DNA of 64,000 nt from Microbacteriaceae bacterium PS02068 (lineage in GTDB: Bacteria; Actinomycetota; Actinomycetes; Actinomycetales; Microbacteriaceae): contig JASCPF010000011.1 of NCBI GenBank assembly GCA_029959325.1, positions 1-64,000 of the forward strand, in the 5' to 3' direction. Position 1 is the stretch's first letter, and each line of letters begins with the position of its first letter. The position numbers and the translations under genes were made by a program. Of this stretch, positions 1 through 64,000 are shown in pieces. The notes beneath the pieces were generated by a model that did not search any database, was not told the origin of the DNA, and was given only the letters and a program-made list of their open reading frames with translations.

Positions 1-361
1 CAAGGGGGGCTGGGGCGAGGGCCGGGGCGGGAGTCGGCGCGGGTGCCGAGACCGCCGGCGCGCGCACCTCGGTGCGCGTCGGCGCGACAGCCTCGACGGG
101 GCGATCCCACCGGGGCGCCGACGCGTCGGCCCGTCGCGAGGGCAGGCTCTGCTCAGCAGGCACGGATGCCACCGGCGCGGGTGCGACCGCGGGGCGGACC
201 GGCGCAGGGGCGGCCGCGGGGGCAGCCTGCTGCGGCAGGGTCACCCCGGGCACGCCGTCGAGAAGCGAACGAAGGTCGGGGTCGACATCCTTGCCGCCGA
301 ACAGCTCGGCGAAGCGCGAAGTCGAGGTCGGGGTCACGTAGCCCTGGTCGTTGGTCACCAT
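1..361 (-). CDS. Type IV pilus retraction ATPase (PilT-like), N-terminal part only
   Basis: This gene runs off the left edge; only about 120 N-terminal residues are present. They begin MVTNDQGYVTPTSTSRFAEL and soon become a low-complexity Ala/Pro-rich linker. No ATPase core lies inside the window. It sits 46 bp downstream of pilB on the same strand, where pilT is commonly found in actinobacterial type IV pilus clusters, so PilT is inferred from position. An AGGAG abuts the ATG at 361; the in-frame GTG at 358 is slightly better spaced and may be the real start. It could instead be another pilus gene with a disordered N-terminus. Confidence 0.5.
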   Translation of the reverse strand, partial: MVTNDQGYVTPTSTSRFAELFGGKDVDPDLRSLLDGVPGVTLPQQAAPAAAPAPVRPAVAPAPVASVPAEQSLPSRRADASAPRWDRPVEAVAPTRTEVRAPAVSAPAPTPAPALAPAPL

Positions 362-407
362 CTCCTGCTTTCTGTGTCCCCCATGGCTGTGTTTGCGATC
401 CGCACGC

Positions 408-2477
408 CTAGAGCGTGACGCGCAGGATCTCTTCGATGGAGGTGTGCCCCAGCAGCACCTTGGCCCAACCGTCCATGCGCAGCCGGATCATGCCGGCCGC
501 TTCCGCCTGCGCCGCGATCTCCGCGGCCGGCGAGTTCTGCGAGGCGAGACGCTCGATGTTGTCATCGACGCCCATCACTTCGTGCAGCGCGATGCGCCCT
601 CGGTAGCCCGTGTTCGAGCACTGTGGGCATCCGACCGGGCGATGCACGACGTGCGCCTCTCCGGTGAGCGGCACACCCAGGGCGCGCAGCTCGGTCTCGG
701 TCGCGACGGTCTCTTCCTTGCACCTGCCGCACAGGCGCCGCGCGAGGCGCTGCGCGACGACCGAGTCGAGCGCCGACCCCACGAGGAAGGGCTCGACGCC
801 CATCTCGATGAGTCGGGTCACCGAGCTCGGGGCGTCGTTGGTGTGCAGCGTCGACAGCACGAGGTGACCGGTCAGCGACGACTCGATCGCGATCTTCGCC
901 GTCTCTTCGTCACGAATCTCACCGAGCAGGATGATGTCGGGGTCGGACCGCAGGATCGAGCGCAGCGCCGCGGCGAAGGTCATCCCCGCTTTGGTGTTCA
1001 CCTGCACCTGGTTGATCCCCGGCATCCGGTACTCGACCGGATCTTCGACGGTGATGACGTTCACGGTCGGCTTCGAGATCGTCGCGAGCGTCGTGTAGAG
1101 CGTCGTCGACTTTCCCGAACCCGTGGGACCGGTGACGAGGATCATCCCGTAGGGCTTCGAGAAGCTGGCCGAGAACACCCCCATGTTGCGGTCGAGCATG
1201 CCGAGATCGGCGAGCTGAAGACTCGCGACCGGCGAGTCGAGCACACGGGCGACGACCTTCTCCCCCCAGACGGTGGGCAGTGTCGCCACGCGCAGGTCGA
1301 CGGTACGGCCTGAGTGCGTCACCGAGATTCGACCGTCCTGCGGCTTGCGGCGCTCGCCGATGTCGAGCTCGGCCATGACTTTCAGGCGGCTGATGACACC
1401 GGGGATCATCGATCGGGGAACCCGCTGCACCGTCGTGAGCACGCCGTCGATGCGGTAGCGCACACGCAGGTCGTCGCGGCCGGGCTCGATATGGATATCG
1501 GATGCCCGGTCGGTGATCGCCTGGCTGATGACGAGGTTGACGAGGCGGATGATGGGCGCTTCGTCAGTCCCCTGGTCGCCGACATCCTGACTCCAGGTGT
1601 CGACCTCGGCCTCTAATCCCCCAGTAAAGGCCGAGGTCAACTCTTCTACCTCGGAATCGACGCGGTGATACCGGTCGATGGCTGCGAGGATGGCTTCGGG
1701 CTCCGCGACGACCGTGACGATCGCCGACCGCAAGACGGCGGCGAGGTCATCGAGCACGACGATGTTCTGCGGATCGGCGAGGGCGACCATGATGCGGTCA
1801 CCCGCTCGCGCGATCGGCAGGGCAACATGGCGCCGGGAGAGGTTGTCGGGAATGAGACCGACGACGGTCGCATCGACGACGAATTCGGTCAGATCGACGT
1901 AGGCGAGGCCGAGACGGCCGGCCAGCGCGACAGCACGTTCCCGCGGGGTGGCGGGCTCAGGGTCGGGCTCGGGCGTGGCCTCGACGGCGGTCGACGTCTC
2001 TGCGACGAGCGAACCGTGGTCTGCGGTGAGACGCAGCAGCTCCTCGGCATCCTCGGCCTGGCGCGCCGGCGACGCGAAACTCGCGAGCCAGTCGATCGAA
2101 CCGGTGTCGACACTGAGTGTCTGCTCGGGCTCTGCGACGTCGGCAGCCACGAGGTCAGCCTGGATCTCGACAGGGTCAGGTTCGACGATCGGTGCCACGG
2201 CCATCGGCGCGGGCGGCTCCGCCGGCGACGACTGGTCGACGTGACGCAGCCGCTCGCGGACCGGCGCCGGCTCGGACACGGGCGGCACGACGGGCTCGGA
2301 CACGGGCGGCGGGACCGGCGCCGACGCTGCCGTCGTCGTGACGCGCGGCGCGGGCGACGGCAGATCGAGGGTGATCCCCGACCCCGACAGCAGCGACTGC
2401 CAGATCAGGTCATCGTTGGACATGGCCGGCGCGGAGCCTTCTGCCGACGGGTCGGATGCCCGCTGGTCGCTCAACAT
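408..2477 (-). CDS. pilB: Type IV pilus assembly ATPase PilB (GspE/PulE family)
   Basis: Cytoplasmic hexameric ATPase that powers pilus extension or type II secretion. After an acidic Pro/Ala-rich N-terminal region comes an MshEN/T2SSE_N-like domain, then the ATPase core with Walker A GPTGSGKST, an Asp box around DPVEYR, Walker B ILLGEIRD, the His box STLHTND and a zinc-binding tetracysteine (CGRC ... CPQC). Length is about 690 residues. The start is uncertain: ATG 2477 overlaps the stop of a short upstream reading frame (ATGTTGA), ATG 2423 begins MSNDDLIWQ, and GTG 2570 is also in frame. Family assignment is secure; the start is not. Confidence 0.88.
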   Translation of the reverse strand: MLSDQRASDPSAEGSAPAMSNDDLIWQSLLSGSGITLDLPSPAPRVTTTAASAPVPPPVSEPVVPPVSEPAPVRERLRHVDQSSPAEPPAPMAVAPIVEPDPVEIQADLVAADVAEPEQTLSVDTGSIDWLASFASPARQAEDAEELLRLTADHGSLVAETSTAVEATPEPDPEPATPRERAVALAGRLGLAYVDLTEFVVDATVVGLIPDNLSRRHVALPIARAGDRIMVALADPQNIVVLDDLAAVLRSAIVTVVAEPEAILAAIDRYHRVDSEVEELTSAFTGGLEAEVDTWSQDVGDQGTDEAPIIRLVNLVISQAITDRASDIHIEPGRDDLRVRYRIDGVLTTVQRVPRSMIPGVISRLKVMAELDIGERRKPQDGRISVTHSGRTVDLRVATLPTVWGEKVVARVLDSPVASLQLADLGMLDRNMGVFSASFSKPYGMILVTGPTGSGKSTTLYTTLATISKPTVNVITVEDPVEYRMPGINQVQVNTKAGMTFAAALRSILRSDPDIILLGEIRDEETAKIAIESSLTGHLVLSTLHTNDAPSSVTRLIEMGVEPFLVGSALDSVVAQRLARRLCGRCKEETVATETELRALGVPLTGEAHVVHRPVGCPQCSNTGYRGRIALHEVMGVDDNIERLASQNSPAAEIAAQAEAAGMIRLRMDGWAKVLLGHTSIEEILRVTL

Positions 2478-2566
2478 GACACGCCCGAGAATGTGGGGCA
2501 AGTGCGGTCGATGACCGCGTCGCGACGGGTCTTCTTCACCGTGTCGCAAAAAGGTGCGTCCATCAT
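2471..2566 (-). CDS. Possible 31-residue leader peptide upstream of pilB
   Basis: A short frame starting with tandem ATG codons has the only good ribosome site in this leader (GGAAAGG, 7 nt before the ATG). Its TGA overlaps the ATG at 2477 used for pilB (ATGTTGA), an arrangement typical of translational coupling. The peptide starts MMDAPFCDTVKKTRRDAV and contains three cysteines. No family is recognised. It may regulate pilB translation or may be chance. Confidence 0.3.
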   Translation of the reverse strand: MMDAPFCDTVKKTRRDAVIDRTCPTFSGVSC

Positions 2567-2652
2567 GCACGTACCTTTCCGGGTGTTGCGAACGTGGCGA
2601 TTCGGAGCACCGATGCGCGATCCGGGGGGTTCACGCGCATCGAAAGGATTGC

Positions 2653-2699
2653 CTACCGGGGGGATAGGAGTTGCACCTGTGCTACCGAGTGGGGGGATA
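2653..2699. repeat. Two CTACC...GGGGGGATA direct repeats upstream of pilB
   Basis: CTACCGGGGGGATA at 2653-2666 and CTACCGAGTGGGGGGATA at 2682-2699 differ by a 4-bp insertion. A third G6 run (CCGGGGGGT) lies near 2622. They fall in the roughly 250-bp leader before the pilus genes, so they may be binding sites for an activator or sigma factor of pilus transcription. No known consensus is recognised. Confidence 0.35.
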
Positions 2700-2827
2700 A
2701 TGCAGAAGACCCGCCGCGAAGCTTGCCTCCCGAAGCAATCATGAGAGATTTCTCATGTTCGTGTCAAGCGGAAATCTGTGCGTTCCCTGAGTTCCGTGTA
2801 AAGGAATCCTCTAGCGCATTTGCGCGG

Positions 2828-3124
2828 TCACGCGTCGAGCACATCCACCGTGACAGTGACGAGCGCTTCGTCATCGATGCGTTCAGCGTCGCGCACCGCG
2901 CGCTTGAGCGGCAGGATGTAGGCCCCTCGCGAGGCATCCGGAAAAATGGATGTACGCCACTGGGTCACACCGATCTGCGCGAGCACGCGCACCGACCCGA
3001 AACCCCGCTGTGGCCTCGGAATCTCGCGGATTTCCGCGCTGAGATCTGGCGGCAATGCGACGAAGAACCAGTCTTGCTCGCGGGCGGACCAGCGGAAGAC
3101 CTCGCCGTCGAATTCCAGCTGCAT
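2828..3124 (-). CDS. DUF1905 domain-containing protein
   Basis: Small soluble protein of 98 residues. The start MQLEFDGEVFRWSAREQDWF, the WFFVALP stretch and the later GVTQWRTSIFPD...YILPLK pattern match the DUF1905 fold, whose biochemical role is unknown. The ATG at 3124 fits the family start; the frame continues upstream without homology, and the ribosome site is weak. It stands alone, downstream of the adhE terminator on the same strand. Confidence 0.75.
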   Translation of the reverse strand: MQLEFDGEVFRWSAREQDWFFVALPPDLSAEIREIPRPQRGFGSVRVLAQIGVTQWRTSIFPDASRGAYILPLKRAVRDAERIDDEALVTVTVDVLDA

Positions 3125-3222
3125 ATCGCCAGAGTAGCGCGTCGGAAGCGGAGAACCTTTGTACGCCTCTGTGTCCACGATGTGGGCACCCATTTCGCAT
3201 CTGTGATCGATGCGCGCACGCG

Positions 3223-3260
3223 GAACGGCGGGTCGGGGATGCTCCCCCGACCCGCCGTTC
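3223..3260 (-). terminator. Strong hairpin downstream of adhE
   Basis: Perfect 16-bp stem (GAACGGCGGGTCGGGG and its complement) with a 6-nt loop, starting about 20 bp after the adhE stop. No clear U-tract follows, as is usual in high-GC actinobacteria. It separates adhE from the DUF1905 gene. Confidence 0.65.
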
Positions 3261-3278
3261 ACGCCGGCGTCCGACGCG

Positions 3279-6005
3279 TCAGGCGCTGGCCTTGGCGCGC
3301 TTCACCGTCCTCGCCGGGACCTTCACGGCGCCGGTCACGGCCTCGCTCTCGGCGTGAGCGACCTTCCGCGCAGCGCGCACCTCGTCGAACGAGGTGCCGT
3401 AGAACGCGGCTTCCATGATCGTCTCCATGTCGGCGATCATCGGCATGCGGGGGTTCGCCGGCGCGCACTGGTCGCCGTAGGCGGCCATCGCCAGGTCGTG
3501 CAGACCCGCGATGAAGGTCGTCTCGTCGACGCCCTGCGCCTGGAACGACGGCTGGATGCCGACGCGCTCACGCAGCTGCTCGACGGCGCGGGCGTAGCTC
3601 TCGACGCCCTCCTCGGGGGTCGATGCCGGCAGACCCAGGTGCTGCGCGATCTGCTGGAAGCGCTCGGGCGCGATGTAGCGCTCGTACTTCGGCCAGCTCG
3701 TGAGCTTCGTGGGGATGCGCCCGTTGTAGCGGATCACGTGCGGCAGGTAGGTCGCGTTCGTGCGACCGTGCGCCAGGTGATAGGTCGCGCCCGTCACGTG
3801 GCTCATCGCGTGCACGATGCCGAGGAACGCGTTGCCGAACGCCATGCCCGAGATGGATGCCGCGTTGTGCATCTTCTCGCGTGCCTTGAGGTCTTCGGCA
3901 TCGGTCGAGTTCGGCAGAGCCTTGGCGCTGCGCTCGATGTTCTCGAAGATCAGCTTGATCGCGTGCAGGCAGAGGCCGTCGGTGTAGTCATTCGCGTACA
4001 CCGACACATATGCCTCGGTGGCGTGCGTCAGCGCGTCGAAGCCGGCGTCGGCGACGAGGAAGCCCGGCAGCTGCGTCGTGAGCAGCGGGTCGACGATCGC
4101 GACGGATGCGGTCAGCGCGTAGTCGGCGAGCGGGTACTTCATGCCGGTCTCGTCGTCGGTGATGACGGCGAACGGGGTCATCTCCGAGCCGGTGCCCGAC
4201 GTCGTCGGGATGCAGACGAGCTTCGCGAGACCCCCGAGCTCGGGGAACTTGAAGGCACGCTTGCGCACGTCGAAGAACTTCTCGCGCATATCCGAGAACT
4301 CGACCTCGGGGTGCTCGTAGAGCAGCCACATCACCTTCGCGGCATCCATCGGCGAACCACCGCCCAGCGCGATGATCGTGTCGGGCTTGAACTGGCGCAT
4401 CAGCTCGGCTCCCGCCTTGACCTCCGACACCTTCGGCTCGGGCCGCACGGTGTTGATGAGCTGCACCTGCACGCGGTTCTCGCGGCGGTTCAGCACATCG
4501 ACGATGCGGTCGACGTAGCCGAGCTGCGTCATCGTGGCATCGGTCACGATCGTGACGCGCTCGAGGCCGCGCATGTCGGCGAGGTAGCGAATGGCGTTCG
4601 GCTCGAAGTAGGTCTTCGCCGGCACCTTGAACCACTGCAGGTTGTTGTTGCGACGACCGATGCGCTTGACGTTCAAGAGGTTCACCGCCGAGACGTTGTT
4701 GGAGACCGAGTTGTGACCGTAAGACCCACAGCCGAGCGTGAGCGAGGGCATGAAGGCGTTGTAGATGTCGCCGATGCCGCCGAGCGCCGACGGGCTGTTC
4801 GTGATGATGCGGACGGCCCGGACGACCTCGCCGAACCGCGCGATGACGTCCTGGTCGTTCGAGTGGATGGCGCCGGAGTGACCGAGCCCGTCGAACTCGA
4901 CCATCTGGCGCGACAGCTCGATGCCCTCGTCGGGCGTCGCGGCGCGCAGCACAGCGAGCACCGGGGCGAGCTTCTCGCGCGTCAGCGGCTCGTGCGGGCC
5001 GACGCCCGAGACCTCGGCGAGGATGATCGAGGTGTCGTCGGGGACCGTGAATCCGGCCTTCTCGGCGATCCACTGCGGGCTCTGTCCGACGACCGTCGGG
5101 TTGAGCTTCGCGCCGGCGCAGTTCTCGCTGTTCGCGGCGACACCGAAGATGAACTCTTCGAGCATCCGCTTCTCGTCGGCGGTCACGGTGTAGGCGTGCA
5201 GCCGGGCGAACTCGGCGAGCGCCTCGTCGGCGATCGGCGCGTCGAGGATGACGGCCTGCTCGCTGGCGCACACCATGCCCATGTCGAACGACTTCGAGAG
5301 CACGACGTCGTTGACGGCGCGGCCGACCTTGGCCGTGCGCTCGATGAAGGCGGGAACGTTGCCTGCGCCGACGCCGAGGGCCGGCTTGCCGCACGAGTAG
5401 GCGGCCCGGACCATCGCATTGCCGCCGGTCGCGAGGATCAGCGCGACGCCGGGGTGGTTCATGAGGGCGCCGGATGCCTCCATCGACGGCTCCTCGATCC
5501 ACTGGATGCAGTTCTCGGGGGCACCTGCGGCGATCGCAGCGTCGCGAACGACGCGCGCGGCCTCGCTCGAGCTCTTCTGCGCCGACGGGTGGAAGCCGAA
5601 GATGATGGGGTTGCGCGTCTTGAGCGCGAGCAGCGACTTGAAGATCGCGGTCGACGTCGGGTTCGTCACGGGGGTGAGGGCGCAGATGACACCGACGGGG
5701 TCGGCGATCTCGGTGATGCCGGTCAGTTCGTCGTGCGAGATGACCCCGACCGTCTTCTGATTGATGATCGAGTTCGTCACGTGCTCGCACGCGAACATGT
5801 TCTTCACGGCCTTGTCTTCGAACAGGCCGCGGCCGGTCTCTTCGACGGCCAGCGTGGCGAGTTCGCCGTGCACGTGCAGCGCCGCGACGCTGGCCTTCCG
5901 GACGATGTGGTCGACCTGCTCCTGCGTGAACGACGCATACGCGGTCAGCGCCTGCTGCGCCCCGTCGACGAGGGAATCGATCTGAGCATCGATCGAGGTG
6001 GACAT
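3279..6005 (-). CDS. adhE: Bifunctional acetaldehyde-CoA/alcohol dehydrogenase AdhE
   Basis: Reduces acetyl-CoA to acetaldehyde and then to ethanol with two NADH, the fermentative redox sink; family members form cytoplasmic spirosomes. The 908 residues match full-length AdhE. The N-terminal aldehyde dehydrogenase half carries the catalytic Cys in [10 protein letters not shown]. The C-terminal iron-dependent alcohol dehydrogenase half shows [24 protein letters not shown] and the metal-binding [16 protein letters not shown] region. The start MSTSIDAQ is set by TAGGAG 7 nt upstream of the ATG; the frame continues upstream but without homology. A palindrome about 95 bp upstream is shared with nrdD, so anaerobic or redox regulation is likely. 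Confidence 0.95.
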
Positions 6006-6097
6006 TGTGGGACTCCTACCCGGCGCGGACGCAAGATCCGCGTCATCGCTTTCCGGGTCCGAGGGCTCTCGGGCCTGTCTGACATCAGTATGACACA

Positions 6098-6112
6098 TGT
6101 GGTCTGACCACA
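6098..6112. promoter_or_regulatory. Palindromic operator TGTGGTC-T-GACCACA upstream of adhE
   Basis: Perfect 7-1-7 palindrome between the divergent adhE and lipase genes. The core GGTCNGACC resembles FadR/GntR-type operators (TGGTCNGACCA). The same sequence occurs twice in the nrdD promoter at 49483-49518, so it is probably the site of a shared regulator. The regulator is not identifiable from this window. Confidence 0.6.
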
Positions 6113-6146
6113 CAAGAATGCCCTGCTCGCCAGTAGGCTCGCGGTT

Positions 6147-7361
6147 ATGGCATCCGCTGCGCGTCGCGCCTTCCGCCGCTCGAGGCGGCGACGCGCGTGG
6201 GTCGTGTTCTTCGCGTTCGCACTCGCGATTCTCGGCGGGTTCGTCGCTGTCGGCGAAGCGCGGCTGGTCGGGGATGCCGTCGAGCAGCAGAACCTCGCCG
6301 CTTTCTATGAGCAGCCGCCCGGCGCACTCGACGGTGCACCGGGAACGATCGTCCGCAGCGAAGAGCTCGTCGGTGTGCCGTTCGACGCACGCGCGTGGCG
6401 CATCATGTACCGCACGACCGACGTGCACGGCAACATCGTCGTCTCGACCGGCATCGTCGTGACTCCACTCGGCCCGGCGCCGAGCGGCGGCCGCACGGTG
6501 CTCTCGTGGGGGCATCCGACCACCGGATCAGCCGCAGACTGCGCACCCTCGCGCAGCTTCGATCCGTTCGCGCTGATCGAAGGCATGCGACTCATGCTCG
6601 ATCGCGGATACACGATCGCTGCCACCGACTACGTCGGCATGGGCACCGATGGGCCCGACTCCTACCTCGTCGGCGACACGGGCGGCAACGCCGTGCTCGA
6701 CGCCGTGCGCGCGGCGCAGCACCTGCGCGCGGCCCACGCCTCAGACCGCGTCGTGCTCTGGGGGCACTCGCAGGGCGGGCAAGCGGTGCTGTTCGCGGCG
6801 CAGCGCGCGCCCCAGTACGCACCCGAGTTCACGATCGAGGCCGTCGCGGTCGCGGCCCCAGCGGCCGACCTCACCGCCCTGTTGAGCGACCACATCGACG
6901 ACATCTCGGGCGTGACGATCGGTTCCTACGCGTTCGCGGCGTACTCGCAGGTCTACGCCGATCGCGGAGCGACTCTCGAGAGCATCCTCACCCCCGGGGC
7001 GCAGAAGATCCTGCCCGAGATGAACTCGCTCTGTCTGCTGACGAACATCGGCCGCCTGCACGAGATCGGCCAGCCCGTCGTGGGCCGCTTCGTCACCGCA
7101 GAGCCCGGCAGCGTCGAACCCTGGGCCACGATCCTGCAGGAGAACACGGCCGGCGGCGTAGGGTTCGAGGCTCCCCTCTTCGTCGCACAGGGGCTCGACG
7201 ACAAGCTCGTCGTTCCGTCGGCCACCGAGCAGTTCGTCGCGCACGAGAAGTCGCTGGGCATGCGCGTGCAGTTCCACCCGATCGACGGCGCAGATCACGG
7301 CACCGTCGCCTACCTGGCGCTGCCCGCGCTGATGAACTGGCTGGACGCGCTCGGCGTCTGA
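6147..7361 (+). CDS. Secreted or membrane-anchored lipase-family alpha/beta hydrolase
   Basis: Serine hydrolase of 404 residues in the secretory lipase (LIP) family. A basic N-terminus is followed by a hydrophobic segment at about residues 18-36, a signal peptide or anchor. The nucleophile elbow GHSQGG places Ser at residue 208; the likely acid is in GLDDKLV (about 351) and the His in GADHGT (about 384). It probably cleaves extracellular lipids or esters. It is monocistronic, divergent from adhE, and ends in a hairpin. Confidence 0.8.
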   Translation: MASAARRAFRRSRRRRAWVVFFAFALAILGGFVAVGEARLVGDAVEQQNLAAFYEQPPGALDGAPGTIVRSEELVGVPFDARAWRIMYRTTDVHGNIVVSTGIVVTPLGPAPSGGRTVLSWGHPTTGSAADCAPSRSFDPFALIEGMRLMLDRGYTIAATDYVGMGTDGPDSYLVGDTGGNAVLDAVRAAQHLRAAHASDRVVLWGHSQGGQAVLFAAQRAPQYAPEFTIEAVAVAAPAADLTALLSDHIDDISGVTIGSYAFAAYSQVYADRGATLESILTPGAQKILPEMNSLCLLTNIGRLHEIGQPVVGRFVTAEPGSVEPWATILQENTAGGVGFEAPLFVAQGLDDKLVVPSATEQFVAHEKSLGMRVQFHPIDGADHGTVAYLALPALMNWLDALGV

Positions 7362-7383
7362 CGGCGCGCGGGGCGTCAGACGC
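7354..7383 (+). terminator. Hairpin overlapping the lipase stop
   Basis: GCGTCTGACG pairs with CGTCAGACGC across a 10-nt GC-rich loop, starting within the last codons of the lipase gene. Likely transcription terminator. Confidence 0.5.
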
Positions 7384-7405
7384 TGTCGTCTCCGATTCAG
7401 CAATC

Positions 7406-7422
7406 CTTCAGTCTTACTGAAG
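7406..7422. promoter_or_regulatory. Inverted repeat CTTCAGT-CTT-ACTGAAG
   Basis: Perfect 7-bp arms with a 3-bp centre, about 23 bp before the HsmA-family start. The position suits a repressor operator overlapping the promoter. No regulator gene is adjacent. Confidence 0.4.
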
Positions 7423-7444
7423 CATTTCCGCTAGGGTGGATGCC

Positions 7445-7837
7445 ATGCTCCCCTTCGCCATCGTCATCATCACCGCCGCCCTCGTGTTCTACTCCATCGG
7501 CGTCTGGGCCGAACGCATTCAGCGCACGCTCAAGTGGTGGCACGTCGGCATGTTCGCACTGGGCCTCGCCGCCGACACGACCGGGACTCTCCTCATGACG
7601 GCGATCGCCTCCGAGCGGCGCGCCGACGGCGTCGCCGAGACGGCGGCCGGCACCCTGATGGCGTGGACGGGCACGGCGGCCATCATCCTGATGGCCGTGC
7701 ACCTCGCGTGGGCGATCGTGGTGCTCATTCGGGGCCGCGAGAGCGAGAAGCACGCCTTCCACCGCTTCAGCATCGTGGTCTGGGCGATCTGGCTCATCCC
7801 CTACATCGCCGGCGCGGCGACGTCGATGGCCGGGTAG
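7445..7837 (+). CDS. HsmA family membrane protein (TIGR03987)
   Basis: 130-residue protein with four predicted membrane helices, beginning MLPFAIVIITAALVFYSIGV. The WWHVGMFALGLAADTTGT segment and the length match the TIGR03987/HsmA family, whose function is poorly defined. The ATG at 7445 is chosen over a GTG three codons upstream because AGGGTGG sits at normal spacing. Monocistronic. Confidence 0.7.
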   Translation: MLPFAIVIITAALVFYSIGVWAERIQRTLKWWHVGMFALGLAADTTGTLLMTAIASERRADGVAETAAGTLMAWTGTAAIILMAVHLAWAIVVLIRGRESEKHAFHRFSIVVWAIWLIPYIAGAATSMAG

Positions 7838-7898
7838 CCTCGCACGTGACGGGCGAGCTCTCACGACGAAGAGGCGCCGCGACAGAGAAGAGGCGACG

Positions 7899-9242
7899 AT
7901 GTCCGAGGTCGACACGATCGTGATCGGGGCGGGCGTCGCAGGTCTTACGACGGCGCGCCTCCTGACAGACGCCGGGCGCCGAGTCGTCGTGCTGGAAGCG
8001 CGGGATCGCCTCGGCGGCCGCGTGTGGACCGACCGGTCGGGCGGATACGTCACCGACCGCGGCGCCTCGTGGATCCACGGGATCACCGACAGTCCCGTCT
8101 ACGCGGCCGTGACAGCGTTTGGCATGCCCACGACCGAGTTCACGGTCGGCGGCTACCAGCCCGACAGCCGCCCGATCGCGCACTACTCCCCCGCCGGCCA
8201 CCGCCTGACCGACGACGAGGCCGCGCGGTACGTCGCCGATATCCATGCGGTGGATGCCGCGTTGACGCCCGCGATCGAGGCATCCGCCCCCGACGCGTCG
8301 TACCGCGACGTCACCGAGGCAGCGCTCGCCGACGCGAGCCGCGCGGGCGCCTGGGAGACAGACCGTGTGCAGCGCGTGCGCGAGTATCTCGAGCATCGCA
8401 GCGAAGAGCAGTACGGGGCGTGGATCGACGAGCTCGCCGCACACGGGCTCGACGACGACCAGGTCGACGGCGACGAGGTCGTGTTCCCGCAGGGCTATGA
8501 CCGCCTGGCATCCGGCCTGGGCGAAGGCCTCGAAGTGCGGCTCGAGCACATCGTGTCGGGCGTGGACTGGTCCGAAGATGACGGCGTCACGGTCACGACC
8601 GACCGGGGCGTCTTCACGGCCCACGACGTGGTGATCACGGTGCCCGTGGGAGTGCTGCAGTCGGATGCCTTCGTGATCGATCCCCCGCTGCCCGAGCCCG
8701 TCGCCGGCGCACTCGGCAGGCTCACGATGAACGCGTTCGAGAAGGTGTTCCTGCGCTTCGACGAGACGTTCTGGGACGAGGGCGTCTACGCGATACGCCA
8801 GCAGGGGCCGGAGGGCGCGTGGTGGCACTCCTGGTACGACCTGACCGCGCTGCACGATTCGCCGGCGCTGCTGACGTTCGCGGCGGGGCCTGCCGCCGTG
8901 GCGACCCGCGGGTGGACGGATGCCGAGGTCGTGGCATCCATCATGGGTCAGCTGCGCCGCCTCTACGGTGACGACATTCCCGAGCCGATCGCCGTGCAGC
9001 GGACGGCGTGGCAGGACGATCCCTTCGCCCACGGGTCGTACGCGTACATGACGCTCGGATCCACCACCGATGACCACGACGCGCTCGCCACGCCCGTCGG
9101 CGGCGTGCTGCATCTCGCGGGCGAGGCGACGTGGACCGACGACCCGGCCACGGTCACGGCCGCGCTCTGCTCAGGCCATCGCGCCGCCCAGAACGTGCTC
9201 GGCCACGAGGTGCCGATCGAGCGCGTCTGGGCCACCGAGTGA
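7899..9242 (+). CDS. FAD-dependent amine oxidase family protein
   Basis: Flavoprotein of 447 residues in the flavin monoamine oxidase family. The N-terminal dinucleotide fold VIGAGVAGLTTARLL is followed by the ADP-ribose-binding Glu (VVLEARDRLGGR). The C-terminal FAD contact region reads HLAGEATWTDDPATVTAAL. It probably oxidises a primary, secondary or polyamine to the imine with release of H2O2; the substrate cannot be read from sequence. GAAGAGG precedes the ATG. The following MFS gene begins 58 bp later and may be co-transcribed. Confidence 0.8.
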   Translation: MSEVDTIVIGAGVAGLTTARLLTDAGRRVVVLEARDRLGGRVWTDRSGGYVTDRGASWIHGITDSPVYAAVTAFGMPTTEFTVGGYQPDSRPIAHYSPAGHRLTDDEAARYVADIHAVDAALTPAIEASAPDASYRDVTEAALADASRAGAWETDRVQRVREYLEHRSEEQYGAWIDELAAHGLDDDQVDGDEVVFPQGYDRLASGLGEGLEVRLEHIVSGVDWSEDDGVTVTTDRGVFTAHDVVITVPVGVLQSDAFVIDPPLPEPVAGALGRLTMNAFEKVFLRFDETFWDEGVYAIRQQGPEGAWWHSWYDLTALHDSPALLTFAAGPAAVATRGWTDAEVVASIMGQLRRLYGDDIPEPIAVQRTAWQDDPFAHGSYAYMTLGSTTDDHDALATPVGGVLHLAGEATWTDDPATVTAALCSGHRAAQNVLGHEVPIERVWATE

Positions 9243-9299
9243 CGGGAATGGTGATCAGCGCGATTGTCGGGGGTTCGCGCAACGCCCTAGCCTGAAATC

Positions 9300-10502
9300 G
9301 TGCGCTGGACGGAACCCTGGTACTCGGCCTATGCCGTCGTGGGGATGATGGTGCTCGGCGTCGCGCCGATTCTCATCCCGCTGACCGTCGAGGACGGCCA
9401 GCGCAACGGCGCCACGACCGTCGGGCTGGTGGTCGCGGCGTTCTACGTCGGCGGTCTGCTCGCCCCCGTGCTCGGATCGATGGCCGACCGCGCCGGCCGA
9501 CAGCGCGCGGTGTTCCTCGGGTGCTTCCCGCTGATGGCGGTTGCCGTGCTGGCGTTCGCATTCTCGGATCAGGTCTGGCAGTGGCTGCTGCTCGCCCTCG
9601 TCTTCGGCGGTACGGGCAGCCTCGCCGGAACCGTCGCGGGCCTGTTCGTGGTCGAAGCGCATCCGAAAGAGGAGTGGAACACCCGGCTGAGCTGGTTCCG
9701 CTTCGCCTACGGCGCGGGTCAGGCGGTGGGTCTCGTGATCGCCGCGTTCGCGGCCGCCCAGCTGCGTCTCGGCTGGATCGCGACGGCCGTGCTCCTCGCC
9801 GCCGGGTTCTTCCTCGGTCGCATCGGGCTCCCCCGCCTCGGCCCCGCGAAGCCCGTCGCCGCGGCATCCGGCGCGAAGCCGCCCCGTTCGCCGCTGTTCG
9901 CAGTGTTCCTCGCGACCTGGCTGCTGACGATGACGGGCATCCAGACCTTCTTCAACGTCGTGCCCCTCGTGATGCGCGACGGGTTCGCTGTGCCGCCCGC
10001 GACGACCTCGCTGCTGTTCCTCGTCGGCGCGGCGATCGGCACCGTCGTCTACCCGATCGCCGGCACGCTCGCAGGCCGGATCGGCCCCGGCAGACTGCTG
10101 CTGCTCGGCCTCGTGATCACGATGGTCTCGTTCGCCGCCATGGCCGCGTCATCGGCCTTCGATCTGCCCGGCAAGGCCGTGATCGGCTCGGTCGCGCTGG
10201 TCCTCGCGGCCACGGCGTACTCGTTCGAAGTGGTGTCGGCCACGATGATGATCGTGCGGATCACCCCGGGCAGTGAGGGGTCGGCGATGGGACTGCTGAA
10301 CGGCATCATCGCGGCGGGGGCCGTGATCGGGGCCATCGCCCCGTCGTTCCTCGCCGATCTCTGGGGGTACAGCGCGCTGCCTGCGGTCGCGCTGGCGGTG
10401 CTCGTCGTCGCGACGCTCATCGGAACGCCGCTGTACCGGCGCACGGCGTTCGCGCCGGCCGCGCCGGCCGCGCCGTCGCCTTCGCCGGCGACCGGCGCCT
10501 GA
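9300..10502 (+). CDS. MFS transporter
   Basis: About 400 residues with 12 predicted membrane helices and the family loop motif between helices 2 and 3 (GSMADRAGRQRAV). The GTG start gives MRWTEPWYSAYAVVGM. It follows the amine oxidase in the same direction. Substrate unknown; the tail is a low-complexity Ala/Pro stretch. Confidence 0.75.
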   Translation: MRWTEPWYSAYAVVGMMVLGVAPILIPLTVEDGQRNGATTVGLVVAAFYVGGLLAPVLGSMADRAGRQRAVFLGCFPLMAVAVLAFAFSDQVWQWLLLALVFGGTGSLAGTVAGLFVVEAHPKEEWNTRLSWFRFAYGAGQAVGLVIAAFAAAQLRLGWIATAVLLAAGFFLGRIGLPRLGPAKPVAAASGAKPPRSPLFAVFLATWLLTMTGIQTFFNVVPLVMRDGFAVPPATTSLLFLVGAAIGTVVYPIAGTLAGRIGPGRLLLLGLVITMVSFAAMAASSAFDLPGKAVIGSVALVLAATAYSFEVVSATMMIVRITPGSEGSAMGLLNGIIAAGAVIGAIAPSFLADLWGYSALPAVALAVLVVATLIGTPLYRRTAFAPAAPAAPSPSPATGA

Positions 10503-10557
10503 GAAGGCGGCGTCTGCAGGCGGACGAGGGTCGGGCGACGACGCGAGCCGCCCGAGG

Positions 10558-11019
10558 TCAGCGTTCCGCCGACACGGGCAGGGCGATGTCGTGCATCGCC
10601 GACACGATCGCGCCCAGCTCGGGCTGCGCGGCCGCCGCCTCGAGCGCGCTCTCGAGCGCCGCATCATGAATGGGTCGCGTAGCGTCGCGCAGCGCCCGGC
10701 CGGCCGGGGTGAGCTCCGTGTAGATGCCGCGCCGGTCGTCATCGCACAGGATGCGCGTGAGCAGTCCGCGATCCTCGAGCCGGGTCACCAGCCGCGTCGT
10801 CGCGCTCGGGCTGAGGGCGGCCGCACGCGCGAGCTGCTGCATGCGCATGTGCCACCCGTCCTGTCGGCTGAGCGCATCGAGCACGGTGTATTCGACGACG
10901 GAGAGGTCGGATGCCCCGCTGAGCGCACGTTCGAGTTCTGTCTCGAGCAGGGCATGCAACGCCGTCAGCGTGCGCCAACCCTGCGCGCGGACCTCGACGG
11001 CGTCGTCTGCGATGCCCAT
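10558..11019 (-). CDS. MarR family transcriptional regulator
   Basis: 153-residue winged-helix regulator. The recognition region reads MQQLARAAALSPSATTRLVT, followed by the wing LEDRGLLTRILCDDDRRGIY. GAGAGG precedes the ATG. It is divergent from an MFS exporter, with palindromic sites between them, so it probably represses itself and the exporter until a small ligand binds. Confidence 0.85.
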   Translation of the reverse strand: MGIADDAVEVRAQGWRTLTALHALLETELERALSGASDLSVVEYTVLDALSRQDGWHMRMQQLARAAALSPSATTRLVTRLEDRGLLTRILCDDDRRGIYTELTPAGRALRDATRPIHDAALESALEAAAAQPELGAIVSAMHDIALPVSAER

Positions 11020-11069
11020 GCTCGACCTCTCTCGGTGATCCGTGGCGCGATACTTGCTTGCGCTTGTTA

Positions 11070-11120
11070 GTTGCGTGTGCAACGATATTCCTCGTCCGCG
11101 CAATATCCCGCGTGTGCAAC
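11070..11120. promoter_or_regulatory. MarR operators between divergent marR and MFS genes
   Basis: GTTGC-GTGT-GCAAC (11070-11083) and a second GCGTGTGCAAC (11110-11120) share the GTGTGCAAC half-site and lie in the 130-bp divergent promoter region. They are the expected sites of the adjacent MarR protein. Confidence 0.5.
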
Positions 11121-11149
11121 TACCTTCGGATACTAGCAGGAGAACCCTC

Positions 11150-12373
11150 ATGCCTCTCGGACTTCTCGCGCTCGCTCTCGGCGCCTTCGGAATCGGACTC
11201 ACCGAGTTCGTCATCATGGGGCTGCTGCCCGACGTGGCATCCGATTTCGGTGTGTCGGAAGCGGCCGCGGGTTGGCTCATCTCGGGCTACGCGCTCGGCG
11301 TCGTCGTCGGAGCGCTCTTCCTGACCGCGGCGACCACGCGCCTCCCCCGCAAGCCCCTGCTGCTCGCACTCGTCGTCCTGTTCATCATCGGCAACGTCAT
11401 CACGGCTCTCGCTCCCGACTACGCCACCGCGATGGTCGGCCGCATCGTCTCCGCTCTGAGCCACGGCGCGTTCTTCGGCATCGGATCGGTCGTCGCGGTG
11501 AACCTCGTTCCGGCCGAGAAGAAAGCCGGAGCCATCGCCATCATGTTCACCGGCCTGACCGCGGCGAACGTCTTCGGCGTGCCGTTCGGCACGTTCCTCG
11601 GCCAGCAGACCGGCTGGCGGTCGACGTTCTGGGTGATCTCGGCGATCGGCGTCGTGGCGTTCGCCGGCATCGCCGCGCTCGTCCCGAAGCTGCCCCGCCC
11701 CGACCAGAGCATCCGCCTGCGCTCCGAGCTCGGCGCGTTCGGGTCGGTCCAGGTGTGGCTCTCGCTCGTCGTCACCGTCCTGGCATTCGGCGGCGTGTTC
11801 GGGGCGTTCACCTACATCGCCTACACGCTCACCGAGGTCAGCGGCTTCTCGGCATTGGCCGTGCCGTGGCTGCTCGTGCTGTTCGGCGTCGGGCTGGTCA
11901 TCGGCAACTGGCTCGGCGGGCGACTCGCCGACCGCTCCATCGATCGCACACTGCTGCTGTTCATCGGTGCACTCACGGTGGTCCTGGCCGCGTTCGCCCT
12001 GGTCGCCGAGTCGAGCGTCGGCACGATCGTGGCCCTCTTCCTGATGGGCGGGTTCGGGTTCGGCACCGTGCCCGGCCTGCAGAGCCGTGTCATGACCTAT
12101 GCCGGGGATGCCCCGACGCTGGCATCCGGCGCCAACATCGGCGCCTTCAACGTGGGCAACGCCCTCGGCGCGTGGATCGGCGGTCTTGCCATCAGCGCGG
12201 GGCTCGGCTACACCTCACCGATCTGGATCGGGGCGCTGCTCACCGCCACAGGCCTGGCCGTCATGATCGTCGCCGCTGCGCGCGTCGGGCACGGTGCCGG
12301 GCCGCTCGTCGGGCACGGCGCGCAGGAACCTGCCGATCAGCGCGTCGAGGCCGTGGCAGCGCCGACGCGCTGA
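11150..12373 (+). CDS. MFS transporter, DHA1 (drug efflux) type
   Basis: 407 residues with 12 predicted helices, starting MPLGLLALALGAFGIGLTEF, typical of the CmlR/AraJ branch of proton-coupled exporters. AGCAGGAG precedes the ATG. Divergent from a MarR repressor, so induction by an exported toxic compound is likely. The final codons overlap the convergent DUF3054 gene by 37 bp. Confidence 0.8.
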   Translation: MPLGLLALALGAFGIGLTEFVIMGLLPDVASDFGVSEAAAGWLISGYALGVVVGALFLTAATTRLPRKPLLLALVVLFIIGNVITALAPDYATAMVGRIVSALSHGAFFGIGSVVAVNLVPAEKKAGAIAIMFTGLTAANVFGVPFGTFLGQQTGWRSTFWVISAIGVVAFAGIAALVPKLPRPDQSIRLRSELGAFGSVQVWLSLVVTVLAFGGVFGAFTYIAYTLTEVSGFSALAVPWLLVLFGVGLVIGNWLGGRLADRSIDRTLLLFIGALTVVLAAFALVAESSVGTIVALFLMGGFGFGTVPGLQSRVMTYAGDAPTLASGANIGAFNVGNALGAWIGGLAISAGLGYTSPIWIGALLTATGLAVMIVAAARVGHGAGPLVGHGAQEPADQRVEAVAAPTR

Positions 12374-12768
12374 CGGCGCCGCACGGCCGACGCGACGACC
12401 CGCCAGCCGACCAGGAACACGAGCAGCACGACCGCGGCGACGACGACGAATGCGACCTGCACGCCCTGGCCGCTGAGCCCGCGCAGCACCATGCCGCCCG
12501 CGACGGTGACCGCCCACACCGGTACGCCCGTGCGCAGCGGGGCGAAGGGCGCGCGCCAGGCGAAGGCCACAGCCCAGCCGACGACGAGCGCGAGGAGGAA
12601 GGTCCACGCGGTGCTCCACACCCCGAGCAGGTCTTCGCCGTGGCTGGCGCGCCCGATCGCCGCGAAGACGATCACCAGCACGGCATCCACCCCGAAGGCG
12701 ATGATCAGCGGTTTTCCGGCATAGCGCGGCGCCGAGTCGACGACGTCGTGGGGTGATGAAGTGCTCAC
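12337..12768 (-). CDS. DUF3054 domain-containing membrane protein
   Basis: 143-residue protein with four predicted membrane helices; PLIIAFGVDAVLVIVFAAIGRASHGED is the family signature, common in actinobacteria and of unknown function. The GTG start gives MSTSSPHDVV. It lies 9 bp downstream of the tetR gene on the same strand and overlaps the convergent MFS gene end. Confidence 0.8.
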   Translation of the reverse strand: MSTSSPHDVVDSAPRYAGKPLIIAFGVDAVLVIVFAAIGRASHGEDLLGVWSTAWTFLLALVVGWAVAFAWRAPFAPLRTGVPVWAVTVAGGMVLRGLSGQGVQVAFVVVAAVVLLVFLVGWRVVASAVRRRQRVGAATASTR

Positions 12769-12777
12769 CCCACCAGG

Positions 12778-13368
12778 CTAAGACGTCGCGAGTCCGCGCC
12801 AGATCAGGTCGAGTGCCGCGGCGAGCACAGTGTCGAGGTCGCGACCGTCGAGCATGTCGCCGCCCGCGAGCACGGCAAGTCCGTGCACGTGGGCCTGCGC
12901 GACCACCGCGAACACGCCCGGGTCACCCGCGCGGACCTCGCCTGCGCGCTGAGCTTCGGCAATCAGCTGTTGCGCGGTCGTCATGCCCGCCGATCCGATC
13001 TCGCGCAGTTGTGTGCTGGCTGCGTCGTGATGCTTCGTCGTGAACATCACGTTCAGCAGTTCGGCGTGGTCCAGGGCGAACGAGACGTACGCCCGCGCCA
13101 CCGCGTCGAAGCGGTCGCGGAATGTGCCCGCGCTCGAAGCCGCGGCCGCCAGCTGCGCGTTGAGCGATTCGAACCCCGCCAGCGCGAGGGCATCCAGCAG
13201 CGACTGCCTATCGGGGAAGTGGCGGGCGGGCGCGCCGTGGCTGACGCCGAGATCCCGCGCGAGCTGGCGGAGCGACAGCCCCTCGACTCCCCCTTCGCGC
13301 AGAGCGACCTCTGCCTGCGCCAACAGTGCGGATCGGAGGTTCCCGTGGTGATAGCCAGCCGGAGTCAT
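12778..13368 (-). CDS. TetR/AcrR family transcriptional regulator
   Basis: 196-residue repressor. The N-terminal helix-turn-helix reads GLSLRQLARDLGVSHGAPARHF; the C-terminal ligand domain resembles the TetR_C (WHG) type. It is divergent from an SDR gene with a strong inverted repeat between them, so it likely controls that enzyme and the downstream DUF3054 gene. Confidence 0.85.
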   Translation of the reverse strand: MTPAGYHHGNLRSALLAQAEVALREGGVEGLSLRQLARDLGVSHGAPARHFPDRQSLLDALALAGFESLNAQLAAAASSAGTFRDRFDAVARAYVSFALDHAELLNVMFTTKHHDAASTQLREIGSAGMTTAQQLIAEAQRAGEVRAGDPGVFAVVAQAHVHGLAVLAGGDMLDGRDLDTVLAAALDLIWRGLATS

Positions 13369-13387
13369 ACCCTCATCCTACCGATTG

Positions 13388-13422
13388 TGTAGACATTGAC
13401 AACATTCCTGTCACTGTCTACA
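13388..13422. promoter_or_regulatory. TetR operator between tetR and SDR genes
   Basis: TGTAGACATTGACA (13388-13401) and TGTCACTGTCTACA (13409-13422) form 14-bp arms with one mismatch and a 7-bp spacer. Position in the divergent promoter suits binding by the adjacent TetR protein. Confidence 0.6.
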
Positions 13423-13466
13423 TTGAAGACCTACCCCGACCCTCCCTCTCAGCCAGGAGCCCCGCA

Positions 13467-14264
13467 ATGACCATCGACTTCTCCGGGCGCACCGCCCTCA
13501 TCACGGGCGCAAGCTCTGGCCTCGGCGCGGAGTTCGCGCACCGACTCGCGGCGCGGGGCGCCGACCTCGTGCTCGTTGCGCGGCGCGCCGCACTGCTGGA
13601 ACAGCACGCCGCCACGCTCCGCCAGAAGTTCGGCGTGACAGTGACCACGATCGCCACCGACCTTGCGCGGCCCGGAATCGGCCGCGACCTGCGCGCCGAC
13701 CTCCGCGAGCGCGGCATCACGATCAGCACGCTGATCAACAATGCGGGGTTTGCGACCTACGGCCGCTTCGCCCAGGAGGATGCCGAGCGCATCGCTGCAG
13801 AGATCCAGCTCGACGTCGCGGCGCTGGTCGACCTCTCGCACGCGTTCCTCCCCGACCTGCTGGCAGACGGCACCGGCGCACTCGTCAACCTCGCCAGCAC
13901 CGCGGCTTTCCAGCCGCTTCCCGGCATGGCGGTCTACGGAGCCAGCAAGGCCTTCGTCTTGAGCTTCACCGAGGCGCTCGCCTACGAGACGCGCGGGTCG
14001 GGGCTGAAGGTGCTGGCCCTCTGCCCCGGCGCCACACGCACCGAGTTCTTCGACGTCGTCGGCACCGAATCGGCGGCGGTCGGTTCGCTCCAGACGCCCG
14101 AGCAGGTCATCACGACCGCTCTGCGCGCCCTCGACAAGCGGAAGACCCCGGCATACGTCGTGTCGGGGACGGGCAACCGGGCATCCGCGTCGATGTCGAG
14201 AATCGCCCCGCGCAGCCTGTCGACCGCGATGGCCGCCAGACTGCTGGGGCAGAATTCCCGCTGA
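13467..14264 (+). CDS. SDR family NAD(P)-dependent oxidoreductase
   Basis: 265-residue classical short-chain dehydrogenase. The cofactor motif TGASSGLGAEFA is near residue 13, the structural NNAGF follows, and catalytic Ser and YGASK are present (LASTAAF ... VYGASKAFVLSF). The start is set by CAGGAG. The C-terminal part resembles the DltE-like acyl/ketoreductase branch. Regulated by the divergent TetR, probably induced by its substrate or a xenobiotic. Confidence 0.85.
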   Translation: MTIDFSGRTALITGASSGLGAEFAHRLAARGADLVLVARRAALLEQHAATLRQKFGVTVTTIATDLARPGIGRDLRADLRERGITISTLINNAGFATYGRFAQEDAERIAAEIQLDVAALVDLSHAFLPDLLADGTGALVNLASTAAFQPLPGMAVYGASKAFVLSFTEALAYETRGSGLKVLALCPGATRTEFFDVVGTESAAVGSLQTPEQVITTALRALDKRKTPAYVVSGTGNRASASMSRIAPRSLSTAMAARLLGQNSR

Positions 14265-14303
14265 TACGCTCGGCGTTCAGATCTGAGTAGACGGGGAGTT
14301 CCT

Positions 14304-14651
14304 GTGACCGACGACACTGTTTCCGCTGCGGCTGTGCCCGCGCCTGTCCAAGCGCTGGTCGACGCGATCAACGCCGGCGACACCGAAGCCTTCGTCGCGG
14401 CGTTCACCGACGACGGCTACGTCGACGACTGGGGCCGCGTGCTGCGCGGTCGCGACGGCGTGCGCAGCTGGGCCGCGACCGACGCGATCGGTCAGGGCGC
14501 GCAGATAACGGTGCTTCAGGCATCCACCGACGGCGATGTCACAGACATCCACTTCGACTGGCGCAGCCGCCGGTTCAGTGGTGAATCGGATGCCATCGTG
14601 ACCGTCGACGGCGACCTCGTGGCATCGTTCCGGATTCCGCCGCACTCCTGA
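14304..14651 (+). CDS. Nuclear transport factor 2 (SnoaL-like) family protein
   Basis: 115-residue single-domain protein of the NTF2-like fold: VQALVDAINAGDTEAFVAAFTDDGYVDDWGR and the terminal DGDLVASFRI are characteristic. Such proteins bind or isomerise small molecules; nothing here fixes the ligand. GTG start, 39 bp after the SDR gene, probably the same transcript. Confidence 0.7.
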   Translation: MTDDTVSAAAVPAPVQALVDAINAGDTEAFVAAFTDDGYVDDWGRVLRGRDGVRSWAATDAIGQGAQITVLQASTDGDVTDIHFDWRSRRFSGESDAIVTVDGDLVASFRIPPHS

Positions 14652-14690
14652 GCACCGGCGGCCCCGCCAACCCCGCCACTGTGGCGCCGA

Positions 14691-15104
14691 TCAGCTGCTG
14701 GCGTCGCGCACGAGGGCGGTGTCGACGAACTGTTCGAAGCGGACAATCAGCCCACCCCGCACCACGAAGTGGTGCGCGACGCGCACGGCGAGCGCCTTGC
14801 CGGTCGTGCGATTCGTGGCCGTGTAGCGCGCGAGGACGACCACGTTCTCACCGTCCACGACGTACGTGTCGTCGTGCGCGGTCCAGCCCTCCCACGACTC
14901 CCCCAGTCGCTCCATGACGTTCGAGGTGACGCCTTCGGGTGTGCGATACGTTCCGGCAAGCGGGAAGCCCGCCATCTCTGTCCACTCGACGTCGGGCGCC
15001 AGCGTGGCACGCAACGCCTCGAGGTCGCCCGCGGCCGACGCCAGGTACTGACGGCGGACGACATCGCGCGGCGCGTCGGACACGGTCTGTTCGTTCAGCC
15101 CCAT
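14691..15104 (-). CDS. Nuclear transport factor 2 (SnoaL-like) family protein
   Basis: 137-residue NTF2-like protein: RQYLASAAGDLEALRATLAPDVEWTEMAGFPLAGTYRTPEGV and HFVVRGGLIVRFEQFVD. The ATG at 15104 has GGGAGAG upstream and overlaps the end of the MBL-fold gene by 10 bp, so the two are translated together. Convergent with the unrelated NTF2-like gene at 14304. Confidence 0.75.
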   Translation of the reverse strand: MGLNEQTVSDAPRDVVRRQYLASAAGDLEALRATLAPDVEWTEMAGFPLAGTYRTPEGVTSNVMERLGESWEGWTAHDDTYVVDGENVVVLARYTATNRTTGKALAVRVAHHFVVRGGLIVRFEQFVDTALVRDASS

Positions 15105-15901
15105 GACATCTCTCCCTTGGCGACCTTCGGACCGATCTGCGCGGCGATCAGCATGCCCGCCGACGGGTACCGCTCGATGAGCGTAGCCGTCACGGCGGCG
15201 CCGTCGGCCGACTCGGCGAGGATCTCCTCGAAGGCGCGCAGGTAACTGCGCGTGTACGCGATCGCGCTGGCGTCGGTCGCGGTGTCGGGCAGGCGGTGGC
15301 CGGGGACCACGAACGCGGGCTGCAGAGCATCCATCTCGTCGAGCAGGTCGATCCACGCCGCGCGCTTCTCGGGGGTGGCGGTGTCGGCGGTCCAGACGTG
15401 CTCCTGCTGGAAGAGGAGGACGCCACCGAGGATCGCGCGGTGCTCGGCATTCCACAGGTACTGGCGGTCGGGCAGGATCTCCGACCCGCCGAGCAGTTCG
15501 AGGCTCTCACCGTCGACGACGAGGTGGTCTGCGGTGAGCGGCGAGATCTCCACGAGTCGCGTGGGGAGGTTCGCACCCAGCGCACTCCACGCCGTCAGCT
15601 TGCCCTCGAACGACGCGCGGACGTGGTCGATCACGATCGGCGTCGCGACGATCCGAACATCGGGGAAGGCGTCGGCGATCGCCTCGAGACCGAAGTAGTA
15701 GTCGGGATCGGCATGGCTGACGAAAACGGTCGTCAGCGTCTTCCCCGAATCGAGCACTTCCGCGACGAGTCGGTGCCCGTCGGCGCGGGTGAAGCCGGCG
15801 TCGACGAGAAGAGCCTCGGTCGGGCCGGTGACAAGGGTGGCGGTCTTGTTCTTCGATCCGACCGGGAAGTCGAGATCGAGAACGGTGAATTCCAGGGCCA
15901 T
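15095..15901 (-). CDS. MBL fold metallo-hydrolase-like protein
   Basis: 268 residues with the metallo-beta-lactamase fold. The usual HxHxDH metal motif appears as SHADPDYYFG, so the first His is Ser and the last is Tyr; VVPGHRLPD supplies a later His. The altered metal site resembles an SHADPDYYFG-type subfamily found next to MarR regulators, and its activity is uncertain. It forms an operon with the NTF2 gene and is divergent from a MarR gene. Confidence 0.75.
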   Translation of the reverse strand: MALEFTVLDLDFPVGSKNKTATLVTGPTEALLVDAGFTRADGHRLVAEVLDSGKTLTTVFVSHADPDYYFGLEAIADAFPDVRIVATPIVIDHVRASFEGKLTAWSALGANLPTRLVEISPLTADHLVVDGESLELLGGSEILPDRQYLWNAEHRAILGGVLLFQQEHVWTADTATPEKRAAWIDLLDEMDALQPAFVVPGHRLPDTATDASAIAYTRSYLRAFEEILAESADGAAVTATLIERYPSAGMLIAAQIGPKVAKGEMSWG

Positions 15902-15974
15902 GGGTTTTCCTTCCTGCCGACACCCGGACCTTCCGGGCGCCCGCCGTGATCACGGCGCACTCGACACAACGTTG

Positions 15975-15988
15975 GCTGACTAGTCAGC
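15975..15988. promoter_or_regulatory. Perfect palindrome GCTGACTAGTCAGC (MarR operator)
   Basis: Perfect 14-bp palindrome within TTGGCTGACTAGTCAGCT, in the divergent promoter between the MBL-fold gene and the MarR gene. It resembles MarR-type sites with TTGACT half-sites. Confidence 0.6.
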
Positions 15989-16011
15989 TATTCCCGAATC
16001 GGAGATATCCT

Positions 16012-16512
16012 GTGAACATGTCCACCCCGGCCCCCTTCGCCACCGCAACCGATGCCGCCTACGACCCTCGCATCCTGCTGTTCGGGCGGCTGCTGGCCGC
16101 GGCGAACGGGTTCGAGTACCTGCTCGCGAAGGAACTCGAAGACGCCACGGGCCTCAGCCACCCGATCTTCGAGCTGCTGCTGATCGTCTCCCGTGCGGGC
16201 GAGGGCGGAGTCTCGGTCAAAGACATCGCGCAGGCCAAGGTCGTGACCTCGGGTGGTGCCACCCGGCTCGTGCACCGCGGGGTCGAACAGGGGCTCGTCG
16301 AGCGACACTCGTCCGATGCCGACGGACGGGTCCAGATCGTGCGCCTGACCACCCACGGAGACGAGGCCGTCCGGCAGGCAGCCGCCATCCACGCCCGAAA
16401 CATTCAGCGGTTCTTGATCGACGCCCTCCCCGAAGGCAGCGAGTCGGCGTTCGCCGCCGGCATCCGTGCCCTCAGCAAGCAGGCCTCGGCGGCGCTGCCA
16501 GTGATGCCCTGA
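16012..16512 (+). CDS. MarR family transcriptional regulator
   Basis: 166-residue winged-helix protein: VSVKDIAQAKVVTSGGATRLVHRGVEQGLVERHSSDADGR. The GTG at 16012 lies 7 nt after GGAG and is preferred over the ATG two codons later. It probably controls the divergent MBL/NTF2 operon. A degraded paralogue of this gene lies at 22779. Confidence 0.85.
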   Translation: MNMSTPAPFATATDAAYDPRILLFGRLLAAANGFEYLLAKELEDATGLSHPIFELLLIVSRAGEGGVSVKDIAQAKVVTSGGATRLVHRGVEQGLVERHSSDADGRVQIVRLTTHGDEAVRQAAAIHARNIQRFLIDALPEGSESAFAAGIRALSKQASAALPVMP

Positions 16513-16644
16513 CCGGCAGACCAGTGAGAGGTGGATGCCAAGGAGATCCGCCCAGAGCTTCTCGATCACTGGCCGGGGACCTCCACACGACCGTTGACAT
16601 TTCGTCTTTTCCCGAAGTATGGTCATGCGCAAAGGGAGCACATC

Positions 16645-16980
16645 ATGAGTGAGAACCAGGCGATCATTGGTCATTTCGACGTGGCAGGCCCCGAGCTGGA
16701 CACCCTGTCCGCGTTCTACAGTTCGTTGTTCGGGTGGGAGGTCGCCTCGCGCGGACCCGGCTATGCGCAGGTGTCGACGCCGGGGTTAGGCGGCGCGATC
16801 ACCGAGTCACCCGAGCCGTCGATCACTATCGGCGTGGTCGTCGCCGACCTCGCCGACGCCCTTGCCCGCGCGGCGCGCGAGGGCGGGGCTGTGGTGATGC
16901 CGGCGACAGACAACGGCTGGGTGACCAAGGCTCAGGTCCAGGATCCCGCGGGCAACGTCCTGACCCTGATCCAGAAGTAG
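16645..16980 (+). CDS. VOC (glyoxalase/bleomycin resistance) family protein
   Basis: 111-residue vicinal-oxygen-chelate protein: GHFDVAGPELDTLSAFYSSLFGWEV at the start and VQDPAGNVLTLIQ at the end. AAAGGGAG precedes the ATG at 16645; the frame is open further upstream but without homology. It is followed 5 bp later by an ArsR gene, so a small inducible operon is likely. Confidence 0.8.
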   Translation: MSENQAIIGHFDVAGPELDTLSAFYSSLFGWEVASRGPGYAQVSTPGLGGAITESPEPSITIGVVVADLADALARAAREGGAVVMPATDNGWVTKAQVQDPAGNVLTLIQK

Positions 16981-16985
16981 CCGCC

Positions 16986-17276
16986 GTGGAGCCCGGCGTG
17001 CTCGACGAGGTGCTGCGCGCGCTCGCACATCCCGATCGGCGTTCGTTCCTGCGGGCCTGCCTCGCCGACGAACAAGCGGCGGGAGACCTCGCCGCCCTGT
17101 CCGATCTAGCGCTGGCGACCGTATCGGAGCATCTGAAGGTGCTCCGGAAGTCGGGGTTGCTGATCATGGAACGCCGCGGGAGATTCTGGATGTACCAGAC
17201 GGATGCCGCGCTGCTGATGGCCATCGCGGCCGAGGTCGCACGACTGGGAGGGTCGGGATGGGACGAGAAGCACTGA
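16986..17276 (+). CDS. ArsR family transcriptional regulator
   Basis: 96-residue winged-helix regulator: LRALAHPDRRSFLRACLADEQAAGDLAALSDLALATVSEHLKVLRKSGLL. GTG start 5 bp after the VOC gene. No metal-binding Cys cluster of classical ArsR is visible, so it may sense an organic ligand. Its end overlaps the next gene by 19 bp. Confidence 0.8.
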   Translation: MEPGVLDEVLRALAHPDRRSFLRACLADEQAAGDLAALSDLALATVSEHLKVLRKSGLLIMERRGRFWMYQTDAALLMAIAAEVARLGGSGWDEKH

Positions 17277-17854
17277 TCCGGGTCGAGGTCGACGACAGCT
17301 TTGCCGAGGTGAAGGCAGTACTGGAGTCGACTGAACTGATCCTGCGCGCCCCGCTTCGTCGCCGTTTCAAGACCGCGGAGATCAGCGAGCTCGCAGTCGA
17401 CGGCGAGGTGCTGCGGATGCGATGCGGCGCAGAGACGGTGGTGCTGCACCTCGGGGAGCGCGCCGCTGCATCCTGGGCGAAGGCGATCACCACTCCCCCG
17501 CCCACCCTCCGCGACAAGCTCGGGCTTTCGGGCGGGGCGAGGGTGTTCCTGGTCGGCGGCACCGACGATGCCGCCCTCGCAGGGGCGATCGAGGGAGCAA
17601 CGACCATCGACCGCACCGAGGCCGACATGATCATCGCCGTCGTCCACAGCCCCGAAGACCTTCGCGAGGCGTTGGCCGCTCTCGACGAACATGCGCGCGT
17701 GCCGATCTGGGCGGTGTACCCCAAGGGCCGGGACGCCTCGTTCGGCGACGGTCCGATCCGTGACGTCCTCCGCCGCGAGGGACTCGCAGACACCAAGGCG
17801 TGCGCAGTGTCCGAGCGTCTCACCGCCACCCGCTACAACCCAGTCACACGCTGA
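17258..17854 (+). CDS. Conserved protein with DUF3052-like C-terminus
   Basis: 198 residues without membrane segments. The C-terminal third (VPIWAVYPKGRD ... IRDVLRREGLADTKACAVSERLTATRY) resembles DUF3052 proteins, which have the same PKG and GL.D.K.C.V pattern. The N-terminal part (LILRAPLRRRFKTAEISELAVDG) is of unknown type and may fold as a separate domain. It starts inside the arsR gene, so the two are coupled. Function unknown. Confidence 0.55.
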   Translation: MGREALIRVEVDDSFAEVKAVLESTELILRAPLRRRFKTAEISELAVDGEVLRMRCGAETVVLHLGERAAASWAKAITTPPPTLRDKLGLSGGARVFLVGGTDDAALAGAIEGATTIDRTEADMIIAVVHSPEDLREALAALDEHARVPIWAVYPKGRDASFGDGPIRDVLRREGLADTKACAVSERLTATRYNPVTR

Positions 17855-17866
17855 CCCCGGGGCCCG

Positions 17867-18829
17867 TCAGGGTGTGGGATGGGCGGCGAAGAACGCCCAG
17901 AGCTCATTCGTGGCATCCCACCCCGTGTACACGGGCTCGCCGTAGGGCGTCTGCGATCCGGCAGTCGAGGGCCACTCATGCCCGTAGCCGTCGACCGTCA
18001 CGAGTTCCACCGCCCGTCCGTCGGGGCATGCCGCCGCCGCGATCGACACCTGCGGGGTCGCGGTCGTCGTGGCCGGATCAGTGCAGCCGTTGACACCGCG
18101 CCAGAAGGCGGAGAGCTCGGGGGCGGCTCGGGCCTCGATCTCTGCGGAACCGACGGTGCTTGTGCCGCCGTCGTAGAGCACCCGGGTGTCGGCCGTTCCG
18201 TGCACGGCCATCACCGACACCGGGTCGGGCGACGTGCAGGGCGTGTCGGGAGCGATCGTGCCGGCCACGGGGCCGATCGCGGCGAACACGTCGGTGTCGC
18301 AGGCGAGGCGATACGCCATCATCGCCCCGTTCGACATCCCCGCCGCGTACACGCGCGCCGGGTCGACGGGAACGCGCGCCTCGATGTCAGTGACCACCCC
18401 GGTCAGGAACGAGACGTCATCGACGTTCCGCCGCGCGGCCTTGCCGCAGCATCCGCCGCCCGAGTTCCATGCGCGATCCAGGCCATCGGGGTACGCGACG
18501 ATGAAATGATCCTGATCGGATAGAGGGTCCCAGCCGTACGAGCGTTCCGCCTGTGCGCCAGATCCGTAGCCGCCGTGCAGCATGAGCACGAGCGGCGCTG
18601 GGTCCGAGAGCCCCGCGGGCACATGGACCAGGTACGTGCGTTCCTGGCCACCGGAATCCAGCTGCACCGTGGACGTCCCCACCGGCAGCGTGACCGACGG
18701 AGCCTCGGATGCCGACGGAGACGATGACGGCGTCGGCCGGGGATGCCACGGGCCGCCCGCGCAGGCGGCGAGCACCGTCGTCACGATCACCACTATCGCG
18801 AAAACGCCCGCTCGTGAGGCCACTTTCAC
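17867..18829 (-). CDS. Secreted esterase lipoprotein, PHB depolymerase family (LpqC-like)
   Basis: 320 residues. A lipoprotein signal peptide ends in the lipobox LAAC (about residues 19-22), followed by a Ser/Pro/Thr-rich linker. The hydrolase domain has VLMLHGGYG (oxyanion region), the nucleophile motif GMSNGA, VHGTADTRV and a terminal GYGHEWP. The family covers extracellular PHB depolymerases and feruloyl/acetylxylan esterases. Two GTG starts (18829 and 18823) both have acceptable ribosome sites. Confidence 0.8.
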   Translation of the reverse strand: MKVASRAGVFAIVVIVTTVLAACAGGPWHPRPTPSSSPSASEAPSVTLPVGTSTVQLDSGGQERTYLVHVPAGLSDPAPLVLMLHGGYGSGAQAERSYGWDPLSDQDHFIVAYPDGLDRAWNSGGGCCGKAARRNVDDVSFLTGVVTDIEARVPVDPARVYAAGMSNGAMMAYRLACDTDVFAAIGPVAGTIAPDTPCTSPDPVSVMAVHGTADTRVLYDGGTSTVGSAEIEARAAPELSAFWRGVNGCTDPATTTATPQVSIAAAACPDGRAVELVTVDGYGHEWPSTAGSQTPYGEPVYTGWDATNELWAFFAAHPTP

Positions 18830-18869
18830 CTCTGCTTCCCCACCTCCGACGATCGCGAGCGACCGCGGC

Positions 18870-20885
18870 TCAGCCGAGCTCGGTCGCGAGCTTCAGCCGC
18901 GCAGAGGCGAGGGGGTTGGCATCCGCCACCTTCTCGTCGAAGCGGTGGTTGAAGATCTTCGCCGTCTCGATCAAGGCCGATGCGCGCTCTGCGGTGGGCG
19001 AGTTGGCCATTTTCGACCAGCCGTTCGCGATGACCCGCTCGTAGCGCTCGACGTCGCGGGCCGAGACGATCAGCGGGAAGCCGAAGCGCTCACGGTAGGC
19101 GGTCGCCAGCTCGGCGATGTCGTCGTACTCCTCATTGCCGAGCGCGTCGATGCCCTTTTCGGAGTGATCCCTCGCGTACGCATGCCCGGTGTCGTCCGAG
19201 CTGCCGAGATCGGGGAAGGAACGCAAGAGGGCCAGCTGCTCGTCCGAGGATGACGTGAGCAGGGCATCCTGGAATGCCGCGCGCAGCGCATAGGTGTCAG
19301 CGAACGGACGCGCGGCGAAGGCGCTCTCGAGCGCCCAATCCGCACCCTGGACCACGTCGCCGAAGGTCGCGTCGAACTCCGCCTGGGTCATCTCGTTCAC
19401 CTGATCGAGGGTGACCAGGTCGCGCCCCGGGCGCCCGGCCACAGCTTCGCCGCGCCCTCCGGTGTGGAAGAACAGCAGGTTCAGCAGGATCGCGACGATG
19501 GCGCCGAGCGTGATGCCCGAGCCGAAGAAGATCTGCGCCCACTCGGGGAAGGCGCCCGAGATCGCGCCGAAGCTGGTGATCAGGCCCGATGCGGCGAGCG
19601 TCGTGCCGATGATGATGCCGTTGCGGTGGTCGTTGAAGTCGACCTTCTGCAGTGTCTGGATGCCCGCGACCGCGACCGCGGCGAAGAGGGCGAGCGCGGC
19701 GCCGCCGAGCACAGGATGCGGGATGCCTGAGACGATCGCCGCGGCCTTGGGCAAGAGCCCCAGGACGATCATGATGAGACCGGCCGTCGCGACGACCCAG
19801 CGCGACTTCACCTGCGTGAGCCGCACCAGTCCCACGTTCTCGGCGAACGCGGTGTACGGGAACGAGTTGAAGACGCCGCCGAGCACGGTCGCGAGACCGT
19901 CGGCGCGGATGGCCGCGGCGATGTCCGAGGGGCTGATCCGCTTGCCGACGATCTCGCCCGTGGCGTAGCTGTCGCCGGTGGTCTCGACCATCGTGATCAG
20001 CATGACGATGATCATCGAGATGATCGCCGTGATCGAGAACTGCGGGATGCCGAACGAGAACGGCGTGACCACGCCTACCCACGGCGAGGTCGCGACGTCA
20101 TCGAAGTGCGCGTCGCCGAGCATGAAGGCGACGAGCGTGCCCGCAACCAAGCCGATCAGCACCGCGATGGTCTGCAGGAAGCCGCGGAAGAAGCGCTGCA
20201 TGAAGATGATGACCGCGAGGGTGCCGCCCGCGTAGGCGAGGTTCTGCAGCAGGAGCGGGCCGTTCTGCAGGCTGTAGTCGAGGAAACCGCCCGAGAAGTC
20301 GGGCTGCCCGGTCGCCGGGTCGATGAACATGCCGTTCTGACCGATGATCGCGCCGTAGGTGACATCGCCTGCCGCCACGGGGATCAGCGCGACGCCGATG
20401 ATGAGGATGATCGAGCCGGTGACGACGGGCGGGAAGAAGCGCAGCAGGCGAGCGAAGAACGGCGCCACCAAGATCGTGAACAGGCCCGCGACGATGACCG
20501 AGCCGTAGATCGTGAGCAGGCCGTCGATGTTCGTGCCGCCACCGGCCATGACCGCGGTGCCGATCGCGATCATCGGCGACACGGCGGTGAACGTGACGCC
20601 CTGCAGCAGCGGCAGTTTGATCCCGAAGCGGAACCACCTCCTGCCGAAGCCGATCGACTGGATCAGCGAGGCGATGCCGCACGTGAAAAGGTCGGCATTG
20701 ATCAGGTGGATCAGCTGCTCGTTGCTCAGCCCGAGGGCGTTCGCGACGAGGATCGGCACGAGCACGGCCCCGGCGTAGAACGCGAGGACGTGCTGGAAGC
20801 CGTAGGCGAACAGCTTCGGGGCGGGCAGCACCTGATCGACAGGGTGGGTGCGGGACCCCGCGGGGCGCGTCGTGACTGTGGACAT
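18870..20885 (-). CDS. NCS2 nucleobase (urate/xanthine-type) permease fused to OHCU decarboxylase
   Basis: 671-residue fusion. Residues 1 to about 490 are an NCS2/UraA-type symporter with about 14 helices (QHVLAFYAGAVLVPILVA; AFAENVGLVRLTQVKSR). The last 170 residues match 2-oxo-4-hydroxy-4-carboxy-5-ureidoimidazoline decarboxylase, the third step of urate breakdown: ALLRSFPDLG, YRERFGFPLIVSA, and a C-terminal ALIETAKIFNHRFDEKV. The join suggests that imported urate is passed toward allantoin. GGGAG precedes the ATG; no other urate genes are visible here. Confidence 0.85.
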   Translation of the reverse strand: MSTVTTRPAGSRTHPVDQVLPAPKLFAYGFQHVLAFYAGAVLVPILVANALGLSNEQLIHLINADLFTCGIASLIQSIGFGRRWFRFGIKLPLLQGVTFTAVSPMIAIGTAVMAGGGTNIDGLLTIYGSVIVAGLFTILVAPFFARLLRFFPPVVTGSIILIIGVALIPVAAGDVTYGAIIGQNGMFIDPATGQPDFSGGFLDYSLQNGPLLLQNLAYAGGTLAVIIFMQRFFRGFLQTIAVLIGLVAGTLVAFMLGDAHFDDVATSPWVGVVTPFSFGIPQFSITAIISMIIVMLITMVETTGDSYATGEIVGKRISPSDIAAAIRADGLATVLGGVFNSFPYTAFAENVGLVRLTQVKSRWVVATAGLIMIVLGLLPKAAAIVSGIPHPVLGGAALALFAAVAVAGIQTLQKVDFNDHRNGIIIGTTLAASGLITSFGAISGAFPEWAQIFFGSGITLGAIVAILLNLLFFHTGGRGEAVAGRPGRDLVTLDQVNEMTQAEFDATFGDVVQGADWALESAFAARPFADTYALRAAFQDALLTSSSDEQLALLRSFPDLGSSDDTGHAYARDHSEKGIDALGNEEYDDIAELATAYRERFGFPLIVSARDVERYERVIANGWSKMANSPTAERASALIETAKIFNHRFDEKVADANPLASARLKLATELG

Positions 20886-20956
20886 CGTGTCTTCTCCCGG
20901 ATCACTGAGCCGTGCGGTGAGACGGAGAATCGGCGGCTCTTGGGGCCCAGTATCGT

Positions 20957-20968
20957 GCGATCGATCGC
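20957..20968. promoter_or_regulatory. Palindrome GCGATCGATCGC upstream of the permease fusion
   Basis: Perfect 12-bp palindrome extended by TCGT...ACGA flanks, about 70 bp before the permease start. A possible operator for a purine-responsive regulator; GATC-rich palindromes are common in high-GC DNA, so this is tentative. Confidence 0.3.
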
Positions 20969-21041
20969 GAACGAAGCCACGCTCCGGTGGAAATTTACGC
21001 ACGCGCAATCTGACCGGAACAATGCCCGACTCGTCCGCGCC

Positions 21042-21647
21042 CTATCGGGTAAGGGGCACCGGGAGCACGTCGAGCAGCTGGTCGACAAGGGCTGAGCGAC
21101 GGAGGGGCATCCTTCCTTCGACCCACTGCAGAACGGTGTGCGCGGTGCCGGCGCTGACGTACTCGGTCACGATGTCCCGCCGGGCCGCGTCGAGGTGGTC
21201 GTATTCCACGGCGATGGTTTCGCGGGTGTAGTGCGCGAACTGCGCGATCAGTCGGTCGAGCACGGCGGCACGGGATCCGATGTGCACGGTGTAGTCGAGG
21301 ACCGCCCGGCTGCGCTCGATGCTCTCGATGATCGCGCTCAGCCCGTCGCGCGCGATCGCGCGCCGGTCGTCGGTGTGCGCGCGACGACGATCGGTGTCGG
21401 ATGTCGCGATGGGTTCGAAGCTCGCCGTGATCGTCGCGATCGCAAGATCTTCCACCGACGCGAAGTGTGTGTAGAACGTGCTGCGACCCACTCCCGCGCG
21501 CTCGCTCAACCACGTCACGCTCGGGCGCGCGAGCCTTGCCGCAGCGGCCTGCTCGTAGGCGCCGATCAGCAGAAGACGGGTCGCCCGAGACTGATCGTCG
21601 TCGGCATCGCGCAGCGATGCGCGCCGACTCTCCTGCGCAGAACTCAC
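21042..21647 (-). CDS. TetR/AcrR family transcriptional regulator
   Basis: 201-residue repressor. The helix-turn-helix reads VTWLSERAGVGRSTFYTHFASVEDLA. GTG start with GGAGG upstream. It is divergent from the alcohol dehydrogenase gene, and a perfect palindrome sits just upstream of its start, so autoregulation and control of that dehydrogenase are likely. Confidence 0.85.
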   Translation of the reverse strand: MSSAQESRRASLRDADDDQSRATRLLLIGAYEQAAAARLARPSVTWLSERAGVGRSTFYTHFASVEDLAIATITASFEPIATSDTDRRRAHTDDRRAIARDGLSAIIESIERSRAVLDYTVHIGSRAAVLDRLIAQFAHYTRETIAVEYDHLDAARRDIVTEYVSAGTAHTVLQWVEGRMPLRRSALVDQLLDVLPVPLTR

Positions 21648-21663
21648 GATGGTCCACCTCCGG

Positions 21664-21676
21664 TAGACAGTGTCTA
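21664..21676. promoter_or_regulatory. TetR operator TAGACA-G-TGTCTA
   Basis: Perfect 6-1-6 palindrome 17 bp upstream of the tetR start and in the divergent promoter of the alcohol dehydrogenase gene. It shares the AGACA/TGTCT half-sites with the operator at 13388-13422. Confidence 0.6.
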
Positions 21677-21783
21677 TTTGAGGCGTAGAGTTGCACCGCC
21701 ACATCACGTCATCTTCGCGCACGCGCGGGCAGCCGATGACATGAACGGCGTCCAACGATGAATGCTGAGAGGGAAGGAACGCC

Positions 21784-22725
21784 ATGAAAGCGTGGGTTCT
21801 CGATGAAGTGCATGGATCTCTGCGCGCCGCTGAGGTCGCGAGGCCGGTGCCCGGTGAGGGGCAGGTGCTCGTGAAGGTGAAGGCCTCCGGCCTCTGCCAC
21901 AGCGACGTGGGGTACATGGAAGGGGTCATCCCCATTCAGATTCCGTTCCCGGCGATCCTCGGCCACGAGGCATCCGGCGTCATCGCCGAGGTGGGCGCCG
22001 GCGTCACCGGCTGGAGCGTCGGCGACCCGGTGGCGAGCGCCATCTCGCCCGACGACGCCCCCGGCGTGTCGCGCGACGGCGCCTATGCGGAGTACATCAT
22101 CGTCAGCGCCTCGAAGCTCGTTCGCCTGCCCGAGGGCATGGACTGGGCGCAGGCCGCGGCCGCGACCGACGCGGGCCTCACGTCGTACACCGGCGTCGCG
22201 ATCTACGGCGGCGTCAAGGAGGGCGATCGCGTCGGCATCGTGGGCCTCGGCGGTCTCGGAATGACCGGGGCGCGCATCGCGGTTGTTCTCGGCGCAGAGG
22301 TGTACGGCGTCGAGCCTCGCGAGGCGGTATGGAATCAGGCCAAGGAGAACGGCGTGATCGACGTGTTCAGTGACGTGTCAGCGCTCGAGGGACTGAACCT
22401 GGACGTCATCATCGACTTCGCCGGGTTCGGCACCACGACGTCCGGCGCGATCCGCGCCGTCAAGGATCGGGGACGTGTCGTGCTCGTCGGCCTGGGCGCG
22501 GCGGAATGGACGATCAGTTCGATCGACCTCGTCTCGCGCGCCATCGATCTTCAGGGTGCGACCGTGGCGGGCGTTCCGGAGCACCTGCAGGCCGTCATCG
22601 ACATGGTCGCCGCCGGAGAGCTGTCAGTCAAGGCCGAAGAGATCACCTTCGATGAGATCCCTTACGGCCTGGGCCGACTGCAGCGCGGCGAGGTGAACGG
22701 CCGTCTCGTGGCCATCCTCGACTGA
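21784..22725 (+). CDS. Zinc-type alcohol dehydrogenase (MDR family) without the structural zinc lobe
   Basis: 313-residue medium-chain dehydrogenase. Catalytic zinc ligands are visible in GLCHSDVGY and LGHEASG, and the NAD fold as GIVGLGGLGMTGARIA. The loop that normally carries four structural-zinc cysteines is missing: the chain goes from GWSVGDPVASAISPDDAPG straight to GAYAEY. Family members of about 340 residues usually keep it. Probably oxidises or reduces an alcohol/aldehyde under control of the divergent TetR. Followed by a terminator hairpin. Confidence 0.8.
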   Translation: MKAWVLDEVHGSLRAAEVARPVPGEGQVLVKVKASGLCHSDVGYMEGVIPIQIPFPAILGHEASGVIAEVGAGVTGWSVGDPVASAISPDDAPGVSRDGAYAEYIIVSASKLVRLPEGMDWAQAAAATDAGLTSYTGVAIYGGVKEGDRVGIVGLGGLGMTGARIAVVLGAEVYGVEPREAVWNQAKENGVIDVFSDVSALEGLNLDVIIDFAGFGTTTSGAIRAVKDRGRVVLVGLGAAEWTISSIDLVSRAIDLQGATVAGVPEHLQAVIDMVAAGELSVKAEEITFDEIPYGLGRLQRGEVNGRLVAILD

Positions 22726-22746
22726 TAGGCAACGGCAGCACGACGT

Positions 22747-22777
22747 CCGGGGGTGTACCGCAACGGTGCACCCCCGG
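22747..22777 (+). terminator. Terminator after the alcohol dehydrogenase
   Basis: CCGGGGGTGTACC pairs with GGTGCACCCCCGG (one wobble) around a 5-nt loop, 22 bp after the stop codon. Strong GC-rich hairpin without a long U-tract. Confidence 0.6.
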
Positions 22778-22778
22778 A

Positions 22779-22893
22779 GATGCCACCGGCCTCAGCCACC
22801 CGATCTTCGAGCTGCCGCTTATCGTTCCGTCGAGCAGGGGCTGGATGAACGGCACGCGTCCGAGCTGACGGGCGGTCCAGATCACGCGTCTGA
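22779..22893 (+). pseudogene. Decayed MarR-family gene fragment
   Basis: Two pieces match the MarR gene at 16012 almost letter for letter. The first encodes ATGLSHPIFELPLIV (intact gene: ATGLSHPIFELLLIV). The second, in another frame, encodes VEQGLDERHASE (intact gene: VEQGLVERHSSD), followed by GGTCCAGATC as in the original. About 90-100 bp between the pieces are deleted, and neither end of the gene is present. A non-functional remnant of a duplicated regulator. Confidence 0.7.
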
Positions 22894-22939
22894 CGCCCGG
22901 CGGGCTTTCGCACCTGGAAGGCTGGTGGCCGAAACCCGC

Positions 22940-24916
22940 TCACCACACTCGGGTCCGTGATGTTCCGGATCGGAGACTGCCGAGTGGGCCGGCTGCATAC
23001 GATTCGTTCGCGTGCTTCAGATCACCCACGAGGTCGACGTCGAGCACGACAGGTGTGCCGTCCGGGTGCTCGAAGTCGGCACCCACGAATCGCACGGCAG
23101 GCAGATCAGCCTGTGTCACCACCCTGCTGAGGCGGTCGTCGAATTCCGGGGGGAGTTGCGCGTCCAGGAAGACGGAGTCGCCGTCGGCGACGATCGCGAT
23201 CCGCACCCCGGGATCCGTGAGCCGGATGGCGGATGTCTCGCCGCCGTAGCTCTGCGCGCCGAGACTGTAGACGTTGCCACGCATGTATACAGGTTGCTTC
23301 ACGTGGCTGAAGCGTTCGTGGTCACCGAGTGAGGAGTCGCCGGTCCGAATGAGGTACTCGTCAAAGCTATCGGGGTGGGCGTCATATCCAGCCGTGCCGT
23401 ACCCGATGATTTGTCCGGCGCGCGCCGTCGGCCCGTATGCGAGGTCGGCGTCGCCGTCGAGGAAGATGTTGCCGATGAACCGGTCGTCTCCGCCGAGGAT
23501 CGCGGCGTAGCCCGCCACTTGCGTGCTGTGCGGGACGTGATACGGGGTGGGACGATCGACGACCGGCTCGATCGACACGGTGCCGGCAACAAGGTTGTTC
23601 GCGAACGCACCACCCTGGCTGAAGACCTCCAGGGAAGCCCGCGACCCGAATGCGTTGTGATCCACGATGTAGGGACCGTGACTGACTTCGATGAAGAGGT
23701 CTCGTGCGTTGTCATAGAGGAGGTTTCGCGTCACGCGAGTGCCCTGGGTTTGCCAGTCCAGCCAGATGCCGAGCGAGCAATCGTGGATGCGGTTATGGCG
23801 AATCGTCACATCGATCGCTGCATGCAGCTTTATGCCGCCGATCTCGTGTCCGTAGAACTCGCGCTTGATGGCGATGTTGTAGATGTGGTTGTCCTCGATG
23901 GTGGAGAACACGCATCCGAGGTGTCCGACGATGCCGTTCTGACCGCAGTCGAAGATGGTGTTGCGACGGATGATGTGCGAGCCGACGTGTTCCCTGTCCC
24001 ATCCCACCTGGACCGCCGCAAAGACGGACTCCAACTGGTACTGATACCCGGGCTTGTCGCCGCGTTCCATGGCAAAGTTGTGTCCCGTCGTTTTCTCCTT
24101 CCCGATCGAGATGGCCGAGCACTTCGCGTCGTGGATCACGTTGTCCTCGATGATCCAGCCCTTCGCCCAGTTCGGGCCGATCAATCCAGGCTGGTCGGCG
24201 GTCGGCGGCGCCCAGGGTGACGCGGCGTGGGCGAGCTCGAACCCGCGGACGGTGACGTAGTTGATGTGACGCTCTGTGGGGAAGAAGACCGAGCGCCGCA
24301 CGTTGATCTCGACGAGTTCCGTGTTGGGGTCGGCGCCGTGGAAGTTCGCCCAGATCGTCGTGTGCTCCTCGTCGACTTCGCCATACCAGAGAAAACGAGT
24401 CTGATCGGGGTCGCGGACAGCAACCTCTGACCCCGTCCAGTGGTCGACCGCCACTGTCCTGATCGCGGGATCAGCGATTTCGTCGAGACTCTCGGCCTCG
24501 TAGAAGCTACGCCCATTCAGGTAGACGTCGGCGAGATGCTTGCTACGTGACGAGGTGTCAGGGTAGACAAGCCAGTCGCCCGCGATCTCTTCAGCGAAAG
24601 GATTGAAGTCACCGAACGCCGCGTTCTGGACAACCGACTTCCACACCGTTCCTGCCACCAGCGTCCACCCCGTGACGCGTTCAGATCCCTTGATCACGGG
24701 CGTCTCGCCTGGCGCGGCCGCATAAGTGATACGGCGCCGGTCACTGAGGCCGCCGCGCGGTGGTGCGACCCATTCCCGGTACTCACCAGCATGCACCAGC
24801 ACCGTATCGCCGGGCTGCGCGGCCTGCGCACCCCGGCTGATGGTGCGGAATGGATGGGCGGTCGATCCGTCCGCCGTGTCGGATCCGTGTGGGGCGATGT
24901 GGAAGATTGTCGGCAT
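22940..24916 (-). CDS. Right-handed parallel beta-helix protein, probable glycoside hydrolase
   Basis: 658 residues without a signal peptide, so cytoplasmic. The start FHIAPHGSDTADGSTAHPF, AQPGDTVLVHAGEYREWVAPPRGG and RRITYAAAPGETPVIKG match beta-helix enzymes of the GH141 and related families. Repeated rungs follow, such as IIEDNVIHDAKCSAIS, IIRRNTIFDCGQNGIVG, IEDNHIYNI and IRHNRIHDCSLGIWLDW. It lies beside a LacI gene and a sugar ABC transporter, so it probably cleaves an imported oligosaccharide. The exact bond is not deducible; a lyase or epimerase is possible. Confidence 0.75.
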   Translation of the reverse strand: MPTIFHIAPHGSDTADGSTAHPFRTISRGAQAAQPGDTVLVHAGEYREWVAPPRGGLSDRRRITYAAAPGETPVIKGSERVTGWTLVAGTVWKSVVQNAAFGDFNPFAEEIAGDWLVYPDTSSRSKHLADVYLNGRSFYEAESLDEIADPAIRTVAVDHWTGSEVAVRDPDQTRFLWYGEVDEEHTTIWANFHGADPNTELVEINVRRSVFFPTERHINYVTVRGFELAHAASPWAPPTADQPGLIGPNWAKGWIIEDNVIHDAKCSAISIGKEKTTGHNFAMERGDKPGYQYQLESVFAAVQVGWDREHVGSHIIRRNTIFDCGQNGIVGHLGCVFSTIEDNHIYNIAIKREFYGHEIGGIKLHAAIDVTIRHNRIHDCSLGIWLDWQTQGTRVTRNLLYDNARDLFIEVSHGPYIVDHNAFGSRASLEVFSQGGAFANNLVAGTVSIEPVVDRPTPYHVPHSTQVAGYAAILGGDDRFIGNIFLDGDADLAYGPTARAGQIIGYGTAGYDAHPDSFDEYLIRTGDSSLGDHERFSHVKQPVYMRGNVYSLGAQSYGGETSAIRLTDPGVRIAIVADGDSVFLDAQLPPEFDDRLSRVVTQADLPAVRFVGADFEHPDGTPVVLDVDLVGDLKHANESYAAGPLGSLRSGTSRTRVW

Positions 24917-24958
24917 TGGTTCGATGATCCTTCGTGTGTGGACGGCGTCCGGACTTCG

Positions 24959-26014
24959 TCAGTCTCGGGGCAGGTGGGGCGGCGCGGTGGAGTCGCGCAC
25001 GACCAGGTGGGTGGCCAACTCGACGCGCTTCGAGTGCAGCGTCTCGCCGCGCGCGAGCTTCTGAACGGTTTCGACCGCCGTTCGGCCGATCTCCTCGACC
25101 GGCTGGTGGATGGTCGTCAGGCGGGGAGAGGAAGTTTGCGCCAGCATCGTGTTGTCGAAGCCGACGATGCTCAACTCCTCCGGCACGGAGATGCCGAGGG
25201 TGCGTGCGGCCTCCATCACGCCCATGGCGGTGACATCGCTCGCCGCGAAGATCGCGGTGGGCCTCTTGGCACGCTCCAGAATTCTGCGCCCCTCGGTCAG
25301 GCCGTGCTCGAAAGTGAATGGCCCGTGTACGACCTCGCTGAGGTCAATCGGAAGGTGGGCCTGGTACATCGCGGCGGAGTAGCCGTGCGTGCGTGCGACA
25401 TCGCATGCCGCAAGGGCAGGCCCGCCAATGTAGGCGATGTCCGTATGGCCGAGATCGATCAAGTGCTTCGTCGCTTCCATGGCTCCCGCCCAGTTGGTTG
25501 CGCCGACGCTGACAGTGGTGGTGCGGGGCACATCGATCGGATCGACAAGAACGACCGGCAGCCCCACCGATCGCAGAGCCGCCTCTCGCTCCACGGAGAA
25601 CTCGGAAGTCACCTCGATGACCCCGATACGGCCGGAGCGCGCCAACCGTTGCGCCCAGCTCAGGGCCGACTGGTGTGTGACGTCGCTGAGTTGCCGGATC
25701 ACGATGGCTGCTTCCGCCTCCTCAACCGCACCCACAACGCCCGACAGGAGGACCAGCGTGTAGGGATTGCGCAGCGAGTCCACGACGACCTCGATGAGCG
25801 GTTCACGTTTTCCCCGCAACGGTCGTTCCCGTTCACCGACGCCCACATACCCGAGCCGTTCTGCGAGTTCCTCGACGCTGCGCCTGGTCGACTCACCGAC
25901 GCCGGTCCTCCCGTTGATCACCTTGGAGGCCGTGGCAACAGAGACGCCGGCCTCTGCGGCAACACGGGCCAGCGTCACCCTGCTCGGTCGTACCTGCTTG
26001 TTCAATTGGGCCAT
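24959..26014 (-). CDS. LacI family transcriptional regulator
   Basis: 351 residues. DNA-binding head VTLARVAAEAGVSVATASKVINGRTGVGESTR, hinge, then a periplasmic-binding-like sugar sensor (IVGFDNTMLAQTSSPRLTTIHQP). The ATG at 26014 gives MAQLNKQVRPSRV; the frame is open upstream, so the start is a judgement. It is divergent from the ABC transporter operon and directly upstream of the beta-helix gene, and is the likely repressor of both. Confidence 0.88.
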   Translation of the reverse strand: MAQLNKQVRPSRVTLARVAAEAGVSVATASKVINGRTGVGESTRRSVEELAERLGYVGVGERERPLRGKREPLIEVVVDSLRNPYTLVLLSGVVGAVEEAEAAIVIRQLSDVTHQSALSWAQRLARSGRIGVIEVTSEFSVEREAALRSVGLPVVLVDPIDVPRTTTVSVGATNWAGAMEATKHLIDLGHTDIAYIGGPALAACDVARTHGYSAAMYQAHLPIDLSEVVHGPFTFEHGLTEGRRILERAKRPTAIFAASDVTAMGVMEAARTLGISVPEELSIVGFDNTMLAQTSSPRLTTIHQPVEEIGRTAVETVQKLARGETLHSKRVELATHLVVRDSTAPPHLPRD

Positions 26015-26165
26015 CGTCCTCGGTGACTCCCCGCTCTGTTCACGTCCATCATCCATGCGTTCAACCGACAGGATCAACTTTCCGGCTGCGAAATTGTTTC
26101 GCCCCGATTGGCTTGACGGCGGGGGTGATGCGTCATCAAATGTACCGATAGCGCAATTCATCCAC

Positions 26166-26184
26166 AAACTTTCCACGAAAGTTT
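26166..26184. promoter_or_regulatory. Inverted repeat AAACTTTC-CAC-GAAAGTTT before the sugar ABC operon
   Basis: Perfect 8-bp arms with a 3-bp centre, 30 bp upstream of the substrate-binding-protein start. The CTTTC/GAAAG half-sites resemble LacI-family operators, although the central CG typical of LacI sites is absent. Likely target of the adjacent LacI protein. Confidence 0.55.
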
Positions 26185-26214
26185 TCTATCCCTCAACGAA
26201 GAAAGGATCGAGCA

Positions 26215-27510
26215 ATGAAGCTCACACAGAATGCCGGCCGTCCGGTCGTTGCTTTTGCTCTCGCGGGTGCCCTGGCGCTCGCTCTGTCCGCCTGCGGCAC
26301 ATCCGGATCATCCGGGTCGTCTGACTCTGCCAGCGCGTGGTCGCTGTCAGGGCAAGAGCCAACCATCCAAGGGTCGTTCGACGAGTGGAACAAGGCCAAC
26401 CCCGATGAGAAGGTCAAGGTCGAGTTCTTCCAGAACGATGCGTTCAAGACGAAGATCCGAACGGCGATCGGGTCGGGCGATGCTCCTACGCTGGTCTGGT
26501 CGTGGGGCGGTGGGCCGCTGAAGGCATATGCCGACGCAGGCAAGCTGACGCCACTGGACGACTCCCTCACGAAGGACATCTTCCCCGCGATCGCCGACAA
26601 TGGTCGGGTCGATGGAAAGCTGTACGCGGTTCCGAACACCACGGTGCAGCCGGTGCTCCTGTACTTCAACACCGAGGTGCTCGAATCGGCCGGGATCGAT
26701 GCGCAGCCTGAGACCTGGGATGAGCTTCTCGATGACGTCGCCACGCTGCGCGCCGAAGGGATCAACCCGATCTCGCTTGGCGGAGCCAGCAAGTGGCCGC
26801 AGCTGATGTGGCTGGAGTACCTCACCGACCGGATCGGCGGACCCGAGGTATTCAATGCGATCCAGAACAACGAGGCCGACGCATGGTCGGACCCGGCGGT
26901 GCTCGAAGCGCTGTCAATGATCCAGGACCTCGTCAAGGCAGGCGGCTTCGCCGACGGTTGGGAGTCGACCACGACCGACAACAGAGCAGACACCGCACTC
27001 GTGTACAGCGGCAAGGCGGCGATGATCCTTCAGGGCGCCTGGGTGTACGCGGACTTCCTCACAGCCGTCCCGGACAAGCTCAAGTCCGGCGGCATCACGT
27101 GGGGCAGCTTCCCCTCGGTGGATGGCGGTGTGGGCGATGCGAGCGCCGTCGTCGGCAACGCGTCGAACTACTGGTCCGTCTCATCTGACGCCACCGACGC
27201 CCAGCAGACGGCTGCCAAGTCGTACCTGGCCGGCGGCAACATGAACGAGGCCTACATCGACGGGCTCATCGCCGGTGGTGGCGTGCCTCCGGTGGTCGGC
27301 CTCGAAGACAAGCTGGCGGCCGTGGAGAATGGCAACTTCCTTGTTGACGTCTACACGATGTCGCGGGATGCATCCAGCTTCACGCTGTCGTGGGACCAGG
27401 CCATCGATCCCGCCGCAGCCAGCGACCTGCTGACCAACCTCGACAAGATCTTCCTCGGGCAGATCACGCCTGAGCAGTTCGCCACCGCGATGAACGCGAC
27501 GATCAAGTAG
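26215..27510 (+). CDS. Sugar ABC transporter substrate-binding lipoprotein
   Basis: 431 residues. Signal peptide with lipobox LSAC, then a Ser/Gly linker and a family-1 solute-binding fold (PTLVWSWGGGPLKAYADAGKLTPLDD; YAVPNTTVQPVLLYFNTEVLESAG). It captures a carbohydrate outside the membrane and delivers it to the two permeases encoded next. AGAAAGGAT lies upstream of the ATG. No ATPase gene is present, so a shared MsiK-type ATPase is assumed. Confidence 0.9.
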   Translation: MKLTQNAGRPVVAFALAGALALALSACGTSGSSGSSDSASAWSLSGQEPTIQGSFDEWNKANPDEKVKVEFFQNDAFKTKIRTAIGSGDAPTLVWSWGGGPLKAYADAGKLTPLDDSLTKDIFPAIADNGRVDGKLYAVPNTTVQPVLLYFNTEVLESAGIDAQPETWDELLDDVATLRAEGINPISLGGASKWPQLMWLEYLTDRIGGPEVFNAIQNNEADAWSDPAVLEALSMIQDLVKAGGFADGWESTTTDNRADTALVYSGKAAMILQGAWVYADFLTAVPDKLKSGGITWGSFPSVDGGVGDASAVVGNASNYWSVSSDATDAQQTAAKSYLAGGNMNEAYIDGLIAGGGVPPVVGLEDKLAAVENGNFLVDVYTMSRDASSFTLSWDQAIDPAAASDLLTNLDKIFLGQITPEQFATAMNATIK

Positions 27511-27524
27511 GACCTGTCCACACC

Positions 27525-28472
27525 ATGTCAACGACAGTGCACGCTTCGGCGTCGGCCGAGCAATCGGTCGACGCCGGGAGCGCCCCTCCTACGCAGCGCA
27601 AGCTCCACAAAGGCCCGAGCCTCTGGTACGCAGCACCAGCGCTGACGATGTTCTTCACCTTCGCTCTCGTCCCGCTCGTGGTCGTATTCGGCCTGAGCTT
27701 CACCAATTGGGACGGAATCTCGGAGATCACGTTCGCAGGATTCGACAACTGGATCTCCGCCTTGAGTGATCCTCAGACCTGGGAGTCGCTGCGGCTGACA
27801 CTTCTCGTGATGGCGCTCAGCTGGGTGATCCAGACCCCGATCGCCATTCTGCTCGGCGTGTTCACGTCAGGCAAGCAGAAGTATCGAGCGGTCTTCGCGG
27901 TGCTGTACTTCGTGCCGTTGCTCATCTCGGCGGCCGCGATCGCGATCTCCTGGAAGGCGCTGCTGGATCCGAACTTCGGTTTCGGCGCGTCCACCGGCAT
28001 CCCGTGGCTCTCCTACAACTGGCTCGGCGATCCGAACACGGCGATCTATGTCGTCATCGTGGTGATCGCCTGGCAGTTCGTCCCCTTCCACGCCCTTCTC
28101 TATCAAGGCGGGGTGCAACAGATACCCGCGACCATTTACGAAGCCGCGACCATCGACGGAGCCGGCCGGATGCAGCAGTTCTTCAACATCACTCTGCCCC
28201 AGCTTCGCAACACAATCATCACGTCGACGACATTGATGCTGGTGGGTTCGCTCACCTACTTCGATATCGTCTTCGTCCTCACCGCCGGTGGGCCTGGAAC
28301 CTCGACACGCATTCTCCCACTGGAGATGTACTTCGAGGGGTTCCAGAGCTACAACATGGGCGTGGCAAGTGTGCTCGCAATGATCCTGGTGGTCCTCGGG
28401 CTGGCCCTCTCCCTCGGGCTGACGCGGTTCTCCGGGTTCACGAAGATGTCAAGCGATCTGGAAGGTGCATGA
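27525..28472 (+). CDS. Sugar ABC transporter permease (MalF/UgpA type)
   Basis: 315-residue inner-membrane permease with six predicted helices after a 35-residue cytoplasmic N-terminus. The ATPase-contact loop is IYEAATIDGAGRMQQF, the EAA motif. It starts 14 bp after the binding-protein gene and overlaps the next permease by ATGA. CUT1-family pattern, implying di- or oligosaccharide import. Confidence 0.9.
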   Translation: MSTTVHASASAEQSVDAGSAPPTQRKLHKGPSLWYAAPALTMFFTFALVPLVVVFGLSFTNWDGISEITFAGFDNWISALSDPQTWESLRLTLLVMALSWVIQTPIAILLGVFTSGKQKYRAVFAVLYFVPLLISAAAIAISWKALLDPNFGFGASTGIPWLSYNWLGDPNTAIYVVIVVIAWQFVPFHALLYQGGVQQIPATIYEAATIDGAGRMQQFFNITLPQLRNTIITSTTLMLVGSLTYFDIVFVLTAGGPGTSTRILPLEMYFEGFQSYNMGVASVLAMILVVLGLALSLGLTRFSGFTKMSSDLEGA

Positions 28473-29356
28473 TGGCCACCGAAGCTGTCGTTCTTGGGCG
28501 GTCGACCAGGCGCTCCGGCCCACCCCGCACCAAGCGTCTACGTCCGAATGTGGGCGGGCTGATCGGTGGAATCTTATGGCTCCTGTTCGCCGTCGTGCCT
28601 ATCTACTACGTCCTCATCACGAGTGTGAAGACGCAGGAGAACTTCTTCGATGGGAGTGCGCTGCTGCCGCCAGCGGATCCCACGCTCGACAACTACCTGA
28701 TGGTCTTGCAGAACGACTTCTTCACATACTTCGCGAACAGCGTCATCGTCACGGTGGTGACAGTCGTCGTCTCGGTCGCGTTCGCACTCATGGCCGCCTA
28801 TGCCATCGTTCGCGGCTCGCAAGCCAGCCGGTGGCTCCGCGGAACGTTCTCGATCTTCCTGTTGGGCCTGGCGATTCCTCTGCAGGCAGTCATCATCCCG
28901 ATCTACCTGATGATCACGCGAGCGGGGCTGTACGACACCCTCATCGCGCTGATCCTGCCGTCGGTGGCATTCTCGCTTCCGCTCTCGATCATCATTCTCG
29001 TGAACTTCCTCCGCGACATCCCGGGAGAGTTGTTTGAGGCCATGCGCGTCGACGGCGCGGGAGACTGGCGGACGCTCACGACACTGGTGCTGCCGCTCGC
29101 GAAACCGGCGCTCACCACGGTGGCGATCTACAACGGGCTCAGCGTCTGGAACGGTTTCATCTTCCCTTTGGTGCTGACCCAGAGCCCGGAGAATCGAGTG
29201 CTCCCCCTGGCGCTGTGGACCTTCCAAGGCGAGTTCACCGCAAACGTCCCTGCGGTGCTCGCCGCCGTCGTCCTCTCGACGCTCCCCATCCTTGCGTTGT
29301 ACATCTTTGGGCGACGCCAGCTTCTCGCGGGCTTGACGGCGGGCTTCGGAAAGTGA
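28469..29356 (+). CDS. Sugar ABC transporter permease (MalG/UgpE type)
   Basis: 295-residue partner permease, six predicted helices, with EAA loop LFEAMRVDGAGDWRTL. The ATG overlaps the previous stop (ATGA); a second ATG follows at once. Together with the upstream permease and lipoprotein it completes the membrane part of a CUT1 importer. Confidence 0.9.
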   Translation: MMATEAVVLGRSTRRSGPPRTKRLRPNVGGLIGGILWLLFAVVPIYYVLITSVKTQENFFDGSALLPPADPTLDNYLMVLQNDFFTYFANSVIVTVVTVVVSVAFALMAAYAIVRGSQASRWLRGTFSIFLLGLAIPLQAVIIPIYLMITRAGLYDTLIALILPSVAFSLPLSIIILVNFLRDIPGELFEAMRVDGAGDWRTLTTLVLPLAKPALTTVAIYNGLSVWNGFIFPLVLTQSPENRVLPLALWTFQGEFTANVPAVLAAVVLSTLPILALYIFGRRQLLAGLTAGFGK

Positions 29357-29414
29357 CGCTCCTCGCCGTGGGGCGCGGCGCCGATCCGTGGTCGACTCTG
29401 ACCTTGGAGCCCCT

Positions 29415-31151
29415 GTGACCCATGTCTACGAACAGAACGTCACGGCGGTGATGCGCGATGGCGTGTCACTGGTCGGGGATGTCTGGCGCCCGTCGGAGGG
29501 TCAGACTGCGACTCTGCTCATGCGAACTCCGTATGACAGGCGACAGACCTCGTTCTTCGGCGGTGTGAACTCGCCGATCCCCTCCATCATCGCGTTCGTC
29601 AACGCGGGCTACGCGGTCATGCTGCAGGATGTGCGCGGGACGGGAGGGTCAGAGGGGGTCTTCGAACCGAAGATCAACGAGGTCGCCGACGGCCAGGACA
29701 CTGTCGCCTGGATCCTCGACCAGCCGTGGTCTGACGGATCGGTGGCGATGTACGGACCGTCCTATATGGGCATGGCGCAGTGGGCTCTGGCCATGACCCA
29801 GACTCCTGGGCTCCGGGCCATCGCTCCAACGGAAGCGGCAACGGACTGGTATTCGAACCTGTGGTACTCCCAGGGCGGGGCCATGTCACTGAGCCTGAAC
29901 ACGCTGTGGAACGCGCAGACCTACTCCTCGCAGGAGCAACGGAGCCTCGCACGCGGAGAGACGCAGGATCCGTCCGCTCTGACACGCATCGCCGCTCACC
30001 TGGCGGACCCGCTCTCGATGAACGACGCGACACCCCTTGCCGAGCTGCCGGTGCACGGCACGGGGCGGTGGTTCGATGACTGGATCGCCCACCCTGAGTT
30101 CGACACATACTGGCAGAGCCAAGACTGGTCCGACGCGAACCACATGTCCGCGGTCACCGTTCCTGTGCTCTCGATCGGTGGATGGTACGACCTGAAGATC
30201 AATGGGACGGTCGAGGGTTTTCTCGGCGTGCGCAACACAGGGGGGTCAGCTGAGGCGCGCGAACTGTCTCGGTTGCTGATCGGGCCTTGGGATCACGCAA
30301 CATACACCGGGCAGTACGCCGACCGCCACTTCGGACCGGCCGCGGAGACCGACATCGCCGTCGAACACATCAGCTTCTTCGACGAGCATCTGCGCGGTCA
30401 GTCTCCTGCGACGCCGACGCCGCGCGTGCGGATCTTCGTGATGGGCATCGACGAGTGGCGCGACGAGGCCGACTGGCCGCTCCCGGACACGACGTACACC
30501 GACTACTTCCTCGACAGTCCCATGTCGGCCGCCACCCGTCACGGCGGTGGTTCGTTGCAGCGCACGGCTCCGTCGTTCGAAGGGCTCGACGAGATCGAAT
30601 ACGACCCTCGAGACCCCGTCCCGACGGCCGGTGGAGCACTCCTTCCGGCGATGCCGGGGCTGTTTGGACCTGTCGACCAGGCGATCGTGGACGAGCGCGA
30701 GGACGTGCTGTGCTACGTGACGGACGTCTTTGAGACGCCGCTGGAGGTCACCGGTCACGTAGAGCTGAGGGCGTTCGTGTCTTCCAGTGCTGTCGATACT
30801 GACGTCACCGCGAAGCTCGTAGACGTGTTCCCGGATGGACGCGCCATCAATCTGTGCGATGGGATCCTACGCCTGCGCTACCGGAACGGTCTGTCGACGC
30901 CCGAACTCCTCGAGCCTGACCAGGTCTACGAGGTGAGCATCGCGTTGGGCGTCACGTCCAACGTATTCCTCCCCGGACATCGGCTCCGCCTCGACGTCTC
31001 GAGCAGCAACTTTCCTCGCTTCGACCGGAACACCAATACGGGCGGACTCATCGCGCACGAGGCGATCGATGATTCTCTGGTTGCCACCAACCGCGTGCAT
31101 CACGGTCCGGCCCATCCGACTCGATTGATCTTGCCGGTCGTCGAGCGCTGA
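29415..31151 (+). CDS. CocE/NonD family hydrolase (X-Pro dipeptidyl-peptidase-like esterase)
   Basis: 578-residue serine hydrolase. The alpha/beta domain has RTPYDRR, LQDVRGTGGSEG and the nucleophile elbow YGPSYMGMAQW; acid and base lie in a central GGWYDLKINGT and LLIGPWDHA. A C-terminal jelly-roll domain (GHVELRAFVSSSAVDTDVTAKLVDVFPDG) is typical of the family. The GTG at 29415 has TTGGAG 5 nt upstream. It follows the sugar permeases, so it may remove ester groups from the imported sugar rather than act as a peptidase. Confidence 0.82.
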   Translation: MTHVYEQNVTAVMRDGVSLVGDVWRPSEGQTATLLMRTPYDRRQTSFFGGVNSPIPSIIAFVNAGYAVMLQDVRGTGGSEGVFEPKINEVADGQDTVAWILDQPWSDGSVAMYGPSYMGMAQWALAMTQTPGLRAIAPTEAATDWYSNLWYSQGGAMSLSLNTLWNAQTYSSQEQRSLARGETQDPSALTRIAAHLADPLSMNDATPLAELPVHGTGRWFDDWIAHPEFDTYWQSQDWSDANHMSAVTVPVLSIGGWYDLKINGTVEGFLGVRNTGGSAEARELSRLLIGPWDHATYTGQYADRHFGPAAETDIAVEHISFFDEHLRGQSPATPTPRVRIFVMGIDEWRDEADWPLPDTTYTDYFLDSPMSAATRHGGGSLQRTAPSFEGLDEIEYDPRDPVPTAGGALLPAMPGLFGPVDQAIVDEREDVLCYVTDVFETPLEVTGHVELRAFVSSSAVDTDVTAKLVDVFPDGRAINLCDGILRLRYRNGLSTPELLEPDQVYEVSIALGVTSNVFLPGHRLRLDVSSSNFPRFDRNTNTGGLIAHEAIDDSLVATNRVHHGPAHPTRLILPVVER

Positions 31152-31202
31152 TCCTTGTGGGCGCGCGGTGGCTTCATGCCCCAGTCCGTCGAGCGCACGA
31201 CA

Positions 31203-31220
31203 GCGGGGGCGCGCCCCCGC
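31203..31220. terminator. GCGGGGGCG/CGCCCCCGC hairpin between convergent genes
   Basis: Perfect 18-bp palindrome between the convergent CocE and AroE-like genes. Possible bidirectional terminator; there is no loop unless the central bases open. Confidence 0.4.
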
Positions 31221-31221
31221 G

Positions 31222-32037
31222 TCAGCTCGCGCGGGAGTGGAGTGAGGCCCGCGCGACCTGCTCGGGCGTGGGCGTCACGCCGGTGTAGCGGGCGAACTGG
31301 CTCGCGGCCTGCAGGGCGATGACTTCCGCACCCGTGATGACCTTCTTCCCGGCGGTACGCCCCGCGAGGATCAGCGGCGTCTCGGCGGGAAACGCCACGA
31401 CGTCGAAGACAGTGTCGGCGGCGTCGATGTGGGCGGCACTGAACGCGAGCGCGTCGGCATCCGATCCGTTCATGCCCAGCGGCGTCACGTTGACGATGAC
31501 CGCCGCTCCCGGCTCGGGATCTTCGGGCGTCCAGACGTACCCATAGGCATCCGCCAGCGTCGTGCCCGCCTCGGGATTGCGGGCGACGACCGTGAGGTCA
31601 GTGAACCCGGCTCCGCGGAAGGCGGCGACGACGGCCTTGGCCATGCCGCCCGAGCCGCGCACGAGAACGGACGCAGCGGGGTCGAGCTCGTGGCTCGCGA
31701 TGAGGGCGGCGATGGCCTCGTAGTCGGTGTTCGAGGCGGTCAGGCGACCGTTGTCGTTGACGATCGTGTTGACCGATCCGATCGCGGCCGCCGATGGTTC
31801 GATGTGGTCCACAAGCGGGATGACGGCCTCTTTGAAGGGCATCGACACCGAGCAGCCGCGGATGCCGAGGGCGCGGACCCCACCGATCGCCGCAGCGATG
31901 TCGGTGGTCGTGAACGCCTTGTAGATGAAGTCGAGGCCCAGTTCGGCGTAGAGGTAGTTGTGGAAGCGCGTGCCGATGTTGGACGGCCGCGCGGCCAACG
32001 AGATGCACAGCGTGGTGTCTTTGCTCAGTTCGGTCAT
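31222..32037 (-). CDS. Shikimate 5-dehydrogenase-like oxidoreductase
   Basis: 271 residues. The N-terminal substrate domain includes SVSMPFKEAVIPLVD (catalytic Lys); the NADP domain has VRGSGGMAKAVVAAF and VVARNPE. The family converts 3-dehydroshikimate to shikimate. The usual Ser pair near the N-terminus reads CISLAARPSNIGTRFHN, which differs from housekeeping AroE (S.SP..HN), so a related quinate/shikimate or amino-shikimate role is possible. It forms a separate unit 57 bp downstream of the MFS gene. Confidence 0.75.
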   Translation of the reverse strand: MTELSKDTTLCISLAARPSNIGTRFHNYLYAELGLDFIYKAFTTTDIAAAIGGVRALGIRGCSVSMPFKEAVIPLVDHIEPSAAAIGSVNTIVNDNGRLTASNTDYEAIAALIASHELDPAASVLVRGSGGMAKAVVAAFRGAGFTDLTVVARNPEAGTTLADAYGYVWTPEDPEPGAAVIVNVTPLGMNGSDADALAFSAAHIDAADTVFDVVAFPAETPLILAGRTAGKKVITGAEVIALQAASQFARYTGVTPTPEQVARASLHSRAS

Positions 32038-32094
32038 ACCTTGATCTTCCTCCCTCTCGTGCACCGCCCGCGCCCCGCTCCCCCGAAACGACGA

Positions 32095-33591
32095 CTAGTG
32101 TCCGCTGTCCTGGCCGATGCCGGGGCGGCCGGGGATGACCGCAGCGAGGAGCGCGGCGATCAGCGCCGCCACGGCACCGATGGAGAGGGAGATGATGAAC
32201 CCCGGAATCGTCGGGATGGTGTGGCCGGCGATCTGCTGCGTGAACTGGGCCAGGACGACACCGATGATCGCGGCAGAGATGGTGCTGCCCAACGAGCGCA
32301 TGAGCGAATTGAAGCCGTTTGCCGCAGCCTTCTCATTGGCGGGAACGGAGCTCATGATCAATGCGGGCATGGAACCGAAGGCGAGGCCGATGCCGACGCC
32401 GACGATCGCGCCACCCACCACGTAGCTTGCTCCGGTCCAGACCAGCAACGTGGCATCCGCCGGTCCGGCGGGCCGATTGCCGAGCGTGGCGAGGATGATC
32501 GCGATCGCGGCATAGCCGATCGCGACCGTGATGCCGGCGACGGTGAGAGTGACCTTCGGGCCGCGTGTGCGGGAGAGGGATGCCCCGAACTTCGACACCG
32601 CCGCCATCGCGATGCCCATGGGAACCATGCACAGCCCCATTCCCAAGAGCGGCAGGCCGAGGCCGAAGCCGAGTTCGACCGGAAACTGCAGCACCTGCGG
32701 GATGATCAGGTTCAGCGCGTACATCGAGAAGCCGACGAGGATCGACGCGAGATTCGTCAGCAGCACGACCGGCCGTGCGGTCGTGCGCAGGTCGACCAAG
32801 GGGTGCGGCCGGGTCGTCTCGTACCAGCCCCAGAGCACCAGGACGACCACGCCGACCACGAACCCGCCGATGGTCGGCGCCGATCCCCACCCCCACTCGG
32901 CGCCCTTCGAAATCGCGAGGAGCAGGGCGACGAGGCCGACCGCGAGGCCGACCGTGCCGACGTAGTCGAAGCCGTGATTGTGGCTCTTCGGATCGTGCAC
33001 CGGGATGAAGAAGACGATCGCGACCAAGGCGAGGATGCCGGCGGCGGCGATGACCCAGAACAGCACCCGCCAGCTCGCGTACTGCGAGATCGCGGCCGAG
33101 AACGGCAGCCCGAGGGCACCGCCGATGCCGAGCGACGAGCTCATCAACGCGACGGCAGACCCCGACTTCTCCCGCGGCAGCACATCGTGCAGCAGCGAGA
33201 TCCCGAGCGGGATCATTCCCGTCCCGAGCCCCTGCAGCCCGCGCCCGATGATCATCGGGAGGAGGTCCACCGAGAGTGCGCACACGATCGATCCGACGAT
33301 GAAGGGCACCAGTGCGACGAGGAGCATCTTCTTCTTGCCGTAGAGATCGCCGAGGCGGCCGATGACCGGCGTGGCGATTGCGCCGACCAGCAGCGTGATC
33401 GTGATGATCCACGACGCGTTCGACGCGTCGGTGTGGAAGATCTCGGGCAGCTGATTGATGATCGGGACCACGAGGGTCTGGGCGAGCGACACGACGATGC
33501 CGGTCGCGGCGAGCGTGGCCACCACGGGACCGGTGCGGTGACCGGGCTCGAGCCGGTCGATCAGTGTCTCTTCGACGTCAGTGACTGTCAT
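32095..33591 (-). CDS. MFS transporter, DHA2 (14-helix drug efflux) type
   Basis: About 498 residues with 14 predicted helices. Motifs include GRLGDLYGKKKMLL (loop 2-3) and LQGLGTGMIPLGISLLHDVLP (motif C region). The start is either ATG 33591 (MTVTDVEE) or ATG 33603 (MGYRMTV). Divergent from a MarR gene with a perfect palindrome between them. Probably exports a toxic or self-made compound that relieves MarR repression. Confidence 0.82.
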   Translation of the reverse strand: MTVTDVEETLIDRLEPGHRTGPVVATLAATGIVVSLAQTLVVPIINQLPEIFHTDASNASWIITITLLVGAIATPVIGRLGDLYGKKKMLLVALVPFIVGSIVCALSVDLLPMIIGRGLQGLGTGMIPLGISLLHDVLPREKSGSAVALMSSSLGIGGALGLPFSAAISQYASWRVLFWVIAAAGILALVAIVFFIPVHDPKSHNHGFDYVGTVGLAVGLVALLLAISKGAEWGWGSAPTIGGFVVGVVVLVLWGWYETTRPHPLVDLRTTARPVVLLTNLASILVGFSMYALNLIIPQVLQFPVELGFGLGLPLLGMGLCMVPMGIAMAAVSKFGASLSRTRGPKVTLTVAGITVAIGYAAIAIILATLGNRPAGPADATLLVWTGASYVVGGAIVGVGIGLAFGSMPALIMSSVPANEKAAANGFNSLMRSLGSTISAAIIGVVLAQFTQQIAGHTIPTIPGFIISLSIGAVAALIAALLAAVIPGRPGIGQDSGH

Positions 33592-33621
33592 GCGATATCC
33601 CATCGATCTCGAAAGGTTGAG

Positions 33622-33636
33622 TATGTAACTTACATA
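33622..33636. promoter_or_regulatory. MarR operator TATGTAA-C-TTACATA
   Basis: Perfect 7-1-7 palindrome in the divergent promoter between the DHA2 exporter and its MarR gene, with a further TATGTAG half-site about 10 bp on. AT-rich against the local background. Confidence 0.65.
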
Positions 33637-33691
33637 AGAACGATATGTAGAATACACGAACAACGTGTTTGTCATACCCAGGAGGACGCGC

Positions 33692-34168
33692 GTGACCAAG
33701 AAGCAGACGTCGGAAGGTGACCCCGCGCGGCGACTGGCGGGGATGTTCGCAGAGTTCGACCGCCATTCCCGCGCGCTGGCGCAGCGGGCGACCCTGGGGA
33801 CGGCCGACATGCGCATGCTCTGGCTGCTCGCCGATGGCGAGGCCCGGACGCTGCGACAGATCGCGCACGACCTCAACCTCGAGCAGTCCACCGTCAACCG
33901 CCAAGTCAATGGCGCCGTGGCCAGCGGCATCATCGGGAGGGCGCGGGAGGGAATGTCAGGTCCCTACCTGTTCACCGCGACCGCGCAGGGTCGTCGCGAG
34001 TTCGAACGCAACCTCAACGCCTCACAGGCCGCCTACCGCCAGGCCTTGGCTTCGCTCGGCGACGACGCGCCGCGCTTTCTCGAGCTCATGCGGCAGTTCG
34101 TCGACACCTATCGTCACGCGGTGGAGGGTGCCGAGGATGCCTCGACAGGAACGACAAAGCCCTGGTGA
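33692..34168 (+). CDS. MarR family transcriptional regulator
   Basis: 158-residue winged-helix protein: RTLRQIAHDLNLEQSTVNRQVNGAVASGIIGRAREG. GTG start with CCAGGAGG 7-8 nt upstream. It likely represses the divergent exporter and itself through the TATGTAACTTACATA site. Its stop lies inside the first arm of a terminator. Confidence 0.85.
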   Translation: MTKKQTSEGDPARRLAGMFAEFDRHSRALAQRATLGTADMRMLWLLADGEARTLRQIAHDLNLEQSTVNRQVNGAVASGIIGRAREGMSGPYLFTATAQGRREFERNLNASQAAYRQALASLGDDAPRFLELMRQFVDTYRHAVEGAEDASTGTTKPW

Positions 34169-34190
34169 GGGATGATCCTCACCAGGGCTT
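34157..34190. terminator. Bidirectional terminator AAGCCCTGGTGAGG
   Basis: Perfect 14-bp stem with a 6-nt loop, containing the marR stop and facing the convergent enoyl-CoA hydratase gene. The same stem recurs with small changes at 40808-40841 and 46659-46695. Confidence 0.75.
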
Positions 34191-34226
34191 CGCCCGGTCG
34201 TCAGGCGATCGGGCGCGCCATCCGCC

Positions 34227-35057
34227 TCAGACCGAGGCGTTCGCTTCGCCGATGTAGCGACCCATGTCGTACTCGATGTCGAGGCCGTGCTGCTGCCCGA
34301 GCGCGCCGAGAGCCACAGCGCGGGCGTAGAAGCCGGGGCTCGTGAGGGTTCCGACGAACTCCTCATATGCCGCGACGACGTCGGCGTCCGGCGGCAGGCT
34401 GGCCCGGTTCACCTGGCTCTTCGCGATCGCGATCGCGTTCGGGTCGAACGAGGCGAGTCTGCTCACGGTGGCATCCACGAACGCGTCGAGCTCGGCATCG
34501 GGCAGGGCCCGGGTGACCCAGCCCCACCGCTCGGCCGTGGCGGCGTCGTAGTCGGCGCTGCCGAGGATTGCCTCGAGGGCGCGGTCGCGACCGATGGCGC
34601 GGGTGAGACGCTCGGATCCACCACCTCCGGGGACGATGCCGAGGCCGACCTCGGGCTGGCCGAAGAACGCCTTCTCGAGGCTGGCGTAACGCAGGTCGGC
34701 CGCCATGGCGAGCTCGTTGCCGGCGCCGCGAGCGCGACCACGGATGACGGCGATGCTCACGAACGATGACGTGCTGAGTCGGATGACGGCATCCGACCAG
34801 ACCGGCAGGTCGCCCTCGTTCTCGGGCTGCGGCAGCTCGGCCGAGGCGGCACCGTCGAAGTGGTTGAAGTAGAAGTCGTCGAGGTCGCTTTCGAACGTGA
34901 CGACCTGGATGTCGGGGTCGGCGTCGAGTTCACCGATGATGCGGTGCAGCGCGACCACGGTCTCGGGGATCACGAGGTTGACGGGCGGGTTGGAGAAGCG
35001 GACGCGCGCGGTGCGCGGGCTGGTGCGCTCGAGCGTGACGGTGCTGGTTTCTGACAT
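34227..35057 (-). CDS. Enoyl-CoA hydratase/isomerase family protein
   Basis: 276-residue crotonase-fold protein: FSNPPVNLVIPETV, the oxyanion-hole region RGRARGAGNELAMAADLRYAS, and PEVGLGIVPGGGGSERLTRAIG. The helix after GIVPGGGG carries none of the Glu-rich pattern of strict hydratases, so isomerase or another CoA chemistry is possible. It follows the enone reductase gene by 45 bp under the same TetR-linked promoter. Confidence 0.8.
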   Translation of the reverse strand: MSETSTVTLERTSPRTARVRFSNPPVNLVIPETVVALHRIIGELDADPDIQVVTFESDLDDFYFNHFDGAASAELPQPENEGDLPVWSDAVIRLSTSSFVSIAVIRGRARGAGNELAMAADLRYASLEKAFFGQPEVGLGIVPGGGGSERLTRAIGRDRALEAILGSADYDAATAERWGWVTRALPDAELDAFVDATVSRLASFDPNAIAIAKSQVNRASLPPDADVVAAYEEFVGTLTSPGFYARAVALGALGQQHGLDIEYDMGRYIGEANASV

Positions 35058-35102
35058 GGTGTGTCTCCTGGGTTTCTGTATGGGTCGATTGGTGAGCGGG
35101 TT

Positions 35103-36152
35103 TCAGAGTCGGACGAGCATCTTGCCGGTGTTCTCGCCGCGCATCATCGCCGAGTAGGCGTCGAGGGTGTTCTCGAAACCGTCGACGACGGTCTCGCGGT
35201 AGCGCAGAGCGCCGGAGGCAAGCCACCCCGCCGCCTCCTGGAAGAACTGCGGCTGCAGGTCCATCTCCTCCGTGACCATGAAGGTCCGCAGCGAAGAGCG
35301 GGTGACGGCGAGGTTCCAGATGTTGCGGGGCCCGACGACCGGCTCGCCGTTGTACTGCGAGACCATGCCCGAGAGCACGATCCGGGCGTGGGTGTTCAGG
35401 GCACCGATGGCGGCTTCGAGGGCCTCGCCGCCCACGTTGTCGAAGAACACGTCGATGCCCTCGGGGGCGAGCTCGGCGAGGCTGTCGGCGATGGGACGGG
35501 TCTTGTAGTTGAACGCGGCGTCGAACCCGAACTCGTCGACCAGCTGGGCGACCTTCTCGTCGGATCCCGCGCTGCCGATGACGCGCGCGGCACCCTTCAG
35601 CCTCGCGATCTGGCCGACGACGGACCCCACGGCCCCGGCAGCGCCGGAGACGTACACCGTCTCGCCGCCCGTCAGCTCAGCGAACCGCTCGATGCCGATG
35701 TAGGCGGTGACCCCCGGCACGCCCAGCACGCCGAGGTAGGCCGGAAGCGGAGCGAGGTTCGGGTCGACCTTGTACACCGTGGCGGCGTCGAGGACGGCGT
35801 GCTCACGCCAGCCGAGGCCGTGGAAGACGTGGTCGCCGACCGCGTAGCCGTCAGCGCGCGAGGCGATCACTCGGCCGATCGCGGGGCCGTCGAGGGGTGC
35901 ACCGACGGCGTAGGGCTCGATGTAGGACTTCTTGTCGCTCATCCGGCCGCGCATGTACGGGTCGACCGAGAGGTACTCGTTCGCGACGAGGATCTCGCCC
36001 TCGGCGAGCGGAGCGAGCTCGACCGCATCGATCGCGACGTTGTCGCCGGTGGGCTCGCCGACGGGTCGGCTCACCAGGTGCCAGGCGCGGGTCGAGGTCG
36101 GCAGAGCGACGGCAGACTGCGCGTCGGTGAGGGGGTCGATGGTCGTGGTCAT
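35103..36152 (-). CDS. NADP-dependent enone/prostaglandin reductase-like MDR protein (CurA-like)
   Basis: 349-residue zinc-free medium-chain reductase. Family marks are VDPYMRGRMSDKKSY, the cofactor motif VSGAAGAVGSVVGQIARLKGAARVIGSAGSDEK and FDNVGGEALEAAI. It reduces the C=C bond of alpha,beta-unsaturated ketones or aldehydes. Divergent from a TetR gene with two palindromes between; the downstream enoyl-CoA hydratase is probably co-transcribed. Confidence 0.85.
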   Translation of the reverse strand: MTTTIDPLTDAQSAVALPTSTRAWHLVSRPVGEPTGDNVAIDAVELAPLAEGEILVANEYLSVDPYMRGRMSDKKSYIEPYAVGAPLDGPAIGRVIASRADGYAVGDHVFHGLGWREHAVLDAATVYKVDPNLAPLPAYLGVLGVPGVTAYIGIERFAELTGGETVYVSGAAGAVGSVVGQIARLKGAARVIGSAGSDEKVAQLVDEFGFDAAFNYKTRPIADSLAELAPEGIDVFFDNVGGEALEAAIGALNTHARIVLSGMVSQYNGEPVVGPRNIWNLAVTRSSLRTFMVTEEMDLQPQFFQEAAGWLASGALRYRETVVDGFENTLDAYSAMMRGENTGKMLVRL

Positions 36153-36170
36153 GATGTACTCCGAACGATG

Positions 36171-36209
36171 GAAACGGATCTGTTTCCATCACTATAAACA
36201 GATCTGTTT
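36171..36209. promoter_or_regulatory. Tandem TetR operators with AGATCTGTTTC core
   Basis: GAAACGGATCTGTTTC (36171-36186, one mismatch pair) and AAACAGATCTGTTT (36196-36209, perfect) lie 24 bp apart centre to centre, between the reductase and tetR genes. Both read ATCTGTTTCC on their right arm. Confidence 0.65.
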
Positions 36210-36242
36210 CCACAGCGCAAGCGAAGGAGTAGATTGGTATCC

Positions 36243-36827
36243 ATGACGACCTTGTCCGTACCCGCCCCGGCTGCCTCCGCGACTCGTGAACGCCTGCTGG
36301 ATGCCGCGGCGCTGCTCTTCTACACGGTCGGCGTCCACGTGGGCGTCGACACGGTGTGCCGGACAGCGGGGGTCTCGAAGAAGTCGATGTACCAGCTCTT
36401 CGACAGTAAAGACGAGCTGCTGGCAGCCGCCTTGCAGCGCAGCATCCCCGGCTTCCTGGCTCGGCTGATTCCGCCGGATGCGGACACGATGTCGGGGCCT
36501 GAGCGCATCCTGTCGCTGTTCGAACGACTGGAGGGGATGGTCGCCGACCCCGGCTTCCAGGGCTGCGCCTACGTCTCGGTCGCGACCGGCATCAAGTCGC
36601 CCGACCATCCCGCACGCAAGGTGGTGCGCGACTTCCACGACACGCTGACCGAGTACTTCCGAAGCGCGGCTGAAGAGGCCGGCGCCGGCGACCCGCTCCT
36701 GCTGGCTCAACAGCTGACGATGGTCTACGACGGCATCAACACTCGTGCGGTCGTCCAGGGTCGACCGACGCCCGACCTCGCCACGAAGACGGCGACAATG
36801 CTGCTCGAGCTGGAGTGCTCGCGCTGA
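36243..36827 (+). CDS. TetR/AcrR family transcriptional regulator
   Basis: 194-residue regulator. N-terminal helix-turn-helix GVDTVCRTAGVSKKSMYQLFDSKDELLAAALQ; C-terminal TetR ligand domain. The start is ATG 36243 or the TTG three codons earlier; AAGGAG lies 13 and 4 nt before them respectively. It is expected to repress the divergent reductase/hydratase pair, possibly sensing an electrophilic enone. Confidence 0.85.
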   Translation: MTTLSVPAPAASATRERLLDAAALLFYTVGVHVGVDTVCRTAGVSKKSMYQLFDSKDELLAAALQRSIPGFLARLIPPDADTMSGPERILSLFERLEGMVADPGFQGCAYVSVATGIKSPDHPARKVVRDFHDTLTEYFRSAAEEAGAGDPLLLAQQLTMVYDGINTRAVVQGRPTPDLATKTATMLLELECSR

Positions 36828-36872
36828 GAAGATCGCGCGGGCGACAGGGTCGCTGGGTGGACGCCGGCGCTC

Positions 36873-37631
36873 TCAGGACGCGGCGAGGCGGCGCTGACGC
36901 TGCACCTGCGCGGGGTCGATGTCAACGCACAGGAGCCCGGGCTCCGGTCCGAGCTCGCCGAGCACGGTGCCCATCGAATCGATGAGCAGGCTGCATCCGA
37001 TCGACACGGGGGGCGCCTGCGAGACGGCTGCGACGAAGCACAGGTTCTCGATCGCTCGAGCGCGCGCGAGCACCTGCCATTGTTCGACCTTCGTGGGTCC
37101 CGGCACCCACGATGAACACACGGCGATGACCTCTGCGCCATCGGTCGCAAGACGGGTCGCGAGCGCGGGGTACCGCAGATCGTTGCAGGTCATGAGCCCG
37201 AACTGTGTCCCGGCCAGGGTCACGACGATCGCCTCGGGCTGGGGCCTCGAGATCCAGGCCGACTCACGGAAGCCGTACGCGTCGTAGAGGTGCTGCTTGC
37301 GGTAGCGGCCCGCGAAGCCGCCGTCGGAGTCGAACGCCACGAGGGTGTTGAAGGCTCTCGCCGCATCGGGGTCGGACTCCACCATGCCCAGGACGATCGC
37401 GAGCCCCTCCGCCCGCGCGTGAGATGCGACCGCGCGGGCGAAGGGACCATCGACAGGCTCCGCGATCGTCACGAACGACTCATCGACGATCTTCTTCTCG
37501 TACATCGCGTACTCGGGGAAGAGCACGACCTCGGCGCCCGCCGCGGCGGCTGCCGTCACTCGCTCGCAGATGCGCGCGAGGTTGCTCTGTACGTCGTCGA
37601 CCGAGTCGATCTGGGCAAGAGCGATCCGCAC
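36873..37631 (-). CDS. Carbon-nitrogen hydrolase (nitrilase superfamily)
   Basis: 252 residues with the full Glu-Lys-Cys triad: VLFPEYAMYE (Glu), RYRKQHLYD (Lys) and LMTCNDLRYP (Cys). The family hydrolyses amides or nitriles to acids and ammonia. It is the last gene of an operon with an APC permease and a second nitrilase, so it probably processes an imported amide, omega-amidase style. 12 bp separates it from the permease gene. Confidence 0.85.
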   Translation of the reverse strand: MRIALAQIDSVDDVQSNLARICERVTAAAAAGAEVVLFPEYAMYEKKIVDESFVTIAEPVDGPFARAVASHARAEGLAIVLGMVESDPDAARAFNTLVAFDSDGGFAGRYRKQHLYDAYGFRESAWISRPQPEAIVVTLAGTQFGLMTCNDLRYPALATRLATDGAEVIAVCSSWVPGPTKVEQWQVLARARAIENLCFVAAVSQAPPVSIGCSLLIDSMGTVLGELGPEPGLLCVDIDPAQVQRQRRLAAS

Positions 37632-37643
37632 GGCACGAGGCTC

Positions 37644-39035
37644 TCAGCGCGGCGCGACGGCGGGATCGGCGCGGGGATCCCCACTCGAGTCAGCGCCCGC
37701 CTCGGCATCCTTCTCATACGTGAGCTCAGGCGGCAGCTGCTTGAACCCCTTGGTGACGACGGCGAGCACGACCACGCCGACCGCCAGCCAGCTGAGCCCG
37801 AGGACGATCGCGTTGCTGTCGAGCTTGGTGAGGAGATACGCGGTGATCACCGCCCCGATCGCCGGCACGACGAGGTACAACCACACGCCCCGTCGCCGGC
37901 CCGCCCGGCGCTCTCTGAAGAAGTAGACGATCACCGACACGTTCACCATCGTAAAAGCAGTGAAGGCCCCGAAGTTGATGAACGAGGTCGAGGTGGCGAC
38001 ATCGAGGAACAGCGCCAGCAGCCCGACGATGCCGATGATCACGATGTTGAACACCGGCGCACGGAACCGCGCACTCAGAGCTCCGAAGAGGCGGCGAGGC
38101 AGGGCGCCGTCACGTCCCATCGCATAGAGCAGCCGGGCAGCGGATGCCTGGGCGGCAAGACCCGACGCGAACTGCGCGATCACGAGACCGGCGAGGAACA
38201 CCGCGCCGAAGACGTTGCCGCCGATGGTCAACGCGATCTCGAACGCGGCTGACGACGCATCGTCGAAGACGCCTCCCGGGTGCACCAGCTGGGTGGTGTA
38301 CGAGACCAGGACGAAGATCGCGCCGCCGATGAGGGCGATGATCAGGATCGCTCGGGGAACGGTGCGCTCCGGGTCCTTCGTCTCCTCGGTGAAGGTCGTG
38401 ACGGCGTCGAAGCCGAGGAACGAGTAGGCGGCGATCGCCGCGCCCGCGGCCACCATCGAGAAGCTCGACTCGGAGTTGAAGAAGGGTGCGGCGCTGAACA
38501 GCCCGCTCACCCCGCTGCCCGCGACGACCGAGCCGATCGACAGGGCGACGAACGCGCCGATGACGAGCACCTGGAACGCCATCATCACGTAGTTGACGCG
38601 ATCGGCGACCTTGATGCCCAGAATGTTGAGCACCGTGGTGACGACGACGAACAGCACGATCCACAGCCATCCCGGCACGTCGGGGAACTGCGCTTCGAGG
38701 TACGCGCCGCCGATCAGCCAGATCACCATCGGCAGGAACAGGTAGTCGAGCAGCACCGACCACCCGACGAGGAAGCCGATGCGTGAGTCGATCGTGCGAC
38801 GCACGTAGGTGTAGGAGGAGCCGGCGACGGGGTATGCGGCGGCCATGCGCCCATAGCTCGAAGCGGTGAACAGCATTGCGACGAGTGCCACCAGATACGC
38901 GGCGGCGCTCGCTCCCCCGGTCGTCTCGGCGACGACACCGAAGATGCCGAGCACGATGAGCGGGGTCATGTACGCCAGCCCGAAGAGCACGAGCGACGTG
39001 AGCCCGAGGGATCGGGACAGAGTGGGAGTGGACAC
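37644..39035 (-). CDS. APC family amino acid/amine permease
   Basis: 463 residues with about 12 predicted helices: GLTSLVLFGLAYMTPLIVLGIFG, YPVAGSSYTYVRRTI and FSFLGFDAVTTFTEETKDPERTVPRAI are the family signatures. GTG start with TAGGAG upstream, overlapping nothing but only 8 bp from the upstream nitrilase stop. Located between two nitrilases, it likely imports their amide, amine or nitrogen-rich substrate. Confidence 0.85.
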   Translation of the reverse strand: MSTPTLSRSLGLTSLVLFGLAYMTPLIVLGIFGVVAETTGGASAAAYLVALVAMLFTASSYGRMAAAYPVAGSSYTYVRRTIDSRIGFLVGWSVLLDYLFLPMVIWLIGGAYLEAQFPDVPGWLWIVLFVVVTTVLNILGIKVADRVNYVMMAFQVLVIGAFVALSIGSVVAGSGVSGLFSAAPFFNSESSFSMVAAGAAIAAYSFLGFDAVTTFTEETKDPERTVPRAILIIALIGGAIFVLVSYTTQLVHPGGVFDDASSAAFEIALTIGGNVFGAVFLAGLVIAQFASGLAAQASAARLLYAMGRDGALPRRLFGALSARFRAPVFNIVIIGIVGLLALFLDVATSTSFINFGAFTAFTMVNVSVIVYFFRERRAGRRRGVWLYLVVPAIGAVITAYLLTKLDSNAIVLGLSWLAVGVVVLAVVTKGFKQLPPELTYEKDAEAGADSSGDPRADPAVAPR

Positions 39036-39043
39036 GGGTTCTC

Positions 39044-39937
39044 CTAGCGGGTGAGAGGTGCTCGGGTGGAGGAGTGGTGCGGATGCCAGTCGGCGGGATC
39101 CATGCGGCCCGCGTACAGGGGAAGCGAGATCGGGCTGTCGGACGGCCGGAGTTGATCCCACATCCGGTTCAGCCCGGCCGTGCCGGTTTCTCGTGTTCGC
39201 GACACGTCATCGAGGTCGAGCGTGATGCGGAGCTCGGCAGCGGAAGGGCCATCGGATGCGGCACGCACCGCGCCTTCGGCATCCACGATGAGACTCTGGC
39301 CCATCCCGATCGGGCCTGCGCAGTTCACGCTGACAGTGACGGTCTGATTCACGATCGAGTTCGCGCGGGCGAGGACGAGTTCCTGCGCTCGGTCCGGCGT
39401 CGTGGTCTTGACGATGTTGATCACGGCCTCGGCACCCATCCAGGCGAGATGGCGCGACACCTCGGGAAACCATGCGTCGTAGCAGATCGACAGGCCGAAG
39501 CACCCGATGCCCGGGATCTCGAAGACCACGAACCGATCGCCCGGATCGTAGGGTTCGAACGGGCGCCAGGGAAAGATCTTGCGATACGAGGCGACCAGCT
39601 CGCCCGCGGGGTCGAACACGACCGCCGTGTTGAACAGCTCACCGCCGTCGCCTCGCTCGCAGATGCTTCCCGGAATGAGCCAGACGCCGGCATCTCGCGC
39701 GATCGCACCCAGCTCTCGGACGAACGGGTCATCGAGAGGCACAGCGGCGGCCCGCAGCCGGTCGGTGCGTTCAGCGTCAGGCCACACCTCTGAGCCGAGC
39801 AGGTGCAGTTCGGGAAAGACGACGAGTTCCGCACCCGCGGCGGCGAGTCGCCGGACCTCGGCCCGGAACGGCGCGAGGTCGGCGCCGATGGACACCGGCT
39901 CAGCCTGAACTGCGACGACCTCTATGCGTCGGCTCAT
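39044..39937 (-). CDS. Carbon-nitrogen hydrolase (nitrilase superfamily)
   Basis: 297 residues with VVFPELHLLG (Glu), SYRKIFPWRPFEPY (Lys) and GLSICYDAWFPE (Cys). The W-P-E after the Cys is typical of amidases and beta-alanine synthase relatives. First gene of the nitrilase-permease-nitrilase operon, divergent from a GntR regulator. It is only distantly similar to the nitrilase at 36873, so the two probably act on different intermediates. Confidence 0.85.
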   Translation of the reverse strand: MSRRIEVVAVQAEPVSIGADLAPFRAEVRRLAAAGAELVVFPELHLLGSEVWPDAERTDRLRAAAVPLDDPFVRELGAIARDAGVWLIPGSICERGDGGELFNTAVVFDPAGELVASYRKIFPWRPFEPYDPGDRFVVFEIPGIGCFGLSICYDAWFPEVSRHLAWMGAEAVINIVKTTTPDRAQELVLARANSIVNQTVTVSVNCAGPIGMGQSLIVDAEGAVRAASDGPSAAELRITLDLDDVSRTRETGTAGLNRMWDQLRPSDSPISLPLYAGRMDPADWHPHHSSTRAPLTR

Positions 39938-39993
39938 CGCTTCTCCTTCTTCGAGTCTTCGCAGCGACGTGGATGTCGCCTACGCTCAAAATA

Positions 39994-40006
39994 GATCATG
40001 ATGATC
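39994..40006. promoter_or_regulatory. GntR operator GATCAT-G-ATGATC
   Basis: Perfect 6-1-6 palindrome in an AT-rich stretch between the nitrilase operon and the divergent GntR gene. Likely site of that regulator. Confidence 0.55.
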
Positions 40007-40039
40007 AAATATGTCTAGTCCCAGAGGTACGCTGTTTCC

Positions 40040-40786
40040 ATGTCGCCCGACGATGTCGCCTCCCTCTCGCTCGCCGGCCCGGAGCTCACCAGCATCATGC
40101 GACTCTCGGCCACCGACACCGTGCGCGCCCGAATCGCGCTCGCCGTCGATCTCAAGCTCATCGCTGAGGGAGAGAAACTGCCCGCAGACGGCGAGATCGC
40201 TCGCGCGCTCGACGTCAGCGAGATGACCGTGCGCCGGGCGCTCGAGTCGATGGCCGACGACGGGATCGTCGAACGGCGACGCGGCCGGAAGGGAGGCACA
40301 TTCGCAACGGGTCGAGTGAGCGAACTGCCGGATGCCGCGGTCGAGGCCTATCATGCGGACGCACAGGAGGTGCATCGCCTCATCGACCTGCGCACGCTTC
40401 TCGAGTGCGCCGTCACGCACTACGCAGCGCTGAAGACGACGCCCGAGCAGCTCGACCGTCTCGCCGCGCTCGTCGATGACGCCGCGTCGGCTCGCGACTG
40501 GACGGCCTACCACCGCGCCGACGAGCAGTTCCACCGCGCCATCGCTGCGGCGAGCGGTCTGGATTGGGCGCAGGAGCCGTACATCGAGACCCTGGAACGG
40601 CTCTACCGCTACTTCATCCCCTACCCGATGGATCGCCTACGCAAAGCCAACGACGACCATGCGCAGATGGTCGCCGCGATGCGTGACCGGGATGTCGCAG
40701 GCGCGGTCGACACGATGCGCCACCACGTGCAGACGCTCCACCAGACGATGTTCATCGGCCGACCGGACGGCCTGTCGGCCGGGTGA
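40040..40786 (+). CDS. GntR family transcriptional regulator (FadR/FCD subfamily)
   Basis: 248 residues. Winged helix: KLPADGEIARALDVSEMTVRRALESMADDGIVERRRGRKGG; C-terminal FCD ligand domain with RTLLECAVTHYAA and metal-ligand-like HRADEQFHRAIA and HAQMVAAMRDRD. It is divergent from the nitrilase/permease operon, its probable target, and is followed by a terminator and the att site of the genomic island. Confidence 0.85.
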   Translation: MSPDDVASLSLAGPELTSIMRLSATDTVRARIALAVDLKLIAEGEKLPADGEIARALDVSEMTVRRALESMADDGIVERRRGRKGGTFATGRVSELPDAAVEAYHADAQEVHRLIDLRTLLECAVTHYAALKTTPEQLDRLAALVDDAASARDWTAYHRADEQFHRAIAAASGLDWAQEPYIETLERLYRYFIPYPMDRLRKANDDHAQMVAAMRDRDVAGAVDTMRHHVQTLHQTMFIGRPDGLSAG

Positions 40787-40807
40787 CGCGAACGGGTGAA
40801 ACGACGG

Positions 40808-40841
40808 AAGCCCTGGCGAGAACTTCTTCTCACCAGGGCTT
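40808..40841. terminator. Terminator AAGCCCTGGCGAGAA between gntR and the att site
   Basis: 15-bp stem with one mismatch and a CTTC loop. It ends gntR and, on the other strand, would have terminated the original tRNA-Pro transcript before the island inserted. Confidence 0.7.
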
Positions 40842-40847
40842 CTCCCG

Positions 40848-40890
40848 GTCGGGATGACAGGATTTGAACCTGCGACCCCTTGACCCCCAG
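40848..40890. repeat. Left att repeat (3' part of tRNA-Pro)
   Basis: 43 bp identical to 46698-46740 except one position (T at 40880, C at 46730). It contains the T-arm and 3' acceptor strand of tRNA-Pro but no 5' half, so it is the empty att end left by integration. Confidence 0.8.
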
Positions 40891-40982
40891 GCGTCCAGAC
40901 GACTCGAATCGCGCCAAAAACCGCATAGTTCCGCGGATCAAATCATGCAGAACACTGCACGGGCTGCATGGTTTGCATGATT

Positions 40983-41002
40983 CTGGTCCCCTTTTGGTCC
41001 CC
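40983..41002. repeat. Integrase arm-type repeat, left end
   Basis: CTGGTCCCCTTTTGGTCCCC, identical to 46530-46549 at the other end of the island. Itself a tandem GGTCCCC pair. Such repeats near att sites are usually integrase arm-binding sites. The remaining sequence from the gntR terminator to the SLOG gene shows no coding potential. Confidence 0.5.
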
Positions 41003-41058
41003 CCTCGACAGCTCGGATGACGCCCGGTCACAGTCACTTTGGCGCGCCCCTCCTCGAC

Positions 41059-41898
41059 CTACGCCGACGCCGACGCTGACCGATCGGCGGCGAGTGCACG
41101 AGCAACAATCGTCGCGATGTCCGCAGGACGATGGCTTGCCTCTAGGACGCGCATGTCGGACTCGGGTAGAGCAACCCGGCGTGCAGTGGCGTTGACTTCA
41201 CGAAACTGGTCTAGCGCACGTTGTACTGCAGCGTCTTCTGCGTGGCGCGGGAACCCCTGCGGCATCCAGCTTGGTGTACTCCCTCGTGCAGCAATAGCAA
41301 GAAGGGCGGCCGCTCCTCCGTATCCCCCAGCGATGTACAACTCCGTGCCCGCTTCTAGGCTCAGTCTCGCCTCCTCGATAATGCCTGGTTCATGCCCTTT
41401 GTACCCGGCAAGTTGACCGCCGACTATTACTCGTGCATCGGTGTTCCTCGCGACAAACTTTCGCATGGCCGTGTAGGCGTCTGCCGCGTCATGCTCGTCT
41501 GCCTGTCGGCTTTTGTCTCGGAGCGAGAGTTCTTGACCAGAGTGCCCAACGAAACGGAGCGTTCCAAGAGCCCCGAGTCGCTGCATTGTCTCGTCAAGCG
41601 CCTCAGGGGATGTGTCTCGAAATTCGGGCTCGGCCAGGACGATCTCGACGGAGGCTGTTCCTTCTTTGAATCGTTGGATCTCGTCTAGGAGGACTCGCGT
41701 GTAGCCTTCTGGCTTTAGCCGGCCTCCGTATACGACTGTGCCGCCTGCCAAGAGGATCGCGCGGGTTAGTTCCGCAACCACCAAACGGCAGTGGCGTTCG
41801 GATAGGCCGAGAGTGTCGAGATCGGCGCTCTCCGACACGGAGAGCCCTACTCGTCGCCCCGCGAGCGCGTTCCGAGGAATCAGTGTTGGCTCGTTCAT
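41059..41898 (-). CDS. SLOG-like Rossmann protein of the TIR/HORMA operon
   Basis: 279 residues, no membrane segments. Nucleotide-binding pattern: GRRVGLSVSESADLDTLG (residues 14-31), AGGTVVYGGRLKPEGY (51-66), then ARVIVGGQLAGYKGHEPGIIEEA (155-177) and a Gly-rich YIAGGYGGAAALL (188-200). This fits the SLOG superfamily, which includes the domain of ThsA that senses the cyclic ADP-ribose signal made by TIR proteins. The start overlaps the dual-TIR stop (ATGA). A role as signal receptor or NAD-derived nucleotide binder is inferred; no separate effector domain (Sir2, membrane) is attached. Confidence 0.65.
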   Translation of the reverse strand: MNEPTLIPRNALAGRRVGLSVSESADLDTLGLSERHCRLVVAELTRAILLAGGTVVYGGRLKPEGYTRVLLDEIQRFKEGTASVEIVLAEPEFRDTSPEALDETMQRLGALGTLRFVGHSGQELSLRDKSRQADEHDAADAYTAMRKFVARNTDARVIVGGQLAGYKGHEPGIIEEARLSLEAGTELYIAGGYGGAAALLAIAARGSTPSWMPQGFPRHAEDAAVQRALDQFREVNATARRVALPESDMRVLEASHRPADIATIVARALAADRSASASA

Positions 41899-43103
41899 GA
41901 TGGAAGGACCCCACCTCGGGTAGCGAACGTCCGTGGGGTCAGTACGTCTGATGTGTTGAACCCGGCAAGGGTGCAGAGATCTGTGACAACCGCTCGCTCG
42001 CGTGGCCCTAGGGGCGGATCGGGATGCATTATCCACACATGACGATCTGCTTGATCGGTCGCTTGGTGAGTCATGAGCCATCGAGTGAGAGTCACAGGTT
42101 CGGGCGCGTGCACGGGAAGCCAGTCGAAGCCGTCTTCTTTGAGGTAGACCTCTTGCGCTTGCCACAAGGCCCGCTTGAGCGCTTCGTCGACGAGACGGTT
42201 GAGCGCCGTCCTGATGCCGGGCATAGGCTGCGATAAGTCGCATGGGACTGACGGGACGTGATCCATGAGGAATGATCCGCGACTCTCACCGTCGGTCAGC
42301 GCGTACATGCAGATGATGGGCATGTCGGCGGTCTTCGCTTCGAGCACCTCGCGCTGAGTCCATTCCCGACCCGCGTAAGCATCTGTACGGACCATGAGAA
42401 GTGCGGACCGGTGTGCGTTACCGTCGAGAGCAGCTTCCCAATCCTCGCCTGTCTGGATGTCTTGTGCGTCGAAGAAGTCCTCGAGTCTCGTTGTCAGGAT
42501 TGCCTCGCGCACGCGGTCGTAGATCCAGGCGCCGTCGTTGACATGCGATTCGACAAGTGAGGGATGCTTTGTGTGGCTCACGAACACCTGGATTCGCTCC
42601 TGGCCCGTGAGCCATTGAGTGATGGCCTGGCTGACTTCCCGTCCGAGAATTCCGGGATCTGTGAGCGACTCGCGCGGGAGCGGCTGAATATCTCCTACGA
42701 GTTCCCCGATCCGCGTATCGGGGATGCTGAACCGTGGCCTAATGAGTGGGAGAACGATGACATCGTCCCGTACCGAGTAGCGCGCGATATCCGCGACGTA
42801 GGACTCCCACCCCGGGTCGTTGAGGACGGCCTGGGCGAGGCTCGCTCCGATGTAGAGAACGATGACGTTGTACTGCGCGGGTGCGACTTCTGGGGCGAGT
42901 TCGGCTCCGATTCCTAGCGGCCTTGGCGCGCTATCCGGAGCCCAGGCGGCGCTCCGGCCGTAGACCTCGACCGCACCTCCGGCGAGACCAGAGAACGCTG
43001 GCGAGTGGTAGTGATTGTCAAGCTGCCTAAAGAGATCCTCACCACCGAGCTCATCGGGGTGCCAGACCACGAAGATGTCGAGGATCGGTGGGGTAACAGT
43101 CAT
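41895..43103 (-). CDS. Dual TIR-like domain protein
   Basis: 402 residues. The first TIR-like domain spans about 7-125 (ILDIFVVWHPDEL; YNVIVLYIGASLAQAVL; VIVLPLIRPRF). The second, about 170-275, is clearer: IQVFVSHTKHP, DFFDAQDIQTGEDWEAAL, and AGREWTQREVLEAK with the expected catalytic NADase Glu at 252. A C-terminal module (about 335-402, DRHVWIMHPDPPLGPRERAVVTDLC) is unassigned. Likely an NAD-cleaving or signal-making component. GAGGA precedes the ATG; 43 bp downstream of the DUF1863-type TIR gene. Confidence 0.75.
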   Translation of the reverse strand: MTVTPPILDIFVVWHPDELGGEDLFRQLDNHYHSPAFSGLAGGAVEVYGRSAAWAPDSAPRPLGIGAELAPEVAPAQYNVIVLYIGASLAQAVLNDPGWESYVADIARYSVRDDVIVLPLIRPRFSIPDTRIGELVGDIQPLPRESLTDPGILGREVSQAITQWLTGQERIQVFVSHTKHPSLVESHVNDGAWIYDRVREAILTTRLEDFFDAQDIQTGEDWEAALDGNAHRSALLMVRTDAYAGREWTQREVLEAKTADMPIICMYALTDGESRGSFLMDHVPSVPCDLSQPMPGIRTALNRLVDEALKRALWQAQEVYLKEDGFDWLPVHAPEPVTLTRWLMTHQATDQADRHVWIMHPDPPLGPRERAVVTDLCTLAGFNTSDVLTPRTFATRGGVLPS

Positions 43104-43146
43104 TGTGAAACGCTTCCTCAGTCAGACTTGTTCAGGCCAGGTGAGG

Positions 43147-43695
43147 TCATGGGCAGGTCCGGTTGTTCACCATCAGATCGCTTGTCGACCCGATGGCCGA
43201 GTCCATCTCATCTCGTCGAGTGACCGCGTCCTCGACCCATTGCGCGATGGTGCTGTCGCTCGGGGCTGGCGAGTAAAACCGTGCATACCCAACATCCAGA
43301 CCCTGGTCCTTTTGGACGTTGATTTCCAGACGCGGGGGTAGTTTCGACCAACCGTGGTCCTTAGCGCCCGGAAGCTGGACTCCGATAAGGCCTCCGCGCT
43401 GACTGTCACTGAAGTTCCGTAATGTGGCCGCGATCTCCCAATCCACATAGCGGCGGGCCCAGGTACATTGGCCGATCAAAACAACCGTGCAGGAGGTGCC
43501 AGCGATCTTGTCTTCACGGATCTTTCGCATTACATAGTCGCTGTCCCCACTCTCGATGTGCTCAGCGAAGTCGTCTCCGAACTCGCTCAGGCCCAGGCTG
43601 CGTATCTCGTTAAAGTATTGGCCGAATCGTCGTCGCCAAATGTTGGCTTCGAGTTCGTCGTCCTGGTGGAAGGACAAGAAAATGTTGCGTGCCAT
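43147..43695 (-). CDS. TIR domain protein, DUF1863/ThsB-like
   Basis: 182 residues. NIFLSFHQDDELEANIWR at the start and SDYVMRKIREDKIAGTSCTVVLIGQCTWARRYVDWEI (residues 52-88) match the MTH538/DUF1863 TIR group, to which the Thoeris sensor ThsB belongs; Glu 87 follows the conserved Trp. ThsB proteins turn NAD into cyclic ADP-ribose isomers on phage infection. AAAGG precedes the ATG, and the gene starts 14 bp after the HORMA-like gene. Signal synthesis is inferred from the family. Confidence 0.8.
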   Translation of the reverse strand: MARNIFLSFHQDDELEANIWRRRFGQYFNEIRSLGLSEFGDDFAEHIESGDSDYVMRKIREDKIAGTSCTVVLIGQCTWARRYVDWEIAATLRNFSDSQRGGLIGVQLPGAKDHGWSKLPPRLEINVQKDQGLDVGYARFYSPAPSDSTIAQWVEDAVTRRDEMDSAIGSTSDLMVNNRTCP

Positions 43696-43709
43696 GGTGG
43701 CGCCTTTCT

Positions 43710-44231
43710 CTATAGCGCGCTGCGCTCGGCGAGTCCGACCTCGCCGAGATCCTGCAATCGCAGTGTTGTCTCGCTGGGCGTCTTCGACCAGTCGGGCGGA
43801 TGGCTGCCGTAACTGACTCCGACTTTCGGGCAGAGCTGGCTGTGCCGGGTGGGGTCGCGAATGATCGCGGGCGTGAAGCGTACCCAGTAGTTCGGAGTCA
43901 GGCCTTCGGATCGGGCTCGTGCAGCAAAGCGAGCCCCAAGGATTGAGGCCTCGGGCGACGCAGTTCCTTCCCACCCTGGCAGGTCTGTGGAGAAGTCGAG
44001 CGAGGCGTTGTCGGAGTGCACCGACCAATTGATACGAGCTTCCACTTCATACACTCGCTTGCCATCTCGCCTCAGATAGAGGCCAATCGACGTGAGCCAC
44101 CTCTGATCGACGCCGTAGCAGACCTTGGCGGTCGCGTCCTTATCGATGCCTGCCGCAGTGAAGAGCACATCAACTTGATCGACTAGCGCCTGAGCACGGG
44201 TATAGGCGTACGAATATGTGTAGGTGCTCAT
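43710..44231 (-). CDS. Bacterial HORMA-like protein (HORMA-1 type)
   Basis: 173-residue soluble protein. The start STYTYSYAYTRAQALVDQVD, the AGIDKDATAKV segment, a strand pair RWLTSIGLYLRRDGKRVYEVEARINW and a C-terminal segment ending TTLRLQDLGEVGLAERS resemble, by recall, the small HORMA proteins of type III CBASS, which clasp peptides with a C-terminal safety belt and are opened by an AAA+ remodeller. The AAA+ gene is 6 bp upstream, supporting the call. TAGGA lies 5 nt from the ATG. Fold assignment needs a profile or structure check. Confidence 0.6.
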   Translation of the reverse strand: MSTYTYSYAYTRAQALVDQVDVLFTAAGIDKDATAKVCYGVDQRWLTSIGLYLRRDGKRVYEVEARINWSVHSDNASLDFSTDLPGWEGTASPEASILGARFAARARSEGLTPNYWVRFTPAIIRDPTRHSQLCPKVGVSYGSHPPDWSKTPSETTLRLQDLGEVGLAERSAL

Positions 44232-44237
44232 GTTTTC

Positions 44238-45104
44238 CTAGCTCCCCACGTACGATTGAGTTGCAATCGAACGCTCATGCCAGATTCCGAGCGCCAGCCC
44301 CTGAATCTCATCTGCAGAGAGCGAACCCCCCGTTAGCTTGCGCTCAAACTCCACGCGAGCGGAGCTCCGCGGTTGGATCAATGCGACGAGTGACCCTGCC
44401 GCTCGTCGCACCTCATCGTCCGATGCGCGGGCAAGTATCTCCACGACGAGGTCAGAGAAGAACGCCACTGGGGCGTCGGGAAGCGCGCCGACGAGCGACT
44501 CAAGCTCCGGTCGCGTGAGAACCCCGCCGAGGATGCCTGTCATGATTTCCAGCCTCTCCGCCTCGGTCGGCAGCCAAGGGAATGCACGCATCCGACCTGG
44601 CCTTCGGAGCGGCGGGTATACCTTCGACAGATCGTTTCCCGTGAGCACAACGGGGACCCGGCGGAGCTTTCTATCGCCAGCGCGAGTTGGGCTGTCCGCC
44701 AGATGCATGAGTTGAGCGAGCACCTGCTGGTGATTGACTGTGGTCGTACTCTGCGCCCACTCCCCGACCGTCGTATCGAAGTCGTCCACGACGAGCACGG
44801 TCGGCGTGCCCTCGTCTATACGATGCCCTGCGTTCTCATACGTGTCGAGAACAAGCTTCCCCGGCGTGCCGGCGCGGTCACTCTCGAGGTCCGCCGCATT
44901 AATTGATATGGGTAGCACACCACCACGTTCGAGATGCTTGCGTAGCTGAAAACTCTTGCCGTCACCCGGCCGCCCGAAGATGCCCAAAACAAGAGGCCAT
45001 GCGTCGATGTCTGCGAAGTTGAAGACGAGGTGTTGATTGACAGCGTGCGCGAACCGATCCGGGATGACGGGCTCCAGGTGCGGTGCTGAATGAGCGGAAG
45101 TCAT
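44238..45104 (-). CDS. AAA+ ATPase with Rubisco-activase-like core
   Basis: 288 residues. Walker A GRPGDGKS (44-51), Walker B VLVVDDFD (103-110), sensor 1 LTGND (154-158), arginine-finger region RRPGRMRAF. The run ADLESDRAGTPGKL, VNHQQVLAQLMHLADSPT, RVPVVLTGNDLSKVYPPLRR and PWLPTEAER follows Rubisco activase almost residue by residue, unlike classical Pch2/TRIP13. There is no Rubisco in the window. Next to a HORMA-like gene, it probably remodels that protein. The 216 bp before it should hold the operon promoter; no clear operator was seen. Confidence 0.75.
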   Translation of the reverse strand: MTSAHSAPHLEPVIPDRFAHAVNQHLVFNFADIDAWPLVLGIFGRPGDGKSFQLRKHLERGGVLPISINAADLESDRAGTPGKLVLDTYENAGHRIDEGTPTVLVVDDFDTTVGEWAQSTTTVNHQQVLAQLMHLADSPTRAGDRKLRRVPVVLTGNDLSKVYPPLRRPGRMRAFPWLPTEAERLEIMTGILGGVLTRPELESLVGALPDAPVAFFSDLVVEILARASDDEVRRAAGSLVALIQPRSSARVEFERKLTGGSLSADEIQGLALGIWHERSIATQSYVGS

Positions 45105-45320
45105 AGGTAGATCAGACCACGAGCCACAGACATCGCCCCGCCTGGACACGCCAACATCGAGCCCGGCTGCGGGGTAAGAACCAAGGTGATCTCGCATCAG
45201 GAACGTCCGATTTCGAGCGCGCGTCCTCCGTCTTCGACCCCGCGGCCTTTGCGACACCGCACGTCAACCACCTTGCGGAGCCTGCGGTGTCTTCGACGAA
45301 TAGGACTTACCCGTTGTCGG

Positions 45321-46296
45321 TCATACAGCTACCGCAGCGTCGGATTCTGACACTCGGAGATCGCCCGAGGAAACTTCGTGAGCCTGGTCGCGATCGGGTG
45401 CTGACCCAGCGGTTTCCCCACTCGATCGGAGCGCGACGAGGGCTAGACCAACTTTGGCCGCGACATCCACGGCGACCGCGTTCCCAATGACTCCCATGAC
45501 ACGGCTGCGTATGCCGGGGAACTCGTAGTCTTGCGGGAAACCCTGCACGAGGGCGGCCTCGCGGATGCTGAAGTAGCGGACGGACCCGTCGAGCTCACGC
45601 AGCATCCCCTCACCCCCCCGCTACACCGTGGACGCCGGCCTTGATGGTCTTGCTCGGCATGTCTAGCGGGCTGCCGTTGTGCTTCGCGTAGGTTCGCGCA
45701 CCGGGAATAGCGATGTGATTGGGCCAGCCATCGGAGGCGACTTCTACAGCGGGCTCGGGAACGTTGAGCAAGAGATCGCGAAGGGTTCTCCACGGCAGCC
45801 TGTCCGTCGGTGGCCCGGTCTTCTTGATTCGTTCGATCTGCGCGCGAAGTCGTTCGGGAGTCTCGGCGGGTTTCGTCAATCCGTGGCGTTCCCAATATGT
45901 CCCGGTCACCCACTGTTGGTGGAGCAGCAGATCCCGGCTGTGCGTCTTCGCCACGCCAGTCCATGAGCCGGAGCCCGCAAGATCGGCGCGAATCGCGATC
46001 AGGAAAATACGCCTGCGGCTCTGGGCGACTCCTACATCTGCGGCATCGATCTCCTCCTGGTACACACGGTAGAGATCCTCGATGACGCTCGCTCGGATTC
46101 TCCTGTGGTGTTCGTTCCAGAGTTCATCGTCCTTGGGGGCGATCGTGGGGCGGCGGAGCTGGTCGCGCACGTAGTCGAGGTAGGGGGCAAACGAGGGGCG
46201 GGTCAAGCCCGGGACGTTCTCAAATACGACGTACTCCGGCATGAGTTGTCGCACGATGTCGAGCGCCGCAGGAAACATGTTCCTGTCGTCTGAGTG
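45321..46296 (-). pseudogene. Cytosine-5 DNA methyltransferase, 5'-truncated and frameshifted
   Basis: The surviving part starts at SDDRNMFPAALDIV, keeps motif IV VFENVPGL, QSRRRIFLIAIR, a target-recognition region and the C-terminal motifs (SKTIKAGVHGV; FSIREAALVQGFPQDYEFPG; GVIGNAVAVD). The AdoMet-binding N-terminus and PPCQ loop are missing: upstream sequence switches to the integrase remnant. A run of seven Gs near 45610 shifts the frame (VAGG then stop); six Gs would restore VAGGEGMLREL. Dead as it stands because of the truncation. Confidence 0.8.
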
Positions 46297-46491
46297 ATGG
46301 CCGACGCCGGCGTCCCCCTGCACGTCCTCCAGGAGATCCTCGGGCACGCGTCCATGGAGACCACCCGCGGCTACCTCCACCCCGACGACCGGCACCTCGC
46401 CTCCGCCGCCGAGCAAACCAGCGCATTCCTCTCCCCCTCCGGACAACGCCGCCACGCACGCCAGAACACCCCGCCCACCCGGCGCCTGTGA
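46294..46491 (+). pseudogene. Tyrosine integrase, C-terminal remnant
   Basis: About 65 residues remain: DAGVPLHVLQEILGHASMETTRGYLHPDDRH holds the LGH box and the nucleophilic Tyr of phage-type integrases. The catalytic Arg, the HxxR and the whole N-terminus are absent, replaced by methyltransferase sequence on the other strand. It lies next to the right att site, where the element's own integrase is expected. Confidence 0.8.
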
Positions 46492-46529
46492 TGCCGAATC
46501 CGCGGCCCCGAAGCCTGCCCGGAAGCGCT

Positions 46530-46634
46530 CTGGTCCCCTTTTGGTCCCCTTATCCACAGGCCCGGGCGCACCACCGGTCCCGTTGTCCACAGGCCGGCCA
46601 TGTGCCCGGGCCCGAGGGGACCAGAAGGGGACCA
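46530..46634. repeat. Right-end repeats: integrase arm sites and two DnaA-box-like sequences
   Basis: CTGGTCCCCTTTTGGTCCCC (46530-46549) equals the left-end copy, and an inverted related copy GGGGACCAGAAGGGGACCA lies at 46616-46634. Between them are TTATCCACA (46550-46558) and TTGTCCACA (46583-46591), each followed by GGCC, 33 bp apart; these match E. coli- and Streptomyces-type DnaA boxes respectively. Confidence 0.5.
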
Positions 46635-46658
46635 ACGAAAACCGCCCGCAGACACAAC

Positions 46659-46695
46659 AAAGCCCTGACGAAAATTGATTCTCATCAGGGCTTTT
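46659..46695 (-). terminator. Terminator downstream of tRNA-Pro
   Basis: AAAGCCCTGA and TCAGGGCTTT form a 10-bp stem around a 16-nt loop that can partly pair, 4 nt after the tRNA 3' end on the minus strand and ending in a T-run. Same family as the hairpins at 34157 and 40808. Confidence 0.7.
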
Positions 46696-46697
46696 CT

Positions 46698-46740
46698 GTC
46701 GGGATGACAGGATTTGAACCTGCGACCCCCTGACCCCCAG
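46698..46740. repeat. Right att repeat, inside tRNA-Pro
   Basis: 43-bp partner of 40848-40890, covering the anticodon-loop edge, variable loop, T-arm and acceptor 3' strand. Because the element carries this piece, the tRNA gene stays complete after insertion. Confidence 0.8.
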
Positions 46741-46772
46741 TCAGGTGCGCTACCAAGCTGCGCCACATCCCG
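46699..46772 (-). tRNA. tRNA-Pro (anticodon GGG)
   Basis: 74-nt cloverleaf on the minus strand: acceptor CGGGATG/CATCCCG, D-arm GCGC/GCGC, anticodon stem CCTGA/TCAGG with loop CTGGGGG, T-arm GCAGG-TTCAAAT-CCTGT, discriminator A. CCA is not encoded. Intact, although it is the integration target of the island. Confidence 0.95.
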
Positions 46773-46824
46773 TGGCATCGATTTTCAGTTATTCGGGACG
46801 ACCAGAGCGGGGTAAACCCCTTAT

Positions 46825-46863
46825 CCCCCAGTCAGGTGCGCTACCAAGCTGCGCCACATCCCG
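46825..46863 (-). pseudogene. Duplicate 5' half of tRNA-Pro
   Basis: 39 bp identical to 46734-46772: acceptor 5' strand, D-arm and anticodon stem up to the GGGGG, ending exactly within the att core. It lacks the 3' half, so it cannot make a tRNA. It lies 52 bp upstream of the intact gene. Confidence 0.85.
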
Positions 46864-46964
46864 GTCCATCGTCCGCACGCGGACAACTCCCCTATCCTAC
46901 CCGGTCGTCGGGGTCGTCGCGAACCGGTCTGGCCCGTGTCGGTGACGGCGCGTAGCGTGGCGCC

Positions 46965-47543
46965 ATGGCTGAGATCCGCATCGCCCCGGCATCCGCAGAG
47001 CGCTTCGACGACGTCGAGCACGCCCTGACCGGCGGCGGTGATGGTGCGAGCTGCTGGTGCCAGTGGTGGATGCTGCGCAACAAGGACTTCCAGGCAATAT
47101 CGAACGAACAGCGCCGCGAACTTCTGCGCGAAGACCTGCATGCGCCGGTGCCGTCGGCGCTCATCGCCTATGTCGACGGCACACCCGCCGGGTGGGTCAA
47201 GGTGGCGCCGCGCCCCGAACAGCCGCGGCTCGCCGCCACCCGCGACTTCCAGCAGTCGCCCGAGCCGTTCGACGACGGGTCGGTGTGGGCGATCACGTGC
47301 TTCGTCGTGCGGCGCGAGTTCCGCGGCGAGGGGCTCGCCGCTCGGCTGCTCGACGCCGCAGTCGACCATGCACGCGCGCACGGCGCGCGCATCGTCGAGG
47401 GCTACCCCGTCGATACTGCGGCGACGAAGACCTCGGCGAACGACCTCTACCACGGCGCCCTCTCGAGCTTCGCCGCCGCGGGATTCACCGAGGTCGCCCG
47501 GCCGAAGCCTTCGCGCCCCATCGTCTCGCTGCGCCTGACGTGA
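46965..47543 (+). CDS. GNAT family N-acetyltransferase
   Basis: 192 residues. The acetyl-CoA-binding motif A is ITCFVVRREFRGEGLAARLLDAAVDHAR; the N-terminal WCQWWMLRNKDF is found in a conserved actinobacterial subgroup. Substrate unknown. The ATG start lies 100 bp after the tRNA fragment; its stop overlaps the macrodomain start (GTGA), indicating coupled translation. Confidence 0.8.
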   Translation: MAEIRIAPASAERFDDVEHALTGGGDGASCWCQWWMLRNKDFQAISNEQRRELLREDLHAPVPSALIAYVDGTPAGWVKVAPRPEQPRLAATRDFQQSPEPFDDGSVWAITCFVVRREFRGEGLAARLLDAAVDHARAHGARIVEGYPVDTAATKTSANDLYHGALSSFAAAGFTEVARPKPSRPIVSLRLT

Positions 47544-48046
47544 TCCGCCTCACGGCCGTACAGGCCGACATCACCACGCAGCGCGTCGACGCGATCGTCA
47601 ACGCCGCGAACCGCGCGATGCGCGGCGGTGGCGGCGTCGACGGCGCGATCCACCGCGCGGGCGGGACCGCGGTGCTGCGCGACTGCATCGCGCGCTTCCC
47701 CCACGGTCTCGCCACCGGCGACGCCGGATGGACGACCGGCGGCGACCTGCCCGCGCGCTGGGTGATCCACACGGTCGGGCCGAATTTCTCGATCGGCGAG
47801 CGCGACCGCAGCCTGCTGATCTCGGCGTATCGACGCAGCCTCGAGGTCGCGAGCGAGCTCGGCGTGGCATCCCTCGCCGTTCCGCTCATCAGCGCGGGCA
47901 TCTACGGCTGGCCGAAAGACGACGCCGTGGATGCCGCGGTGACCACGATCCTCGAGACGCCGACGGACGTCGCCGACGTGCGCATCGTCGCCTTTGACCG
48001 CGCATCGTTCGACCTCGTACGGCGCCGCATCGACGCGGGTGCCTGA
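47540..48046 (+). CDS. Macro domain protein (O-acetyl-ADP-ribose deacetylase type)
   Basis: 168-residue single macrodomain: DAIVNAANRAMRGGGGVDGAIHRAGG (ADP-ribose pocket), VIHTVGPNF, VPLISAGIYGWP. The family removes acetyl or ADP-ribosyl groups from ADP-ribose adducts. Coupled to a GNAT gene and lying shortly after a TIR-bearing island, though outside its att boundary, so the proximity may be incidental. Confidence 0.88.
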   Translation: MIRLTAVQADITTQRVDAIVNAANRAMRGGGGVDGAIHRAGGTAVLRDCIARFPHGLATGDAGWTTGGDLPARWVIHTVGPNFSIGERDRSLLISAYRRSLEVASELGVASLAVPLISAGIYGWPKDDAVDAAVTTILETPTDVADVRIVAFDRASFDLVRRRIDAGA

Positions 48047-48076
48047 CGGGTCCGGTGACACGGCAGAATCGAGGGC

Positions 48077-48445
48077 GTGAGCGAATCGGTGCGGGTGGAT
48101 GCCTGGCTGTGGGCCGTGCGCGTCTACAAGACCCGCTCGGCCGCCACGACCGCGTGCCGCGCGGGACACGTCCGCGTCGGCGGCGAGAAGGCCAAGGCCG
48201 CACAGGCGATCCGGGTCGGCGACGAACTGCGCGTGCGGATCGCCGGCTTCGACCGGATCCTGATCGTCCGGCAGCTCATCACCAAACGCGTCGGCGCGCC
48301 GCTCGCGGCGATCGCCGCCGAAGATCGCACCCCCGTGCGCGAACCCGTCGCGCAGGTCGCAGTGCGTGACCGCGGCGCCGGCCGACCGACGAAGCGCGAG
48401 CGGCGCGACATCGACAAGCTGCGCGGCCGTGACCTCGAGGACTGA
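48077..48445 (+). CDS. S4 RNA-binding domain protein (Hsp15-like)
   Basis: 122 residues. S4 domain VRVDAWLWAVRVYKTRSAATTACRAGHVRVGGEKAKAAQAIRVGDEL, followed by a basic tail (RPTKRERRDIDKLRG). Hsp15 relatives bind stalled 50S subunits carrying peptidyl-tRNA. GTG start 30 bp after the macrodomain gene. Confidence 0.85.
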   Translation: MSESVRVDAWLWAVRVYKTRSAATTACRAGHVRVGGEKAKAAQAIRVGDELRVRIAGFDRILIVRQLITKRVGAPLAAIAAEDRTPVREPVAQVAVRDRGAGRPTKRERRDIDKLRGRDLED

Positions 48446-48501
48446 CCCGGCGCGCGCATGCCGCCGCACCACGCGCGGACGCAGCCCGCAGTCCGACCCG
48501 C

Positions 48502-49401
48502 TCAGCGAGCGGGGTCGAGCCAGGATGGCCCGTGTGTCGCGGCACCCAACGCCTCGACCCGCTCGCGCAACCCGCGATCACTCGTGACGACGGTCACCGT
48601 GCGGCCCGCGGCGACGAGCCCCTGAGTCTCGGCGACGATCGCGTCATCGCCGCTGCCCGCGGCGCGCACGACGTTCACTCCGGTGACCTCGTCGGTCACG
48701 GCGCGCGCCTGACCCTCCACGACGACGTGGATCTCCGGGAACCACGTCTCGCCCGGCAATCCCAGGCGATCCGCCGCGATCCCCTCCGCCGCAATTCCCG
48801 CGAGGCGCTCCAACAACCGCCCCGTCGCGCCGGCGCGATCGCGCCACCACCCGTCGGGCACCGAGCCGACGACATTCGCGGCATCCACGACGATCGCCGG
48901 TCGCACGGGAATGAGTGAGCGCAGCAGCGGCCACGATGTGGCGAACCCCGGATGCAGCGGGAGCGACTCGACATCGTCGAGTGGCACCCACGCGAGCTCG
49001 CGGCTCTCGGGATCGCTGATCACCGGCTCAAAGGGCGCGACGACGTCGGCGACGAGCGTCGAATAGGTCCAGACCTCGGCGTCGAACACGCTGATCAGCC
49101 GCGGCCGCACCGCACCCGCGGGTACACCCGCCTCTTCGGCCGACTCTCGCAGCGCGCCGTCGCACGCCGACTCGCCCTGGTGACGTGCCCCTCCCGGCAG
49201 CCCCCACGTGTCGCCGTGGTGACTCCACGAGACGCGATGCTGCAGCAGGATGCCCCGGTCGGCATCGATCGCGAACAGCCCGGCTGCGCCGAACCGCCCC
49301 CAGTACCGCGTGCCGTCATCGGCCTCGACCCACGCGTCGCCGGGGTCGCGCGGCCCGTCGGGGCGGCGCGGCTCACCGGGGGTGGGAGGCACGATCGTCA
49401 C
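48502..49401 (-). CDS. NUDIX hydrolase fused to a NYN/PIN-like nuclease domain
   Basis: 299 residues. The NUDIX box GGARHQGESACDGALRESAEEAGV lies at about residues 70-93. The C-terminal half (AIVVDAANVVGSVPDGWWRDRAGATGRLLERL ... VNVVRAAGSGDDAIVAETQ ... VVTSDRGLRERVEALGA) has the acidic residues of NYN/YacP-type RNases (DxxN, GxGDD, TSDRGL). The pairing suggests a nucleotide- or RNA-end-cleaning enzyme, for example handling modified mononucleotides and the RNA they come from; this is inference. Divergent from nrdD. Confidence 0.8.
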   Translation of the reverse strand: MTIVPPTPGEPRRPDGPRDPGDAWVEADDGTRYWGRFGAAGLFAIDADRGILLQHRVSWSHHGDTWGLPGGARHQGESACDGALRESAEEAGVPAGAVRPRLISVFDAEVWTYSTLVADVVAPFEPVISDPESRELAWVPLDDVESLPLHPGFATSWPLLRSLIPVRPAIVVDAANVVGSVPDGWWRDRAGATGRLLERLAGIAAEGIAADRLGLPGETWFPEIHVVVEGQARAVTDEVTGVNVVRAAGSGDDAIVAETQGLVAAGRTVTVVTSDRGLRERVEALGAATHGPSWLDPAR

Positions 49402-49482
49402 CCGTTCAGCCTGTCACACCCCCGCCGCGACAGCGGCGGGGCCGTCACATATCGCCGCGACACGCCACATGTGCGCGCAACT

Positions 49483-49518
49483 TGTGGTCCGACCACTACA
49501 TATAGTGGTCGGACCACA
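49483..49518. promoter_or_regulatory. Double palindromic operator in the nrdD promoter
   Basis: TGTGGTCCGACCACTA and its exact inverse flank CATA, so the 36 bp form one large palindrome made of two GTGGTC-N-GACCAC sites with centres 21 bp apart, two helical turns. It ends 29 bp before the nrdD ATG. Each half equals the adhE site at 6098-6112. The central ACTACATATAGT loosely recalls an NrdR box, but the GGTCNGACC cores point to a different regulator. Confidence 0.7.
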
Positions 49519-49547
49519 ACACCTCGCTCACGGAAAGCAGACCCGCC

Positions 49548-51377
49548 ATGGCATCCCCCCGCTCCGTCTCGGTCAAGAACACCATCGACGAATACCTCGC
49601 TCGCGCCGACTGGCGCGTCAACGCGAACGCCAACCAGGATTACTCGCTCGGCGGCATGGTCCTGAACGCCTCGGGCAAGCTCATCGCGAACTACTGGCTC
49701 GACGAGGTCTATGCGCCGGCCGCGGGCGACGCCCACCGTGCGGGCGATCTGCACATCCACGACCTCGACGTCTTCGCCGGCTACTGCGCCGGCTGGTCGC
49801 TGCGCATGGTGCTCGAGCAGGGTTTGGGCGGCGTGCCGGGGCGCGTGGCGAGCACTCCCCCGCGGCACCTTTCCAGCGCTCTCGGCCAGCTCGTCAACTT
49901 CCTCGGCACGCTGCAGAACGAATGGGCCGGCGCGCAGGCATTCAGCTCGTTCGACACCTACCTCGCGCCCTACGTCCGCCGCGATGCCCTCACCTACGAC
50001 GAGATCCGCCAGCAGATGCAGGAGTTCGTCTTCAACCTCAACGTGCCGAGCCGCTGGGGCACGCAGACGCCGTTCACGAACCTCACCTTCGACTGGGTCT
50101 GCCCCAGCGACCTCCGCGACCAGCGCCCGCTCGTCGGCGGCGAAGTGCAGCCCTTCACCTACGGCGAGCTCGCACCCGAGATGGCCCTGATCAATCGGGC
50201 GTTCATCGAGGTGATGTCGGAGGGGGATGCCGAGGGGCGCGCCTTCACGTTCCCGATCCCGACCTACAACATCACGAAAGACTTCGACTGGGACGGCGAG
50301 AACGTCGAGGCGCTCTTCGCGATGACCGCCAAGTACGGCCTGCCCTACTTCCAGAACTTCGTGAACTCGGACCTTGACCCGGGCATGATCCGGTCGATGT
50401 GCTGCCGCCTGCAGCTCGACCTCACCGAGCTGCTCAAGCGCGGCAACGGGTTGTTCGGCTCGGCCGAGCAGACCGGGTCGATCGGCGTCGTCACGATCAA
50501 CTGCGCGCGCCTCGGCTTCGTGCACTCGGGCGACGAGGCCGCCGCCCTCGCACGCCTCGACGAGCTGCTCGACATCGCGAAAGATAGCCTCGAAGCCAAA
50601 CGCGCCGTGATCACGCGCCACATCGAGGGCGGGCTGTTCCCCTACACGAAGCGCTACCTCGGCACCCTCGACAACCACTTCTCGACCATCGGCGTCAACG
50701 GCGTCAACGAGTACGTGCGGAACCTCTCCCGCGACACGCTCGACATCACCGACGAGCAGGGGGCGGCCGCCGCGGTCCGGCTGCTCGATCGCGTGCGGGA
50801 GCGGATCGTCGGGTTCCAAGAGCAGACCGGACGCATGTACAACCTCGAGGCGACGCCCGCCGAGGGAACCACGTACCGGTTCGCGAAAGAGGACATCGCG
50901 CGCTTCGATGGCATCCTGCACGCCGGCACGGCCGCGAACCCCTACTACACGAACTCGTCGCAGCTGCCGGTGGGGTTCACCGCCGACCCGTTCCTCGCGA
51001 TGGCGCTGCAAGAGCCGCTGCAGCAGAAGTACACCGGCGGCACGGTGCTGCACCTGTACCTCGGCGAGGCGATGGAATCGGCCGCCGCGTGCCGCGACCT
51101 CGTGCGGCGCTCGCTCGAGCACTTCCGCCTGCCGTATCTGACGATCACGCCGACGTTCTCGATCTGCCCGCAGCACGGCTACGTCTCGGGGCATCACGAG
51201 AGCTGCCCCACGTGCGCCGCAGAGTGCGAGGTGTGGACCCGCGTGATGGGTTACTTCCGGCCCATATCGGGGTTCAACATCGGCAAAAAGGGCGAAGCTT
51301 CGGAGCGAACGTACTTCGTCGCACCCGCCGCCTCGTTGGAGGAGTCATGGTTCGCACTGCCGCAGCTCACGAGCTGA
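49548..51377 (+). CDS. nrdD: Anaerobic ribonucleoside-triphosphate reductase NrdD
   Basis: 609-residue glycyl-radical enzyme that makes deoxynucleotides without oxygen. NQDYSLGGM and DLHIHDLDVFAGYCAGWSL form the N-terminal substrate region, SMCCRLQLD contains active-site Cys, CPQHGYVSGHHESCPTC is the zinc site, and RVMGYFRP near the C-terminus carries the radical Gly (about 568). There is no ATP-cone at the N-terminus. Overlaps nrdG by 31 bp. Its promoter carries two copies of the palindrome also found before adhE. Confidence 0.95.
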   Translation: MASPRSVSVKNTIDEYLARADWRVNANANQDYSLGGMVLNASGKLIANYWLDEVYAPAAGDAHRAGDLHIHDLDVFAGYCAGWSLRMVLEQGLGGVPGRVASTPPRHLSSALGQLVNFLGTLQNEWAGAQAFSSFDTYLAPYVRRDALTYDEIRQQMQEFVFNLNVPSRWGTQTPFTNLTFDWVCPSDLRDQRPLVGGEVQPFTYGELAPEMALINRAFIEVMSEGDAEGRAFTFPIPTYNITKDFDWDGENVEALFAMTAKYGLPYFQNFVNSDLDPGMIRSMCCRLQLDLTELLKRGNGLFGSAEQTGSIGVVTINCARLGFVHSGDEAAALARLDELLDIAKDSLEAKRAVITRHIEGGLFPYTKRYLGTLDNHFSTIGVNGVNEYVRNLSRDTLDITDEQGAAAAVRLLDRVRERIVGFQEQTGRMYNLEATPAEGTTYRFAKEDIARFDGILHAGTAANPYYTNSSQLPVGFTADPFLAMALQEPLQQKYTGGTVLHLYLGEAMESAAACRDLVRRSLEHFRLPYLTITPTFSICPQHGYVSGHHESCPTCAAECEVWTRVMGYFRPISGFNIGKKGEASERTYFVAPAASLEESWFALPQLTS

Positions 51378-52081
51378 ACATCGCGGGATTCACCCCGTTC
51401 TCGACGGTCGACTGGCCCGACACGCTCGCGGCGACGGTGTTCCTGCAGGGATGCCCGTGGACCTGCTTCTACTGCCACAACCCGGCGCTGATCGATCCGC
51501 GCGCCGAGGGCGGGGTGGCGTGGAGCGAGGTCGTCGACCTGCTCTGCGACCGCATCGGCCTGCTCGACGGCGTCGTCTTCTCAGGCGGCGAGCCGACCCT
51601 GCAGCGTGCGCTCGTGCCCGCGATGGAGGCCGTGCGGGCGCTCGGCTTCCGTGTCGGGCTGCACACCGGCGGCGCCTATCCTGGCCTGCTCGGGCTCGCG
51701 CTGCCCCACGTGGATTGGGTCGGCCTCGACATCAAAGCACTGCCGGGCGACTACGACCTCGTCACGGGCCGCCCGAACAGCGCAGAGAACGCATGGCGGT
51801 CGCTCGAGCTCGTGCTCGGAAACCGCCTGCTGCGCGCCGGGTCGCGTCGTCCGCTCGACCTCGAGGTGCGCACGACCGTGCACCCCGCCGCGATCGACGA
51901 CGCGCACCTGCGCGCGCTCGGATGCCGGCTCGCCGACGCGGGCGTCGATCACTGGGCGGTACAGCGGTTCCGCGCGGCGGGCACGCGCGTGCCGCTGCCG
52001 CGGGTGTCGGATGCCGAGGCATCCAATCTGCGCCTCGACGACCTGCCGGTGGAGCGATTCCAGAGCCTCGTCGTGCGCTGA
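51347..52081 (+). CDS. nrdG: Anaerobic ribonucleotide reductase activating protein NrdG (radical SAM)
   Basis: 244 residues. The radical-SAM cluster motif is CPWTCFYCHN (CxxxCxxC), with GGEPTLQ for SAM binding. It generates the glycyl radical on NrdD. The ATG at 51347 has GGAGGAG upstream and lies inside the end of nrdD, so expression is coupled. Longer than minimal NrdG (about 155-175) and closer to the PflA-length NrdG2 branch. Followed by a complex hairpin. Confidence 0.92.
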   Translation: MVRTAAAHELNIAGFTPFSTVDWPDTLAATVFLQGCPWTCFYCHNPALIDPRAEGGVAWSEVVDLLCDRIGLLDGVVFSGGEPTLQRALVPAMEAVRALGFRVGLHTGGAYPGLLGLALPHVDWVGLDIKALPGDYDLVTGRPNSAENAWRSLELVLGNRLLRAGSRRPLDLEVRTTVHPAAIDDAHLRALGCRLADAGVDHWAVQRFRAAGTRVPLPRVSDAEASNLRLDDLPVERFQSLVVR

Positions 52082-52082
52082 C

Positions 52083-52180
52083 GTTCCGTATTCAGTCTGC
52101 ACGCGAGCGGCGGCGGCTGCCGCTCGCGTATTTCCGCGGCGAGCCGCGCCTGTGGCCGTCGAGGAGACTGAATATGGAAC
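52083..52180 (+). terminator. Nested inverted repeats after nrdG
   Basis: Outer arms GTTCCGTATTCAGTCT (52083-52098) and AGACTGAATATGGAAC (52165-52180) pair over 16 bp with one G-T wobble. Inside, ACGCGAGCGG and CCGCTCGCGT form a second stem (52101-52129) with a 9-nt loop. The outer repeat is much AT-richer than its surroundings. It may terminate nrdDG or be a mobile palindromic element. Confidence 0.5.
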
Positions 52181-52212
52181 GCGTGCGGAACCCCATCAAC
52201 GGTCGTGCGGAC

Positions 52213-52294
52213 GTTTCGACTCGCTCGCTGCGCTCCCTCGCTCAACGCCTGGGGTCCTCCCCCCGGTCGTTGAGCGAGCGCAGCGAGTCGAAAC
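52213..52294. repeat. Large palindromic repeat GTTTCGACTCGCT...
   Basis: GTTTCGACTCGCTCGCTGCGCTCCCTCGCTCAACG-type sequence (52213-52247) faces its inverted copy (52265-52294). A short extra piece AGCGAGTCGAAACGC follows. A related single copy is inside the scpA start region at 58081-58110. REP-like palindromes of this kind recur in Microbacteriaceae genomes. Together with the nrdG hairpin it fills the nrdG-der gap, which holds no gene. Confidence 0.7.
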
Positions 52295-52337
52295 GCGGTC
52301 AGCGAGTCGAAACGCCCTCCGCCGCGCCGGGAATGAG

Positions 52338-53861
52338 TCAGCGCTGGCGCTTCTCGCGCACGCGCATGTTCGTGATGATCGGCGTGCCCTCGAAGCCGAA
52401 GATCTCGCGCAGGCGCCGCTGGATGAACCGGCGGTAGCCCGGGTCGAGGAATCCGGTCGTGAACAGCACGAACGTCGGCGGGCGCGTGGATGCCTGGGTG
52501 CCGAACAGGATGCGCGGCTGCTTGCCACCCCGCAGCGGGTGCGGATGCTCGGCCACGAGCTCGGAGAGGAACGCGTTGAACTTGCCCGTCGGAATGCGCT
52601 GATCCCACGACTGGAGGGCCGTCTCGAGCGCGGGCACGAGCTTGTCGAGGTGACGCCCGGTGCGCGCAGAGATGTTCACGCGCGGCGCCCACGTGACGTG
52701 GGCGAGGTCCTGCTCGATCTCGCGCTCGAGGTAGCGGCGGCGGTCGGCGTTCTCCAGGTCGACGTCGTTCAGGCGGTCCCACTTGTTGAACGCCAGCACG
52801 AGCGCGCGCCCCGACTCGAGCACGAGGTCGATGATGTTGAGGTCCTGCACGCTGATCGACTGCGAGACATCCAGCACGACGACGGCGACCTCGGCCTTCT
52901 CGAGCGCGGCCGACGTGCGCAGCGACGCGTAGAAGTCGGCACCCTGCTGCAGGTGCACGCGACGACGGATGCCTGCGGTGTCGACGAACCGCCACAGCTT
53001 GCCGCCCAGCTCGACGATCTCGTCGACCGGGTCACGGGTCGTGCCTGCGAGCTCGTTCACGACGACGCGCTCTTCGCCGGCCGCCTTGTTCAGCAGCGAC
53101 GACTTGCCGACGTTCGGTCGGCCGAGGATCGCGACGCGGCGCGGCCCACCGAGCTCGGCCTTCGCGACAGCGGAGATCTCGGGCAGCACCTTCATGACCT
53201 CGTCGAGCAGGTCGGCGACGCCGCGGCCGTGGATGGCCGACACCGGGTAGGGCTGGCCGAGGCCGAGGTTCCACAGCGCCGCCGCCTCGGGCTCTTGGCG
53301 GGCGTCGTCGATCTTGTTCGCGACGAGGAAGACCGGCTTCTTCGTCGTGCGCAGCAGGCGCACCACGGCTTCGTCGGTCGCGGTGGCACCGACCATGGCA
53401 TCCACGACGAAGAGCACGACGTCACAGAGGTCGATCGCGATCTCGGCCTGGGCCGCGACGGAGCGGTCGATGCCCTTGGCATCCGGCTCCCATCCGCCCG
53501 TGTCGACGAGGGTGAACCGACGGTCCATCCACTCGGCCTTGTACGTCACGCGGTCGCGGGTCACCCCGGGGGTGTCCTCGACGACGGCCTCGCGGCGCCC
53601 GAGGATGCGGTTCACGAGGGCCGACTTGCCGACGTTGGGCCGCCCGACGATCGCGACGACCGGCAGCGCCGGCAGCAGTTCGACGGGCTCGCCGCCCGCG
53701 GTCAGACCTGCCAGCAGCTCGGCGTCCTCATCGTCGAGGTCGTAGTCGGCCAGCGACGCACGCAGCGCCGCGGCGCGCGCCTCGGCGAGCTCTTCGTCGA
53801 GGTCGGCCATCTTCTCATCGAGGCGGTCGGGGCCGCCTTCGTACTCGTCTTCAGCGGCCAT
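52338..53861 (-). CDS. der: Ribosome biogenesis GTPase Der (EngA)
   Basis: 507 residues with two tandem GTPase domains: [13 protein letters not shown] / DTPGVTRD / NKIDD and [13 protein letters not shown] / [13 protein letters not shown] / NKWD, then the C-terminal KH-like domain ending [16 protein letters not shown]. An acidic N-terminal extension of about 65 residues ([19 protein letters not shown]) is typical of actinobacteria. It assists 50S assembly. The start overlaps the end of cmk by 11 bp. Confidence 0.95.
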
Positions 53862-54639
53862 CTGCGCGCTCCTGTCGGTGGATGCCCGTGGCGATGACGT
53901 TCAAGACGGCATCCACGGTCTGGGCGAAATCGAGATCGGTCGAGTCGACGACCGTCACGCCGTCGGCGGCGGTGAGGAAGTCGACGACCTTGCTGTCGGC
54001 GGCGTCACGGCGGTGCAGCGCCGCGGCGACGGCACCGGCATCGTGGCCGGTCAGCTCGGCGCTGCGGCGCGCGGCGCGCACCTCGGGGTCGGCGGTCAGC
54101 AGGATGCGCACGGGGGCATCGGGCGCGACGACGGTCGTGATGTCGCGGCCCTCGACGACGACACCGGGTCGTCCGGATGCCTCGACGAGCGCACGGAACA
54201 GGTCGTTGACGCGGGCGCGCACGACAGGCACCCGCGCGACGCCGCTGACAGCGGCGGTCACGCGCGGCTCGCGGATCGCGTCGGTCACGTCGGTCTCGCC
54301 GACCCGCACCCAGTAGTCGTCGGGGTCGAGCGAGATGGCGTAGGGGAACTCCTCCGCGGCATCCAGCACGGCGATCTCATCAGAGGTATCGGCGGCGCGG
54401 TCGAGCACGTACCAGGCGAGGGCGCGATACGCGGCACCCGTATCGAGGTAGCCGAAGCCGAGGCGCCGCGCGGCCTGCTTCGAGACGCTCGACTTACCTG
54501 AGCCGGCCGGCCCGTCGATCGCGATCGCGACGGTCCCCGAACTGGCCCCGGAGCTTGTCGAAGGGCCGGTCCCTGAGCTTGTCGAAGGGTCGGTCCCTGG
54601 GCTGGCACCGGTCCCTGAGCTTGTCGAAGGGTCAGTCAT
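53851..54639 (-). CDS. cmk: Cytidylate kinase with repeat-derived N-terminal extension
   Basis: Phosphorylates CMP and dCMP. 262 residues; P-loop [42 protein letters not shown] and the C-terminal [16 protein letters not shown]. Cytidylate kinases are about 225 residues; the extra N-terminus is three copies of a PSTSSGTG-type peptide encoded by a nucleotide repeat. The ATG overlaps the tyrA stop (ATGA), which supports translation of the extension. der follows with an 11-bp overlap. Confidence 0.92.
54551..54633. repeat. Three GGTCCCTGAGCTTGTCGAAGG copies inside the cmk start
   Basis: Copies at about 54551-54565 (partial), 54568-54591 and 54610-54633, with degenerate pieces between. On the minus strand they read CCTTCGACAAGCTCAGGGACC and are translated as PSTSSGT. 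Further copies are listed at 56047, 56611, 57240 and 58119. Confidence 0.8.
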
Positions 54640-55757
54640 GAGGGCAGGCTCGCAATCTTCCAGCCCCGCTCTTCGAGGCCGACGGTGGCACGGCGCACGG
54701 CGCTCGGCGTGACGCTGATCTCGGCGAGGCCGAACTGCGCCCCCGGCGAGTGCTCCAGTCGCAGGTCTTCGACGTTGACCTCGAGCTCGCCCAGGTCGCC
54801 GAACAGGCGGCCGAGCTGGCCCGCAGTGTCGTCGACCATGACGACGAGCGACTCGAAGTGTCGCTTCTGCCCATGCTTCCCGGGCAGGCGCTCGACGCCG
54901 TCGTTGCCCCGACGGATCGTGTCGGCGACCGCGCGTCGCGCGCCCGGCGTCTCGGGGTCGCGCAGCGCGTCGGCGACACCCCGCAGGTCGTCGGCGAGGG
55001 CATCGAGCACGTCGACGACGGGCGCCGCGTTCGCGCCGAGGATCTGCACCCACAGCTCCGGAGCCGACGCCGCGATCCGCGTCGTATCGCGGACGCCCTG
55101 GCCCGCGAGGCGCAACGAGTCGTCGGGCGCGTCGACGAAGCGACCCGCGAGCAGGGATGCCACGAGCTGCGGCACGTGCGAGACGAGCGCGACGGCGCGG
55201 TCGTGCTCATCGGGGGTCATCTCGATCGGCGTCGCGCCGAGGTCGAGCGCGAGACCCTCGACGAGCGCGAGGTCGGATGCCGGGGTCTCCTCGTCGCGGC
55301 AGACGACCCAGGGCCGCCCCACGAAGATGTCGGCGCGGGCGGAGATCGCTCCCCCGCGCTCACGCCCCGCCATCGGGTGCGATCCGATGTAGTGGGTCAG
55401 GTCGATGCCGCGCGCGCGCAGCGCCTCGAGCGGCTCGAGCTTGACGCTGGCGACATCGGTCACGACGGCGCCCGGGAACGCCCGCAATTCACGTTCGACG
55501 ACGTCGGCGATGACGTCCGGCGGCACGGCCACGACGATCAGCGCGGGCGCATCGTCCTCGGCAGCGGCGCGCCCGGCGCCGTAGTCGATCGCGAGCCGAA
55601 GCTGAGCCGGCGAGGCATCCGCGAGCGCGACGTCGACGCCGAGACCCCGGAGCGCATGGCCGATGCTCGACCCGAGCAGACCGGCGCCGACGACTCGTAC
55701 CGTGCCCGAAGTGCGCGCGGCGCGCACGCGCGCGTCAGCGACGGTCGAATCGGTCAC
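54636..55757 (-). CDS. tyrA: Prephenate dehydrogenase
   Basis: Tyrosine pathway enzyme, prephenate plus NAD to 4-hydroxyphenylpyruvate. 373 residues: dinucleotide motif [30 protein letters not shown] (catalytic His region), [21 protein letters not shown], and a C-terminal ACT-like domain ([37 protein letters not shown]) that may mediate feedback by tyrosine. Coupled to cmk downstream. Confidence 0.92.
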
Positions 55758-55766
55758 GGTTTCCGC

Positions 55767-56636
55767 CTAGGAGTCAGCCTTCGGATCGGCAGGCGCCGTG
55801 TCTGCACTCGTGTCGTCACTCGGCGCCGCCTGGCGCGCCACGGTGAGCAGGGCGCCACGTTCCACTGTAGTCAATTCGCGGGCTCGGCCCGCCGGGAGGG
55901 CACCCAGGTGCAGCGGACCGAACTGGCGACGCACGAGGTCGATCACCGGGTGGCCGACCTCCGCCATCATGCGTCGCACGATCCGATTGCGCCCGGAATG
56001 CAGCGTCAGCTCGACGAGGCTCGTCTCCGGTCCCCGAGCCCCGCCCGGTCCCCGAGCTTGTCGAGGGGTCGAATCCAACAGCCGCGCCTTATCGGCGGCG
56101 ATCGGACCGTCCTCGAGCTCGATGCCCTTCGTCAGCCGCGCGATCGTCTGCGCCGTGACCCGACCCTCGACCTTGGCGATGTAGACCTTCGTGACGCCGA
56201 ACGAAGGATGCGCGAGCACGTGCGCCAGGTCGCCGTCGTTGGTCAGCACGAGCAGACCGCTCGTCTCGGCATCCAGCCGACCGACGTTGTAGAGCCGCTC
56301 GTCCCAATCCTTCGTATAGCGGCGCAGGTCGGGGCGGCCGTGCTCGTCCTTCATCGACGAGACGACCCCGGTCGGCTTGTTGAGCATGATGTAGCGCTTC
56401 GTGGCATCCAGCTGAATCGCGGTGCCGTCGACGTCGACGAGGTCGTGTTCCGGGTCGATGCGTCGGCCCAGCTCGGTGACCACCTCGCCGTTCACGCGGA
56501 TGCGCCCCTCGACGATGTACTGCTCGCACACACGCCGCGACGCGACGCCGGCGTTCGCGAGCACCTTCTGCAGCCGCACACCCTCGGGCTCCGGTCCCTG
56601 AGCCCCGTCCGGTCCCTGAGCCTGTCGAAGGGTCAC
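55767..56636 (-). CDS. rluB: Ribosomal large-subunit pseudouridine synthase RluB-like
   Basis: 289 residues. S4 domain VRLQKVLANAGVASRRVCEQYIVEGRIRVNG, then the RsuA/RluB catalytic domain with YNVGRLDAETSGLLVLTND (catalytic Asp) and HSGRNRIVRRMMAEVGHPV. Both the N-terminus ([18 protein letters not shown]) and an internal loop (TPRQARGPGGARGPE) are encoded by the dispersed nucleotide repeat. GTG start overlapping the scpB stop (GTGA). Confidence 0.92.
   Translation of the reverse strand: MTLRQAQGPDGAQGPEPEGVRLQKVLANAGVASRRVCEQYIVEGRIRVNGEVVTELGRRIDPEHDLVDVDGTAIQLDATKRYIMLNKPTGVVSSMKDEHGRPDLRRYTKDWDERLYNVGRLDAETSGLLVLTNDGDLAHVLAHPSFGVTKVYIAKVEGRVTAQTIARLTKGIELEDGPIAADKARLLDSTPRQARGPGGARGPETSLVELTLHSGRNRIVRRMMAEVGHPVIDLVRRQFGPLHLGALPAGRARELTTVERGALLTVARQAAPSDDTSADTAPADPKADS
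56047..56070. repeat. Dispersed repeat copy inside rluB
   Basis: GGTCCCCGAGCTTGTCGAGG-type copy, translated in frame as part of TPRQARGPGG in a loop of the catalytic domain. A half copy lies just before it. Confidence 0.75.
56611..56634. repeat. Dispersed repeat copy at the scpB/rluB junction
   Basis: GGTCCCTGAGCCTGTCGAAGG-type copy forming the first codons of rluB (TLRQAQGP) and touching the scpB stop. Confidence 0.75.
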
Positions 56637-57286
56637 CGGATCACCTCGCTGTCGAAACCGTCGGATCCGTCGTCGAGCAGCGGCGAGATGTGCGGCAGCT
56701 CGTCGAGGGAGTTGATCCCGAGGTTGACGAGCAGCGCGTCGGTCGTGCCGTAGTTGATGGCGCCGGTCTCTGGGTCGGTGAACAGCTCGGTGATGAGGCC
56801 CCGCGCGACGAGCGTGCGCACGACCGAGTCGACGTTCACGGCTCGGATGGCGGCGACCTGGCTGCGGGTGACGGGCTGCTTGTACGCGATGACGGCGAGC
56901 GTCTCGAGCGCCGCCTGCGACAGGCGGCTGGGCGCCTGCGCGTTCACGAACTCCGAGACCAGGTCATCGTGTTCCTCGCGCACGTAGAGACGCCAGCCGC
57001 CGCCGACCTCGCGCAGTTCGAAGCCGCGACGAGGTCCGCCGCTCTCGCCGTCGTAGTCGGCGACGAGCCCCTCGACGGCCTGCCGCACGGCGGGCACCGG
57101 CGACCCGACGGCGGCGGCGAGCGCGACGAGACTCTGCGGCTCGTCGACCACCAGCAGAATCGCCTCGATGCGCCGGGCGATGTCGACGGGCTCCTGCGAG
57201 CGCGCCGGTGCTTCCTCGGTGTCGGTCGCGGAGCTCCCTGGCCCTTCGACAGGCTCAGGGACCGGGTTCAGGTGGTCATCGGTCAT
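56633..57286 (-). CDS. scpB: Chromosome segregation/condensation protein ScpB
   Basis: 217 residues. Two winged-helix domains: ARRIEAILLVVDEPQSLVALAAA and LSQAALETLAVIAYKQPVTRSQVAAIRAVNVDSVVRTLVARGLI, the family signature. Binds ScpA to complete the SMC complex. The N-terminal PVPEPVEGPG is another translated copy of the repeat. Overlaps scpA by 11 bp and rluB by 4. Confidence 0.93.
   Translation of the reverse strand: MTDDHLNPVPEPVEGPGSSATDTEEAPARSQEPVDIARRIEAILLVVDEPQSLVALAAAVGSPVPAVRQAVEGLVADYDGESGGPRRGFELREVGGGWRLYVREEHDDLVSEFVNAQAPSRLSQAALETLAVIAYKQPVTRSQVAAIRAVNVDSVVRTLVARGLITELFTDPETGAINYGTTDALLVNLGINSLDELPHISPLLDDGSDGFDSEVIR
57240..57263. repeat. Dispersed repeat copy inside the scpB N-terminus (inverted)
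   Basis: GGCCCTTCGACAGGCTCAGG-type copy in the opposite orientation to the cmk and rluB copies, translated as PEPVEGP. Confidence 0.75.
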
Positions 57287-58160
57287 AGTCGGCTCCCAAC
57301 GAGGCGAGGTTCTCTTCGGACCACCGCTCGGCGGTCCAGCGCAGGGTCAGCTCGCCGAGCGGCTCGAGCTGCTCGAACGAAAGGGCGGCGTGACGATACA
57401 GCTCGAGCACCGCAAGGAAGCGCGCGACCACGATGCCGGTCTCAGGGGCGCCCGCGATCAGCGCGCGGAAGGTCAGCGTGCCGGCGCCTCGCAGCAGAGT
57501 GACCACGACGGCCGCCTGCTCGCGGATCGACACGAGTGGCGCGTGCAGGTGGTCGAGCCCGACGTGCGGGATCTCCTTCGGCGTGAAGGCCATCAGCGCG
57601 ATCGCGGCGAAGTCGTCCTTCGAGAGCGTCCAGACGAGCTCGGGCACGGCGCGCCGGTACTTCTCGTCGAGCCGCACCGAGCGCACGTGGCGACGGTCCT
57701 CGCGTCGCAGCGAGCGTTCGAACCACGCCGACACCTCCTTGAACGCGCGATACTGCAGCAGCCGCGCGAACAGCAGGTCGCGCGCCTCGAGCAGGGCGAC
57801 CGACTCGGCGTCGACGAGCTCACCCTGCGGCAGCAGCCCCGCGACCTTCATATCGAGCAGGGTCGCCGCAACGACGAGGAATTCGGATGCCTGCTCGAGC
57901 TCTTCTGCGGCATCCAATCCCTTCAGGTACGCGATGAACTCGTCGGTGACCTTGCTCAAGGAGATCTCGGTGATGTCGAGCTCGTGCTTGCCGAGCAGGC
58001 TCAGCAGCAGGTCGAACGGCCCGTCGAATCCCGCCTGCGAGACCCGGAACCCGGCTTCGGGCGTTGCGGGCGTTTCGGGCGTTTCGACTCGCTCCGCTCG
58101 CTCAACGACCGATTCCTCGGTCCCCGAGCTCGTCGAGGGGTCGTCAGGCGACGGCGCCAC
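57276..58160 (-). CDS. scpA: Segregation and condensation protein ScpA
   Basis: 294 residues; the kleisin bridging SMC heads. FRVSQAGFDGPFDLLLSLLGKHELDITEISLSKVTDEFIAYL is the SMC-neck-binding N-terminus, and a winged helix lies at the C-terminus (FEQLEPLGELTLRWTAERWSEENLA-like). The GTG at 58160 overlaps parA by 17 bp. The first 35 residues ([22 protein letters not shown]) come from two fused repeats, and homology begins only after them. Confidence 0.92.
   Translation of the reverse strand: MAPSPDDPSTSSGTEESVVERAERVETPETPATPEAGFRVSQAGFDGPFDLLLSLLGKHELDITEISLSKVTDEFIAYLKGLDAAEELEQASEFLVVAATLLDMKVAGLLPQGELVDAESVALLEARDLLFARLLQYRAFKEVSAWFERSLRREDRRHVRSVRLDEKYRRAVPELVWTLSKDDFAAIALMAFTPKEIPHVGLDHLHAPLVSIREQAAVVVTLLRGAGTLTFRALIAGAPETGIVVARFLAVLELYRHAALSFEQLEPLGELTLRWTAERWSEENLASLGADYDR
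58081..58142. repeat. Two different repeats fused in the scpA N-terminus
   Basis: GTTTCGACTCGCTCCGCTCG-type sequence (58081-58110, as at 52213) is joined to a GGTCCCCGAGCTCGTCGAGG-type copy (58119-58142). Both are in frame, giving ERAERVET and DPSTSSGT. Confidence 0.75.
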
Positions 58161-59028
58161 GGGCGACCAGCTCCCGCGCGAGGCGCAGATACGCCTGCGC
58201 CGCAGCGTGCTCGGGCGCGAACGTCGTGATCGGCACGCCCGACACCGAGGCATCCGGAAACTTCACGGTGCGCCCGATGACGGTCTCGAGCACGTCGTCG
58301 CCGAACGCCTCGACGACCCGCTCGAGGACTTCGCGCGAGTGCAGCGTGCGCGGGTCGTACATCGTGGCGAGCACGCCGTCGAGTTCGATCGAGGGGTTCA
58401 GGCGATCGCGCACCTTGTCGATCGTCTCGATCAGCAGCGCGACGCCGCGCAGCGCGAAGAACTCGCACTCCAGCGGGATGAGCACGCCGTGGCTCGCGGT
58501 GAGCGCGTTGACCGTCAGCAGGCCGAGCGAGGGCTGGCAGTCGATGAGGATGACGTCGTACTCGGCAGCGACCTTGCGCAGCACGCGCGCCAGGATCGTC
58601 TCGCGCGCGACCTCGTTCACGAGGTGAACCTCGGCCGCCGACAGGTCGATGTTCGCGGGGATGATGTCGAGCCCCTCGACCGAGGTGTGCACGATCACCT
58701 CGTGCGGGTCGCGTTTGGTGTCGAGCAGCAGGTCGTAGATCGTGGGCACGTCGTGCGTCGCGATGCCGAGCCCGGCCGAGAGAGCCCCCTGCGGGTCGAA
58801 GTCGATCGCGAGGACGCGGCGCCCGTACTGCGCGAGCGAAGCAGCGAGGTTGATCGTGGTCGTCGTCTTGCCGACGCCGCCCTTCTGGTTGCAGAGGGCG
58901 ATGATGCGCGCCGGTCCGTGCGAATCGAGCGGCGGCGGGGTCGGGAAGCCGTGATAGGGACGCCCGGTCGGGCCCATCGGGGTGTCCTCCGAAGAGGCCT
59001 TCGTCGTCCCCCGCGTCTTGTCCGCCAC
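58144..59028 (-). CDS. ParA family ATPase
   Basis: 294 residues. Deviant Walker A NQKGGVGKTTTTINLAASLA, FDPQGALSAGLG, and DVILIDCQPSLGLLTVNAL. It resembles the second, Soj-like ParA placed before scpAB in actinobacteria, rather than the parAB locus near the origin; no parB follows. The GTG at 59028 has GCAGGAG 6 nt upstream. Probably helps chromosome organisation with ScpAB. Confidence 0.9.
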   Translation of the reverse strand: MADKTRGTTKASSEDTPMGPTGRPYHGFPTPPPLDSHGPARIIALCNQKGGVGKTTTTINLAASLAQYGRRVLAIDFDPQGALSAGLGIATHDVPTIYDLLLDTKRDPHEVIVHTSVEGLDIIPANIDLSAAEVHLVNEVARETILARVLRKVAAEYDVILIDCQPSLGLLTVNALTASHGVLIPLECEFFALRGVALLIETIDKVRDRLNPSIELDGVLATMYDPRTLHSREVLERVVEAFGDDVLETVIGRTVKFPDASVSGVPITTFAPEHAAAQAYLRLARELVARGAVA

Positions 59029-59096
59029 CGAAACTCCTGCTTTCTGCTGTCCTTCCCAGGACCTGCCCTGCGATTCTCGCACAGGGTGACGCAGGC

Positions 59097-60188
59097 TCAG
59101 TCGAGGCCCCGCAGAGTGTCGACGTCGACAAGGCCCGCGTGCAGGCGACCTCCGGCGATCAACGACGGGATCGACACGGTGCGGATCTGGTCTTCGACGA
59201 CCTCACGCGTGTGGGCGAGGGATGCCTCGACCTCGGGCGAGGTCGTGAGCTCCACGATCTGCTGCACCTGCTCGGGGGTGTATCCGGCGGCGGCGAGCCA
59301 CTGCTGCAGCCGCACCGTCGCCTCGTCGGCGGACGCGGCGTTCATCCATTCCTGGGTCGGCTGGCCGCCCGCGGTCTCGGTCGTGAACAGCTGCTCGAGG
59401 ATGAACCAGTCGCCCGTCTCCGCGGGCGCCGCGCCGTCCGTGGCCGAGCGCTGCTCTTCGAAGGCGCGGACCGCCGTGAGGTAGGTCGCGATGAGCTGCG
59501 AGTTCACGAACTTGTCGCCGAACTCGCTGTGGATCGGATAGACGAGATAGGTCACGTTGTGCGTCTTGTCGAAGCCGGCATCGCGCATGTTGCGGAAGAG
59601 CTGGGCGCAGAAGCGGCAGCCGGGGTCGAGCACGTCGAGCGCCGTCGGTCGGCCCTCGACGTAGCCGCCCAGATAGGTGGCGTCGGATGACGCGAAATCC
59701 GCGGCATCCCACGTGCGCAGCCTGCTCGGAACCGTCGCGATGGTGTCGCCGACCGACGCGAACTCGCGCCCGAATGCTCCGAGGACGTCACCCTTGCCGA
59801 TCGACTCCCAGAAGCCCGGCTCGACGGCGTCGATCGAGCACGCCTGCGCCGCGAGCGAGCACGCCTGCGCGTTCTGCTTGTCGCACGTGCCATAGACGAA
59901 GAGATTCAGGCCGCTGCGACCGAGCAGATAGAGACTCACGATCAGGCTCAGCACCATGATCCACGCGACGATTTCGATCGCGATGCTCGCCGGGCGCACG
60001 AGCCGCGGCGCACGCACGGCGAGCGGCGCCAGCATCGAGTTCTTGACGTCGTCGCGGAACGTGATGTCGCAGGGGCGCAGCGTCACGCGGCGCCACGTGC
60101 ACGCCCACGCCTTCCCGAGCAGACGGCGGTACTTCGCCGAGACGGCCGACAGCACGAGCACGACGATGAAGGCGGCGATGCAGACCAC
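59097..60188 (-). CDS. Membrane-anchored DsbA-like thioredoxin-fold protein
   Basis: 363 residues. An N-terminal helix, a basic stretch, a second helix (about 68-90, EIVAWIMVLSLIVSLYLLG), a Cys-rich loop (CDKQNAQACSLAAQAC) and an extracytoplasmic domain with the redox motif DPGCRFCAQLFRNM (CxxC) and SIPSLIAGGRLHAG (cis-Pro). It probably oxidises or reduces exported protein thiols, with the VKOR homologue nearby as recharging partner. GTG start 1 bp after the aminotransferase stop. Confidence 0.75.
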   Translation of the reverse strand: MVCIAAFIVVLVLSAVSAKYRRLLGKAWACTWRRVTLRPCDITFRDDVKNSMLAPLAVRAPRLVRPASIAIEIVAWIMVLSLIVSLYLLGRSGLNLFVYGTCDKQNAQACSLAAQACSIDAVEPGFWESIGKGDVLGAFGREFASVGDTIATVPSRLRTWDAADFASSDATYLGGYVEGRPTALDVLDPGCRFCAQLFRNMRDAGFDKTHNVTYLVYPIHSEFGDKFVNSQLIATYLTAVRAFEEQRSATDGAAPAETGDWFILEQLFTTETAGGQPTQEWMNAASADEATVRLQQWLAAAGYTPEQVQQIVELTTSPEVEASLAHTREVVEDQIRTVSIPSLIAGGRLHAGLVDVDTLRGLD

Positions 60189-60189
60189 G

Positions 60190-61482
60190 TCACAGACCCT
60201 TCATCATCGAGGTCATGACCTCGAGCGTGCGGTCGACGTCGGCGTCGGTGTTGTGGGCACCCAGGCTGAAGCGCACGAGCGGGCCGAGCCCGCGGCGTTC
60301 GATGAGCCAGTAGTGCGCGCAGAACGAGCCGCTGCGCACGGCGATGTCGGCGCGCGACAGAAACGCGGCCAGCCGGTGACCGTCGACCCGCTCGGGCAGC
60401 ACCGACATCACCGGTGTAGGCACGGCGCCGATCATGCGCAGCTGAGGCAGCGCGACCAGACCGTCGTACAGGCGTGCGGCGAGACGCTCCTCGTGCACGG
60501 CGAGGGTCTCACCCGCGGCGCTCCGGAAGCCGGTGATCCAGTCGAGGGCCGCGCCGAAGCCGATGATCTCCGCCCAGGCCTGCAACCCGGGTTCGAGTCG
60601 GGCGTGCGGATCGGGCAGCAGAGTGTAGTCGTCGGATGACACGGCGCTCACCTGGCCGCCGCCCACGATGACGGGGTCGAGCGCCGTGAGCAGCTCTCGC
60701 GTGGCGACGACGATCCCGAGCGAGGGCCCGTACATCTTGTGCGCCGAGAAGCAGATCGCGTCGGCGTCGAGGCCCCGCAGTGCGTCGAGGGCGTGGGCAG
60801 CCGCCTGCGCGGCGTCGACGATGACCGTGCCGCCCACCCGGTGCGCGGTCTCGATCAGCTCTCGCAGACCCGGCGTGACGAGGCCGACGACGTTGTCCAT
60901 CGCCGACACGACCACGAGCGCATCGCGCAGCACCTCGTCATCGGCGAGCACGCGACCCTCGTCGTCGCGCTCGAGAACGACGCGCGGGATGCCCCGGCGC
61001 CGGGCGGCCGCGATGGTCGAGAGGAACACGGCGTTGTGCTCGGTGACGGTCGTGACGATGCGGGCGTACCTGCCGCCCGGCAGGTCGGGCAGCCCCGACA
61101 GCAGCAGGCCGAGACCGTACGTCGTGTTCAGCGTGAACGCGCAGTCGTATCGCCGCGGTGCGACCCCGAGGGCGGCCAGCACCCGCTCGCGGGTGCGCGC
61201 CACCTCGGCATCCACTCGTCGTCCGGCCTCGTAGCCGACCCGAGCCCCGCACGCGCCCGTGTGCAGGTAGTAGTCCTGGACGGCGTCGATCACGGGCTGG
61301 GGGCGCATCGTCTGACACGCCGAATCGAGGTAGACGCGGTCGGCCGGGAGGTACTCGAAGCCGGGCCGGGCCGTGGCGCGCTCGGTGTGACCCGAGCACT
61401 CGTCGTGGGGGGCCTCCGCGCGGGCGCTGCGCCCCGCGGCCCCGCCGAACAGCCGCCTGCGTGCGGGGCGGGCGGAATCCAT
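60190..61482 (-). CDS. Class V aminotransferase (cysteine desulfurase-like)
   Basis: 430 residues, PLP-dependent fold. DRVYLDSACQTMRPQPVIDAV, TEHNAVFLS, IVDAAQAAAH and the PLP Lys in CFSAHKMYGPSLG; a C-terminal SGSFCAHYW places a Cys where desulfurases keep their catalytic one. It differs from SufS in length and N-terminal region. Position between VKOR and DsbA-like genes suggests a sulfur or thiol role, but the exact reaction is open. The start at 61482 has no strong ribosome site. Confidence 0.75.
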   Translation of the reverse strand: MDSARPARRRLFGGAAGRSARAEAPHDECSGHTERATARPGFEYLPADRVYLDSACQTMRPQPVIDAVQDYYLHTGACGARVGYEAGRRVDAEVARTRERVLAALGVAPRRYDCAFTLNTTYGLGLLLSGLPDLPGGRYARIVTTVTEHNAVFLSTIAAARRRGIPRVVLERDDEGRVLADDEVLRDALVVVSAMDNVVGLVTPGLRELIETAHRVGGTVIVDAAQAAAHALDALRGLDADAICFSAHKMYGPSLGIVVATRELLTALDPVIVGGGQVSAVSSDDYTLLPDPHARLEPGLQAWAEIIGFGAALDWITGFRSAAGETLAVHEERLAARLYDGLVALPQLRMIGAVPTPVMSVLPERVDGHRLAAFLSRADIAVRSGSFCAHYWLIERRGLGPLVRFSLGAHNTDADVDRTLEVMTSMMKGL

Positions 61483-61561
61483 GCAGCCAGTGTGCGCGGA
61501 GCGCCCGCACGCCCGCCGGCTCTTCCGCCGTGAAAGATCGGCGAGGGTCGGAGGCGGGCGG

Positions 61562-62179
61562 TCAGAAGATGCTGCCGATGACATCCAACCGCAGCTGCGC
61601 GGCGACGGCGATCACCAGGTAGTCGAGCACCACGATCAGCGGCAGCCACGACAGCACCGTCGCCCCCACGCGCCGCGCGCCGGGAGAGCTCCCCCACACC
61701 CCGGCGCGGAGCGTCCAGCCGGCGACCGTCCAGAACAGCGGGATCGTGACGAGCCAGACCACCATGCACCACGGGCACAGTGAGCCGTACTCGAACACGC
61801 TGCGGTACGCCAGCACATGCACGAACACGAAGGCGCCAGCGACGAACAGCGCGTAGACGCGCCAATACCAGGCGCGCAGACCCCCGGGCGCGGCGAGCGC
61901 GGTGACGCCCGCGTAGATCGGGCCGAAGAACAGCATGATGCCGATGATCGAGTTGCTGAACCCCAGCAGATTGCCTCCCGGCGACAGCAGGTTGGGGCCG
62001 CAGGTCACGATGGGGCTGATGCTGCAGCTGATCAGCGGCGTGGCGCCGGTCAGCTGACCGATGTACTCGAGGTACAGCAGGAACGCCACGATGCCGCCGA
62101 GCGCACCCGCGACGATCCACCAGACGGCGAGCGCCCGCGAGGGCCGGAACGTTCGGAAAGCAGGCTCAGCCGTGGTCAC
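61562..62179 (-). CDS. Vitamin K epoxide reductase (VKOR) family protein
   Basis: 205-residue membrane protein with about five helices. The active-site CxxC is in YGSLCPWCMVVW, and the loop cysteines in SCSISPIVTCG, the standard VKOR layout. It passes electrons from a DsbA-like partner to quinone to form disulfides in exported proteins. GTG start. The DsbA-like protein two genes downstream is the probable partner. Confidence 0.9.
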   Translation of the reverse strand: MTTAEPAFRTFRPSRALAVWWIVAGALGGIVAFLLYLEYIGQLTGATPLISCSISPIVTCGPNLLSPGGNLLGFSNSIIGIMLFFGPIYAGVTALAAPGGLRAWYWRVYALFVAGAFVFVHVLAYRSVFEYGSLCPWCMVVWLVTIPLFWTVAGWTLRAGVWGSSPGARRVGATVLSWLPLIVVLDYLVIAVAAQLRLDVIGSIF

Positions 62180-62258
62180 GGTGCCATTTTTCCCGGGATC
62201 GGGGCGTTCGCGCCTGCTTTTCGAACCGTGCATAACACCGGGCACGCGCTGCGGGGCC

Positions 62259-63182
62259 TCAGCGCGCGCGGGGGTGCGACGTGAGGTAGACGTCGCGCAG
62301 GGCGTCGACGGTCACGTGCGTGTAGATCTGCGTCGTCGCGACCGATGCGTGCCCGAGCAGCTCTTGCACGACGCGCACGTCGGCGCCGCCCTGCAGCAGG
62401 TGCGTCGCGAACGAGTGCCGGAACGTGTGCGGAGACACGTGCGCCGTGAGCCCCGACCGTTCGGCAGCGGCCTGGATGATGAGCCACGCGCCCTGGCGCG
62501 ACAGCGGCGCACCCCGCGCCCCGAGGAACAGCCGCGGCGTGGCCTTCCCGCGCCGCGCCAGTTCGGGGCGAGCGCGGGCGAGATACGCGTCGACGGCCGC
62601 GCGCGCGTACGAGCCGACCGGCACGATCCGCTCCTTCGACCCCTTGCCGCGCACGCGCAGCACGTCGCCGTGGGTGAGATCGTCGACGTCGAGCTGCATC
62701 ACCTCCGACACCCGCGCCCCGGTCGCATAGAGAAGTTCGAGCAGTGCGCGGTCGCGCAGCTGCGTGAGATCCGCGTCGACATGTGCGCCGGGGGCCGGCC
62801 CCGCGGCATCCAGCACCGCTTCGACCTGCTCGACCGACAGGGCCTTCGGCAGCCGCTGGGGCGCCTTCGGCGGGCGCAGCCGCTCGCTGGGGTCGGCATC
62901 GGCGATGCCCTCGCGCACGAGGAAGCGGTGCAGCCCCCGCACCGACGACTGCAGCCGCGCCAGCGAGGTCGACGCCGGCGGCGGCTGCGCTGACGCACGC
63001 TCGGCCGCGAACGCCGCGACGAGTGCGGCGTCGACGTCGGTCGTGTCGTGGATGCCGCGGTCTTCGAGCCACGCGCGATACACCGCCAGGTCGCGCCGAT
63101 AGGCCGCGACCGTGTGCCCCGACAGTCCGCGCTCGATCGAGATGTGCCGCACGTAGGCGTCGACAGCGCGGGTGAGCTTCAC
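62259..63182 (-). CDS. xerD: Site-specific tyrosine recombinase XerD
   Basis: 307 residues; resolves chromosome dimers at dif with XerC. SAM-like N-terminus (VDAYVRHISIERGLSGHTVAAYRRDL) and a catalytic domain with ATGARVSE (Arg), GKGSKER (Lys), HTFRHSFATHLL (HxxR), LLGHASVATTQIYTHV (His and nucleophile Tyr). GTG start 1 bp after the NUDIX stop. Chromosomal housekeeping copy, not the island integrase. Confidence 0.93.
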   Translation of the reverse strand: MKLTRAVDAYVRHISIERGLSGHTVAAYRRDLAVYRAWLEDRGIHDTTDVDAALVAAFAAERASAQPPPASTSLARLQSSVRGLHRFLVREGIADADPSERLRPPKAPQRLPKALSVEQVEAVLDAAGPAPGAHVDADLTQLRDRALLELLYATGARVSEVMQLDVDDLTHGDVLRVRGKGSKERIVPVGSYARAAVDAYLARARPELARRGKATPRLFLGARGAPLSRQGAWLIIQAAAERSGLTAHVSPHTFRHSFATHLLQGGADVRVVQELLGHASVATTQIYTHVTVDALRDVYLTSHPRAR

Positions 63183-63183
63183 C

Positions 63184-63777
63184 TCACTCCCGGCGCAGCC
63201 GCTCTGCCGCGGCGAGCACGCCCGTCGCGAGGATGCCATTGCGGAAGCGCCCCGCGAGCACGGCGTCGATGACGTCGGTCAGCGGCACGCGTTCGACGCG
63301 CATCTCGGCCTCTTCGCCCTCGCGATCGAAGGCGTGGGGCGCCGGGGTGAGCTCGCGGGCGAGGAAGATGTGGATGACCTCGTCGTTGCCCCCGGGTGTC
63401 GTGAACACGCTCACGAGCGGCTCCATGCGCTCCGCGACCAGGTCGACCTCTTCGGCCAGCTCGCGCCGGGCCGCCTCGATCGGAGGTTCACCGGGCACAT
63501 CGAGCAGGCCGGCGGGGATCTCCCAGTCGCGATGGCGGATGGGATGCCGATACTGCTGGATCAGCACGACGCGCTCGTCCTCGTCGAGGGCGACGACGGC
63601 GGCAGCTCCCGGATGGGCGACGAACTGACGGGTCAGCTCGTCGTCGCCGAAACGCACCGTCTCGCTGCGGACGTCCCACACGCGCCCCGAGTAGACGAGG
63701 TCGCTCGAGATGACCTCGAGGTCTACGGGCTCGTCGCGCAGCTCGTGGGCCGAGCTGTCGATCGTGCCGTCGGTCAT
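63184..63777 (-). CDS. NUDIX hydrolase, ADP-ribose pyrophosphatase type
   Basis: 197 residues. NUDIX box [22 protein letters not shown] with the preceding WEIPAG and the later [15 protein letters not shown], typical of ADP-ribose pyrophosphatases (NudF). Cleaves ADP-ribose to AMP and ribose-5-phosphate. The start overlaps the pyrG stop (ATGA), and xerD follows directly. Confidence 0.9.
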
Positions 63778-64000
63778 GCCGAGGCCGCCAGCTCGTCGAA
63801 GGGCTCGTCCTCGAACAGCTCGCTCGCGCGGTGCCGCTCGAGCGCCGCTGCGACGAGCCCGCGGAACAGCGGGTTCGCTTCGGTCGGGCGCGAGCGCAGC
63901 TCGGGGTGCGCCTGCGTCGCGATGTAGTACGGGTGCTGCTCGCGCGGCAGCTCGACGTACTCGACGAGGTTCCGGTCGGGCGACAGCCCCGAGAACCACA
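63774..64000 (-). CDS. pyrG: CTP synthase PyrG, C-terminal part only
   Basis: About 75 C-terminal residues: [52 protein letters not shown]. The HPE of the glutamine amidotransferase triad is present. The gene continues past the right edge. PyrG converts UTP to CTP; the pyrG-NUDIX-xerD order is conserved in actinobacteria. Confidence 0.93.

Follow-up and report, generated by a model that had tools for sequence, protein, structure and literature searches.

What does an ATPase resembling Rubisco activase (Rca) do in an operon that also encodes a predicted HORMA-fold protein and two TIR proteins? The gene that raises this question lies at positions 44238..45104 of the window, by which we mean the whole 64,000-nucleotide stretch of contig JASCPF010000011.1 from Microbacteriaceae bacterium PS02068. 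Its reading frame, for which the first-pass annotation gave no strand, runs on the minus strand, from an ATG at 45104 to a stop at 44240-44238 (288 codons, 288 aa); the plus-strand frame at 44238-45104, the one frame looked at on that strand, is interrupted by stops. We placed the protein in the Rca clade of AAA+ ATPases on the basis of phmmer searches of the PDB, trees with AU tests and a predicted structure, and then followed its partner genes and its relatives in two phyla.

Clade and core of the AAA+ motor

Exploring the minus-strand translation, we found all of the Rca motifs quoted in the first-pass annotation (DLESDRAGTPGKL, TVNHQQ, LMHLADSPT, RVPVVLTGND and YPPLRRPGRM). Its claim of an Rca-like core was borne out by phmmer against the PDB, in which the best matches were tobacco Rca (3t15, 3.9e-36), Arabidopsis Rca (4w5w, 7.1e-36) and Nostoc Rca (6z1d, 2.6e-34), while the first non-Rca family was AFG2 (2.4e-7) and no Pch2/TRIP13 entry stood among the best 60 of 147 matches. 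A profile built from the seven members of the system (the window's and the six actinobacterial relatives described below) matched Rca at 5.4e-44 to 2.3e-43 and the next family at 3.9e-11. Against the Rca segments of tobacco and Nostoc, the window AAA+ was 40% identical in each case; in a whole-length alignment, its identity to 29 cyanobacterial Rca rows was 29-35%.

For the trees, we combined 19 cyanobacterial Rca rows (every fourth of 73 loci) and two plant ones with six TRIP13-like plasmid AAA (picked from 254 matching records), human and worm TRIP13, CbbX, EccA1 and, from actinobacterial genomes, 12 other AAA. A quick tree with 50 rows joined the system and Rca at a support of 100 and separated TRIP13 at 100; for this tree and for later ones the program warned of long branches meeting. 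Removal of six long-branched rows (two other AAA, CbbX, EccA1 and the two TRIP13 of loci L131 and L136) left 44 rows for the careful tree, in which the system grouped with Rca at 100/100, and four bacterial and two animal TRIP13 formed a clade of their own at 99/100. This is the reverse of the tree that the first-pass annotation had named as a refutation, in which the protein would lie firmly inside bacterial TRIP13 and Rca outside. Forcing the system together with TRIP13 was 48.9 log units worse and was rejected (p-AU 0.00076), in agreement with the annotation's statement that the protein does not follow the Pch2/TRIP13 pattern; forcing it together with the other AAA was also rejected (p-AU 0.0008). 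An Rca HMM scored 140-157 bits in all seven members and an HMM of other AAA 48-59 bits; a TRIP13 HMM reached at most 15.2 bits in three members and did not match the other four, and a CbbX HMM matched none of the seven. The PADLOC TRIP13 models did not match the window AAA at E up to 0.1 and gave 5.5e-141 and 2.7e-106 with two control TRIP13 proteins. The structure predicted for the AAA from an input of 36 rows, 29 of them Rca, had a pLDDT of 85.6 and resembled Rca most closely (6z1d, 4w5w, 6z1f and 3t15 at Z 25.8, 23.3, 23.1 and 22.1, respectively), followed by p97 at Z 16.7; Foldseek was concordant. TRIP13 was absent among the best 50 structural matches, an absence that carries no weight against it. 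Together, the data indicate that the window AAA belongs with the green-type Rca clade and that its assignment to TRIP13 is rejected.

Within the AAA core, all seven members share Walker A (GRPGDGKS) and the stretch PPLRRPGR without variation. Walker B reads DD in the members, ND in Rca and DE in TRIP13 and CbbX. According to a table in one review (PMC5437159), the tobacco Rca substitutions A144V in pore loop 1 and Y188A in pore loop 2 leave the ATPase functional and Rca inactive. The numbering offset used from tobacco Rca to the window AAA was 84; the equivalent of A144 is A78, which lies in a pore-loop-1 stretch of Rca type and is invariant in all seven members, while the position of Y188 falls in an alignment gap in all seven. 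With the pore-loop-1 alanine kept and the pore-loop-2 tyrosine absent, the motor is thus of Rca type with a pore that is not identical to that of Rca. The Rca helical domain (PF21228) was matched by none of the seven members at E up to 1; the three cyanobacterial HORMA-paired AAA described below scored 42.6, 33.3 and 22.8 bits with this model (cut-off 27).

The predicted HORMA partner and the operon on its island

Directly after the AAA, on the same strand, lies a gene for a protein of 173 aa (43710..44231), its ATG 6 bp past the AAA stop. The protein has no sequence match in Pfam, PADLOC, NCBIfam or the PDB. Its AlphaFold2 model, made from seven sequences, reached a pLDDT of 85.5 and a pTM of 0.79, and the best Foldseek match of the model was HORMA2 of P. 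aeruginosa (6.4e-5). The VIA structural search gave HORMA2 6p8r at Z 10.9 (rmsd 5.6, 147 residues aligned) and 6p8s at Z 10.7 (rmsd 3.2, 137 aligned), and the matches listed for the model are HORMA-domain proteins by title. The HORMA neighbour assumed in the first-pass annotation is therefore borne out at the level of the predicted fold. Pfam's bacHORMA families matched none of the seven HORMA members at E up to 10; a HORMA protein of CBASS named as such by PADLOC (L133:4810-5277) likewise has no Pfam HORMA match, and a scan of 198 genomes with bacHORMA_1 (PF18138) gave no match anywhere, 14 controls included, and so carries no information. Comparison by hhalign of the HORMA set with sets of small CBASS genes was uninformative: against the second small genes it reached an E of 0.0068 in 35 columns, and the two CBASS sets miss each other too. 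Model confidence drops over the first ten HORMA residues (mean 61), and residues 4-11 are predicted to form a strand. By eye, Ser, Thr and Tyr abound in the HORMA N-termini of both phyla, which lead into a motif resembling T-R or T-K-x-R, less so at locus L156; such an N-terminus fits what might be expected of a site for the motor to grip.

Downstream of HORMA, the minus strand continues with three genes. A ThsB-type TIR protein of 182 aa, the candidate signal maker, begins 14 bp after HORMA (43147..43695) and matches Pfam ThsB_TIR (4.4e-17, 62.8 bits; cut-off 21.2) and PADLOC ThsB models (best 7.1e-13). Next comes a second TIR protein of 402 aa, the candidate effector (41895..43103), with a Pfam TIR_2 match of 2.8e-5 (25 bits, under the cut-off of 28) and a weak match to ThcB4 of type III Thoeris (4.3e-5, 22.5 bits; cut-off 220). 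The last is a SLOG protein of 279 aa, the candidate nucleotide sensor (41059..41898; Pfam LD_cluster2, SLOG cluster2, 4.6e-49), whose start overlaps the second TIR stop by 4 bp. The gaps from AAA through HORMA, ThsB and second TIR to SLOG are thus 6, 14, 43 and -4 bp. We also considered the conserved ThsB tail (GSTSDLMVN) as a closure peptide for HORMA and dropped it; relatives at L138 and L140, which have no HORMA, carry tails of similar length (by eye).

The operon sits on an island with a G+C of 0.614, compared with 0.669 and 0.703 in its flanks (40848-46772). One end is a minus-strand tRNA-Pro gene (anticodon ggg; 46698..46772, found by ARAGORN) and the other an exact 32-bp copy of the tRNA-Pro 3' end (40848..40879, minus strand), the probable attachment site that closes the island, the 32 bp being common to both ends. 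Just outside the intact tRNA gene, 46825-46863 is an exact 39-bp copy of the 5' part of tRNA-Pro. Between AAA and tRNA lie a broken cytosine-C5 DNA methyltransferase on the minus strand (45321..46296), which occupies two frames, lacks its start and matches Pfam DNA_methylase in both pieces when scanned apart, PADLOC MTase_II covering residues 114-341 of the upstream piece, and a plus-strand remnant of a tyrosine recombinase C-terminus (LHVLQEILGHASMETTRGYLH; 46294..46491), recognised by eye in translation.

Relatives in two phyla and a possible origin of Rca

Of 536 stretches in a scan of GTDB contigs, 352 are relatives; by title, 73 of the 79 loci listed are cyanobacterial and the other six actinobacterial, so that the number of members is a lower bound. 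Among those listed, the six actinobacterial loci belong to Leifsonia, another Microbacteriaceae, Mycobacterium deserti, Rhodococcus HNM0563 and two Actinomycetes MAGs. Counting the window, the order AAA-HORMA-ThsB is kept in all seven actinobacterial loci; a second TIR gene was found by tblastn in five of them and SLOG cluster2 in six. At L055, the second TIR and SLOG genes precede AAA rather than follow ThsB, at L053 the second TIR is split over two frames, at L056 the contig start falls inside the SLOG gene, and at L054 (Mycobacterium deserti) no second TIR or SLOG cluster2 match was detected within 16.6 kb. Mean column identity over the seven loci was highest for ThsB (81%), with 75% for AAA and 74% for HORMA. 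The 32-bp tRNA-Pro site recurs among the six relatives at the Leifsonia locus only, past the SLOG gene, with one mismatch in 31. Other genes surround some of the relatives: past AAA-HORMA-ThsB of Mycobacterium deserti (L054:10062-15175) we observed an LSDAT-type SLOG, a patatin phospholipase, a TPR-S protein and a TIR-like frame (the last by eye), L057 adjoins a large helicase with an REase_MTES_1575 domain, and L055 adjoins KAP NTPase and QueC genes.

A wider search of 299 genomes in the window's family gave 15 matches, namely its own genome and 14 weak ones (best 9.7e-8). Across the phylum, 396 genomes gave 39, of which 38 are weak (best 3.3e-6) and the remaining one is the window's own, and around the Rhodococcus member only the member itself matched among 301. 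Plasmids and phages searched with the window AAA gave no match, nor did plasmids searched with the HORMA of L055 or with the L145 and L151 pairs. Three of six scans of viral contigs were without match, and the other three gave one locus, L023, a 66-residue match in a phage-like frame that shares little beyond GDGKSFQ and was discarded by eye. HORMA matches in three actinobacteria (E 2.9e-4 to 6.2e-4) were discarded as well, given that two hold stops and two overlap unrelated genes; for the third actinobacterial candidate (L022), a repeat search gave no HORMA match.

The pairing of AAA with HORMA extends to cyanobacteria, beyond the view of the first-pass annotation. An AAA profile search of 194 cyanobacterial genomes gave a match at 1e-10 in 41, one of which (G1150) has two: a 415-codon frame that we took as Rca and a 278-aa paralogue that is followed by a 170-aa gene. 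With this 170-aa partner as query, 2 genomes of 118 and 3 of 84 were found to have it, the query genomes counted. Three loci (L145, L151 and L155) carry an Rca-like AAA outside the Rca clade with a HORMA homologue directly after it, and the genome of L145 also holds a true Rca; at L156, where 12 kb were covered, a fourth copy of the HORMA homologue stands without an Rca-like AAA match. Homology of the cyanobacterial partners to the window HORMA became significant with sampling, from an E of 0.42 with the single L145 partner to 3.7e-6 with two sequences and 8.2e-9 with four, the score of the last being 58.3 and the null maximum 24.6 in 200 column shuffles. When the seven-HORMA profile was run over 2,421 open frames, the L151 partner came first after the profile's own members (2.4e-6) and the L145 partner was not significant (E 2.5); with the reverse profile of cyanobacterial partners, five of the six non-window actinobacterial HORMA took the places right behind the profile's own members (3.1e-4 to 0.46), the sixth being twelfth. 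No match to the ThsB, second TIR or SLOG of the window system was found at the three cyanobacterial loci (5.8, 15 and 10.3 kb).

At L151:6312-9927, the Rca-like AAA and the HORMA homologue are preceded by an HTH gene and a PIN-like gene (below cut-off) and followed by a gene whose product has, by eye, a hydrophobic N-terminus, all in a row; HTH and PIN genes also lie upstream at L131, a type III CBASS locus. L155:57-10146 holds a double AAA of CbbX/SpoVK look, an HSP70-like and a radical-SAM-like gene, the Rca-like AAA and the HORMA homologue, with a kinase carrying GUN4 domains past the latter on the other strand; these neighbours (HSP70, radical-SAM, kinase) do not look defence-like. At L156:1517-3124, the HORMA homologue is divergent from a STAND/NACHT-like NTPase.

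To place the cyanobacterial HORMA-paired motors, we used a careful tree of 47 rows; it was without TRIP13 or CbbX rows and had six of the 12 other AAA as outgroup. The three motors joined Rca at 100/100 outside the Rca clade, the support of the Rca clade being 100/99 and that of the cyanobacterial HORMA-paired clade 97/88, and the actinobacterial motors lay further out. Since the cyanobacterial HORMA-paired motors group with Rca, Rca falls among HORMA-paired motors in the best tree, which, read literally, makes HORMA pairing the older state and Rubisco activation the derived one. In the quick tree the actinobacterial members came out as a single clade (support 65), and the careful trees arranged them stepwise below Rca; their monophyly was not rejected (p 0.57). 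We put forward, tentatively, that the ancestor of green-type Rca, which keeps Rubisco active in cyanobacteria and plants, might have been a motor that remodelled HORMA proteins in a bacterial signalling or immune operon, with the actinobacterial and cyanobacterial HORMA-paired AAA as its surviving side branches. The opposite course, in which the HORMA-paired motors are derived from Rca or form its sister clade, is to us an equally tentative proposal. A constraint that makes all HORMA-paired motors one clade, sister to Rca, was not rejected (p-AU 0.173), and the outgroup is attached by a very long branch. Two reviews also let Rca originate in cyanobacteria (PMC9951593) or in an ancient cyanobacterium, out of a general chaperone that belonged to the classical AAA clade (PMC5437159). 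This course is, however, at odds with the 100/100 grouping of cyanobacterial HORMA-paired motors with Rca to the exclusion of the actinobacterial ones. It concerns origin only and is compatible with the motor working a HORMA switch.

A proposed working of the operon, its rivals and known systems

The clade of the AAA, the gene order and the conservation of that order were computed, and so was the HORMA fold at the level of a model. From these we infer, with rather more confidence than doubt, that an Rca-clade motor works a HORMA switch that gates TIR signalling in a mobile, probably anti-phage operon. An infection cue would let the HORMA protein close and then bind or activate the ThsB-type TIR enzyme, which would turn NAD+ into a nucleotide signal; the SLOG protein would sense this signal and switch on the second TIR as an NAD+-depleting effector. 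The AAA+ hexamer would grip HORMA, perhaps at its Ser/Thr/Tyr-rich N-terminus, and pull it open, whereby the system would be held off and reset. That the AAA opens or resets HORMA, and that HORMA gates ThsB, appears most likely by analogy with TRIP13, which remodels HORMA proteins (PMC4439613), and with Rca, which pulls the RbcL N-terminus through its pore (PMC9951593). Weighing against this working are the pore-loop-2 tyrosine missing from all seven members, the reliance of the HORMA assignment on a model from seven sequences that no Pfam HORMA family supports, the HORMA homologue of L156 with no Rca-like AAA nearby, the L155 neighbours unlike defence genes, and L054 with neither second TIR nor SLOG cluster2 match.

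The constancy of ThsB admits another substrate. In all seven actinobacterial loci the linkage of AAA to ThsB is as constant as that to HORMA, and ThsB is the most conserved of the three (81% vs 75% and 74%), as might be expected if TIR proteins or a phage protein were the substrate of the AAA and HORMA were only an adaptor or sensor recruiting the motor, which would then take TIR assemblies apart or feed a phage protein to the sensor. We regard this as unlikely, though worth keeping in mind, given that the three cyanobacterial loci retain the AAA/HORMA pair without matches to the system's ThsB, second TIR or SLOG, indicating that HORMA is the more constant partner. Far less probable are two readings of the motor itself. 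One takes it for a divergent form of the bacterial TRIP13 found in type III CBASS loci, which stands at the same position of its operon with the same kind of partner; but the tree refutes this within the limits of the model (p-AU 0.00076), the TRIP13 HMM gave at most 15.2 bits and the PADLOC TRIP13 models were unmatched, so that we give it hardly any credence. A stray Rubisco activase acting on Rubisco, to which the 40% identity to Rca segments might point, is just as improbable: the Rubisco large subunit (PF00016) was not found in six of the seven member assemblies, namely the window's and five others, some of them MAGs, in which absence is not proof, and none of the seven members matched PF21228. 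The search detected a Nostoc control, and the assembly of L056 gave a partial PF00016 match on another contig.

A HORMA switch worked by an Rca-clade motor and gating TIR signalling would bear on several families. The findings suggest that a second AAA clade, distant from TRIP13, may serve HORMA proteins, that a HORMA/motor module can couple not just to cyclic-nucleotide synthesis but also to TIR signalling, and that the presence of an Rca-type motor in an immune-type cluster points to a new role, perhaps to the origin, of this motor family. Green-type Rca gains close kin with a different partner, and the question of its origin becomes testable. In a literature search that mostly lacked subscription papers, we found neither a Rubisco activase paired with HORMA, TIR or anti-phage function nor a paper on type III Thoeris.

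Comparison with known systems shows the operon to share parts with three of them. With green-type Rca it shares the AAA+ core, at the 40% identity given above, the pore-loop-1 alanine (tobacco A144) and the predicted fold (Z 22.1-25.8), and it differs in having a HORMA partner, with no Rubisco found in six of seven host assemblies, in the absence of the pore-loop-2 tyrosine and in a helical domain below Pfam detection. With type III CBASS (TRIP13-HORMA-CD-NTase-effector) it shares the gene order of motor, HORMA, signal maker and effector, whereas the window motor is of the Rca clade rather than TRIP13 and a TIR stands where CBASS has its CD-NTase; none of the five operon proteins matches CD-NTase models. 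Five of the six TRIP13-like plasmid loci read AAA, one or two small genes, a CBASS cyclase and a next gene, no cyclase is annotated at the sixth (L136, Haloarcula), and PADLOC, run on two AAA and three small genes from L131 and L133, named the former TRIP13 and the latter HORMA.

With Thoeris, which joins a ThsB TIR to a SLOG-bearing effector, the operon shares the ThsB-type TIR and, weakly, the match of its second TIR to ThcB4 (NCBIfam type III model), whereas it carries the extra AAA and HORMA genes and no ThsA match was found among its proteins. The window SLOG did not match ThcA at E up to 1; a related SLOG of Klebsiella matches ThcA weakly, far under the cut-off. Sets of TIR, TIR and SLOG without an AAA or HORMA match in 10-13 kb were found on plasmids of R. 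jostii, Klebsiella and Mesorhizobium. In the R. jostii set (L137:4215-6855), the small TIR was recognised by eye, and the second TIR and SLOG are 59% and 45% identical to those of the window; the small TIRs of the Klebsiella (L138:2966-5804) and Mesorhizobium (L140:3272-5891) sets match PADLOC ThsB, and these two sets are possibly an unlabelled Thoeris-like type. TIR, TIR and SLOG thus occur together without AAA and HORMA, a pair that has the look of a control module added to them.
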